Shown piece after piece: positions 1 to 42,860 of a DNA stretch of 42,860 nt. Origin of the DNA: Porticoccaceae bacterium (lineage in GTDB: Bacteria; Pseudomonadota; Gammaproteobacteria; Pseudomonadales; Porticoccaceae). The notes under the pieces were generated by a model, which saw only the letters and a list, made by a program, of their open reading frames with translations, did not search any database and had not been told where the DNA came from. The first letter of the stretch is position 1. Every line of letters begins with the position of its first letter. Position numbers and translations under genes: made by a program. Location: assembly GCA_018664075.1 (NCBI GenBank), contig JABJOY010000061.1:1-42860 (forward strand), given 5' to 3'.

Positions 1-313
1 CGGTTTGAGTACCGTTGACTGCCTGAACGGCAAGTTCACGCATACGCTGCATCATATTACCGATTTCGACAGTGGCGCCGTCAGCGGTCTGTATCATTGA
101 AATCGCATCATTGGCATTTTTAGCGGCCATATCCAGACCTTTAATCTGTGCCGTCATGGTCATACTCATTGATAAGCCAGCAGCGTCGTCTTTTGCAGAG
201 TTTATCTTTAAACCAGTAGAAAGACGTTCCATCGCCTGAGTGGCGGCGCGATCGTTTCTTGAAAGAGCATTTGCCGTTAAAGTTGCGGCAACATTTGTAT
301 TGATAACAGCCAT
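1..313 (-). CDS. fliC: Flagellin 1, N-terminal part (runs off window)
   Basis: Structural subunit of the flagellar filament; only the first 104 codons lie in the window. The protein opens [12 protein letters not shown] and carries the conserved N-terminal coiled-coil (D0/D1) signatures [33 protein letters not shown] and [13 protein letters not shown] at 311-313 follows a GAGGAA ribosome site. It is a close paralogue of the flagellin at 564-1742, lying downstream in the same orientation. One oddity: where that paralogue reads GLAVSSRMTAQIRGL, this copy reads [16 protein letters not shown] sigma-28 type promoter sits upstream (386-412). Family assignment is certain; the gene symbol is generic, since two flagellin genes are present. 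Confidence 0.95.
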
Positions 314-385
314 TTTAATTTCCTCACCTGTAAATTTAGTCTTAAGTTAAACAAATCCACTGTTCTTGATCTGCCTATGGTTTAT

Positions 386-412
386 GTATCGACACAGATC
401 AGGAAAACTTAA
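386..412 (-). promoter_or_regulatory. Putative sigma-28 (FliA) promoter of flagellin 1
   Basis: On the minus strand the sequence reads TTAAGTTT, 11 bases, GTCGATAC. The FliA consensus is TAAAGTTT-N11-GCCGATAA, so the match is 7/8 and 6/8 with exact spacing. It would start transcription near 378 and leave a leader of about 65 bases before the flagellin 1 ATG. The same -10 core (GTCGATA) recurs upstream of flaG. Confidence 0.75.
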
Positions 413-464
413 GTTTTTTTATTAAGAAATGGCAGAAGGGAGGGACGGCTTTTAATGAGGGTGT

Positions 465-502
465 TAAAAAACAAAGAACCCCTGGCTGAAGGGGTTCTTT
501 GT
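465..502 (-). terminator. Rho-independent terminator of flagellin 2
   Basis: A perfect 12-bp stem, ACAAAGAACCCC (471-482) with GGGGTTCTTTGT (491-502), encloses an 8-base loop. On the minus strand it is followed by a run of six T (465-471 region). It lies about 60 bases past the flagellin 2 stop and upstream of the flagellin 1 promoter, so the two flagellins should be separate transcripts. Confidence 0.9.
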
Positions 503-563
503 GGCATACATAACTTAGCGATGGGCTAGTAACTTGTAACCCAGGGCGATTATTTTCTGATCA

Positions 564-1742
564 TTAGCCTTTTAAGAGCGCTAAAACAGATTGGTTCTGT
601 TGGTTAGCCTGCGTAAGCATGGCTGTGCCTGCCTGCTGAATTATCTGCGTGCGAGCTAGCTCTGTTGTTTCTGCAGCATAATCGGCGTCTTCAATACGAC
701 TGCGTGATGCAGCAGCGTTTTGAGACACATTAGTCAGGTTGTCAATTGCGTACTCAAGCCGATTCATAGCCGCACCAAAGGTGGCGCGCTGGGCGTTGAT
801 ACCATCGATGGCAGTATCTAGAGAGGCAATTGCGGCGTTGGCATCTGCATCTGTATCAATTGTAATTGCCGAGATATCGGTGCCATACACGCCTGACAGG
901 GCCGTGACGCCAGCAGTAGTTTCAGCTACCGTTTGTGCGGAGCCATTTTCGCTAATGGTCGGTGGGACGGTGACCACTTCTGCATTATCGTAGGTCAGGG
1001 TCAAGCTGGTTGTTCCGTCGGACGCGGTCAGACGACTCAGAGAGCCATCGGCTTCAATCGCTGCGGCAAGCCCGGCGACGGTAGTTAATGCCCCTACAGT
1101 AGTAGCATCTAACGTTATAGTATTCTGACCATCGCTGATCACAAAGTCGCCGGCTAAAGCGGCTACTCCGGCGTCATCAATAGTGAAGTCGTAAACTGCT
1201 GGAACACCTGCTACATCAGTAGTAGACGCATTCAGATTCCAGTCGCCAAAGGCAACGCTCATGGTCTGCAGTGAATTACCGCCAACCTGGAATACTGCTG
1301 TGCCGTTGCTAGAGGTGCCTGCTGTGCCACTGAGAACATTCTCACCGTTCCACTGGGTCTGGTTAGCAACACGTTCGATCTCGGTTCGCAACTGGACAAA
1401 TTCTAAATTCAAGCTGCTCTGGTCAGTGGATGTCACTGTGCCATTGGAAGCCTGAACAGCCAGCTCACGCATGCGCTGCATCATATTGCCAATCTCGATG
1501 GAAGCGCCATCCGCAGTTTGCACCATGCTGATCGCATCGTTAGCATTTTGTGCTGCTTGATCAAGACCTCTGATCTGAGCAGTCATTCTTGAAGATACAG
1601 CCAGTCCAGCAGCGTCATCTTTGGCAGAGTTAATGCTCTTGCCTGTAGATAAACGCTCCATGGTCGCAGCCATATCACGGTCGTTTCTCGCTAACGCATT
1701 GGTTGTCATAGTCGCAGCGATATTGGTATTAATAACAGCCAT
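564..1742 (-). CDS. fliC: Flagellin 2 (complete)
   Basis: Flagellar filament protein of 392 residues, exported by the flagellar type III system. The N-terminal D0/D1 region (about residues 1-140) begins MAVINTNIAATM and includes [19 protein letters not shown] and [12 protein letters not shown]. The C-terminal D1/D0 region (about 305-392) includes the family motif SRIEDADYAAETTELARTQI and ends QSVLALLKG. The middle (about 145-300) is Ala/Thr/Asp-rich and surface-variable. The start was placed at 1742, not the in-frame ATG at 1763, because MAVINTN is the family N-terminus and a GAGGAA site precedes it. It ends in a strong terminator and has its own sigma-54 type promoter upstream. Confidence 0.96.
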   Translation of the reverse strand: MAVINTNIAATMTTNALARNDRDMAATMERLSTGKSINSAKDDAAGLAVSSRMTAQIRGLDQAAQNANDAISMVQTADGASIEIGNMMQRMRELAVQASNGTVTSTDQSSLNLEFVQLRTEIERVANQTQWNGENVLSGTAGTSSNGTAVFQVGGNSLQTMSVAFGDWNLNASTTDVAGVPAVYDFTIDDAGVAALAGDFVISDGQNTITLDATTVGALTTVAGLAAAIEADGSLSRLTASDGTTSLTLTYDNAEVVTVPPTISENGSAQTVAETTAGVTALSGVYGTDISAITIDTDADANAAIASLDTAIDGINAQRATFGAAMNRLEYAIDNLTNVSQNAAASRSRIEDADYAAETTELARTQIIQQAGTAMLTQANQQNQSVLALLKG

Positions 1743-1835
1743 TTTAAATTCCTCATTGTTCATTCAAGTTATGCTCCTGAGCCCAATTGGCTGCAGGATG
1801 TTTTTTAAACCGATAACCGCGAGTTACGCGCAGTT

Positions 1836-1849
1836 GCCTGTCCGTAGGC
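1836..1849 (-). promoter_or_regulatory. Possible CsrA/RsmA hairpin in flagellin 2 leader
   Basis: In the minus-strand RNA the sense sequence is GCCTACGGACAGGC: a 4-bp stem (GCCT/AGGC) presenting ACGGAC in the loop. CsrA/RsmA proteins bind ANGGA in hairpin loops, and a second GGA lies in the GAGGAA ribosome site of the same gene. The stem is short, so this could be chance. Confidence 0.3.
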
Positions 1850-1939
1850 GTCGATCTAAAAAGCCTTACTTCAAATCCACTATGGTGAACAAAAATCCCA
1901 GGGTCTAATGCCCAAAAGATCAGTCACCATCTAAGGAAT

Positions 1940-1955
1940 AGCAAAACTGATGCCA
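1940..1955 (-). promoter_or_regulatory. Putative sigma-54 (RpoN) promoter of flagellin 2
   Basis: The minus strand reads TGGCATCAGTTTTGCT. The RpoN consensus is TGGCACG-N4-TTGCW; the invariant GG and GC are present and separated by exactly 10 bases. Transcription would begin near 1929. No sigma-28 match was found upstream of this gene. Confidence 0.7.
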
Positions 1956-1996
1956 ACTAATGAAGAAATGTTAAAAATTTAAATAAAGGTTATTAA

Positions 1997-2009
1997 TATC
2001 AAGGAGTTA
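1997..2009. promoter_or_regulatory. IHF-binding consensus site
   Basis: TATCAAGGAGTTA on the plus strand matches WATCAA-N4-TTR at every defined position. It is centred about 75 bases upstream of the predicted sigma-54 start, where IHF usually bends DNA between an enhancer and a -24/-12 promoter. A 13-bp degenerate site can arise by chance in A/T-rich DNA, but its position supports it. Confidence 0.5.
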
Positions 2010-2030
2010 AAATTTTATCGTGCAGAAGCT

Positions 2031-2099
2031 TTGCCGCGATTGCCGAGCAAGTGGCATGTTTTTGCCGATATTTTTTGCCACTCTGTCGGAAATCCGGCA
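2031..2099. repeat. Cluster of TTGCCG/TTGCCA short repeats, possible enhancer
   Basis: TTGCCG occurs at 2031, 2040 and 2062, TTGCCA at 2075, and inverted forms TGGCA at 2052 and CGGCA at 2095. The cluster is about 100-170 bases upstream of the predicted sigma-54 start of flagellin 2, a normal distance for an activator of the FlrC/FleR/FleQ class. Which protein binds is inference; the repeats themselves are plain in the sequence. Confidence 0.45.
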
Positions 2100-2156
2100 G
2101 ATGGTGAGGAAGGAAGGTTAAATGTTTAACCTGAGTGAAGGTTAGCTGAGCCCGGT

Positions 2157-2579
2157 CTAAAATTTGTCGTCAAACAGGACACCTTTTAAAGATTCGATTT
2201 GTTTTGCAATACGCAATATGGCGTCGCCAGGCACTTTGCGAATGATCTCGCCAGTATTAGTATCCGTTACCTGAACAACAAAGCGGTTAGAAGTATCGTC
2301 GATTGAGAAGTGTAAGCTGGTAGGAACCTGCTTAACCGTTGCATTAAGTTCCTCGATAGCATCATCCAATTGCTTAATTGTTTCGTTTATTTGCTGAATC
2401 GACTCACCTTTGCGCGCAGCAGCGGCACGGCCAACGTCTTCAGCACTGATGCTCGGTTCAGGCTTCACGGGTGTTATGTTTAGAGCATTCCCAGCTTTGG
2501 CTTGCGCCGCTGAGGGTTGTGGCGTTATTTGGGCGCCGACGTTAATGCTAATTTCATTGCCTGACATTGTTTTCACCAT
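2157..2579 (-). CDS. flaG: FlaG family protein
   Basis: Small flagellar protein (140 residues) of the FlaG family, linked in Vibrio, Pseudomonas and Campylobacter to filament length control; its biochemical role is poorly defined. The N-terminal half (about 1-60) is low-complexity. The conserved FlaG domain (about 65-138) shows the typical run LHFSIDDTSNRFVVQVTD, then GEIIRKVPGDAILRIAKQI near the end. An alternative ATG at 2567 is possible; neither start has a strong ribosome site. It lies upstream of the flagellins in the same direction and has its own sigma-28 promoter. Confidence 0.9.
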   Translation of the reverse strand: MVKTMSGNEISINVGAQITPQPSAAQAKAGNALNITPVKPEPSISAEDVGRAAAARKGESIQQINETIKQLDDAIEELNATVKQVPTSLHFSIDDTSNRFVVQVTDTNTGEIIRKVPGDAILRIAKQIESLKGVLFDDKF

Positions 2580-2659
2580 TTTGTAGTGCGGCCTGCTTGT
2601 CTGCCGCTGATCTTGCGCTCATTATGCCCTGTCACGCTTAAAATCAGTTCCTGTCATAT

Positions 2660-2686
2660 CTATCGACAGCTTAATGTGAAGCTTTA
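2660..2686 (-). promoter_or_regulatory. Putative sigma-28 (FliA) promoter of flaG
   Basis: The minus strand reads TAAAGCTT, 11 bases, GTCGATAG, matching the FliA consensus at 7/8 and 6/8 positions with exact spacing. The predicted start is near 2652, giving a leader of about 73 bases. It closely resembles the element at 386-412. Confidence 0.75.
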
Positions 2687-2794
2687 GCAATTAAATTGAA
2701 ATTATTTGCTTGTCTTGACCCTCAACTTGGCTATCTAGGCCTTCTATGTGGCGTTATACTCCTGCTTTTGAAAAAATCCGACCATTATTCCGTC

Positions 2795-3337
2795 ATGATA
2801 ATAAATATTATTAAACAGATTGATCGATTTACCGAGGCCACAGGTCGTGCGCTGTCCTGGCTGACTTTGGTAATGGTTGGGTTGGTAGTTGCAGTGGTGA
2901 TCGGGCGATATTTTGTTGGTCTGGGCTCTATTGCGCTGCAGGAGTCTGTGACTTACCTGCATGCTCTGGTTTTTATGCTGGGTCTGGCTTTTACCTTGAA
3001 ACGTGGTGGTCATGTGCGGGTGGATATTTTCTATCGCAGCTACTCACCGCGGATTAAAGCGCTGGTGGATTTGCTGGGTGGGCTGATTTTTCTGCTGCCT
3101 TTTTGTCTGCTGATCTTTTTCAGCAGCTGGGACTATGTGCTTGCAAGCTGGGCTGCGGGAGAGGGTTCTTCAGAAAATAGTGGCATTGCAGCAGTTTATC
3201 TACTCAAAACATTGATGTTAATTATGCCCCTGACATTGTTATTACAGGGCATCGCCGAGATATTAAAAGCGTTTTTAATACTGAGAACTGGCCCAGAGGC
3301 AACAGATCAGGATAAGGGAGCTAAGGCAGTTTTATAA
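2795..3337 (+). CDS. dctQ: TRAP transporter small membrane subunit (DctQ type)
   Basis: Small integral-membrane subunit of a tripartite ATP-independent periplasmic transporter, which imports organic acids or similar solutes using an ion gradient. About 180 residues with four predicted membrane helices; the family pattern is visible as ESVTYLHALVFMLGLAFTLKRGGHVRVDIFY. The reading frame extends upstream to a TTG at 2696, but the ATG at 2795 gives the usual family length and begins just before the first helix. The stop overlaps the start of the large subunit (TAATG), so translation is coupled. The substrate cannot be read from the sequence, and no periplasmic binding protein lies nearby. Confidence 0.88.
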   Translation: MIINIIKQIDRFTEATGRALSWLTLVMVGLVVAVVIGRYFVGLGSIALQESVTYLHALVFMLGLAFTLKRGGHVRVDIFYRSYSPRIKALVDLLGGLIFLLPFCLLIFFSSWDYVLASWAAGEGSSENSGIAAVYLLKTLMLIMPLTLLLQGIAEILKAFLILRTGPEATDQDKGAKAVL

Positions 3338-4701
3338 TGGCTGAATATATCCCCTTTCTGATGTTTGTCTGCGTCTGTCTGGTCTTGATGGCAGGGTACC
3401 CCGTGGCCTTTTCCCTTGCCGGTACCGCACTGTTGTTTGCTCTTGCAGGGACTCTGAGCGGTCATTTTGATATGGCTTTCCTGCAGGCCGTACCTAATCG
3501 ACTGTTTGGCACCATGGACAACACCACCCTGATTGCCGTGCCGCTATTTGTGTTGATGGGTGTGATGTTGGAAAAGTCGCGCCTGTCTGAAGACTTGCTG
3601 GAGAGCATGGCCGATCTGCTGGGTGGTTTTCGCAGCGGTCTGGGCATCTCTGTGGTGGTAGTCGGTGCGCTACTCGCTGCCAGTACGGGAATAGTTGGCG
3701 CCACAGTGGTGACCATGGGGCTAATGTCACTGCCAACTATGCTTAAGCGCGGTTACAGTCCGGCTCAGGCCACAGGCGTTATTGCTGCTACTGGTACTTT
3801 GGGGCAGATTATTCCCCCCTCAATTGCGCTGGTACTGCTGGGAGATACCCTCTCCAGCGCCTATCAGCAGGCCCAGTTAAATATGGGTATTTTTACCCCT
3901 AAAACGGTTTCCATTGGCGACCTCTTTGTCGGCGCCATTATCCCGGGCTTTATGTTGGTGCTGATGTACTGCCTGTATATGATTTTATTTGCCCGGCCAG
4001 CGCCCCAGGCGCCACAAAATGTTGAGGCGGCAGATAACCGGTTATCGCGGGCCATGCGTAATCTATTGCCGCCAATAATTTTAATTATTGCTGTATTGGG
4101 CTCTATTCTCTCTGGTGCTGCGACGCCGACTGAAGCCGCGGGAGTCGGCGCCTTTGGTGCCACAGTGTTGGCGGCGCTCAAAGGGCAGTTAACCATTTCG
4201 CGCCTGAGGGAAGTGGTGCAAAGCACCACAGAAGTGACCTCTATGGTGTTCTTGATATTGATTGGTGCCGCAGTGTTTTCTCTGGTGTTCCGGGGCTTTG
4301 GTGGTGAAGAGCTGGTTGAGCAGTTCTTTGCGGGATTACCTGGCGGCATTGTGGCTGCAACATTGCTGGTAATGTTGGTGATTTTTTTGCTCGGCTTTAT
4401 TCTCGACTTTATTGAGATAACCTTTGTTGTGGTGCCTATTGTGGCTCCGGTACTTCTAGCTATGGGCCTTGATCCGGTGTGGCTGGGTGTGATGATAGCG
4501 ATTAATCTACAGACATCATTTTTGACGCCGCCCTTTGGCTTTGCCCTGTTCTATCTGCGCGGCGTGGCTCCGGATACGGTTGAGACATCGGATATGTACT
4601 ATGGAGTAGCGCCGTTCATATTCTTGCAGGTTCTGCTACTGCTGATGCTGTCCCAGTGGCCACAGCTGGCAACTTGGCTGCCAAGCTTGATTTACAATTA
4701 A
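3337..4701 (+). CDS. dctM: TRAP transporter large membrane subunit (DctM type)
   Basis: Large subunit that forms the transport channel, 454 residues with about 12 membrane segments. Family signatures include the N-terminal LVLMAGYPVAFSLAG, IAVPLFVLMGVMLEKS, the GTLGQIIPPSIALVLLGD stretch (around 150) and, near the end, NLQTSFLTPPFGFALFYLRG. Length is normal for DctM. It overlaps dctQ by one base and is followed after 45 bases by the thioesterase gene. The absence of a dctP binding-protein gene on either side is notable; it may be encoded elsewhere. Confidence 0.95.
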   Translation: MAEYIPFLMFVCVCLVLMAGYPVAFSLAGTALLFALAGTLSGHFDMAFLQAVPNRLFGTMDNTTLIAVPLFVLMGVMLEKSRLSEDLLESMADLLGGFRSGLGISVVVVGALLAASTGIVGATVVTMGLMSLPTMLKRGYSPAQATGVIAATGTLGQIIPPSIALVLLGDTLSSAYQQAQLNMGIFTPKTVSIGDLFVGAIIPGFMLVLMYCLYMILFARPAPQAPQNVEAADNRLSRAMRNLLPPIILIIAVLGSILSGAATPTEAAGVGAFGATVLAALKGQLTISRLREVVQSTTEVTSMVFLILIGAAVFSLVFRGFGGEELVEQFFAGLPGGIVAATLLVMLVIFLLGFILDFIEITFVVVPIVAPVLLAMGLDPVWLGVMIAINLQTSFLTPPFGFALFYLRGVAPDTVETSDMYYGVAPFIFLQVLLLLMLSQWPQLATWLPSLIYN

Positions 4702-4746
4702 GATTTACGACCGCAATATAAAACTAATGGAAGAGATACCGGCACG

Positions 4747-5142
4747 ATGAATAATATTAATGAATCCCCCAAGCCCATCGGCAAACTGATTTCCCAGACT
4801 ATTGCCATGCCCAGAGAGACCAATGCCAATGGTGATATTTTTGGCGGCTGGCTGCTCAGTCAAATGGATTTGGCTGGTGCTATTTTGGCTGGAAGAATTG
4901 CCCAGGGCCGCGTCGCGACTGTGGCTATAAGTAGTATGTCATTTCTTAACCCGGTGCCAGTCGGCGCTGTGGTGGGCTGTTATGCCAACACCACTTCTGT
5001 GGGTACCAGCTCAATTAAAATTTCCATTGAAGCCTGGATTAGTGACGACCACAGAACAGAGCTCTGCAAGGTCACTGAGGGCGAATTTGTGTTTGTCGCT
5101 ATTGATAAAAGTGGCAATACCAGAACGGTACCCAGCAACTAA
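4747..5142 (+). CDS. yciA: Acyl-CoA thioesterase, YciA type
   Basis: Hotdog-fold cytoplasmic thioesterase (131 residues) that hydrolyses acyl-CoA to free CoA. The hallmark segment NANGDIFGGWLLSQMDLAGA (about 27-46) holds the catalytic acidic residue (Asp41), followed by VATVAISSMSFLNPVPVGAVV, typical of the YciA/BACH group. Length and architecture match E. coli YciA. It lies 45 bases after dctM on the same strand and may be co-transcribed with it, then converges on the hydrolase gene. Chain-length preference cannot be judged. Confidence 0.9.
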   Translation: MNNINESPKPIGKLISQTIAMPRETNANGDIFGGWLLSQMDLAGAILAGRIAQGRVATVAISSMSFLNPVPVGAVVGCYANTTSVGTSSIKISIEAWISDDHRTELCKVTEGEFVFVAIDKSGNTRTVPSN

Positions 5143-5151
5143 GTGACTAAG

Positions 5152-6111
5152 CTATAGCCTTAGAGCAGCAAAAATCTCCCGGCGCAGGGGCTCAATTTCA
5201 TTGACCATATGATGGTTGGCATCGGCAATAATTTGCACCTCAAGCCCAGAGAGTTTGCTCTTAAACTGCTCGAGGTTGTATTGCCAGTTGAGGGTTTTAT
5301 CACCGGAACCCTGAATCAAATTAATCGGTCTGTCTGTGCCTGCAAACTGTTTAAATTCCGCAATCCAGTTGCTCAGTGCAGCAACCCATGCCATGGGCAC
5401 AGTGCGTGGCTGAAAGTAGTCTCGATGCTGGACAAAATCGAGGAACTCCTGATCAAAAGAACTGGGGCGAAACACCCGTTTCGACGACCGGCGAAAATGT
5501 TTTGCCAGCAAAAATAAACAGCGTTTTATAGTCCAGCTGTGGGGTTCCAGCAGCGGTGCCAGAAGATTCAACTTGCTAAACGGATAGTCGGATTGTGCAT
5601 CCTGCTGCATCAAATGTTTCAGCAAAATTGCCCCTCCCATACTTTGTCCAATGGCGTGCAGGGGCCCCTCGAACATAGTCTGACTTGCACTGATAACGGC
5701 ATTAAGTGCGCCGACATAGTCTGCGTAGTCTAGAATAAAACCAGGTTGGCCGGCAGAGAGGCCATGTCCGGGCAGGTCAAAACAGATTACATTGAGCCGG
5801 CAGTTGAGAAGGTGCTCAATTAGATGATTAAACAACCCGGTATGGTCCATATAGCCATGGACAACAATCACTGAGCCCCGGACGTTTTTTGGCGTCCAGC
5901 TCATGGTTACAACCGGTTGTTGCTGCAAATTAAGTGTGCCCGCACGGAGCTTGAGTTCCCCGAGGGGAATAGGCAGCTGATAATAGTTGAGGTATTGCAG
6001 CAGTGAAGCATTCGACTGGCTCGCTACTGGCATTTCACCGCAGAAAGCGGGCAGGTTTTTCCGCAGTGCTACGATCGAAGATTGATCGAAAGTGTCTGTC
6101 GACTGTCCCAT
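5152..6111 (-). CDS. Alpha/beta hydrolase, lysophospholipase/monoacylglycerol lipase-like
   Basis: Serine hydrolase of 319 residues. Visible elements are VIVVHGYMDHTGLFNHLIEHL (oxyanion/cap entry, about 81-101), DLPGHGLSAG (112-121) and the nucleophile elbow GQSMGG with Ser157. A late Asp (in GSGDKTLNW) and His (ADANHHMVNE) complete the likely triad. This pattern is that of PldB/monoacylglycerol lipase-type enzymes (Hydrolase_4). There is no signal peptide. It is convergent with yciA and divergent from the chimeric sigma gene. The real substrate is unknown. Confidence 0.85.
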   Translation of the reverse strand: MGQSTDTFDQSSIVALRKNLPAFCGEMPVASQSNASLLQYLNYYQLPIPLGELKLRAGTLNLQQQPVVTMSWTPKNVRGSVIVVHGYMDHTGLFNHLIEHLLNCRLNVICFDLPGHGLSAGQPGFILDYADYVGALNAVISASQTMFEGPLHAIGQSMGGAILLKHLMQQDAQSDYPFSKLNLLAPLLEPHSWTIKRCLFLLAKHFRRSSKRVFRPSSFDQEFLDFVQHRDYFQPRTVPMAWVAALSNWIAEFKQFAGTDRPINLIQGSGDKTLNWQYNLEQFKSKLSGLEVQIIADANHHMVNEIEPLRREIFAALRL

Positions 6112-6204
6112 AGACTATTCCAAAATTAAACCAGGGTTTAGGCGTGATTTCGGATTCCAGATTTCCATTCATGGCCCCCTGGAGGGTATCTTGTCAGATT
6201 GCCA

Positions 6205-6693
6205 ATGAATTACAAGAATAAAGATGGTGCCGATAAACTGGTCAAAGAGCACAGCTCAGCGCTGGTGCGCTTTTTAACTCGGCGCATGAAAAGCCGTGAA
6301 GATGCGGAGGATATTGCACAGGCCGCCTATCTGCGGCTCTACACTCTGGATGATCTGGGCCGGCTGTCCAACGCCAAAGCCTTTCTTTTTCAGGTGGCGG
6401 CAAATATGTCCATCGACCAGCTGCGACCTGAAGTGCTGAATAAAAATTATCTCGATAAAGAGATATCCAAGGTGCCAAAGGATAGAAGCAGGGAATCCGG
6501 CGCATGGTCGAGAGAGGATGTGCAAGTGAGCTATCACTTCAACTCTGGAGAGTCGCTGATTACTTTGGGAGTGGAAAATATTCTTGATCAGATGCCGCCA
6601 TTTCTGGGGTCAGCATTCAATGATAATTTTGATGTCAGAACCCATGACTCAACCGGTAGATTTGTCTACGCGAGGTTGAGTCACAGTCTGTAA
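6205..6693 (+). pseudogene. Chimera: ECF sigma factor N-terminus joined to TonB-dependent receptor C-terminus
   Basis: One open frame of 162 codons from the ATG at 6205 (a TTG at 6199 is the other possible start) holds two unrelated pieces. The first ~75 residues are region 2 of a FecI-type ECF sigma factor: SALVRFLTRRMKSREDAEDIAQAAYLRLY and AFLFQVAANMSIDQLR are visible. The last ~60 are the end of a TonB-dependent outer-membrane receptor: REDVQVSYHFNSGES, LGVENILDQMPPFLGSAFND, and the terminal beta strand GRFVYARLSHSL ending in hydrophobic Leu. Sigma region 4, any FecR-like anti-sigma gene and most of the receptor are missing. The simplest reading is a large internal deletion of a fecI-fecR-receptor locus that happens to keep frame. 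The join lies near 6480-6515. Function is unlikely; an assembly error is the alternative. Confidence 0.8.
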
Positions 6694-6698
6694 ATTGC

Positions 6699-7106
6699 TT
6701 ATTCGTCTGTGGAGAGTGAGATATCGTAAACGCCAGCTTCGCGAGCCTGGTCAGATATCTGAGCAAAAAGTTCGGTTTTCGACTTGGGATGTGCGCTGAT
6801 AACCACTTTGGCTTCTGGTTTCTCAGCATGCATTCTTTCGACATTAGCTCGCACTGAGCGAATGTCAATGCGACGGCCTTCAAGCATCAGTTCGTTGCTT
6901 TCAGAGATGCGGAAGACAATATTGGTGTTCTCGGAATCTGGTGGTGGCTGATCAGAGGTTGGTGGTCGGTTAACCCCAAGGCCTGATTCGTTAACAAAGG
7001 ATGCGGTTACAATAAAGAAGATCAGCATGATAAATACGACGTCCAGCATAGGTGTCATGTCGATCTGGGAGTCGTCTTCTTCTTTACGTCTTTTGCCTAG
7101 CGCCAT
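6699..7106 (-). CDS. exbD: ExbD/TolR family biopolymer transport protein
   Basis: Inner-membrane protein of 135 residues that, with an ExbB-type partner, uses the proton gradient to energise TonB. One N-terminal membrane helix (about 22-40) follows the signature DDSQIDMTPMLDVVFIMLIF; Asp22 is the conserved protonatable residue. The periplasmic domain follows, with AHPKSKTELFAQISDQAREAG near the end. The gene stands alone, with no exbB or tonB beside it, and converges with the sigma/receptor chimera 5 bases away. It is divergent from mutM. Length is normal. Confidence 0.93.
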   Translation of the reverse strand: MALGKRRKEEDDSQIDMTPMLDVVFIMLIFFIVTASFVNESGLGVNRPPTSDQPPPDSENTNIVFRISESNELMLEGRRIDIRSVRANVERMHAEKPEAKVVISAHPKSKTELFAQISDQAREAGVYDISLSTDE

Positions 7107-7289
7107 TTTCTATATTACCTTTCTAAAACCGCAAATTCTCTGAGTGGCGCATTCTACTGACTTTTTTAAAAAATGCTAGTAGAGGCCAAACCAGCACCCA
7201 ACCCGACATATGCTATTCTGACGTCTTAAAAGGCTCTGCACTACTAATGTTTGAGTCTATATCAAAAAATGTCGTTTTTAGGATAGCCA

Positions 7290-8096
7290 ATGCCGGAATT
7301 GCCAGAAGTAGAAACGACCCTTCGCGGTATTGAGCCTTGGATTGCCGATCAGATTATCACTCAGCTCAACGTGCGTCAGGGTTCTTTGCGTTGGCCCGTC
7401 ACCCCCGGGTTGGCCAAAATTGCTCAGGGGCAAAAAGTCTGCGCTCTGCGCAGGCGAGCCAAATATCTGATTATGCAGCTTGAGCGCGGCTCCATGCTTA
7501 TTCATTTGGGCATGAGCGGAAGTTTGCGTCTGGTAGAACCTGAAACCGAGTGGCGCAAACATGACCATATAGAGATGCAAATGAGCAATGGATCAGTGCT
7601 GCGCTACCACGATCCACGCCGCTTTGGCTGCTGGCTGTGGTCAGGGGCGGAACACAGTCAGCTGGCCCGGCTTGGCCCTGAACCATTGTCCGCAGATTTT
7701 GATGGCCACAGGCTTTACCAGCTATCTCGCAAACGCAAAATGGCTGTTAAACCTTTTATTATGGATAACAATACAGTGGTAGGTGTAGGCAATATCTATG
7801 CATCTGAAGCACTCTATCGCAGTGGTATAAGACCGGATCGTGCTGCGGGCAATATTGCCGAAAAGCGCTATATGGTATTGAGCGGTCATATAAAAGAGGT
7901 GTTAAAGGCTGCCATTGAGCAGGGCGGGACTACATTGCGGGATTTTGTCAACGGCAATGGTGAACCTGGGTATTTTCAGCAGACATTGGCGGTGTATGGT
8001 CGAGGAGGGCAACCCTGCAGGCACTGTGGAACATTATTGAAAGAAATCAAGCTTGGCCAGCGCAGCTCGGTTTTTTGTCCGAACTGCCAGCGATAG
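7290..8096 (+). CDS. mutM: Formamidopyrimidine-DNA glycosylase (Fpg)
   Basis: Base-excision repair enzyme (268 residues) that removes 8-oxoguanine and ring-opened purines and nicks the abasic site. The N-terminus MPELPEVETT supplies the catalytic Pro2 and Glu3; Lys58 is the conserved phosphate-contacting lysine. The helix-two-turn-helix segment includes NTVVGVGNIYASEALYRSGI, and a C-terminal zinc finger with four Cys (CRHCGTLL...CPNC) is intact. All key residues are present and the length is standard. It converges with coaD, 7 bases apart. Confidence 0.98.
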   Translation: MPELPEVETTLRGIEPWIADQIITQLNVRQGSLRWPVTPGLAKIAQGQKVCALRRRAKYLIMQLERGSMLIHLGMSGSLRLVEPETEWRKHDHIEMQMSNGSVLRYHDPRRFGCWLWSGAEHSQLARLGPEPLSADFDGHRLYQLSRKRKMAVKPFIMDNNTVVGVGNIYASEALYRSGIRPDRAAGNIAEKRYMVLSGHIKEVLKAAIEQGGTTLRDFVNGNGEPGYFQQTLAVYGRGGQPCRHCGTLLKEIKLGQRSSVFCPNCQR

Positions 8097-8103
8097 CGAC
8101 GCC

Positions 8104-8613
<510 letters not shown>

Positions 8614-8638
8614 TCAAGGGGTCAGCATAGTACTGAAA

Positions 8639-9235
8639 TTAAGCGCTCGGCTCAATCTGAGAATACAGTGCGTATTTTACGCCACCGGAAATTTTTTCTC
8701 GCAGTTGCCGCCAATTGGCTGGGCAGTCAAACTGGCTGTTTGAAGCAGGAAACTCGCAGTAAATGATGGCCCCTTCTGCCAGCCACTTATGGCGCTGCAA
8801 AAGTGCGCAGACAGAACTCTGATAGTCGCCATCAAAAGGTGGATCCACAAACACAATATCAAAGGCCTGCTGATTGGCGTTGTGCTGCAGATATTGCAGC
8901 GCATCAGCCTCGAGGATGGTCAGCTGGTCGGCACCCAGTTGTCGCTTGTTGTCCCGCAGCTGGCTGGCTGCAGCCCTGTGCAGTTCAAGAGCCGTGCAAC
9001 CGGCAGCGCCCCGAGATACAGCTTCAAAACCCAGAGCGCCAGAGCCGGCAAACAGGTCAAGACATTGGGCGCCGGGAACATAGGGCGCCAGCCAGTTAAA
9101 CAATGTTTCACGAATGCGATCGCCAGTGGGTCGCAATCCGGGGGCCGCCGCAAAACTAATTTGTCGGCTGCGCCACTGGCCGCCGATAACTCGCAGCTTT
9201 TGTATACCGTTGGCAGGATTTTTTTTGCTGGGCAA
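8639..9235 (-). CDS. rsmD: 16S rRNA (guanine-966-N2) methyltransferase
   Basis: Methylates G966 of 16S rRNA using S-adenosylmethionine. 198 residues. The start RVIGGQWRSRQI, TGDRIRETLFNWLAP, SAM-binding LDLFAGSGALGFEAVSRGA (about 59-77) and catalytic VDPPF (130-134) are diagnostic. Translation begins at a TTG at 9233-9235; a GGAG ribosome site 7 bases upstream supports this start. It is divergent from ftsY and upstream of coaD. Confidence 0.95.
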   Translation of the reverse strand: MPSKKNPANGIQKLRVIGGQWRSRQISFAAAPGLRPTGDRIRETLFNWLAPYVPGAQCLDLFAGSGALGFEAVSRGAAGCTALELHRAAASQLRDNKRQLGADQLTILEADALQYLQHNANQQAFDIVFVDPPFDGDYQSSVCALLQRHKWLAEGAIIYCEFPASNSQFDCPANWRQLREKISGGVKYALYSQIEPSA

Positions 9236-9327
9236 TTGAGTGCTCCGATGTTGCGAGTTTTACGCACTTTTTCTGGGGTAAGTGGTAGGATACACTAGAT
9301 TTTAATAACCGTAATATAAGAACCTCA

Positions 9328-10410
9328 ATGGATTCTCCAGCATCTGATAACTCAATAGCCAAAGCGAAAAAGAAATCATTTTTTGATCGCTTTAAGCGCG
9401 ACAGTTCGGCTACCGCCGACAACCCGGCTCCGGAGGCAGTGACCGCCATCGCCGAGGCGTCAGAACAGCCCGCCGAGCGTCCAGTGACTAAAGCCGGATT
9501 TATGCGGCGCATGCGCAATGCGCTGTCGCGCACAGGTGAGGGCATAGGCAGTATTTTTCTCGGCGGCAAAGCCATTGATGATGACTTGCTGGAAGAACTT
9601 GAAACCATGCTGTTGATGGCAGATGTTGGTATTGAGGTTACTGCCAATATACTGGCTGAGTTAACTGAGCGGCTAAACAGAAAAGCGCTTAAAGACAGCT
9701 CTGCACTGCAAGAGGCCCTGCAGGAAATACTGACCGCCAAGCTGCTGCCCTGTCAGTTACCACTGGAGATCTCCGGTTCCCAGCAGCCCTATGTAATTTT
9801 GGTGATCGGTGTAAATGGCGTAGGCAAGACCACCACCATTGGCAAAATTGCCAGCCGCTTACAGCAGCAGGGTAAGTCGGTGATGTTGGCGGCGGGGGAT
9901 ACTTTCCGCGCCGCTGCGGTGGAGCAATTGCAGGTCTGGGGTGAGCGCAATAATATTTCTGTGATCGCCCAGCACACAGGTGCAGACAGTGCTTCGGTTA
10001 TTTTTGATGGTATTCAGGCGGCGAAATCCCGTGGCGCTGATGTGATTATTGCTGACACTGCCGGCCGTCTGCACAACAAAAGCAATTTGATGACCGAGCT
10101 AGAAAAGGTCAAGCGAGTGGCTGGCAAGATTGATGAGACCGCCCCCCATGAGGTATTGCTGGTTCTGGATGCGGGCACAGGTCAAAATGCAGTGGCCCAG
10201 ATGGCAGAGTTCACCCAGGCTATTGGGGTGACAGGCATTGCCCTGACTAAATTAGATGGTACCGCAAAAGGCGGTATTATTTTTGCACTGGCAGACAAGT
10301 TTTCTGTGCCGATTCGCTTTATTGGCGTGGGAGAGGCCCAGGAAGATCTACAGCCCTTTGTTGCCAGTGACTTTGTTGAGGCCCTGTTGACCACAGGGCT
10401 CCGTGAGTAA
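9328..10410 (+). CDS. ftsY: Signal recognition particle receptor
   Basis: GTPase that docks SRP-bound ribosomes at the membrane for co-translational insertion of membrane proteins. 360 residues: a short charged/Ala-rich A domain (1-55), the N domain helical bundle (about 60-145) and the G domain with P-loop GVNGVGKT (161-168), [19 protein letters not shown] and the final [12 protein letters not shown]. Everything needed for GTP binding is present. First gene of ftsY-ftsE-ftsX; ftsE begins 5 bases after its stop. Confidence 0.98.
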
Positions 10411-10415
10411 GCAAT

Positions 10416-11093
10416 ATGATTTGTTTCGATAATCTAAGCAAGCGCTATCCGGGTGGTTTTGAAGCACTTAAAAATGTCAGCTTTGAGATGGCCGCTGGAG
10501 AAATGGCTTTTTTGACCGGCCATTCTGGTGCGGGCAAAAGTACATTGCTGAAAATGCTCATGCTGATGGAGCGGCCCACATCGGGCAACCTGCTGATCAA
10601 TGGCAAAAACCTCAATCGCTTACCCAATTCACAAATTCCTATCTACCGCCGCCAGGTTGGCGTGGTATTCCAGAATCACCAGCTGCTGTTGGACCGCACT
10701 GTATTCGACAATGTTGCGCTGCCTCTGCAGGTGTCCGGCTATCCAGCGAATGAAATTGGCCGCCGAGTGCGCGCTGCACTGGACGGTGTTGGTCTACTCG
10801 ACAAAGAGCAGCAGAAACCTGTTGCCCTGTCGGGCGGTGAGCAGCAGCGAGTTGGCATCGCTCGCGCCGTGGTGCACAAGCCGCGGATTCTTTTGGCCGA
10901 TGAACCAACGGGAAATCTCGACCCCGAACTGTCCAGCGAAATTATGGCGCTGTTCCGACGATTTCAAAATGTTGGGGTCACCGTATTGATCGCCACCCAT
11001 GATGTTAATTTAATCGATCGTATGCAGCTGCGGATTATGCGTCTTGAAGGCGGCACTATGATTGATGATGGAGCTGATTATGGCCGCTACTGA
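10416..11093 (+). CDS. ftsE: Cell division ABC transporter ATP-binding protein
   Basis: ATPase of the FtsEX complex at the division septum, which controls periplasmic murein hydrolase activity through FtsX rather than moving a known substrate. 225 residues: Walker A GHSGAGKS (35-42), Q-loop region [22 protein letters not shown], signature LSGGEQQR, Walker [13 protein letters not shown] and the His switch ATHD. The gene is 5 bases downstream of ftsY and overlaps ftsX by 14 bases. Confidence 0.98.
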
Positions 11094-12072
11094 TCGCCCT
11101 CGCGAAGCGGCCCAGCGCGGCGCTAGCGGGCAGAAAATAAAGTTTGCGGATCGCTGGCGTGGCTACAAATCACACCATCGGGATACCATTCGTATCAGTC
11201 TGCTGAAGATGATGCGAGAACCGGTGCAAACGTTGATGACCGTTGCGGTTATTGCCATTGCACTAGCACTGCCCACTGCCCTCTATCTCACCGTGGAAAA
11301 TATCCAGCGACTGGGCAGCAATTTTGAATCATCTGCACAGATCACCGTTTATGTGCAGAATGGGGCCAAGCCGGAGGCCATTAAAAAGCTGCAGGACAAG
11401 CTGGAGAACTTGCCCGCCGTGGATTCTGTCAGCTATATTTCCGCTGAGCAGGCATTGCTGGAGTTCAAGGCATTGTCCGGGTTTGGCTCGGCGCTGCGCT
11501 ACCTTGAGGACAATCCGCTGCCAGCGGTATTTCTGGTGCAGCCAATAGTGTCGGAGCCTATCGATCTGGCGCAAACCAACAGCTTAATCGCATCGATCGC
11601 GGATCTGCCCGGCGTTGAGGATGTACAGATTGATATGCAGTGGTTGCAGCGTCTGCACAGTCTTACTGAAGTTGGGCACAAAGTGGTGCTGGCACTGGGA
11701 GCAACTCTGGGTCTGGGAGTGCTGCTGGTAATAGGTAATACAATCCGGCTGGCCATCCAAAGCCGCCGCGATGAAATTATTGTGGTGAAACTTGTCGGCG
11801 GCACCAATGCCTATGTGCGTCGGCCGTTTCTTTACAACGGCGTGTTACTGGGTCTTTTCGGTGCACTTGCCGCATCAATTATGCTCTACCTCAGTGTGGT
11901 CTGGATCAGCAGTTCGATTGCGGATTTAGCCGATCTGTATCAGAGCCAGTATCGCCTAGCAGGACTGGGGTTTTTGCGTTTCCTGATGCTGATGTGCCTG
12001 GGTGGCCTGTTTGGTTTGGCCGGTGCCTGGATGGCCGTAAGCAAGCACTTGAAGGATATAGAACCAAAATAG
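11080..12072 (+). CDS. ftsX: Cell division ABC transporter permease
   Basis: Membrane partner of FtsE, 330 residues with the family pattern of a cytoplasmic N-terminus, one helix (about 50-70), a large periplasmic loop (about 75-200, containing SAQITVYVQNGAKPEAI) and three C-terminal helices. The ATG at 11080 was chosen because GGAG lies 8 bases upstream and it overlaps ftsE by only 14 bases; a TTG at 11062 is in frame. The end AWMAVSKHLKDIEPK is typical. It is followed by the rpoH promoter region. Confidence 0.96.
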   Translation: MAATDRPREAAQRGASGQKIKFADRWRGYKSHHRDTIRISLLKMMREPVQTLMTVAVIAIALALPTALYLTVENIQRLGSNFESSAQITVYVQNGAKPEAIKKLQDKLENLPAVDSVSYISAEQALLEFKALSGFGSALRYLEDNPLPAVFLVQPIVSEPIDLAQTNSLIASIADLPGVEDVQIDMQWLQRLHSLTEVGHKVVLALGATLGLGVLLVIGNTIRLAIQSRRDEIIVVKLVGGTNAYVRRPFLYNGVLLGLFGALAASIMLYLSVVWISSSIADLADLYQSQYRLAGLGFLRFLMLMCLGGLFGLAGAWMAVSKHLKDIEPK

Positions 12073-12114
12073 GATTTTGCCAGTATAAATACCGTTAAAA
12101 CCCCCGAATTTATT

Positions 12115-12141
12115 GAACTTTTAGGGGCTAGGAACCACTAA
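12115..12141 (+). promoter_or_regulatory. Putative sigma-E (RpoE/AlgU) promoter of rpoH
   Basis: GAACTT at 12115-12120 is a perfect -35 element for extracytoplasmic stress sigma factors; 16 bases later ACTAA is a partial match to the -10 (TCTGA-like). The -35 and spacing resemble the P3 promoter of E. coli rpoH as I recall it. The predicted start is near 12148, about 40 bases before the rpoH ATG. Confidence 0.45.
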
Positions 12142-12186
12142 ACTTTTAATGTTAAAATTGTCAACCAACTTTCGAAAGAGACAGTA

Positions 12187-13041
12187 ATGAACAAAGCCCT
12201 TCAAACAATGGAGTGGATGACCCCAGGCGCTAACCTGAATGCCTACATTCAGGGCACGGCGACTGTGCCGATTCTCACCATCGAAGAAGAGAGATCACTG
12301 GGCGAGGCACTGTATTACGAAGAAGATCTCGATGCAGCACGCCGCCTGGTTATGTCTCATCTGCGGTTTGTTGTGCATATTGCTCGTTCTTACAGTGGTT
12401 ATGGCCTGCCATTGGCTGATCTTATTCAAGAGGGAAACGTGGGTCTGATGAAGGCCGTGCGTCGATTTAATCCAGAAAAAGGGGTGCGGGTTGTATCCTT
12501 TGCGGTGCACTGGATCAAAGCAGAGATTCACGAATTTATTCTGCGCAACTGGCGCATTGTGAAAATTGCTACTACCAAATCCCAGCGTAAGTTGTTTTTT
12601 AATCTGCGTAGCGCCAAGAAGCAATTGCAATGGCTGACAGCAGATGAAGCTAAAGCGGTGGCTGATGATCTGGGTGTCGAAATCAAAGATGTCATGGAGA
12701 TGGAGATGCGCCTCACGGCTCGGGACTCCGCCTTTGATGCTCCTGCAGATGAAGATGATGATAACGCCTCCTATGCACCTGTGTTCTTCCTTGAGGACAA
12801 AGGGGCTGACCCAGCCCAGCTGGCTGAGAACGACGATTATGAGGGCGACAACAATCTGCGGTTGGCCGAAGCGGTTAAAACACTGGATGAACGCAGCCAG
12901 AGCATTCTGCAGCGCCGGTGGCTGGACGATAAAAAAGCCACATTGCACCAGTTAGCTGATGAATATGGTGTTTCTGCCGAGCGTATTCGCCAGCTGGAAA
13001 AAAATGCCATGAAGAAAGTACGTGTGGCCATGGAAGCCTGA
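12187..13041 (+). CDS. rpoH: Heat-shock sigma factor sigma-32
   Basis: Alternative sigma factor that directs RNA polymerase to chaperone and protease genes. 284 residues: region 2 (about 50-120) with [39 protein letters not shown] and [18 protein letters not shown]; the RpoH-specific box QRKLFFNLR at 133-141, a site of chaperone/FtsH-type control in E. coli; and region 4 with [19 protein letters not shown]. The box separates it from RpoD or RpoS. It follows ftsX by 114 bases, the usual ftsYEX-rpoH order. Confidence 0.98.
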
Positions 13042-13058
13042 CCAACAAAAAAATTGCC

Positions 13059-13108
13059 AAGCCGCACTGGATCGGAATCTTTTCACTCTTTCCTCTGCGG
13101 CTTTTTTA
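13059..13108 (+). terminator. Rho-independent terminator of rpoH
   Basis: AAGCCGCA (13059-13066) pairs with TGCGGCTT (13096-13103), followed by TTTTTA. The 8-bp stem is GC-rich, but the loop is long (29 bases). It lies directly after the rpoH stop. Confidence 0.6.
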
Positions 13109-13129
13109 TTGCTCGTGAATTAAGGTGCT

Positions 13130-13507
13130 ATGAATAAAATATCCTGGATCAAAATCATTGCCATCAGCGGCATGCTCTGTGTCGCACTGGGCGCTTTTGC
13201 CGCCCATGGCCTTGAACAGAGCCTGTCAGCCAAGGCCCTGTCCACGATGCGCACTGCCGTTCTCTATCAGTTTTTACACACATTATTGTTACTGGGCATA
13301 GTGGCACTGCCGGATAAGCTGCTAAACCAAAAATTACAAAACCGCGCGGCACAGTTGTTACTGGCTGGTATTGTGTTGTTCTCTGGATCTCTCTACCTGC
13401 TGGTCTTCACCGGCTTTAGTGCTCTGGGAATGATTACTCCTATCGGTGGCTTAGCCCTGATAGCTGGCTGGTTATTATTATTTAGTGCCGCGAAAAGACC
13501 TCAATAA
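13130..13507 (+). CDS. DUF423 membrane protein (YgdD-like)
   Basis: Small inner-membrane protein of 125 residues with about four helices. The N-terminal helix is followed by GAFAAHGLEQSLSAKAL, the DUF423 signature (GAFGAHGL), and there is a late GMITPIGGLALIAGW segment. The family is widespread and its role is unknown. Its stop codon is directly followed by the trmB ATG, so the two are probably translated from one mRNA. Confidence 0.88.
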   Translation: MNKISWIKIIAISGMLCVALGAFAAHGLEQSLSAKALSTMRTAVLYQFLHTLLLLGIVALPDKLLNQKLQNRAAQLLLAGIVLFSGSLYLLVFTGFSALGMITPIGGLALIAGWLLLFSAAKRPQ

Positions 13508-14203
13508 ATGGATATAAGACCAGAATATCGCAAAAAATCGATTCGCAGCTATGTGGTGCGCGCCGGTCGAATGACTGACGCCCAGCGCAATGCATTTGAT
13601 ACAGGTTGGTCGCAATATGGTTTAAAGCTGGCCGATGGTGCCATAGACCCAGATGTAGTGTTTGGCCGCAGTGGCAGCAAAGTTCTGGAAATTGGTTTTG
13701 GCATGGGCGACTCATTACTGCAAATGGCGGCAGCGGATCCCGAGACAGATTTTATAGGTATTGAGGTTCACCCCCCTGGTGTTGGTACTTTGATTAATGG
13801 GGCTCAGGCTCAGAGCATTGAAAATTTGCGGGTCTATCTGGCGGATGCTAACGATGTGCTGGATGAATGTTTCGCCCCCCAGAGCATTGATCGCTTGCAG
13901 CTTTATTTCCCAGACCCCTGGCACAAGAAAAAACATAACAAGCGGCGTATTGTTCAGCCACAATTTGTACAGCAGGTGCGAGAGAAGCTGCGCCCTGGTG
14001 GAATTCTGCATATGGCCACCGACTGGGAGCCCTATGCTGAGCAGATGCTCGAGACATTGGATGAGGCCGAGGGTTTTATAAATACTGCGGGGCCGGGACA
14101 TTACGCTCCAAGACCTGACTATCGCCCCATAACCAAGTTTGAGAAGCGTGGCGAGCGTCTGGGCCACGGAGTATGGGACCTTATCTATCAAAAAACTGAT
14201 TAA
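13508..14203 (+). CDS. trmB: tRNA (guanine-46-N7)-methyltransferase
   Basis: Uses S-adenosylmethionine to form m7G46 in the tRNA variable loop. 231 residues: [15 protein letters not shown] near the start, SAM site [28 protein letters not shown], and the catalytic/tRNA-binding [14 protein letters not shown] (about 136-149), all typical. The C-terminal [19 protein letters not shown] is the family ending. It follows the DUF423 gene with no gap. Confidence 0.97.
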
Positions 14204-14266
14204 CCAGATGCTATAATCACCTACAATAAAAACCTACACCATAAATCGTGAATAACGGGATTAACC

Positions 14267-14995
14267 ATGAAATTTTTTAGACTTCTTTCATTGACCGCGC
14301 TACTGGCTTTGGCTGGCTGTGATCAACTAAATAACCAGCCTCAGGAGGCAGATTTGCAAACTCAAGACCAAAAAATTAGTTACTTATTGGGGATGGATAA
14401 TGGCAAGAACATCCAGTCTATCGGCATGGAAATTGATACCGCTGCATTCCAGCAAGGCTTTCAGGATGGTCTGACTGATGCCGAGCCACAGTTATCGGAA
14501 GAGCAGATTGCCGAGGCAATCAAAGCCTTTGAAACCCAGATGACCGCAAAGCGTGATGAGATGCAGCAGGCTCAAGAGCAAGAAGCATCAGTGCAGGCTG
14601 AGAGCAATCTGGTCGCTGGTACAGCATTCCTCGCAGAAAATGGCGCCAAAGACGATGTGGTTACCACTGCTTCTGGCTTGCAATATAAAGTACTGGTAGA
14701 AGGTGCTGGTGCAATACCAACTGCAGAGAGCACGGTTGAAGTACATTATGCCGGGCGCCTGCTAGACAACACTGAGTTTGATAGCTCAGTCAAACGCGGT
14801 TTTCCAGCGCAGTTTGGGGTTACTCAGGTCATTGCAGGCTGGACTGAAGCATTGCAGTTGATGCCCGAGGGTTCAAAATGGGAACTCTATATTCCTGCAG
14901 ACCTAGCTTATGGCCCCGGTGGAACAGGACCAATTGGGCCCAACGCTACATTGATCTTTGAAGTTGAGCTGCTGCAGGCTAATGTAGAGTCTTAA
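14267..14995 (+). CDS. FKBP-type peptidyl-prolyl isomerase lipoprotein (FkpA/Mip-like)
   Basis: Periplasmic or outer-membrane-anchored proline isomerase assisting envelope protein folding. 242 residues: lipoprotein signal with lipobox LALAGC, acylated at Cys18; helical FKBP N-terminal dimerisation domain (about 30-115), with ISYLLGMDNGKNIQSIGMEID; and an FKBP catalytic domain (about 130-240), with VEVHYAGRLLDNTEFDSS, QVIAGWTEALQLMPEGSKW and IPADLAYGPGG. Whether it is the orthologue of FkpA, FklB or Mip is unclear. It is single-gene, ending in a strong terminator. Confidence 0.93.
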   Translation: MKFFRLLSLTALLALAGCDQLNNQPQEADLQTQDQKISYLLGMDNGKNIQSIGMEIDTAAFQQGFQDGLTDAEPQLSEEQIAEAIKAFETQMTAKRDEMQQAQEQEASVQAESNLVAGTAFLAENGAKDDVVTTASGLQYKVLVEGAGAIPTAESTVEVHYAGRLLDNTEFDSSVKRGFPAQFGVTQVIAGWTEALQLMPEGSKWELYIPADLAYGPGGTGPIGPNATLIFEVELLQANVES

Positions 14996-15017
14996 AGTTG
15001 AAGCCTAAAAGATGTAT

Positions 15018-15047
15018 AAAAAAGCCCCGATTAATCGGGGCTTTTTT
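15018..15047. terminator. Bidirectional Rho-independent terminator
   Basis: A near-perfect palindrome centred on GATTAATC, with AAAAAAGCCCC on one side and GGGGCTTTTTT on the other. A T-run follows the stem on both strands, so it can end both the FKBP gene (plus) and algQ (minus), whose stop is about 25 bases away. Confidence 0.92.
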
Positions 15048-15071
15048 GTATCTGAACTTTAGCCTGGAAAT

Positions 15072-15563
15072 TTAGACTGAATCAGCCTGAGACTCCTGCA
15101 GTAATGCCGGCACATGGGCATTGTGTAAAACCTCAATCATTTTGTCTTCAGACTCAAAGCGCTGGGCCAGAAACTCACCAATACTCGACAGGTCAACAGC
15201 CAGTGACTCCAGGTCATCTGTCTCAAGATACTTGTCATTAAAATCAAGAATAGCTTCAGTTGACGGCTGAATAGCCTCAACTATTTGCGCACCCTGCTTG
15301 AGCCCTTCAGTGTCACTGAAAGCCTTGCCTTCGCTGGCAAGTTGCTCAAAAACTTCGAAGTGGCCGACCGAAACATAGTCCACCATCAGTTCGCAGAAAT
15401 TTTGTAATTTGCTGCCATGGCTCGCGTTGGCACCATCAAAATCCTGAATTTCACTCAATTCGCAATACTTAACCAGTAACTCACGACGCTCTTCCAACCA
15501 GCGGTCAATGACTTCACTGACTCCGCCCCAATACTGCTGTAATGTTTTGCAATCTTCTAACAT
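15072..15563 (-). CDS. algQ: Anti-sigma-70 regulator, Rsd/AlgQ family
   Basis: Binds the housekeeping sigma factor and shifts RNA polymerase toward alternative sigmas; in Pseudomonas the homologue AlgQ affects alginate and siderophore genes. 163 residues, all-helical. MLEDCKTLQQYWGGVSEVID, RWLEERRELLVKYCEL, FCELMVDYVSVGHFEVFEQL and RFESEDKMIEVLHNAH line up with Rsd/AlgQ signatures. It is slightly longer than E. coli Rsd. It lies near dsbB, as in Pseudomonas, here separated from it by lrgAB. Confidence 0.9.
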   Translation of the reverse strand: MLEDCKTLQQYWGGVSEVIDRWLEERRELLVKYCELSEIQDFDGANASHGSKLQNFCELMVDYVSVGHFEVFEQLASEGKAFSDTEGLKQGAQIVEAIQPSTEAILDFNDKYLETDDLESLAVDLSSIGEFLAQRFESEDKMIEVLHNAHVPALLQESQADSV

Positions 15564-15629
15564 AACATCCTCTGTGGTTCACTCCCTTGGAAATCACAGT
15601 TTACCTGTTTTTTGCTGGATATTAACTAG

Positions 15630-16346
15630 TCAGTGAATAAAAAATGGCAACACCAGAGGCAGAAAAATTGCCGTCCAAATACCATTAAGGCCCATGCCCA
15701 ATGTAGCAAATGCCCCGCAGCGGCTGCTCTGTTCAAAGGCCTTGGCTGTGCCTATAGCATGAGCAGAGATACCCAGTATCAACCCCTGCCAGCGTTCATC
15801 CCTGACGGCAAAAGAATGAAAAATTTTGTTGGCCACTAAAATCCCAACAATACCTGTCAATAACACCACCATCACCACCAATGTTACCAGCCCGCCGATC
15901 TGCTCGGTGATACCCACAGCAATGGGCGTGGTCACAGACTTAGCCGCCAGTGACAGCACCACCAGCGGATCCACGGCAAAAAGACTGGCCATGGCAAGGG
16001 CAAAAACAGTGGCAAAAAAGCCTCCGACCAGCACAGTAGTTGTGACTGTGATCATAAGCGGCGGCAATTGCCGCATCTGCCGGGCCAGAGGAACCGCCAG
16101 TGCAACCGTGGTTGGACCCAGCAGCCAATTTAAAATGCCATTCCCGGCATAGTAGATCGCAAAATCCATATTGATAAAATAAAGCAACCCGGCCACAAGA
16201 GGTGTACCCACTAATAACGGGTGCAACAGGGCATTGCCGCCACTGCGTCTATATACCCATAAACCAGTGGCAAAGCCGATTACTGACAAGGCAATCACCC
16301 ATGAGCTGGTGCTGATTTGCTGCCAGACGTCAATTAACCAGTCCAT
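15630..16346 (-). CDS. lrgB: LrgB/CidB family membrane protein
   Basis: Partner of LrgA in the CidAB/LrgAB holin-antiholin-like family, tied to murein hydrolase control or to small-metabolite transport (glycolate/pyruvate) in different species. 238 residues with about seven helices; LAAKSVTTPIAVGITEQIGG is the family hallmark, followed by SAHAIGTAKAFEQS. Length is normal (E. coli YohK 231). Start and stop show tight coupling: its ATG region abuts the lrgA stop at 16346. Confidence 0.94.
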   Translation of the reverse strand: MDWLIDVWQQISTSSWVIALSVIGFATGLWVYRRSGGNALLHPLLVGTPLVAGLLYFINMDFAIYYAGNGILNWLLGPTTVALAVPLARQMRQLPPLMITVTTTVLVGGFFATVFALAMASLFAVDPLVVLSLAAKSVTTPIAVGITEQIGGLVTLVVMVVLLTGIVGILVANKIFHSFAVRDERWQGLILGISAHAIGTAKAFEQSSRCGAFATLGMGLNGIWTAIFLPLVLPFFIH

Positions 16347-16798
16347 TATTCAGGCCCGCTCCCAGGCGCATCTGGCAGCACCCGGATCAGCACAGCCATC
16401 ACAATAATGGCGGCAATGGTGCTGAGCACAATGGTTGCCAGCAAGGATGGGAACTGTCGATAGATCTCGGCACCGAGAAAAAATGCTCCGACGGAGGGAG
16501 GAATAAACATCAGTGACAGATTTTGAATTAACAGATTGGCGGCTCTGTCGAGAATAGCTAACAGCTGCGGAAACATGGTCAAAATAACCAGCAGTAACAG
16601 CATACCCAGCAATGGCGCCGGCAGTTCAATCATTAGTTGATCGACCACTACCTGGCCAAGCCACTGAAAGCCAGCGAGAACTGCCAGTGCTGCCAGCAGT
16701 TTCAGGATTTGCGCAAAAATTGCACGACTCCCAAAACAGCAAAGCCAACGAAGGTAACCATCACCCAGCCCGGCATGCTCAGTCCCAGCAATTGCCAT
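16346..16798 (-). CDS. lrgA: LrgA/CidA family holin-like membrane protein
   Basis: Small membrane partner of LrgB. The conserved part spans about residues 30-150 of this frame, with four helices and the family stretch LPAPLLGMLLLLVILTMFP and LSLMFIPPSVGAFF. The start is uncertain. The only ATG ahead of the domain is at 16798, which overlaps dsbB by 97 bases and adds about 28 unusual residues. No ATG, GTG or TTG lies where the family normally begins, near 16710-16740, so an ATT or CTG start coupled to dsbB termination is the alternative. The product assignment is firm; the N-terminus is not. Confidence 0.85.
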   Translation of the reverse strand: MAIAGTEHAGLGDGYLRWLCCFGSRAIFAQILKLLAALAVLAGFQWLGQVVVDQLMIELPAPLLGMLLLLVILTMFPQLLAILDRAANLLIQNLSLMFIPPSVGAFFLGAEIYRQFPSLLATIVLSTIAAIIVMAVLIRVLPDAPGSGPE

Positions 16799-17196
16799 TG
16801 TATCTCTGCACAGTTGCCGTCGCCCCTTAGCAGCATGCCAATCGCCTCGGAGATGGAAAAGCTGTCAAACAGATACTCCACTGGGATACCACAGGCTGGC
16901 ACCTGATCCTCTGGCAGGCTCTGCAGCCACAGTTGCTTGCCAGAAAAATATCCGCCTAAACCAGCAGTGGCAATGGACAGCCCGGCATATATTCGCTGCC
17001 CCGACTGGCCGGGGTTATGCAGTGCTGCGGTTGCGCAGATAGCACCAATACCGATCACAAAGGCCCGCTGTGTCATACACAGATAACAGGGCTCAAGGCC
17101 GAGAAAATTCTCGAAGTACGCAATCGCAACAACAATAAGCGCGGCGCTTGCCAATGCCTGTGCAAGGTTCAGTATTCGATAGCTGGGCAGCATCAT
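16702..17196 (-). CDS. dsbB: Disulfide bond formation protein B
   Basis: Inner-membrane quinone reductase that reoxidises DsbA. 164 residues, four helices. The first redox pair is Cys37-Cys40 in LEPCYLCMTQRA, the second is Cys102 and Cys129 (PACG, GNCAE), so all four catalytic cysteines are present at the E. coli spacing. There is no dsbA beside it. It leads the dsbB-lrgA-lrgB cluster and its 3' end overlaps the lrgA frame. Confidence 0.96.
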   Translation of the reverse strand: MMLPSYRILNLAQALASAALIVVAIAYFENFLGLEPCYLCMTQRAFVIGIGAICATAALHNPGQSGQRIYAGLSIATAGLGGYFSGKQLWLQSLPEDQVPACGIPVEYLFDSFSISEAIGMLLRGDGNCAEIQWQLLGLSMPGWVMVTFVGFAVLGVVQFLRKS

Positions 17197-17226
17197 TGGG
17201 TGCTTCTCCTTAATAAGTAATATCGC

Positions 17227-17820
17227 CTAGTGTAATTCAATTCCAGACAGACTGTTTTGCACAAAGCGCTGTAGTCGAGGATAGAGCTGATGAAACTCCA
17301 GGGCAATGGCAGTTTTATGCTGATTAATGACGGGGAGTGCGTCCTGCAGCGCCACCGGACGCCGGAGGCGTTCACCAATGCGCTGTAAAATCATTGGTAG
17401 ATGCTCGGCATGGGCATAGCTCTGCAACCAGCCGATCTGTGGCGCCCGTTGTAAAAACACTAGCGCCCCCGGCGGCAGGTTATCACTGTATTGCCCCAGA
17501 TTTGAGTAGAAGTCCTGACAAAAACTGTCCAGCGACTGCTGATAATATCTGTGCCATTCACAGGCCAGCAAATGATCGTAGTAAACATCAGCCACAATTC
17601 CGGCATAGCGCCGCATCGGGCTGCTGAAGCGCTGTAAAAAGGCCTGTATTTCAGGCTGCTGATCCACATGGGCATCGAGTTTGCGATGGGCGGTGATGCC
17701 GGCCTCAATAGCCGGAGAATACTGGCCGATCAATGGTCCGCGCACAAAATCACCGAGCAATCCGCCCACCTGATATTCCGGATTATCACCAGCAAGGGCA
17801 ACATGGGCGAGATAGTTCAT
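17227..17820 (-). CDS. acpH: Acyl carrier protein phosphodiesterase
   Basis: HD-related hydrolase that removes the phosphopantetheine group from holo-ACP. 197 residues; MNYLAHVALAGDNPEYQVGG, LLGDFVRG and the later ADVYYDHLLACEWHRY carry the metal-binding His/Asp residues expected of AcpH. Length is close to E. coli AcpH (193). It lies 13 bases after gshA in the same direction and 30 bases before dsbB. Confidence 0.93.
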   Translation of the reverse strand: MNYLAHVALAGDNPEYQVGGLLGDFVRGPLIGQYSPAIEAGITAHRKLDAHVDQQPEIQAFLQRFSSPMRRYAGIVADVYYDHLLACEWHRYYQQSLDSFCQDFYSNLGQYSDNLPPGALVFLQRAPQIGWLQSYAHAEHLPMILQRIGERLRRPVALQDALPVINQHKTAIALEFHQLYPRLQRFVQNSLSGIELH

Positions 17821-17833
17821 ATTGCGGGGGCGG

Positions 17834-19453
17834 CTAGTAAGCTGCCAGGAATTCGTCGAATGACAGACTGTCGCTGGCTTCTATTTCGGCCTGCTGACGC
17901 CTGGACTCAGCTGCCAGGTGGGCATATCTGGCCATGGTTTCAGCACTGGGTGCCTGAGCGCAGAAATAGTCGCGCTGTTCACAGGCCTTGCGCATGGCCA
18001 TGGCGAAATAGGTTTCATTATTTTCGCTCATCTCACGCAGTAGAGTAGCAGCGGGCGTGGTCTGCTGGTCTTCCAGTCGCTGCTGCATAGTTGCCAGCGC
18101 CTGACTATAGCTGGTGCTCTGATGAGCCTTATCAAGCCTTTCGGCAACCGGGCCCATGGCCGCAATCAGGGACAGGCCCCAGTCGGGTAGTGCTACTTCT
18201 TCCGTGCCGTTTAGCAGCAGGGTTTCAGGGTCGCGCCCATGGTAGACCGTGCGTCGAACGTTTTCAGGGATGCGCATATATTCCTGATTGTTGGTCTCCG
18301 GGCTGTCCTGCAACAGACAGAACAGCAAAAAGGTATCCAGAAACCGAATGGTCTGAGCATCTATGCCGCCAGGTACAAGGGGATTCAAATCCACACAGCG
18401 CACCTCGATATACTCAACCCCGCGACTTTCGAGGGCATGGAGAGGCGTCTCGCCAGACTTTGCGGTGCGCTTGGGTCGAATAGAACTGTAGAACTCATTC
18501 TCAATCTGCAGCAGTGCAGTACTGAGCTGTTTATAGTTGCCCTGCTCGTCCTTAAGTCCGATCTGGTCATAGGCAGGGTAGGGCTGATCCAAGGCCGCGC
18601 GCAACGTAGTGACATATTGCTGGAGATTGTTATAGCAGACCACCAGCGAACTCTGTGCGTCAGACTGATATCCCAAATCGCCCATACGCAGGGACGTTGC
18701 ATAGGGAGTATAGAGGCTGTGACTATCGTCATTAACCTGTTCCAGCTGGTGCTCGCGGCCACGCACAAAGCTTTTGCATACCGCTGGCGCAGCGCCCAGC
18801 AGATAAAGCAACAGCCAGGAATAGCGTCGGAAGTTACGAATGGTGGCGAAATAGCCCTGGGTAATGTAGTCCTGCAGCGTCTGCTTGTCACCGCTGGCTG
18901 CCTGCAACTCGAGCCACAGCTCATCAGGGACAGAAAAATTGTAGTGGATGCCAGCAATGGTCTGCATGAGTCGGCCATAGCGATGGCCCAGACCCACGCG
19001 ATAGATCTGCTTCATTTTGCCAATATTAGAGGTGCCGTACTTGCCCACAGGAATGCTGCTGTCATCACCAAGCTGGCAGGGCATGCTGCTGACCCACAGC
19101 AGCTCATTATCAAGGTGTTGATAGGTAAACCTGTGTATCTCGTCCAGCTCTTCAAGAACCTCATTAATCGACGCCGAGGGAGAGGTGATAAACTCCAGCA
19201 AAGCTTCTGAATAGTCCGTGGTGATGGATGGATGGGTCAGTGCTGATCCCAGCGCCTGAGGATGGGCTGTCATGGCAAGATGCCCAGACTGACTTACCCT
19301 CAGGCTCTCTTTCTCAATACCTCTGGTAATGCCTGTGAGCAGAGGCGCCTTGGCGTCCCCGGCAATAAGGGCGAGCTTGCTGTGCAGGGTCAAAAGCGGA
19401 TGCTCAGGCTGCGTTCGATTGCTTGGAATTTGCGTCGTTTGAATTGCTGGCAT
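17834..19453 (-). CDS. gshA: Glutamate-cysteine ligase
   Basis: First step of glutathione synthesis: ATP-dependent joining of glutamate gamma-carboxyl to cysteine. About 539 residues, type 1 proteobacterial form. Visible family blocks are GITRGIEKESLRVSQSGHLA, HPSITTDYSEALLEFIT, MQTIAGIHYNFSVPDELW, RRYSWLLLYLLGAAPAVC, PYATSLRMGDLGYQ and GVEYIEVRCVDLNPLVPGGI. The ATG at 19453 is preferred; a TTG at 19462 is in frame. The second enzyme, gshB, is in this window at 41403-42350. The start overlaps a small unknown gene. Confidence 0.97.
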   Translation of the reverse strand: MPAIQTTQIPSNRTQPEHPLLTLHSKLALIAGDAKAPLLTGITRGIEKESLRVSQSGHLAMTAHPQALGSALTHPSITTDYSEALLEFITSPSASINEVLEELDEIHRFTYQHLDNELLWVSSMPCQLGDDSSIPVGKYGTSNIGKMKQIYRVGLGHRYGRLMQTIAGIHYNFSVPDELWLELQAASGDKQTLQDYITQGYFATIRNFRRYSWLLLYLLGAAPAVCKSFVRGREHQLEQVNDDSHSLYTPYATSLRMGDLGYQSDAQSSLVVCYNNLQQYVTTLRAALDQPYPAYDQIGLKDEQGNYKQLSTALLQIENEFYSSIRPKRTAKSGETPLHALESRGVEYIEVRCVDLNPLVPGGIDAQTIRFLDTFLLFCLLQDSPETNNQEYMRIPENVRRTVYHGRDPETLLLNGTEEVALPDWGLSLIAAMGPVAERLDKAHQSTSYSQALATMQQRLEDQQTTPAATLLREMSENNETYFAMAMRKACEQRDYFCAQAPSAETMARYAHLAAESRRQQAEIEASDSLSFDEFLAAY

Positions 19454-19673
19454 GTTGGCCAACAGTTAGCACAGGGCGGCCTTTGTTGTCAGCCTCACAT
19501 TCGACAACTGCTGCACGCAGGCTAATATCTTTGGCATTTAATTCGATTAGCTGATTGATAGCGATATCACGGTGAGGGGTTTGAAATACAGCATTCCGAT
19601 CCGCCTCAGAACTCCATTCCAAATCCTTGTTAAGAGTGCGTTGATCCTGTGTCTGCAATATATAAATTTTCAT
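19404..19673 (-). CDS. Small protein of unknown function
   Basis: An 89-residue frame beginning MKIYILQTQDQRTLN at an ATG (19671-19673) with a weak GGGA ribosome site. The N-terminal ~65 residues look like a folded domain (alternating charged and hydrophobic, with ISLRAAVVECEADNKGRPVL); the tail after about 70 is Ser/Asn-rich and lies over the gshA start, 50 bases overlapping. I do not recognise the family. It fills what would otherwise be a 220-base gap between the DJ-1 gene and gshA. The open frame continues upstream to 19886, but that part is antisense to the DJ-1 gene and looks non-coding. Confidence 0.55.
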   Translation of the reverse strand: MKIYILQTQDQRTLNKDLEWSSEADRNAVFQTPHRDIAINQLIELNAKDISLRAAVVECEADNKGRPVLTVGQHASNSNDANSKQSNAA

Positions 19674-19748
19674 TTCAATCCCGTGACAGCTCCGTTGAAT
19701 TGCGGCACAGTGTAACCTATACATACGACTGATAAAAAGGGAAATCAC

Positions 19749-20324
19749 ATGGCAAAAACAGCTCTTATACCTATTGCAGACGGCAGTGAAGAAATTGAAG
19801 CAGTTACCATGATTGATGTACTGCGTAGAGCCGGAGTTGAAGTCACAGTGGCCAGTGTTGGTGCCGAGCAAATTGTTGGTGCCCATGGCATTGGCATCGC
19901 CACGGACTGCAGCATTGACAGCTGTGTCAATTTATCCTGGGATCTGGTCGCAGTGCCTGGGGGCATTCCCGGAGCAGAGCATCTGGCCGAGAGTGGAGCG
20001 CTGGATACCATATTGCGTGCACAGACAGCAGAGGGAAAACTCTATGCTGCCATCTGTGCCTCACCGGCTCTGGTGCTGGGTAGCAAAGGGTTGCTTGAGC
20101 ACAAGATAGTCACCGGGCATCCGATGTTCCAGCAAAATCTGCAAGCCAAAGAACTCAATGCAGAATCTCGTGTTGTAGTCGACGGCAACTGTATTACCAG
20201 TCAGGGACCGGGAACCTCATTGGATTTTGCTCTGGAGCTGGTTGAACAGCTCTGTGGGCTGGTTAAACGGGAAGAAGTCAGTGCGCCCATGGTGCTCACT
20301 ACATCTGCTACTGCCTACTATTGA
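19749..20324 (+). CDS. yajL: DJ-1/YajL family protein
   Basis: Class I glutamine amidotransferase-like protein of 191 residues; the family guards against oxidative and carbonyl stress, acting as a chaperone or deglycase (the latter debated). Key residues are visible: Glu17 in ADGSEEIEAV and reactive Cys103 in AAICASPALVL, the nucleophile elbow. The ending GPGTSLDFALELVEQLCG is typical. Length equals that of human DJ-1 within two residues. It is divergent from the small gene/gshA and convergent with the MFS gene, two bases apart. Confidence 0.92.
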   Translation: MAKTALIPIADGSEEIEAVTMIDVLRRAGVEVTVASVGAEQIVGAHGIGIATDCSIDSCVNLSWDLVAVPGGIPGAEHLAESGALDTILRAQTAEGKLYAAICASPALVLGSKGLLEHKIVTGHPMFQQNLQAKELNAESRVVVDGNCITSQGPGTSLDFALELVEQLCGLVKREEVSAPMVLTTSATAYY

Positions 20325-20326
20325 GT

Positions 20327-21694
20327 CTAATCCGGGCTGGGCGCTTTGGAAATCCAGGCGAAAAAGCGCTGGATAAATATTGGATCGAGCACAAATATCG
20401 TGCCTAAAAACACTGTGTTTATTACTCCCACAGCAAGAAAGAACTGGGGAATAGTCCAGCTCAGCACACTGAGGAATAATATGCCCAACAGGGCCCCGGT
20501 CACCATAAACAGCGCATTGATAATATTGTTTACCGAGATCACCCGGGCCCTGGTATCCCCCTGAGTTCGCTGCTGAATCATCGAGTACAGCGGCACAATT
20601 AGCATGCCGCCAAACATACCGATAAACATCAGATCCAGCATCACATGCAGTCCACCACTTAAGCTCACAAAGTCGCTTGGTAACACCGCAGCAACAATAG
20701 GGTTAGCTGCCTGATAGCTACTAGTAGTAAAGAACAGATCTACAGCAAACACCGACAGGCCCAGAGCGCCCACGGGCACCAGCCCAGGCTCCACCTCGCC
20801 TTTGGAAACCCGATGACATAACAGCGAACCGATGGCCACGCCCACAATAAATGCTGCCAGCAGAATAGAAATTAATGTTGGGTGCCCATTGAGGACAGTG
20901 ACTGCATAGTTGGGAACCTGCGTCAGAAAGCTGCCGCCAAATAACCAGAACCAAGAAATTGAAATAATGCAGTAAAACACCGTCGGGTTTTGCCGCGCCA
21001 GACGAAAATTTCGCGCTGTCTCACTCAGGGGATTAAGATTCAATTTACCTTGCTGCGCGGCAACCGTACCCGGGGCATCAGGGATTTCCCTGCTGCTAAG
21101 CCAGCCAATAATCGCAAACACAATCGCCAGCGCCCCAACATAGATTGGCCCCTGCTCCACAGTTACCAGCCAGCCGCCAATCAGAGTACCTAGCAAAATA
21201 GAGACAAAGGTACCCATGCCGGTTTGAGCATTGCCCGCCAGTAGCTCATTGCTATCCAGATGCTGGGGGATAATCGAGTACTTAATGGGCCCAAAGAAGG
21301 CCGACTGCACCCCAAGCAAAAATAAAACACCCAGCATCAATGGCACATCACCAAGCCACAGTGCATAGCAGCCCGCCATCATCAAAAGGATTTCGGTTAG
21401 CTTGATACGCCTGATTAGCAGCGCCTTATCATAGCGATCCGCCAGCTGCCCGGCAGTGGTAGAAAACAGAAAGTAGGGCAGAATAAAAAGCCCCGCTGCA
21501 AGATTGGTAATAAAGTTTGTGCTGCTATCTGAGCCTGCAACAGCAGTGCTAACCACAATCACCAGCAGAGCATTCTTAAACAAATTATCGTTCAGGGCAC
21601 CGAGAAATTGGGTTACAAAGAATGGAAGAAACCGCCGCTGGGTGAATAGACGAAACGGACTTTTGACCGCTGCTGCGCTGTCGACTTGTTCCAT
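20327..21694 (-). CDS. MFS transporter, lysophospholipid transporter LplT-like
   Basis: Major facilitator protein of 455 residues with 12 predicted helices. The N-terminus RFLPFFVTQFLGALNDNLFKNAL is characteristic of the LplT group, which flips lysophospholipids inward for re-acylation. LADRYDKALLIRRIKL fits the MFS loop 2-3 motif. In many bacteria this unit is beside or fused to the acyltransferase/acyl-ACP synthetase Aas; none is present here. Function as a lysophospholipid transporter is inferred from family resemblance only. Confidence 0.85.
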   Translation of the reverse strand: MEQVDSAAAVKSPFRLFTQRRFLPFFVTQFLGALNDNLFKNALLVIVVSTAVAGSDSSTNFITNLAAGLFILPYFLFSTTAGQLADRYDKALLIRRIKLTEILLMMAGCYALWLGDVPLMLGVLFLLGVQSAFFGPIKYSIIPQHLDSNELLAGNAQTGMGTFVSILLGTLIGGWLVTVEQGPIYVGALAIVFAIIGWLSSREIPDAPGTVAAQQGKLNLNPLSETARNFRLARQNPTVFYCIISISWFWLFGGSFLTQVPNYAVTVLNGHPTLISILLAAFIVGVAIGSLLCHRVSKGEVEPGLVPVGALGLSVFAVDLFFTTSSYQAANPIVAAVLPSDFVSLSGGLHVMLDLMFIGMFGGMLIVPLYSMIQQRTQGDTRARVISVNNIINALFMVTGALLGILFLSVLSWTIPQFFLAVGVINTVFLGTIFVLDPIFIQRFFAWISKAPSPD

Positions 21695-21762
21695 AATGAT
21701 TCCCCTGATGATTGTGAATAATTATTATTTTATCGGTCAATCATATAACAGCAGCTGATGGT

Positions 21763-22266
21763 TTAACTTAGCGGGTAACCCATCACAGTGGTTTTGCGAC
21801 TGCCATAATCGCGGCGCTGCAAATCCACAAAGGTGCGTAACTCAGTAAACCCTGCCTTGCGCATCATACCAGCTGAAGCCAGATTTTCCTCATGGCGGTC
21901 GATCAGCAGCATGCTGCCTCCTAGGTCTGGCGCCTGATCTATAATCAGTGATAGCAGCCTGTGGCCTATACCCTGGCCAGCAAACTCTCTATGCACCACA
22001 ACTTCAGCAATATAGATAGCAGGCTGTTGGTTGCTGTACTGCAGATACTGGCTAGGCAAAGTGTCGGCATGATAAAAGATGCCAAAGCCTATCTGCTGTT
22101 GGCCCTTAATAGCCACTAATATTGAGGCTTTTTGTTGCGCAACCAGATTAAACTCATGGTCAACGCCCTCTGCTGGCAGGTGATTCCATGGGTTTTGGCC
22201 ATGGTCGAAAAGAAAGGCTTTTAGCTCGGGCAGCTCAGATTTTAGGGCCAGGCGATAATTAATCAT
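21763..22266 (-). CDS. GNAT family N-acetyltransferase
   Basis: Acetyl-CoA-dependent acyltransferase of 167 residues. The GNAT core is visible as YIAEVVVHREFAGQGIGHRLLS, which includes the acetyl-CoA pyrophosphate-binding Q/RxxGxG/A motif (AGQGIG), followed by DRHEENLASAGMMRKAGF, the usual GNAT C-terminal strand-helix. The substrate cannot be predicted. It lies downstream of the RibD-like reductase gene in the same direction, about 100 bases apart. Confidence 0.87.
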   Translation of the reverse strand: MINYRLALKSELPELKAFLFDHGQNPWNHLPAEGVDHEFNLVAQQKASILVAIKGQQQIGFGIFYHADTLPSQYLQYSNQQPAIYIAEVVVHREFAGQGIGHRLLSLIIDQAPDLGGSMLLIDRHEENLASAGMMRKAGFTELRTFVDLQRRDYGSRKTTVMGYPLS

Positions 22267-22369
22267 CGAATTGTCCTCGGTAAATTTTGCAGCCTAAACT
22301 TGTTTGCCTGCGCAATATTTGGCAACCAGGCTTGTATAGATGAGCGTCTCCTAAATACGACCCTTATAA

Positions 22370-22927
22370 TCACTCAAGATGATATCTAAGCTGGATAAAA
22401 TCATTGGTATAAGCCTCGGCCTGGGATTGCACTAGCCGCACAGATCGGTCGATGTTACCAAATAAGCGTATTCCCTGACCCAGTATAATTGGCACTAGAG
22501 TAATAGTCATTTCGTTGATTAGCCCTAGCTCAAGGAAAGATGTAATGGTTTTACCGCCATCGATATAGGCGTGTTCAAACCCGCTGGTTTCTAATTTTGA
22601 TAACAGTGATTGAATATCGCCATTATGGATTTTTACCTTGCCCTGCAAATTGCCAGGTACTTCTTTCACCCTATTACTAAGCGCAAATATCTCTAGATCT
22701 GCATAGGGCCATTGCTCTTGAGTGAGATTAAAGCTGGCTATTTTGTCCATGGAGTTTCTGCCCATAATCATACAGTCGACAGAATTTATATAGCGATTAA
22801 ACCCCATATCCGGGTTTTCTTGCCTATTGGTTTGAGGATTATCGGCCGGCTGCAGCCAATCGACACCGCCGTTTTTAGTTGCAATATAACCGTCAACGCT
22901 AGTGGCAATAAAAATTGAACACTTCAC
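22370..22927 (-). CDS. Dihydrofolate reductase-like protein (RibD C-terminal domain family)
   Basis: NADPH-dependent reductase fold of 185 residues. MKCSIFIATSVDGYIATKNGG is the family N-terminus, followed by CMIMGRNSMDKI and HAYIDGGKTITSFLELGLINE, the nucleotide-binding segment. It is a stand-alone member of the YyaP/YwjB type, not RibD itself, since the deaminase domain is absent. Translation begins at a GTG (22925-22927) with AGGG 8 bases upstream. The physiological substrate is unknown. Confidence 0.87.
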   Translation of the reverse strand: MKCSIFIATSVDGYIATKNGGVDWLQPADNPQTNRQENPDMGFNRYINSVDCMIMGRNSMDKIASFNLTQEQWPYADLEIFALSNRVKEVPGNLQGKVKIHNGDIQSLLSKLETSGFEHAYIDGGKTITSFLELGLINEMTITLVPIILGQGIRLFGNIDRSVRLVQSQAEAYTNDFIQLRYHLE

Positions 22928-22952
22928 TGGGCAAACCCTAACAAGTTGGAAT

Positions 22953-22976
22953 CTAAGGGACGCTGCGACCCCTTAG
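22953..22976. other. Stem-loop ahead of the RibD-like gene
   Basis: CTAAGGG (22953-22959) pairs exactly with CCCTTAG (22970-22976) around a 10-base loop. It lies 26 bases upstream of the reductase start and about 80 bases past the ubiD stop, both on the minus strand. There is no T-run, so it is not a standard terminator; it may be a leader hairpin or the processed end of ubiD mRNA. Confidence 0.35.
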
Positions 22977-23058
22977 TTATAGGCGATAAAAACGTTGATT
23001 TCCAGATTAGGGAATGTGCTAAACAGCAGTAAAAAAGTACGTGCGGCTATTGCTCAAA

Positions 23059-24531
23059 TTACGCTGGGTCAATTCCCAGCGTATCCCAGAGCGCATCAAC
23101 GCGTTGCTTAACTGCATCATCCATCGCAATAGGTTCGCCCCATTCGCGGTTGGTTTCGCCGGGCATTTTATTGGTGGCATCCAGGCCCATTTTTGAGCCC
23201 AGCCCAGACACCGGAGAGGCGAAGTCGAGATAGTCGATGGGGGTGTTGTCTACCAGCAGGGTATCTCTGGTGGGGTCCATTCTGGTGGTCATTGCCCAGA
23301 TCACATCTTCCCAGTTGCGCACATCCACATCGTCGTCGGTGACAATGACAAACTTGGTATACATAAACTGGCGCAGAAATGACCAGACACCCATCATTAC
23401 CCGCTTGGCATGACCTGGGTACTGTTTTTTCATGCTCACCACTGCCATGCGATAGGAGCAGCCTTCCGGCGGTAGATAGAAGTCAACAATTTCTGGAAAC
23501 TGTTTTTGCAGTATGGGCACAAAGACTTCGTTGAGTGCCACCCCCAAAATAGCCGGCTCATCGGGCGGGCGGCCTGTGTAGGTGCTGTGATAGATTGGGT
23601 CTTTGCGATGGGTAATACGCTCGATGGTAAAAACCGGGAAGGTCTCTACTTCGTTGTAATAGCCAGTGTGATCGCCAAAGGGGCCCTCGTCGGCCTCTTC
23701 TTCGGGGTACAAAAACCCTTCAAGAATATATTCTGCGCTAGCGGGCACCTGTAGGTCGCTGCCAATGCACTTGGTTACCTGGGTTTTCTCGCCCCTTAAC
23801 AGGCCGGCAAAGGCGTATTCAGATAGGGTGTCTGGCACCGGTGTTACGGCCCCCAATGTAGTAGCCGGGTCTGCTCCCAGGGCTATGGCTACAGGGTAGG
23901 GCTTGCCGGGGTATTTCTTCTGGAAGTCACGATAGTCCAGAGCACCGCCGCGATGGGCGAGCCAGCGCATAATCAATTTATTTTTGGCAATCTTTTGCAT
24001 GCGGTAGATGCCAAGATTTTGGCGTTCTTTTTCCGGGCCGCGAGTAATCGCCAGTGCCCAGGTGACTAGGGGGCCAACATCGCCGGGCCAGCAGGTTTGA
24101 ATAGGCAGTTTATCTAAATCAACTTGATCGCCCTCGAGCACAATGTCCTGGCAGGGTGCTTTTTTAATTTCTTTAACAGGCATATTAAGCACCTGTTTAA
24201 AGTCATGGCGTTTTTCCCAAAGATCACGCAACCCTTTGGGGGGTTCAGGTTCTTTGAGAAAGGCCAGCAAGGTGCCTACATCGCGCAGGGCGCCGACGCT
24301 CTCTTGACCCATACCCATGGCTACGCGCTCTGGGGTGCCAAATAGGTTGCACAGCACTGGGGTATCGTAGCCTTTGGGGTTTTCGAATAGCAGGGCAGGA
24401 CCTTTGGCGCGCAATGTGCGGTCACTGATCTCGGTCATTTCAAGATTGGGGTCGACCTCCTGAGATATACGCACCAGCTGCCCTCGCTGTTCGAGGAAAG
24501 CTATAAATTCGCGGAGGTCGGAATATTTCAT
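23059..24531 (-). CDS. ubiD: 4-hydroxy-3-polyprenylbenzoate decarboxylase
   Basis: Prenylated-FMN-dependent decarboxylase of ubiquinone synthesis. 490 residues, close to E. coli UbiD. The N-terminus [25 protein letters not shown] (prFMN/metal site), [17 protein letters not shown] (acidic residues of the active site) and [14 protein letters not shown] are all typical, as is the final [15 protein letters not shown]. The cofactor-forming partner UbiX is not in the window. It lies 63 bases downstream of rho, as in pseudomonads. Confidence 0.98.
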
Positions 24532-24594
24532 AGGGCTTTAGCCTGGGTCAGTGCGTCTGAGCTATGATACGCAGCACGCACTCAGTTTGGCGCA

Positions 24595-25854
24595 CTATTT
24601 ACGTTTCATTGCACCAAAGAATTCTGCATTGTTTTTAAAGCCTTTCAGCTTCTCAACCAAAAACTCGGCGGCGGCCAGATCTTCCATATCGTGGAGTAGC
24701 TTGCGCAAAATCCAAACGCGCTGGAGTTCGGCTTCGTCCATCAGCAGGTCTTCACGACGGGTGCCGGAGCGGCGCACATTGATGGCTGGGTAAACGCGCT
24801 TCTCTGCGATCTTGCGATCCAGTATCAGCTCCATATTACCTGTGCCTTTAAATTCTTCGTAGATCACTTCGTCCATCTTTGAGCCGGTATCAACCAGTGC
24901 GGTAGCAATAATACTCAGGCTGCCACCATGCTCGATATTTCGTGCGGCACCAAAGAAGCGCTTGGGCTTTTCAAGTGCGTGGGCGTCAACACCACCGGTT
25001 AGTACTTTACCGGACGAGGGGATTACAGTGTTGTAGGCTCGGGCCAAGCGGGTTATGGAGTCGAGTAGAATAACCACATCTTTTTTGTGCTCAACCAGAC
25101 GCTTGGCTTTTTCGATAACCATTTCAGCAACCTGAACATGGCGATTTGGCGGCTCATCAAAGGTTGAGGCAATCACTTCGCCGCGCACGGTGCGCTGCAT
25201 TTCTGTCACTTCTTCCGGGCGCTCATCAATCAGAAGTACGATAATGTAGCACTCGGGGTTGTTGCGAATAATCGCCTGGGCGATATTCTGCATCATAATG
25301 GTTTTACCGGCTTTGGGTGGTGCAACAATCAGTCCACGCTGTCCCTTACCAATGGGCGAAACCAGATCAATGATTCGACCCGTCAGATCTTCGGTTGAAC
25401 CATTTCCAGATTCCAGCTTGAGTGGCTGGTCCGGGAATAATGGTGTCAGGTTTTCAAACAGGATTTTGTTGCGTGCGTTTTCCGGAGCATCAAAATTGAT
25501 CTCGTCAACTTTGAGCATGGCAAAATAGCGTTCACCATCTTTGGGCGGCCGAATCTTGCCGGCAATGCCATCGCCAGTGCGCAGGTTAAAGCGTCTGATC
25601 TGGCTGGGTGATACATAGATATCATCGGCACCGGCCAGGTAAGAGGCACCAGCGGAACGCAGGAAACCAAAGCCGTCCGGGAGTATTTCTAATACACCAT
25701 CGCCATAAATGTCTTCGCCGCTTTTCGCATGTTTTTTGAGCAGAGCAAAGATAATGTCTTGTTTGCGTGAACGAGCCAGATTGTCGAGACCGGCTGAAGC
25801 GGTCATTTCCAGAAGTTCGTCGATTGGTTTTTGTTTTAGTTCGGATAGATTCAT
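24595..25854 (-). CDS. rho: Transcription termination factor Rho
   Basis: Hexameric RNA helicase that ends transcription at Rho-dependent sites. 419 residues, as in E. coli. N-terminal [22 protein letters not shown]-binding cold-shock-like domain with GFGFLRS (61-67), P-loop APPKAGKT (178-185), Walker [15 protein letters not shown]-loop [19 protein letters not shown] and the R-loop region are all intact. A leader of about 200 bases without genes separates it from trxA, consistent with the autoregulated leader known for rho genes. Confidence 0.99.
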
Positions 25855-26038
25855 AGGATGGTTTTACAGTGCTATAGGATTGAAGAGAAAGAGAGACTTG
25901 TTTGAGTCTTGAGGTTTAAGGGTATGTTAAAAGCCACTTGAGGCGCAAAAGAAGTTGTTTGAAGCTTCAGATCAGGCAAAAAAAAGGAGATAATGCAAGG
26001 AGTATAGCGATGCTTTTGCAAAGCGCAAGAACATTTTT

Positions 26039-26060
26039 GAGGCCCCGTGACCGGGGTCTC
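26039..26060. other. GC-rich hairpin after trxA
   Basis: GAGGCCCCG and CGGGGTCTC form a 9-bp stem with one mismatch and a small loop. It begins 8 bases past the trxA stop (minus strand). No T-run follows on the minus strand (it reads AAAAATG), so it is not a classical terminator; it may protect the mRNA end. Confidence 0.45.
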
Positions 26061-26068
26061 AATCTAAA

Positions 26069-26395
26069 TTAGAGCAATGCGTCTACAAATTCAGTAAGTT
26101 GACCTTTGGAAAGCGCACCTACTTTAGTTGCTTCCACTGCACCATTCTTGAATACCAACAGCGTTGGAATACCGCGAACATTAAATTTAGCGGCAGCTTC
26201 CGGGTTACTATCGACATCTACTTTGCAGATTTTAATCTTGCCTGCGTACTCATCGGCAACTTCGTTGAGAATGGGGGCAATCATTTTACAGGGCCCGCAC
26301 CATTCAGCCCAAAAATCTACCAGAGCAGGAACATCAGACTGCAGGACATCGGTTTCAAAGCTAGCGTCAGTAACATGAACAATATGGTCGCTCAT
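26069..26395 (-). CDS. trxA: Thioredoxin 1
   Basis: Cytoplasmic disulfide reductase, 108 residues. Active site WCGPC (Trp32-Cys36), preceded by ALVDFWAE and followed by [16 protein letters not shown]; the cis-proline loop is RGIPTLLVF. All canonical residues are present. It lies upstream of rho on the same strand and is divergent from the VTT/oxidoreductase fusion gene. Confidence 0.98.
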
Positions 26396-26446
26396 TGCGA
26401 AAGGTCTCCAGAGAACGGTTAATCTTTAAGGGTTTATTTTTGCGGC

Positions 26447-26476
26447 ATGATAGCATCAGCACAGCGATGGCAACAA
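26447..26476 (-). promoter_or_regulatory. Possible sigma-70 promoter of trxA
   Basis: The minus strand shows an extended -10, TGCTATCAT. Two candidate -35 elements precede it: TTGCCA (5/6, but 15-base spacer) or TTGTTG (18-base spacer). The predicted start is about 40-45 bases before the trxA ATG. Confidence 0.35.
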
Positions 26477-26605
26477 ACGAAATGCTCTATTGGGGTAAAA
26501 GATTTAGACTATGGGTTAGATTGTGACTTTGGGGGGGTGAATTGCAGGGCGGAACTCACCTCACTGCAATGGTCTGAACACATCATAATTAAACGAGATC
26601 AATCC

Positions 26606-28729
26606 ATGCGCAAGCTTGTTGTTTTACTGATATTGGGTTTAGCAATCGCAGCCTACTTTTATTTTGATGGCCAGCAGTATCTGTCGGTCGGCATTTTTCA
26701 GGGGCTCTACCAACAACAGCCCTGGCTAACGGCGCTAATTTATTTTGCTGTGTATCTTTTGGTTGCCGGGCTGTCGCTGCCCGGCGCCGCCGTGCTGACT
26801 ATCATCGGTGGCATGATCTTCGGTTTTTGGACTGGTCTGGTATTGGTTTCTTTTGCCAGTAGCATTGGTGCAACACTGGCTTTTTTTGTCTCGCGCTTTA
26901 TTTTGCGCGACTGGGTACAAAACAAATTTGCCCAGTATTTAGGGTCGATTAATCAGGGCATGGAAAAGCAGGGTGCTTTCTATCTGTTTAGTCTGCGCCT
27001 GATTCCGCTATTTCCGTTTTGGGCTATTAATCTGGTGATGGGGCTGACCATTATTCCCGGGACTACATTTTACTGGGTCAGTCAGCTGGGGATGCTGGCC
27101 GGAACCGCAGTATTTGTTAATGCTGGCGTAAGCCTTGGGGCAGTGGAAGAGTTCTCCACCGCAGGTATTTTGACGCCTGATCTGATACTGTCATTTGCCC
27201 TATTGGCAGCGTTTCCTTTTATTGCTCGTCATTTTATTGGCGCCCTCCAGCGCCGCCGCGGATTGAGGGGCCATTACCGGCCAAAACAGTTTGATGCTAA
27301 TCTCCTTGTAGTTGGCGCGGGCAGCGCGGGGTTGGTAAGCGCTTACATCGCAGCAACAGTCAAAGCCAAGGTAATGCTGGTAGAGAAGGCCAGCATGGGT
27401 GGTGATTGCCTGAATACTGGCTGTGTGCCCAGCAAGGCGCTGATTCGGGCGGCCAAATCGGTTAAAGATATCGAGACTGCTGGCCAGTTTGGTGTGCAGG
27501 TGGGTAGTCCCAACGTTGATTTTGCCAAAGTGATGAGGCGGGTTCAGGAGGTGATCACTGAGATTGAGCCCCATGATTCCATTGAGCGTTTTACCAACCT
27601 GGGTGTGGACTGCATTCAGGGTAATGCCAGATTGCTTAGTCCCTGGAAGGTGGATATTGATGGGCGCGTGATCAGTGCAGAAAAAATTATTCTTGCGACT
27701 GGTGCCAGTCCGATTGTGCCGGCGATTCCGGGCATTGATCAGGTTGAGCCCCTGACGTCTGAGAACCTTTGGCAGTTACAGGAATTGCCTGAGCGCTTAT
27801 TAATTATGGGTGGTGGTGCCATTGGCTGCGAACTGGCTCAGGCATTTCAGCGCCTGGGCGCTCAGGTCACACTGGTGGATGCCATGTCTCAGCTGTTGCC
27901 CAGAGAAGATACAGATATAGTTGCACGACTGACACAGCAGTTGACTGATGAGGGTGTGAGGGTGCTTGTCGATTATGCAGTCACCAGCTTTAACCGACAG
28001 CCCTCGGGTCATATCGCCGTACTATCCCGTTCTGGCGCCAACACGATAAATGTAGAGTTTGACCGGGTTCTGGTGGCTGTAGGCCGTCGGGCTAATACCG
28101 CTGGGTTTGGTTTGCAGGAATTGGGGGTTGAGTTAAATGCTGATGGCACCGTTGTGGTGGATAGCTATTTGCGCACCAGCTGCCCTACTATTTTTGCCTG
28201 CGGCGATGTTGCTGGCCCTTACCAGCTGACCCATGCTGCGGGCCATCAAGCCTGGTTCGCCGGAGTAAATGCGCTGTTTGGCCAGTTTAAAAAGTTTGCC
28301 GTGAACTATAAGGTCATGCCCCAGACTATTTATACCGACCCTCAGCTGGCCCGGGTTGGGCTCAATGAGTTGGAGGCGGCGGAACAGGGTATTGAGGTGG
28401 AGGTAACAGAGTACGATCTGGCGGATCTGGACAGGGCTATTGCCGATGGCAATGCCAATGGTGTGGTTAAAGTGCTGACGGCCCCGGGTACAGACCGTAT
28501 TCTCGGCGCCACTATTCTAGGCCCTCAGGCTGGCGAGCTGCTCACGGAATTTGTGACGGCGATTAAATTTAATCTGGGCCTGAATAAAATACTCAGTACT
28601 ATTCACAGTTACCCTACTCTCAGCGAAGCCAATAAATATGTGGCGGGAGAATGGAAGCGCAAGCATGTGCCGGAGAGGCTTCTGCTGTGGGTGGAAAAAT
28701 ACTATCGCTGGAAGCTGGGCAAACCCTAG
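26606..28729 (+). CDS. Fusion of VTT/DedA-like membrane domain with FAD-dependent disulfide oxidoreductase
   Basis: Two-domain protein of 707 residues. Residues 1-220 form a membrane part with about six helices: LSLPGAAVLTIIGGMIFGFW and the FSLRLIPLFPFWAINLVMGL block are the SNARE-associated/VTT (TVP38/TMEM64) signature. From 228 on it is a complete pyridine nucleotide-disulfide oxidoreductase: FAD site GAGSAG (237-242), redox pair GGDCLNTGCVPSKAL (Cys268, Cys273), NAD site MGGGAIGCELAQAF, FACGDVAG and a C-terminal HSYPTLSEANK holding the His-Glu dyad. No MerA-type C-terminal Cys pair is present, so mercuric reduction is unlikely. The ATG at 26606 was chosen because the frame upstream is not hydrophobic and overlaps the trxA promoter. 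Similar fusions exist in databases, usually unnamed; the electron acceptor is unknown. Confidence 0.9.
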   Translation: MRKLVVLLILGLAIAAYFYFDGQQYLSVGIFQGLYQQQPWLTALIYFAVYLLVAGLSLPGAAVLTIIGGMIFGFWTGLVLVSFASSIGATLAFFVSRFILRDWVQNKFAQYLGSINQGMEKQGAFYLFSLRLIPLFPFWAINLVMGLTIIPGTTFYWVSQLGMLAGTAVFVNAGVSLGAVEEFSTAGILTPDLILSFALLAAFPFIARHFIGALQRRRGLRGHYRPKQFDANLLVVGAGSAGLVSAYIAATVKAKVMLVEKASMGGDCLNTGCVPSKALIRAAKSVKDIETAGQFGVQVGSPNVDFAKVMRRVQEVITEIEPHDSIERFTNLGVDCIQGNARLLSPWKVDIDGRVISAEKIILATGASPIVPAIPGIDQVEPLTSENLWQLQELPERLLIMGGGAIGCELAQAFQRLGAQVTLVDAMSQLLPREDTDIVARLTQQLTDEGVRVLVDYAVTSFNRQPSGHIAVLSRSGANTINVEFDRVLVAVGRRANTAGFGLQELGVELNADGTVVVDSYLRTSCPTIFACGDVAGPYQLTHAAGHQAWFAGVNALFGQFKKFAVNYKVMPQTIYTDPQLARVGLNELEAAEQGIEVEVTEYDLADLDRAIADGNANGVVKVLTAPGTDRILGATILGPQAGELLTEFVTAIKFNLGLNKILSTIHSYPTLSEANKYVAGEWKRKHVPERLLLWVEKYYRWKLGKP

Positions 28730-29659
28730 TTAGGAATCAAACTCTGCCATGGGTTCGTGACCCACTACTGACTGGGGGTCAATATGAATAATAATCTCGG
28801 ACTCCGGAAAAGCTTCCATCAGGCTGGCTTCCACCTCGTCTGAAATCCTGTGGGCTTCCAGCAGAGATAGGTCATCATCCAGCTCCAGATGCAGCTGGAT
28901 AAAGGTCATGGTACCCGAATGTCTTGAGCGCAGATCATGCAGGCCCCGCGCGGATTTATGCTGCAGTACCAGCTGTTTGATTTCTTCCCGCTGCTTGTCG
29001 GGTAGTTCTCGATCCATCAAATGGTCATAGGACAGGGCAATAATTTCCCAGGCGCTGTACAGAATATAAATGCCAATAGCACAGGCAAACAGCGCGTCAA
29101 ACCCGTCCCAGCCTTGCGCCGACAACCACAGGGCTGCAATCACACTGGCATTGACCAACAAGTCTGTGCGGTAGTGCAAAGCATCAGCTTTGATGGCGGT
29201 GGAGTTCGTTTTGCGAATCACATGCTGTTGAAACCCCAGGAGCAGCAATGTGGCAATTATGGAGAACAGCATTACTGCAATACCTGTGCCCACTGCCTCC
29301 ACCGGTATTGGGCTGATCAGCCGTCGTCCAGCTTCCAGCAACAGAAAACCGGCGGACCCGGCAATAAACATTGACTGACTTAGTCCCGCCAGTGCCTCGG
29401 CTTTGCCGTGGCCAAAGCGGTGCTCTTTATCGGCTGGTGTTAGAGCGTGGCGCACGGCAATCAGATTAATCAGAGAGGCCAGGGCATCCAGCACGGAATC
29501 AATTAATGTGGCGAGCAGGCTGACAGAATCGGACAGTCCCCAGGCAATCAGTTTGGCAACAATCAATATGGTTGCCACTGAAATCGATGCATAGGTCGCC
29601 AGCCGTAATAGTCGTGCGGTTTCCTGAGGGGCCATATGCATTGAATCAGAGCTGGTCAT
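28730..29659 (-). CDS. fieF: Cation diffusion facilitator (FieF/YiiP-like)
   Basis: Proton-coupled efflux pump for Zn(II) and perhaps Fe(II). 309 residues: six helices, transport-site residues Asp54/Asp58 in helix 2 and His162/Asp166 in helix 5 (ADALHYRTDLL), HRFGHGKAEALAGL in the helix 2-3 loop, and a cytoplasmic metal-binding domain (about 215-300) with DLRSRHSGTMTFIQLHLELD and IIHIDPQ. The DDHD site is that of YiiP. Its stop abuts the stop of the oxidoreductase fusion with no bases between. Confidence 0.92.
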   Translation of the reverse strand: MTSSDSMHMAPQETARLLRLATYASISVATILIVAKLIAWGLSDSVSLLATLIDSVLDALASLINLIAVRHALTPADKEHRFGHGKAEALAGLSQSMFIAGSAGFLLLEAGRRLISPIPVEAVGTGIAVMLFSIIATLLLLGFQQHVIRKTNSTAIKADALHYRTDLLVNASVIAALWLSAQGWDGFDALFACAIGIYILYSAWEIIALSYDHLMDRELPDKQREEIKQLVLQHKSARGLHDLRSRHSGTMTFIQLHLELDDDLSLLEAHRISDEVEASLMEAFPESEIIIHIDPQSVVGHEPMAEFDS

Positions 29660-29743
29660 AATATCGGTCTGTGATTTTAGGGCGACAATTTAGGCCGAGA
29701 GTTTAGCAAAATAACTCTGAGCTCTGAAGTGGGCAGTCTTGTA

Positions 29744-30880
29744 CTAGAAGCTTTCTAAGACCTTATTTAAAAACCGATAGCCAAGATCGGTGGTGCAATA
29801 GCTTTGCTCGCCACTAACCATGAGCTTTTGGGATTGCAATTCTGCTACCTGAGGAGCAATGCCGGAGGGGTCGAGGCCGGTGCGCTGGGCAAGCAGTTCC
29901 GTGGGCACGCCATTCTTAAGCCGCAGGCCATTCATCATAAATTCCACGGCCATCTGATCTAGCTCAATGGCATTGTGCTGAGCAATCACCGATTCCTGTC
30001 GCGCCAGATAGTTATCCGGCTGGCGTGTTTTGCTGGTGCGAATCACCATATTCTGCTGCGGCAATGTGATTTTGCCATGGGCGCCAGCGCCAATCCCCAG
30101 ATAGTCACCAAACTGCCAGTAATTAATATTGTGCCTTGAGGTCTGCCCGTTGCGGGCATAGGCGGAAACTTCATATTGCTTAAAGCCATTAGCCTCAAGC
30201 AGTTCCATGCCCGCTTGCTGGATATCGGCCAGTCGATCGTCATTGGGCAGTGATGGTGGCTTTGAATAAAACTCGGTATTGGGCTCAATGGTCAACTGAT
30301 ACCAGGAGATATGCTGGGCGCCATGGTCGATTGCCAGTTCTATATCTGTTTTTGCCTGCTGCAGGCTCTGCTGGGGCAGGCCATGCATCAGATCGATATT
30401 GACGTTATCAAAGCCCGCCGACTTGGCGGTGGCAATGGCTGCTAAAGCCTGACCACCATCGTGAATCCTGCCCAGATGCTGCAGGTGGCTGTTGTCAAAA
30501 CTCTGGATACCAATGGACAGCCGATTGACACCAGCACTGATAAAGTCAGCAAATTTTTGTTGTTCAAAGGTGCCGGGATTAGCTTCCAGGGTGATTTCAA
30601 TATCTTGCTCAAAGCCAATAATCTGCTCTGCGGCATTTAAGATGTCGCCGATAGCGGCGCCGGAAAACAGACTGGGGGTGCCGCCGCCAAAAAAGATTGA
30701 ATGCAGTTTGCGACCCTGACCCCAGTGCTGATCTGCTCTCAGATCAGCAATCAGTTTACGCACATAGGCCTGTTCGGGAATATGGTCTCCCGCCTGATGG
30801 GAATTAAAGTCGCAGTAGGGGCATTTGCGCACACACCAGGGAATATGCACATACAGTGAAAGAGGCGGTAGTTGTAACAC
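29744..30880 (-). CDS. hemW: Radical SAM protein HemW (heme chaperone)
   Basis: HemN-like radical SAM protein; HemW binds heme and is thought to deliver it to respiratory enzymes rather than to oxidise coproporphyrinogen. 378 residues. The cluster motif CVRKCPYC (Cys16, Cys20, Cys23) is near the N-terminus, followed by FFGGGTPSLFSG, NRLSIGIQSFD and MHGLPQQSLQQ. The start is a GTG at 30878-30880, 3 bases after the rdgB stop. It is last in the metX-metW-DUF4426-rdgB-hemW run. Confidence 0.95.
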   Translation of the reverse strand: MLQLPPLSLYVHIPWCVRKCPYCDFNSHQAGDHIPEQAYVRKLIADLRADQHWGQGRKLHSIFFGGGTPSLFSGAAIGDILNAAEQIIGFEQDIEITLEANPGTFEQQKFADFISAGVNRLSIGIQSFDNSHLQHLGRIHDGGQALAAIATAKSAGFDNVNIDLMHGLPQQSLQQAKTDIELAIDHGAQHISWYQLTIEPNTEFYSKPPSLPNDDRLADIQQAGMELLEANGFKQYEVSAYARNGQTSRHNINYWQFGDYLGIGAGAHGKITLPQQNMVIRTSKTRQPDNYLARQESVIAQHNAIELDQMAVEFMMNGLRLKNGVPTELLAQRTGLDPSGIAPQVAELQSQKLMVSGEQSYCTTDLGYRFLNKVLESF

Positions 30881-30883
30881 GAT

Positions 30884-31501
30884 TTATTGGGGCTGAAGCC
30901 GCTGCAACAACCTAGCGATGGCCTTGCCGCGATGACTTAATTTATTTTTCGTCTCTTTATCCAGTTCGGCGGCGCGACAGTTAGTCTCGGTCACCTGAAA
31001 TATGGGGTCATAACCAAACCCGCCATCACCTTTTTCGTCGCAGGCGATAGTCCCCTCCCAGGTACCCTGACAAATGATCGGTGTGGGGTCATTGCCGTGA
31101 CGCATATAGACAATTACGGTTTGATAGCGGGCGGTGCGCTGATCCGCTGGCACTTCCTTCATCAGTTCCAACAGCTTGTCCCGATTGCTGGCATCTGTCG
31201 CTGCCTCGCCGGCAAACCGCGCTGAGTAAATTCCCGGCGCGCCCTTTAAAAAATCCACCTCAAGGCCAGAGTCGTCAGCCACTGCGGGAAGGTTAGAATG
31301 AGCAGCGGCATTGCGAGCTTTGAGGATTGAGTTCTCCACAAACGTCAGCCCAGTCTCTTCAATATCAGAAATATTAAGCTGGGTCTGGGGCACAATATTA
31401 AAACCTAGGCCACCCAGCATTTGCTGAAGCTCTTTGATTTTTCCCGCATTGGCACTGGCCAGAACTAGATCACTGGTCACTTTGTCGCTCTCTTGATCCA
31501 T
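30884..31501 (-). CDS. rdgB: dITP/XTP pyrophosphatase
   Basis: House-cleaning nucleotidase (Ham1 family) that removes ITP, dITP and XTP. 205 residues: LVLASANAGKIKELQ (SxNxxK motif), ADDSGLEVDFLKGAPGIYSARFAG with the catalytic acidic residues, GFGYDPIF and KNKLSHRGKAI near the end. The ATG at 31501 was used; the GTG at 31480 also fits the family start. It lies 6 bases after the DUF4426 gene and 3 before hemW. Confidence 0.97.
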   Translation of the reverse strand: MDQESDKVTSDLVLASANAGKIKELQQMLGGLGFNIVPQTQLNISDIEETGLTFVENSILKARNAAAHSNLPAVADDSGLEVDFLKGAPGIYSARFAGEAATDASNRDKLLELMKEVPADQRTARYQTVIVYMRHGNDPTPIICQGTWEGTIACDEKGDGGFGYDPIFQVTETNCRAAELDKETKNKLSHRGKAIARLLQRLQPQ

Positions 31502-31507
31502 AGAAAA

Positions 31508-31948
31508 CTAATCCACATACATCTTTTTCTGGAATTTAAAGTCGTAGGGATAGACTCGAGGGCCATCACCAGACGGGGGCAATACCTGAATTTTAAAGGT
31601 CAGAAAATCTTCATTATCAAATTCAAATGGTGCTAGATAGTAGACTGTATTCTGTTCACGCACGGGAACAAATTCCAGGGTTTGGGTCTGTTGCAGAATA
31701 TTGGATACAGTTCCTGTAACTTTGCCTTCGAGGCCAACACCGAGCTGTTTTACCAGGGCGATATTGACCAGCCCTTTATCTTTGCCGCGGACAATATTAT
31801 TGGCCACCGCAATATCTGGCGCCAGAAAGGAGGTATTGAAGGCACTGTAAAATATCTTGTAGTCGCCATGTTGCTTGTAGAGCTTTTCTTCAATGGCTTG
31901 GCTAAACCCGGTCGCCAACAGGCAGATTGTAAAAATAATTGATTTCAT
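31508..31948 (-). CDS. DUF4426 protein, periplasmic
   Basis: Secreted protein of 146 residues with a signal peptide (1-18, cleavage after FSQA). The mature part is beta-rich and contains KQHGDYKIFYSAFNTSFLAPDIA and LEGKVTGTVSNILQ, the DUF4426 family pattern. Function is unknown. It is regularly found between metW and rdgB in Pseudomonas relatives, and the same order holds here (31 bases after metW, 6 before rdgB), so it is probably in that operon. Confidence 0.88.
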   Translation of the reverse strand: MKSIIFTICLLATGFSQAIEEKLYKQHGDYKIFYSAFNTSFLAPDIAVANNIVRGKDKGLVNIALVKQLGVGLEGKVTGTVSNILQQTQTLEFVPVREQNTVYYLAPFEFDNEDFLTFKIQVLPPSGDGPRVYPYDFKFQKKMYVD

Positions 31949-31979
31949 AATACTAATACTCCAGCTAATACTGGCGGGA

Positions 31980-32573
31980 TCACTTGCGGCTCAGGTGATA
32001 GACCGCGGTCTGAGTAAATAAATTAGGCCACAAGCTTTTGAGCTGCTTATCGGGGAAATGTTCAGCCATGGTTCGGCGATGCAATATATCGATATTGCGC
32101 TCCCGGCACAGTGCCTCGAAATCCGCATAGGTAAAAAAGTGGATATTCGGCGTGTCATACCATTGGTAAGCCAGCTGTTTGGTCACTGGCATACGGCCGC
32201 GGAAATTGAGGTAAGCTCTGGTGCCCCAGTATCCAAAATTGGGGAATGTGATAATGCATTCGCTGCCAATCCTGAGCATTTCATCCAATACCAAATGTGG
32301 ATAGCGCATGGCCTGCAGGGCCTGAGTCATCACCACGGTATCAAAACTGCCATCGGCAAAGTTGGTCAGGCCTTTATTGAGGTCTTGCTCTATCACATTG
32401 ACGCCGTTGGCAATGCACTGGCTGATGGATTGCGGGTCGATCTCCAATCCGTAGCCGAGAATATTGTGCTTTTGTTGTAACTGCAGCAGCAGCGCGCCAT
32501 CACCGCAACCCAGATCCAGCACTTTTGAGTCTGCTTTAATCCAGTCACTGATAAAACCGTAATCCTGGCTCAT
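31980..32573 (-). CDS. metW: Methionine biosynthesis protein MetW
   Basis: SAM-dependent methyltransferase-fold protein, 197 residues, required with MetX for homoserine acylation in several proteobacteria. SAM-site KVLDLGCGDGALLLQLQ and the MetW-specific GLEIDPQSISQCIANGVNVIEQDLNKGL are visible, then FPNFGYWGTRAYLNFRGRMP. Its ATG overlaps the metX stop (ATGA, 4 bases), indicating coupled translation and perhaps complex formation. Confidence 0.97.
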   Translation of the reverse strand: MSQDYGFISDWIKADSKVLDLGCGDGALLLQLQQKHNILGYGLEIDPQSISQCIANGVNVIEQDLNKGLTNFADGSFDTVVMTQALQAMRYPHLVLDEMLRIGSECIITFPNFGYWGTRAYLNFRGRMPVTKQLAYQWYDTPNIHFFTYADFEALCRERNIDILHRRTMAEHFPDKQLKSLWPNLFTQTAVYHLSRK

Positions 32574-33733
32574 TGGGCACCGCCTTGTAATTGCGTGGCC
32601 ACACGAGACAGATAGCCGCCCAGAGCATCTTCATAGCGGACATTGGGCAGCAAAAAGGCATCGTGGCCTTTGTCGGACTCAATTTCTGTATAGGATACTG
32701 GTCTGTTGGCTGCCAGCAGGGCATCGGTGATTTCCCGCGAGCGTTCGGGAGCAAAGCGCCAGTCGCTGCTAAACGAGATAACAAGAAAATTACACTTGGA
32801 ATGGCTAAACGCTTTTATCGGATCATTGTCATATTCTCGGGAGAGGTCAAAATAGTCGAGCATCTTAGTAATCAAAATATAGGAGTTGGCATCAAAGCTG
32901 TCCGAGAACTTGTCCCCCTGATAATTGAGATAGCTCTCTACCTGAAATTCTACGGGGTCCGCGTTTCTATCCACCAGATCGCCGATACGCAGCTCACGGC
33001 CAAATTTCTGTCCCATTAATTCATCGGACAGATAAGTCACATGACCAATCATTCGCGCCAAGGCTAGGCCGCGCAGAGGTGCCTTGCCTTGCTGCAAATA
33101 ATTGCCATCGCAGAAATCTGGATCTGACTTGATTGCCCGCCGTGCGATTTCATTAAAAGCAATATTCTGTGCGGTGAGTTTCATTGATGAGGCTATCACC
33201 ACTGCATTAAGAACTTTGTCAGGATGCTCCAGAGACCATCGCATGGCTTGCATGCCACCCAGGCTGCCACCAATAATCGCTGCCCAACAATCAATATTGA
33301 GATATTCCATCAACAGCCGCTGGGATTCCACCCAGTCCCGTGCCCGCAGTGATGGAAAGCTCCCGCCCCAGCGCTCACCTGTCTCCGGGTTGATACTCAT
33401 TGGGCCTGTGCTGCCAAAACAGCTACCAATATTGTTGACGCTCACAATAAAGAATTTATCGCTGTCGATGGCTTTGCCTGGACCCACATAATGTTCCCAC
33501 CAGCCAGGTCTGCTATCCCCTTCGTGAAATCCGGCCGCATGGTGATCACCGCTCAATGCATGGCATAGCAAAATGCCATTGCTGCGCTGGGCATTGAGTT
33601 CTCCATAGGTTTCATAGACCAACTTGTGTTCAGGCAGCACTACCCCGCAGGCGAGTTTAAGTGGCTGGTTGATATGGACTGATTGGGTCTTGACGATACC
33701 AATGGAGTCTTTGCTGGTGCTTTCGGAGGACAT
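32570..33733 (-). CDS. metX: Homoserine O-acyltransferase MetX
   Basis: Alpha/beta-hydrolase-fold enzyme that activates homoserine for methionine synthesis. About 387 residues from the ATG at 33733; a TTG at 33790 would add 19 residues. The nucleophile is in GGSLGGMQAMRW (Ser157); FIVSVNNIGSCFGSTGP, SLRARDWVESQRLL and the late KGHDAFLL (His) are family blocks. Gammaproteobacterial MetX with a MetW partner often uses succinyl-CoA rather than acetyl-CoA, so the donor is left open. First gene of the operon running to hemW. I see no SAM riboswitch upstream. Confidence 0.96.
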   Translation of the reverse strand: MSSESTSKDSIGIVKTQSVHINQPLKLACGVVLPEHKLVYETYGELNAQRSNGILLCHALSGDHHAAGFHEGDSRPGWWEHYVGPGKAIDSDKFFIVSVNNIGSCFGSTGPMSINPETGERWGGSFPSLRARDWVESQRLLMEYLNIDCWAAIIGGSLGGMQAMRWSLEHPDKVLNAVVIASSMKLTAQNIAFNEIARRAIKSDPDFCDGNYLQQGKAPLRGLALARMIGHVTYLSDELMGQKFGRELRIGDLVDRNADPVEFQVESYLNYQGDKFSDSFDANSYILITKMLDYFDLSREYDNDPIKAFSHSKCNFLVISFSSDWRFAPERSREITDALLAANRPVSYTEIESDKGHDAFLLPNVRYEDALGGYLSRVATQLQGGAQ

Positions 33734-33929
33734 AGTAGTCTGGGTTGGCAAGTATTGATTAAGTCTAAGAGGGCGCCGAGGGTAACGCAAGATGATATGT
33801 GCGGTTTTTTTTCTGACCCTATATCCATATTCAATTGGTCGATATTGCTAGTTTGGGGTTAGACTGGCGAAGGCAGTGATATTGGTACCATCCAAAGAGG
33901 TGGGCTAAAGACTATTTAAGGAGAGGGGA

Positions 33930-34976
33930 ATGCTATATAGAAAACTTGGTAATACTGGCCTTGATGTATCTTTAATTGGGTTGGGCACCATGACCTGGGG
34001 TGAACAAAACAATCTACAGGAAGCCTGTGAGCAGATGGATTATGCAGTTGCCCAGGGGATTAACTTTTTTGATGCTGCGGAAATGTATCCTGTGCCCCCG
34101 CGCCAGGAGACCACAGGTGAGACCGAGCGCTGTATTGGTGAATGGCTGACTCAGACGGGAAAGCGTTCCGAAATAGTTCTGGCGTCCAAGGTGTCTGGGC
34201 GAGCAGACACTATTCCAGACTGGAAGCATATCAGAGGTGGACCAAGACTGAACCGTGATCATATCCGTCGCGCCATTGAGGGTTCCCTGGAGCGACTGCA
34301 GACGGATTATGTAGACCTTTATCAGGTTCATTGGCCTGAGCGCGCAACTAATTTCTTTGGTAAGCGCGGCTATGTGCATGTTCCCGGTGCTGATGGTGTC
34401 GCCATTGAAGATACTCTGGATGCTCTGTCTGAGTTGGTTGATGAGGGCCTGGTCAAGCATGTTGGCTTGTCTAATGAGACTCCCTGGGGCGTTATGGAGT
34501 ACCTGCGCCTGGCTTCCGAGCGCGGGCTAGCCAAAGTGGTGAGTATTCAAAATGTCTATAATTTGCTCAGTCGTCAGTTTGAAACTGGACTGGCGGAAAT
34601 GGCGATTCGTGAAGAGGTAGGTTTGCTGGCCTATTCGCCACTGGCATTTGGAGTTCTCAGTGGCAAATATCTCGGCGGTAAAATGCCCGCTGGGTCAAGG
34701 CTTGCGCTGTTTGAGCGCTTTGCACGATACGGCAGCCCACAGTCAACGGCGGCGACCGAGGCCTATAAAGAGATTGCCGACAAACATGGTATCAGCCTCG
34801 CGCAGATGTCACTGGCCTTTGTCTGCCAGCAACCATTTGTTACCAGCAATCTGATTGGTGCTACCAATATCCAGCAGCTCAGTGAAAATATTGAGGCTGT
34901 GAATGTCACATTGTCAAAAGAAGTACTAGCGGAGATAGAGGCCATTCACAATCAATATCCGGACCCTGCTCCCTAG
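33930..34976 (+). CDS. tas: Aldo/keto reductase, Tas type
   Basis: NADPH-dependent oxidoreductase of 348 residues, (beta/alpha)8 fold. MLYRKLGNTGLDVSLIGLGT begins the family pattern. The catalytic tetrad is complete: Asp48 and Tyr53 (DAAEMYPVPPR), Lys87 (LASKVSG) and His134 (YQVHWPER). The EMYPVPPR stretch is a hallmark of E. coli Tas, which suppresses tyrosine auxotrophy in some backgrounds. A strong AGGAGAGGGG site precedes the ATG. It stands alone between metX (divergent) and yggT (convergent) and ends in a long hairpin. Confidence 0.93.
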   Translation: MLYRKLGNTGLDVSLIGLGTMTWGEQNNLQEACEQMDYAVAQGINFFDAAEMYPVPPRQETTGETERCIGEWLTQTGKRSEIVLASKVSGRADTIPDWKHIRGGPRLNRDHIRRAIEGSLERLQTDYVDLYQVHWPERATNFFGKRGYVHVPGADGVAIEDTLDALSELVDEGLVKHVGLSNETPWGVMEYLRLASERGLAKVVSIQNVYNLLSRQFETGLAEMAIREEVGLLAYSPLAFGVLSGKYLGGKMPAGSRLALFERFARYGSPQSTAATEAYKEIADKHGISLAQMSLAFVCQQPFVTSNLIGATNIQQLSENIEAVNVTLSKEVLAEIEAIHNQYPDPAP

Positions 34977-34994
34977 GGCTCGCCATTACTTGAG

Positions 34995-35023
34995 CCAGAT
35001 CCGGCGAGTGCCGGATCTGGTTT
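34995..35023 (+). terminator. Hairpin terminator after the tas-like gene
   Basis: CCAGATCCGGC (34995-35005) and GCCGGATCTGG (35010-35020) make a perfect 11-bp stem with a GAGT loop. It begins 18 bases after the stop. The T-run is short (TTTCT), so termination may be partial; it could also end the yggT transcript poorly from the other side. Confidence 0.65.
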
Positions 35024-35041
35024 CTGATCCAGTCAGGCTAT

Positions 35042-35602
35042 TTATCCAAGCATGGGTTTGATCAGGCCGCCAATCATGGGCAGCAGCCATTGAATAAGCA
35101 TTAGCGCAAAAATAGCCACCATTGGCGATATATCAATCATACCAATGGGAGGAATCAGATTTCTAAACGGGCGCATATAAGGCTCGACAATCTGGCCTAC
35201 CAGCCGGACTGTAGGGTGATTGGTTGTGCCGACCCAGCTTGAGATCACCAGAATAAAAATACCCCAGAAATAGATTTTCACAAGTGCACTGAGAACATCG
35301 AAGGCTGCAACGGCCAAATAGGCAAATAGCTGAGGTGATAATTGACCACTGATGGCCAGAATAATCACATAAAAAGCCCATTGCACCAACAGCGCTGCGA
35401 CCACCGCAGCAAGATTCAGGCGCCCAATGGTGGGCAGTACCTTGCGCAGGGGTTCAACCAAAGGCGCACAGATTTTAAACACAGTTTGCGAGATGGGGTT
35501 GTAAAAGTCCGCTTGCACCAGCTGCAGCAATGCTCTGACCAGCAAGATCAATACAAAAATATCGGTGGCGACTCTGAGAATAAATAACAGACTCTGGCTC
35601 AT
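35042..35602 (-). CDS. yggT: YggT family membrane protein
   Basis: Inner-membrane protein of 186 residues containing two YGGT repeats: VRALLQLVQADFYNPISQTVFK (first half) and WVGTTNHPTVRLVGQIVEPYMRPFRNLIPPIG (second half). About five helices. The family has been linked to osmotic tolerance and, in other phyla, to cell division or cytochrome maturation; the role here is open. Its ATG overlaps the proC stop by 4 bases. Confidence 0.94.
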   Translation of the reverse strand: MSQSLLFILRVATDIFVLILLVRALLQLVQADFYNPISQTVFKICAPLVEPLRKVLPTIGRLNLAAVVAALLVQWAFYVIILAISGQLSPQLFAYLAVAAFDVLSALVKIYFWGIFILVISSWVGTTNHPTVRLVGQIVEPYMRPFRNLIPPIGMIDISPMVAIFALMLIQWLLPMIGGLIKPMLG

Positions 35603-36414
35603 GAGGAAAAATCCTTAGACATTTCATCAGCGCGCGCGACAGCGCTGGTCATAGCCTGGCGGAAAATATCTTCCAGACCCTGCTGTTCAAACCTGCCTAT
35701 CGCTGCCTGGGTTGTACCGCCGGGAGAGGTCACCTGTTGGCGCAACTGGGCTGCACTGGCTTGGGAATCAATAGCCATTTTTGAGGCGCCCAGAGCCGTG
35801 TGCAGGCTTAATTGCTCAGCTGTGTCCTGAGGCAAACCAAGCTCCTGACCAATTTTTTGCATCGCTTCCAACACCAAAAAGAAATAGGCGGGGCCACTGC
35901 CAGATACGGCGATTACCGCATCGATTAGCTCTTCCCGCTCTACCCAGCAGGCGATGCCAACTGCCTGAAACAGCTGTTCTACTATTTGTTTTTGCTGCTC
36001 AGTGAGCAATGAGTTGGCAAACAAACCTGTGGCGCCGCTCATCACCAGAGCTGGGGTATTGGGCATGGCGCGAACCAGAGCGATATCAGTGCCAAGCCAA
36101 TTTTCCAGTGCGCTGAGGGGGATGCCCGCAGCGATAGAAATCACCGCTGGTTTGTGGCTGAGCGCTGGCGCCAGGTCTTTGACCACAGCGCCCATAATTT
36201 GAGGTTTGACCGCCAGCACCAGTAAATCTGCCTGGCCCGCCGCCGCCTGATTGTCGGCAGTGGTGTCCACGCCGTGGAGATCACTGAGTTTTTGTCTGGC
36301 TTCTTCCCCTGGTTCACTCACCAGAATTTGCTGGCTGGGAGTGCCATTGGCAATCATGCCACCAATCAGGCAGGAGGCCATATTGCCGCCGCCGATAAAT
36401 ACAATCTTACTCAT
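35599..36414 (-). CDS. proC: Pyrroline-5-carboxylate reductase
   Basis: NAD(P)H-dependent last step of proline synthesis. 271 residues: Rossmann start IVFIGGGNMASCLIGGMIANG, LLVLAVKPQIMGAVV, VRAMPNTPALVMSGATGLFA, and the C-terminal dimer/substrate motif LRQQVTSPGGTTQAAIGRFE. Complete. It lies between yggS (56 bases upstream) and yggT (overlapping) on the minus strand, a very common trio. Confidence 0.98.
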   Translation of the reverse strand: MSKIVFIGGGNMASCLIGGMIANGTPSQQILVSEPGEEARQKLSDLHGVDTTADNQAAAGQADLLVLAVKPQIMGAVVKDLAPALSHKPAVISIAAGIPLSALENWLGTDIALVRAMPNTPALVMSGATGLFANSLLTEQQKQIVEQLFQAVGIACWVEREELIDAVIAVSGSGPAYFFLVLEAMQKIGQELGLPQDTAEQLSLHTALGASKMAIDSQASAAQLRQQVTSPGGTTQAAIGRFEQQGLEDIFRQAMTSAVARADEMSKDFSS

Positions 36415-36470
36415 AGATGTTTCGTTCTCTCAGGTTATTCGCTAAACAGTTTGTCATATCTGCGTTCTTG

Positions 36471-37163
36471 TTAGCTCCGCGGGCCAAAAATATCTGTGCC
36501 CACTCTAATAATGGTTGCTCCCTCTGCTATGGCCGCTTCAAGGTCTGCGGACATACCCATAGAGAGGGTATCCAGTTTCTCACAATTGTCCAGTGTGCTA
36601 TTGATCTCTTTTTGCAATGCTGCCAGCTGAGCAAAGGGCTGTTGCTGCTCCACAATATTGGCTCTAGGTCTAGGGATAGCCATCAGACCGCGCAGTCTCA
36701 GGTTGGGTAGCTGGGCAATGGTTGCTGCCATGCTGAGGGCCTGCTCTGGGCTAAAGCCGGATTTGCTCTCTTCATTGTCAATATTGATCTGCAGGCAGAT
36801 ATTTAATGCTGGCATGGTTACCGGGCGCTGGGCACTCAGGCGCTGGGCTATCTTGAGGCGGTCCACTGTATGCACCCAGGCAAATTGCTCGGCGACCTGA
36901 CGGGTTTTGTTGGATTGCAGCGGGCCGATAAAATGCCAGTCTAACCCCTGGCCACCCAACTGGGTTATTTTGTCACTGGCTTCCTGTAAATAGTTTTCAC
37001 CGAAGCTTTGGATACCAGCACTCTGGGCGAGACTCACCTGTGCGCTGCTTCTCGTCTTGCTTACCGCCAGCAGCAGTATATCCTCAGGATTGCGGCCTGC
37101 GTCACGGGCGGCCTGTTGCAGACGTCTCTGTACAGCGGTAATGTTGTTTTCAATATTTGGCAT
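36471..37163 (-). CDS. yggS: PLP homeostasis protein YggS
   Basis: Pyridoxal-phosphate carrier/regulator (PROSC/PLPBP family), 230 residues, alanine-racemase N-terminal fold. LLLAVSKT holds the PLP-binding Lys36; QSFGENYLQEASDKI, WHFIGPLQSNKTR, LQINIDNEESKSGFSPEQA and LSMGMSADLEAAIAEGATIIRVG are all diagnostic. It is divergent from pilT with 78 bases between them, the same as in pseudomonads. Confidence 0.98.
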   Translation of the reverse strand: MPNIENNITAVQRRLQQAARDAGRNPEDILLLAVSKTRSSAQVSLAQSAGIQSFGENYLQEASDKITQLGGQGLDWHFIGPLQSNKTRQVAEQFAWVHTVDRLKIAQRLSAQRPVTMPALNICLQINIDNEESKSGFSPEQALSMAATIAQLPNLRLRGLMAIPRPRANIVEQQQPFAQLAALQKEINSTLDNCEKLDTLSMGMSADLEAAIAEGATIIRVGTDIFGPRS

Positions 37164-37241
37164 AGTCTTAAATCGTCAACTGTAGTTCGAGACTGGCTCG
37201 TCGAGCTGTACTAGTCTTAATGGAATAAGCGAGATACAACT

Positions 37242-38276
37242 ATGGATATTACCGAGTTACTGGCTTTTAGTGCAAAAGAAGGCGCTTCGGACTTACATAT
37301 TTCTGCCGGTCTGCCTCCCATTATCAGGATTGATGGAGATGTACGCCGAATCAACCTGCCGCCGATGGAACATCGCCAAGTGCACAGTTTGATCTACGAA
37401 ATAATGAATGACAAGCAGAGAAGGGATTACGAGGAGTTTCTTGAAACCGACTTTTCCTTTGATGTTCCTGGTGTCGCTCGTTTTCGGGTCAATGTGTTCA
37501 ATCAAAATCGCGGTTCTGCCGCAGTTTTTCGTACTATTCCCTCCCAGGTTTTAACCCTTGAGCAGCTAGGCATGGGAGATATCTTCCGCAAAGTGTCCCT
37601 GTTGCCCCGCGGCTTGGTGCTGGTTACCGGCCCCACCGGCTCTGGTAAATCCACAACCCTGGCGGCCATGGTCGACTATATTAATGAGAACCGTTACGAC
37701 CATATTCTCACCATTGAAGACCCCATCGAATTTGTTCACCAAAGCAAGAAATGCCTGATTAACCAGCGCGAGGTGCATCGCGACACCATGGGTTTTGGTG
37801 AGGCCCTGCGCTCTGCACTGCGAGAAGACCCAGATGTGGTGCTGGTGGGTGAAATGCGTGACCTGGAAACTATCAGGCTGGCATTGACCGCCGCAGAAAC
37901 CGGGCATCTGGTGTTTGGCACATTGCACACTACATCGGCGGCCAAGACTATCGACAGGGTGGTAGATGTTTTCCCCGCAGGAGAAAAACCCATGGTTCGC
38001 TCTATGCTCTCAGAGTCACTACAGGCAGTGATTTCCCAAACACTGATGAAAAAGATTGGCGGCGGGCGGGTGGCGGCCCATGAAATTATGATTGGCACTG
38101 CAGCTATTCGAAATCTGATTCGTGAGGACAAGGTGGCGCAGATGTACTCTGCTATTCAAACTGGTGGCGCGCTGGGCATGCAGACCCTAGATCAATGTCT
38201 GCATAACCTGGTTGACCAGCGGCTTATCAGTGCTGAAGTTGCCAAAGAAAAAGCTAACTTACCGGACAGTTTCTAG
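37242..38276 (+). CDS. pilT: Type IV pilus retraction ATPase PilT
   Basis: Hexameric cytoplasmic motor that depolymerises type IV pili and powers twitching. 344 residues: N-terminal PAS-like domain with SDLHISAGLPPIIRIDG, Walker A GPTGSGKS (130-137), Asp box TIEDPIEFVH, Walker B VVLVGEMRD, His box GHLVFGTLHTTSA and the retraction motif AIRNLIRE near the end. All are intact. It is followed by pilU after 12 bases. Confidence 0.99.
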   Translation: MDITELLAFSAKEGASDLHISAGLPPIIRIDGDVRRINLPPMEHRQVHSLIYEIMNDKQRRDYEEFLETDFSFDVPGVARFRVNVFNQNRGSAAVFRTIPSQVLTLEQLGMGDIFRKVSLLPRGLVLVTGPTGSGKSTTLAAMVDYINENRYDHILTIEDPIEFVHQSKKCLINQREVHRDTMGFGEALRSALREDPDVVLVGEMRDLETIRLALTAAETGHLVFGTLHTTSAAKTIDRVVDVFPAGEKPMVRSMLSESLQAVISQTLMKKIGGGRVAAHEIMIGTAAIRNLIREDKVAQMYSAIQTGGALGMQTLDQCLHNLVDQRLISAEVAKEKANLPDSF

Positions 38277-38288
38277 GGGATATAAACC

Positions 38289-39437
38289 ATGGCCAGAGAA
38301 ACTTTCGAAAAATTAATCAAGATTATGGTGGAAAAGAAGGCCTCAGATTTATTTTTAACTCTGGGTCTGCCCCCCTGCATCAAGCTCAATGGCGCCGTGG
38401 TGCCAATCAGCAAACAGAAGCTTAGTCAGCAGAGCTGCGAGGAACTGGTATTAAGTACCATGTCTGAAGAACAGCGAGCGGAGTTCTATCGGGACAAAGA
38501 GTTAAATTATGCCGTTATCAGTGAAGAGTCCGGGCGGTTTCGGGCCAGTGCCTTTTATCAGCGCGGTGAAATAGGTATTGTGCTGCGACGCATTGAGACC
38601 CAGATACCAACCCCGGAAGCCTTGTTGCTGCCCCCTATCCTTAAAGAGCTGGTGATGAATCGCCGTGGCATTGTTATTTTTGTGGGCGCTACGGGCACCG
38701 GCAAGTCCACCTCACTTGCAGCTCTTATCGGGCATCGCAACAAGACCAGCCATGGGCATATTGTGTCTATTGAAGATCCCATCGAATTTGTCCATGAGCA
38801 TCAGGGCTGCATTATTACTCAGCGCGAAGTGGGTGTGGATACCGAGTCCTTTGAGGTGGCCTTAAAGAACACCTTGCGTCAGGCCCCGGATGTTATTTTG
38901 ATTGGTGAAATTCGCACCCGTGAAACCATGCAGCATGCTATTACCTTTGCCGAAACTGGTCATCTGGTGCTGGCGACCTTGCATGCCAACAATGCCAACC
39001 AGGCTCTGGATCGCATTAATCACTTTTTTGCCGCCGATCGTCACAGCCAGCTTTGGATGGATCTGTCCCTCAATTTGCGCGGTATTGTTGCGCAACAGCT
39101 GGTGCCCACAATAGATGGTAAGAGTCGCCGTGCTGCAATTGAGATTATGCTCAACACACCATTGGTAGCGGATACCATTCGCAAAGGCAATGTGCATAAG
39201 ATCAAGGAGATCATGACCAGCTCTACAGAGCATGGCATGCAGACCTTTGATCAGGCCCTGTACGCGCTCTATGCCGAGGGTGAGATCAGCTATGAAAATG
39301 CCATCGCCCACGCCGATTCGAAAAATGACCTACGGCTGATGATCAAGATGGAATCCAATGATCAGATTACTGAGTTGAGTACAGGGATAGACAGTTTAAG
39401 TATTGAGGATGACCCGGGTGACAATTTACGTTGGTGA
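38289..39437 (+). CDS. pilU: PilT-dependent retraction ATPase PilU
   Basis: Accessory motor that adds force to PilT-driven pilus retraction. 382 residues: SDLFLTLGLPPCIKLNG, Walker A GATGTGKS (133-140), SIEDPIEFVHEHQGC, ILIGEIRTRETM and LVLATLHANNANQALDRI, typical of PilU. The acidic C-terminal tail is longer than in PilT, as expected. It is cotranscribed with pilT and converges with ruvX, 16 bases apart. Confidence 0.98.
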   Translation: MARETFEKLIKIMVEKKASDLFLTLGLPPCIKLNGAVVPISKQKLSQQSCEELVLSTMSEEQRAEFYRDKELNYAVISEESGRFRASAFYQRGEIGIVLRRIETQIPTPEALLLPPILKELVMNRRGIVIFVGATGTGKSTSLAALIGHRNKTSHGHIVSIEDPIEFVHEHQGCIITQREVGVDTESFEVALKNTLRQAPDVILIGEIRTRETMQHAITFAETGHLVLATLHANNANQALDRINHFFAADRHSQLWMDLSLNLRGIVAQQLVPTIDGKSRRAAIEIMLNTPLVADTIRKGNVHKIKEIMTSSTEHGMQTFDQALYALYAEGEISYENAIAHADSKNDLRLMIKMESNDQITELSTGIDSLSIEDDPGDNLRW

Positions 39438-39453
39438 TGGCTGGGCTGCTTTT

Positions 39454-39918
39454 TCAGGGTTGCTGGCCTGAATCCGGTGCCTGCAGCCAGCTCTGCAGTA
39501 TCAGCGCCGCTGCCAGATGGTCGATTTTGGTCAGATCGCGGCTTTTGCTGCCTCGCCCGGCATTGCGCTGCTCTTCCTGAAGCATGGATTTAGCCTCGCG
39601 ACTGGTCAGCCGCTCATCCATCATAATGACTTCGATGTTATAGCGACCCTCAAGTCGGCGGGCAAATCTGCGCGCGCGCTGGCTGAGCTCACTTTCGCTG
39701 TCATCCATATTCAGAGGCAGGCCCACCAGCAGAAGATCAGGTTTCCATTCATCGATCACTTTGCTGACCATCGACCAGTCTGGTGCGCCATCGCTGGCTT
39801 TAATGATAGTCAGGCCATTGGCGGAGCCAATCAGCGTTTGACCCTGGGCCACACCAATTTGTTTGAGGCCAAAGTCAAACGCCAGTACAGCTCTGTGCTT
39901 ATCAGGCATGACCGGCAT
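39454..39918 (-). CDS. ruvX: Putative pre-16S rRNA nuclease / Holliday junction resolvase RuvX (YqgF)
   Basis: RNase H-like protein of 154 residues that trims the 5' end of 16S rRNA precursor in E. coli. LAFDFGLKQIGVAQG (catalytic Asp15), LLVGLPLNMDDSESE, VIMMDERLTSREA and the last acidic KIDHLAAALILQ are present. The start overlaps the yqgE stop by 17 bases; an ATG at 39909 is an alternative. Confidence 0.96.
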   Translation of the reverse strand: MPVMPDKHRAVLAFDFGLKQIGVAQGQTLIGSANGLTIIKASDGAPDWSMVSKVIDEWKPDLLLVGLPLNMDDSESELSQRARRFARRLEGRYNIEVIMMDERLTSREAKSMLQEEQRNAGRGSKSRDLTKIDHLAAALILQSWLQAPDSGQQP

Positions 39919-40480
39919 CTAAGGCAAGCATTTCCAGATTGACTCCAATAGATGAAGCTGCCGCACCGGCTCGTTTGGCACAGTCGGTGTGGAAAATAAT
40001 CGCTGAGTCTGCGGGAATGGTCAGCCAGCTATTCTGCACCAGCTCTTGTTCAAGCTGTCCGGACTCCCAGCTGGAGTAGCCAAGAGTGATCATTGCATCT
40101 GCCGGGCCATTGCCAACAGCAATATCGCTGAGAATATCCTTGGAAGCGGTGAGACTGATATCGTCGGCAATCGCCACTGTGGATTCCCATTGCTTGTCGC
40201 AGGTCCTGTGGAGAATAAAGCCGCGGTCACGCTGTACTGGGCCGCCGTCAAAAATCAATGAATTGCCGCAACCGTCGTTGTATTCCAGTTCTAGCTGGTC
40301 AAAGATCGCCTTCGCAGGAATATCCAGCTGCTGATTAATAATCAGGCCCATAGCGCCATCCACACTGTGTTCGCAGATGTACACCATAGACTGTGAAAAG
40401 TTGGGATCATTGAGGCCAGGCATGGCCAGAAGGAAATGGTTTTTTAAACTGGAAATCGATTTTTTTGTGCTGTTATTCAT
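39902..40480 (-). CDS. yqgE: YqgE/AlgH family protein
   Basis: UPF0301/DUF179 protein of 192 residues. NHFLLAMPGLNDPNFSQSMVYICEH, GAMGLIINQQ, FDGGPVQRDRGFILH and ITLGYSSWESGQLEQEL are family landmarks. In Pseudomonas the homologue AlgH was linked to alginate regulation; its activity is not established. It is coupled to ruvX by overlap, the usual pair, and follows the tonB-like gene by 55 bases. Confidence 0.96.
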   Translation of the reverse strand: MNNSTKKSISSLKNHFLLAMPGLNDPNFSQSMVYICEHSVDGAMGLIINQQLDIPAKAIFDQLELEYNDGCGNSLIFDGGPVQRDRGFILHRTCDKQWESTVAIADDISLTASKDILSDIAVGNGPADAMITLGYSSWESGQLEQELVQNSWLTIPADSAIIFHTDCAKRAGAAASSIGVNLEMLALDAGHA

Positions 40481-40535
40481 ACTTATTAATATGGGGGATC
40501 AGAACCATAAACTCAAGGCTTGTGACTTCTTTCTG

Positions 40536-41387
40536 TTACCTGGATGTCGACAGCTGATTAGCCTGATACTGCCATGTGCGGATAATGTGAATTTCATCAT
40601 GGTCGCGCAGCTCTGGAGGAAAGGGTCGAAATGGAGAGGCGTGCCTGACTGAGCGCACCGCGGCCTGATCCAGAATCCTCGACCCCGATCTACCAGCTAT
40701 GCTGATTTTCTTCACTGTGCCGTCTGGCACAATCACAACCACCAGCTGTACCATGCCGGAAAGCTGTCTGGCTTTAGCTTCTCGGGGGTAGTTAAGATTA
40801 CCTACCAGTTCAATTTGCTGCTCAAAATAATGCATATAGGCAGCTTCGTCTGCGTTCTTGGTGGATGCTGAGGTGAGTCGTGAGACCTTGGGCAGCTTGC
40901 TGTAGGCTTGCTGAAGCTTATCCAGTTTGGCCCTCATGGCACCCACAGATAACTCTGTGGGCAATGGTTGCGGATCATCCATGGATACATCAGCTATCTT
41001 TTCAAGCCAATTAAAGCTGATTTCGGTGGTTTGTCTGGTCAGCAGGCTATTGCCGGCAGCTTGCTCGGCAAGGTTTTGTACCGCAGGGGTGCCACCCTGT
41101 TCACTTGCTTCAAAAACCGACTGCGAATTTAAGCTGGCCTCCAGTTCAGAGCCCCTGTCGCCACTGCCCTGCTGGTTGGTTTGTGCAAGAAAGTCTGCTT
41201 CGTCAGGCTCATTGTCGCTGGCATATTGAGCCAGGGTCACATCCATCGACGTTGTGGGATTTATTATTGGCGAAGCGCTAAAGCCAAGTCCCAGCAACAA
41301 TGCCAGATGCAGCAGCAGCGCCATTGAGAAAGAGCCCTTTAAGCGCTGATTGCTGTGATTCCAGGAGCTGTCGATCAACTGCCGCAT
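40536..41387 (-). CDS. TonB-family energy transducer, TonB3-like
   Basis: Inner-membrane anchored periplasmic protein, 283 residues: a cytoplasmic head (1-18), one helix (about 20-40, MALLLHLALLLGLGFSA), a spacer without the Pro-rich repeats of classical TonB, and a C-terminal TonB domain (about 195-275) with LNYPREAKARQLSGMVQLVVVI and SGSRILDQAAVRSVRHASPF. The neighbourhood (gshB, pilG, yqgE, ruvX) is that of Pseudomonas tonB3, which has been tied to twitching motility rather than iron uptake. It lies 15 bases after gshB. Confidence 0.9.
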   Translation of the reverse strand: MRQLIDSSWNHSNQRLKGSFSMALLLHLALLLGLGFSASPIINPTTSMDVTLAQYASDNEPDEADFLAQTNQQGSGDRGSELEASLNSQSVFEASEQGGTPAVQNLAEQAAGNSLLTRQTTEISFNWLEKIADVSMDDPQPLPTELSVGAMRAKLDKLQQAYSKLPKVSRLTSASTKNADEAAYMHYFEQQIELVGNLNYPREAKARQLSGMVQLVVVIVPDGTVKKISIAGRSGSRILDQAAVRSVRHASPFRPFPPELRDHDEIHIIRTWQYQANQLSTSR

Positions 41388-41402
41388 GTGGCTGATATTG
41401 AG

Positions 41403-42350
41403 TTAGTTAAGTCTGGCATCAATAGCATCCAACAGAAGTTCGCCAATCCCTGTGCCCTGGGCATTGTCAATCTCACGCACACAGGTGGGGCTGGTAACAT
41501 TGATTTCAGTGAGATAGTCACCAATTACATCGAGACCAACAAAAATAAGCCCTTTCTCCTTTAACGTGGGAGCAATCTGTTCGGCAATCCAGCGATCGCG
41601 ATCGCTGAGAGGCTGCACCAGGCCCTGGCCTCCGGCGGCCAGATTGCCACGGAATTCGCCATCTGCGGGAATACGCGCCAGACAATAGGGAATCACTGTG
41701 CCATCAACCACTAGGATACGTTTATCTCCTGTCGTGATCTCAGGCAGATACTTCTGCGCCATGATGGTTTCGCTGCCATTCTTTGTTAGGGTTTCCAGAA
41801 TGACATTAAGGTTTTGGTCCCCCTGTTTGACGCGGAAGATAGATGTGCCACCCATGCCATCCAGAGGTTTAAAAACCACATCTAAATGCTCTGCGAGGAA
41901 TTTTTTCAGTCTCCGCTCGTCTCTGCTGACCAACAGAGGGGGAGTGCATTCGGGGAATTCAGTGGCAAACACTTTTTCATTGCAGTCCCGCAGGCTCTGG
42001 GGCTTGTTTACAATCAATGTGCCCCGTCGTTCAGCGGCCTCGAGAATATAGGTAGAGTAGATAAATTCTGCATCAAAGGGAGGATCCTTGCGCATCAGCA
42101 CGGCATCAAGCTCTTCCAGGGGAATAGAGCTGGCCTCTTCCAGTTCGTACCATTTAAACGGGTTTTCCATCACTTTTAGAGGCCGCACCTCTGCCCGTGG
42201 ATTGCCATTTTCAAGGAACAAATGCTGCTGCTCCATATAAAATAATTTATAGCCACGGCGCTGAGCTGCAAGTAGCAGAGCCAAACTAGTGTCTTTGTTG
42301 TAATTGATTGATGAAATTGGGTCCATTACGACGCCGAGAGATTTACCCAT
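41403..42350 (-). CDS. gshB: Glutathione synthetase
   Basis: ATP-grasp enzyme that joins glycine to gamma-glutamylcysteine. 315 residues, as in E. coli: LGVVMDPISSINYNKDTSLAL, AVLMRKDPPFDAEFIYST, KPLDGMGGTSIFRV (glycine-rich loop), GDKRILVVDG and EINVTSPTCVREID are all present. It completes the pathway started by gshA at 17834-19453. It is divergent from pilG across 212 bases with no evident gene and leads the gshB-tonB-yqgE-ruvX run. Confidence 0.98.
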   Translation of the reverse strand: MGKSLGVVMDPISSINYNKDTSLALLLAAQRRGYKLFYMEQQHLFLENGNPRAEVRPLKVMENPFKWYELEEASSIPLEELDAVLMRKDPPFDAEFIYSTYILEAAERRGTLIVNKPQSLRDCNEKVFATEFPECTPPLLVSRDERRLKKFLAEHLDVVFKPLDGMGGTSIFRVKQGDQNLNVILETLTKNGSETIMAQKYLPEITTGDKRILVVDGTVIPYCLARIPADGEFRGNLAAGGQGLVQPLSDRDRWIAEQIAPTLKEKGLIFVGLDVIGDYLTEINVTSPTCVREIDNAQGTGIGELLLDAIDARLN

Positions 42351-42562
42351 AAATGACCGCCTTGTAGTGATTTTTGCACTATAACTATCTATGGCAATTA
42401 GCTATAGGGTTAACGCTCTTGAAATCTGTGAGCTAGCAAGCAAAAAAGTTAATAAAAATAGAGGGTTGTAGATTATATATTACAACTGTGTTTAAAATTC
42501 CATAACTTGAGTGACATTGGCAGTACTTAAGGCGTTAAGTGGTTTTAACAGTGGTGAAAAAA

Positions 42563-42860
42563 ATGGATGTTCAGGGCCTCAAAGTGCTCGTCATAGACGA
42601 CAGCAATACTATCAGACGTACCGCAGAAACGTTGCTGGCAAAAGCTGGCTGTAATGTGGCTACCGCTTCCGACGGTTTTGATTCATTAGCCAAAATCGTC
42701 GATATCAAACCAGATGTGATATTTATCGACATTATGATGCCACGTCTTGATGGCTATCAGACGTGCGCATTAATTAAAAACAACGATGAGTTCAAATCCA
42801 CTCCGGTCATTATGTTATCGAGTAAAGATGGCCTGTTTGATAAGGCTAAGGGGCGGATAG
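42563..42860 (+). CDS. pilG: Twitching motility response regulator PilG (partial, runs off window)
   Basis: CheY-like single-domain regulator of the Pil-Chp chemosensory pathway controlling type IV pili. The first 99 codons are present: VLVIDDSNTIRRTAETLL (acidic pair Asp12/Asp13), the phospho-acceptor Asp56 in FIDIMMPRLDGYQTCALIKNN and Lys88 in VIMLSSKDGLFDKAKGR. The match to Pseudomonas PilG is very close. GTG codons at 42551 and 42554 are in frame upstream, but ATG 42563 gives the usual N-terminus. Confidence 0.95.
   Translation, partial: MDVQGLKVLVIDDSNTIRRTAETLLAKAGCNVATASDGFDSLAKIVDIKPDVIFIDIMMPRLDGYQTCALIKNNDEFKSTPVIMLSSKDGLFDKAKGRI

Follow-up and report, generated by a model that had tools for sequence, protein, structure and literature searches.

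The open reading frame at positions 6205-6693 on the plus strand of the window, i.e. the whole stretch of 42,860 nucleotides analysed here, is very probably a young deletion pseudogene, formed by one recent loss of about 4.24 kb that joined the remains of two genes in frame by chance and left them nonfunctional. It spans 162 amino acids without an internal stop, and the N-terminal part of a FecI-like ECF sigma factor runs in it directly into the end of a TonB-dependent receptor, a reading made in the original prediction and upheld by the open frame, the Pfam match and the match to an intact relative. Most likely the fusion is an unremarkable pseudogene, if a very easily read one, among parallel losses. 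Taken alone it is of little weight; more useful is the finding that parallel losses form a series at a single locus.

The sigma half of the fusion comprises residues 1-92 (6205-6480, plus strand; region 2 and the start of the linker) and ends with K92, while an alternative TTG start for the frame lies at 6199. The only Pfam family detected up to E = 1 is Sigma70_r2 (PF04542), which covers residues 12-74 with E = 1.5e-10; region 4, responsible for -35 recognition, was not found at that threshold. FecI is the top NCBIfam match, under the model cut-offs (46.6 bits vs. 185 and 45.5 vs. 260). Residues 93-162 (70 amino acids, 6481-6690, with the stop codon extending to 6693, plus strand) constitute the receptor tail; the earlier estimate of about 60 residues was right in naming the C-terminal tail and slightly low in its length. 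When compared with G011, the nearest genome of the same genus (flanks 87-89% identical in DNA), fusion residues 90-162 (73 codons) share 92% identity with the receptor C-terminus and the sigma side shares 79% (query 1-118), and judged from these alignments the homology of each half is far above chance. The best seven of 80 named loci retrieved with the same query belong to Porticoccaceae or uncultured Pseudomonadales metagenome genomes. To the left lies an intact, divergent alpha/beta hydrolase gene (5152-6111, minus strand; Pfam Hydrolase_4, E = 8.5e-26) and to the right an intact, convergent exbD (ExbD/TolR; 6699-7106, minus strand; Pfam ExbD, E = 1e-26). The leader directly 5' of the sigma start codon (6187-6204, plus strand) is conserved in intact relatives and recognisable in scars.

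Between the same hydrolase and exbD, G011 possesses a sigma gene, a FecR gene and a TonB-dependent receptor gene, in that order. Its sigma factor (179 aa) carries both regions 2 and 4 (region 4: PF08281, E = 1.7e-12), its FecR-type anti-sigma protein (342 aa) carries DUF4880, and the longest open frame of its receptor (1026 aa) contains plug and barrel, with an STN match just below the Pfam cut-off (27.3 vs. 28.4). The three proteins match the NCBIfam models of FecI, FecR and FecA, each under the cut-off (104.8 and 101.9 bits for the sigma factor against the FecI models). The G011 cassette thereby resembles the FecI-FecR-FecA system of cell-surface signalling, with the three parts in the same order, whereas the window retains no more than sigma region 2 and the 70 C-terminal residues of the receptor. 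No FecR-type anti-sigma gene adjoins the fusion, although it is intact in G011, and no adjoining receptor with STN, plug and barrel is present in the window, where only residues 954-1026 of the G011 receptor are matched. Searches of the rest of the window's genome (G000; E <= 0.001) did not recover the deleted receptor part (best other receptor match 35% identical and partial) or the deleted FecR, the sole FecR match being 30% identical. The latter adjoins another ECF sigma gene on contig C34; hence G000 retains this mode of regulation in part. That a deletion had taken sigma region 4, the anti-sigma gene and the bulk of the receptor gene was foreseen from the sequence, and the comparison with relatives agrees: an intact fecI-fecR-receptor-like set lies between the same genes with collinear flanks, which also makes a recently lost surface-signalling uptake system a likely interpretation.

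From the sigma start to the receptor stop, the distance is 4,730 bp in G011 and 489 bp in the window, a difference of 4,241 bp. Alignment of the window to G011 by blastn yields two collinear blocks (1,722 columns at 88.7% and 7,564 columns at 87.2% identity), which overlap by 7 nt at 6476-6482 and leave 4,234 bp of G011 between them. At the junction (6476-6483, plus strand) the four bases AGGA (6479-6482) are common to both sides of the break, as judged from G011, and no longer repeat was seen there; at least four matching bases occurred in 1.7% of 20,000 random pairs of end points. The deletion reading holds because the intact cassette of G011 occupies the same place, the window is shorter by these 4,241 bp and AGGA is shared. 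A wrong assembly would offer another explanation, in which an intact cassette was misjoined or a mixture of strains collapsed and the organism keeps the full cassette. The genome is a draft (2.06 Mb, 104 contigs, 92.77% complete; the window is contig C10), which leaves this explanation a small chance, and in principle a misjoin might have been helped by the 4-7 nt that the two sides share. However, neither the receptor nor FecR turns up elsewhere in the assembly, collinearity with G011 extends over 1.7 kb on one flank and 7.6 kb on the other, the homology amounts to only four bases without a long repeat, and scars of the same cassette exist in other genomes; we therefore regard a misassembly as very unlikely.

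The AGGA on both sides indicates that the deletion, which we infer to be recent, probably proceeded through short-homology illegitimate recombination. The cassette, which presumably sensed and imported a substrate through surface signalling, would thereby have lost sigma region 4, its complete FecR-type anti-sigma gene and residues 1-956 of the receptor. The junction seems to have landed in frame by chance, so that the open frame would be a by-product. Both other frames of the right-hand piece contain stops, and an in-frame join is a 1-in-3 event; that the scar kept frame, as first noticed, is correct, but we read this as chance. An in-frame join as a sign of selection was rejected, given these odds and the out-of-frame join found in another genome (G004, below). 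The product, if made, would be a fragment bearing sigma region 2 and a tail that is probably disordered, and would lack -35 recognition and transport function; the fused gene may be heading towards the erased state of the relatives' loci. Chimeric pseudogenes derived from deletions are known in bacteria, where intergene DNA is lost and the start of one gene becomes joined to the end of another at short direct homology, and the fusion shows the same kind of loss and join. In the literature searched, which lacked most subscription journals, we found no report of a sigma/TonB-receptor fusion, and the search returned no bacterial report of deletion-derived chimeric pseudogenes. In a Salmonella study, all experimentally confirmed spontaneous rearrangements ended in short homologous repeats (PMC3411829); the junctions confirmed there exceeded 10 bp, in contrast to the 4 bases here, judged from G011.

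The genus set consists of 50 genomes, the window's own included, several of them incomplete drafts; mutM was detected in 44 and the hydrolase in 39. We compared the locus in 44 (43 genomes and the window), leaving out the six genomes without a mutM match, and called its genes from tblastn matches above 35 bits. The full cassette is possessed by 11 of the 44 (G011, G021, G028, G019, G013, G017, G018, G033, G002, G062 and G016, the last with exbD on another contig), and two more (G058 and G009) have cassette parts at contig ends; that of G009 spans two contigs, and its receptor gene carries a one-base frameshift. Scars are present in five (G000, G004, G025, G060 and G061), and half of the loci (22/44) lack any recognisable cassette gene; in them hydrolase and exbD lie just 125-208 bp apart, and the spacer gives no receptor match. 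The remaining four (G069, G030, G001 and G029) were not judged, as their contigs end there. Both halves in one frame were found in none of the 49 other same-genus genomes (at 1e-6, 26 of the 50 genomes gave any match, with G000 counted among the 50), and the alternative raised earlier, that many relatives might share the fusion, was accordingly not borne out.

We built a midpoint-rooted tree of 43 genomes from seven flanking proteins, omitting G031 because its data were too sparse; in it, all five scars fall next to, or in the midst of, genomes that bear the cassette. G000 groups with G011 (support 1.00) and G060 falls outside that pair (1.00), while G004 is placed with G028, G019 and G013 (0.98), G025 with G009 and G029 (0.93), and G061 with G062 (1.00). 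Moreover, the end points differ. The window joins sigma codon 92 to receptor residue 957, G004 joins about codon 18 to about residue 927 out of frame, and G025 joins about codon 57 to about residue 926-930, followed by further loss, stops and a frameshift, whereas G060 and G061 retain the leader and first codons only. The placement of the scars next to cassette bearers, together with their differing end points, suggests that the cassette was lost separately at least five times, if it was not regained. The other four scars involve the same locus, the same cassette and the same kind of loss, but only that of the window is joined in frame. One shared ancestral deletion was considered and rejected, since G011, G028, G019, G013 and G009 are situated among the stub lineages and the end points are not the same. 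The right-hand end points of G004 (locus L144, ~1550) and G025 (L186, ~1690) are nearly identical, at receptor residues ~926-930 near a CTCAA-like word, and perhaps mark a deletion-prone spot.

It could be argued that the receptor stub is kept as DNA for the convergent exbD, as its 3' end or terminator, with the fusion protein itself unselected; this would be compatible with a deletion scar. In the window, just a few bases separate the stop codons of receptor and exbD, and the deletions in G000, G004 and G025 all end within about the last 100 receptor codons. Yet no terminator-like site was found on the minus strand in 6050-7250, the 22 empty loci do with their short spacer and no receptor match, and the G025 stub is decaying. 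Selection of the stub as an exbD terminator was rejected for want of such a site on the minus strand, and we consider any service of the stub to exbD highly improbable.

For the fused frame itself, dN/dS against G011 is low, at 0.047 in the sigma part and 0.065 in the receptor tail, though much of the divergence behind these values may be older than the deletion. When G028, G019 and G013 were used to polarise the changes, 6 non-synonymous and 16 synonymous ones fell on the branch leading to G000, compared with 2 and 20 on that leading to G011; this excess of replacements is not significant (Fisher P = 0.24, with 9 further sites ambiguous). At 53 positions of the sigma factor that are invariant in 12 intact relatives, G000 is changed at three (V9A, R75P and H79N); when each relative was left out in turn (53-55 positions), seven showed no departure, three showed one and two showed two. 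A nine-sequence set that includes Simiduia, Microbulbifer and Pseudoteredinibacter likewise shows no variation at R75 and H79, though it does at V9, and R75 is within a QLRR stretch that we take to be in region 2.4. None of the 28 invariant positions of the receptor tail is changed in G000. The low dN/dS and the intact tail fit a recent deletion and equally fit a constrained fusion. The scar of G004 provides the out-of-frame control. Its sigma start opens a frame of only 38 residues, its receptor frame has no ATG, GTG or TTG before the 49th codon, and still its stub has likewise changed at 0/28 invariant tail positions. As this out-of-frame stub is equally preserved, preservation shows recency and not function, and an open chimeric frame with low dN/dS is by itself no evidence of function.

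In the AlphaFold2 model of the fusion (12-row alignment), mean pLDDT per block is 77-86 at residues 11-70 and 59 at 71-80; it falls below 50 at 90-125 and 134-162, i.e. in no fewer than 62 of the tail's 70 residues, and no strands are predicted in the tail. The model of the intact G011 sigma factor (nine-row alignment) has a pLDDT of 85 at 71-80, a contrast that is weak evidence because the two alignments differ and that of the fusion holds only two receptor rows.

The original prediction also put forward the idea that a translated product could bind core polymerase through region 2 and serve as a decoy. As a functional novelty of this kind, the fusion would still attach to the beta' subunit by its region 2 and so compete with other sigma factors. 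A review reports that FecI binds beta' (PMC9249621). The break falls just past the Pfam region-2 match, which means that the whole domain is retained; the region-2 helices are predicted with fair confidence, the leader and start codon are intact and dN/dS is low. If it were true, loss of a signalling cassette would at once have yielded a new regulator. Core binding by the fusion would be possible in principle, but nothing here favours it: the fusion occurs in 1 of 50 same-genus genomes, G000 itself, three invariant sigma residues are lost, two of them (R75P and H79N) at positions invariant in other genera too, the tail is predicted with very low confidence, and the out-of-frame stub of G004 is as well preserved. 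It is hardly conceivable that the deletion created a translated region-2-only fragment that docks on core and damps other ECF sigma factors. The absence of the fusion from the 49 other genomes, the lost invariant residues and the parallel in G004 led us to reject a functional decoy as the main reading, and we view it as extremely improbable.

For annotation, 6205-6693 is best described as a pseudogene remnant, neither a sigma factor nor a receptor. Arranged by state, the scars run from the clean in-frame join of G000 to the out-of-frame join of G004, the decaying stub of G025 and finally the bare leader of G060 and G061, a series that could help to date and compare the discarding of surface-signalling uptake systems. 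A 38-base leader query (6187-6224) scored above all 200 shuffles in the 12 genomes with an intact locus (the 11 with the full cassette and G009) and in the scars G004, G025, G060 and G061. A weaker trace, above all 200 single-base shuffles, was detected in seven of the 22 empty loci (G056, G027, G023, G015, G007, G065 and G070), whereas the other 15 did not exceed all shuffles. The seven traces suggest two more cassette losses; alternatively, they could be part of the hydrolase promoter. Spanning the sigma start codon, the leader at 6187-6224 is strongly conserved in intact genomes and outlives the cassette in old scars, perhaps as a component of the promoter of the divergent hydrolase gene. 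As a sigma-70 promoter it was rejected, the single match (TTGTCA, 17, AAGAAT) being no better than in shuffles (1 vs. a mean of 1.7).

Numbers of FecR matches vary among genomes that lost the cassette (G000 and G004 one each, G060 two, G025 three) and intact ones (G011 four, G028 one, G019 eleven), and by eye we saw no link in those seven between cassette loss and few remaining FecR genes. The receptor frameshift in G009 (L184, ~1629-1631) may be early decay or a sequencing error. In G034 (L181), a genome of ~1.3 Mb, there is no ftsE/ftsX match between ftsY and rpoH, while the others reaching that region have both. In G030 (L153, 4269-5606) ftsX is matched in two pieces ~420 bp apart, which may reflect inserted DNA, local divergence or faulty assembly. 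Three cassette-bearing genomes, G002 (L158), G062 (L177) and G033 (L164), have ~3.4-6.5 kb of extra DNA between receptor and exbD; in G002 and G062 this DNA includes a second match of TonB-receptor type, so genes are also gained at the locus.
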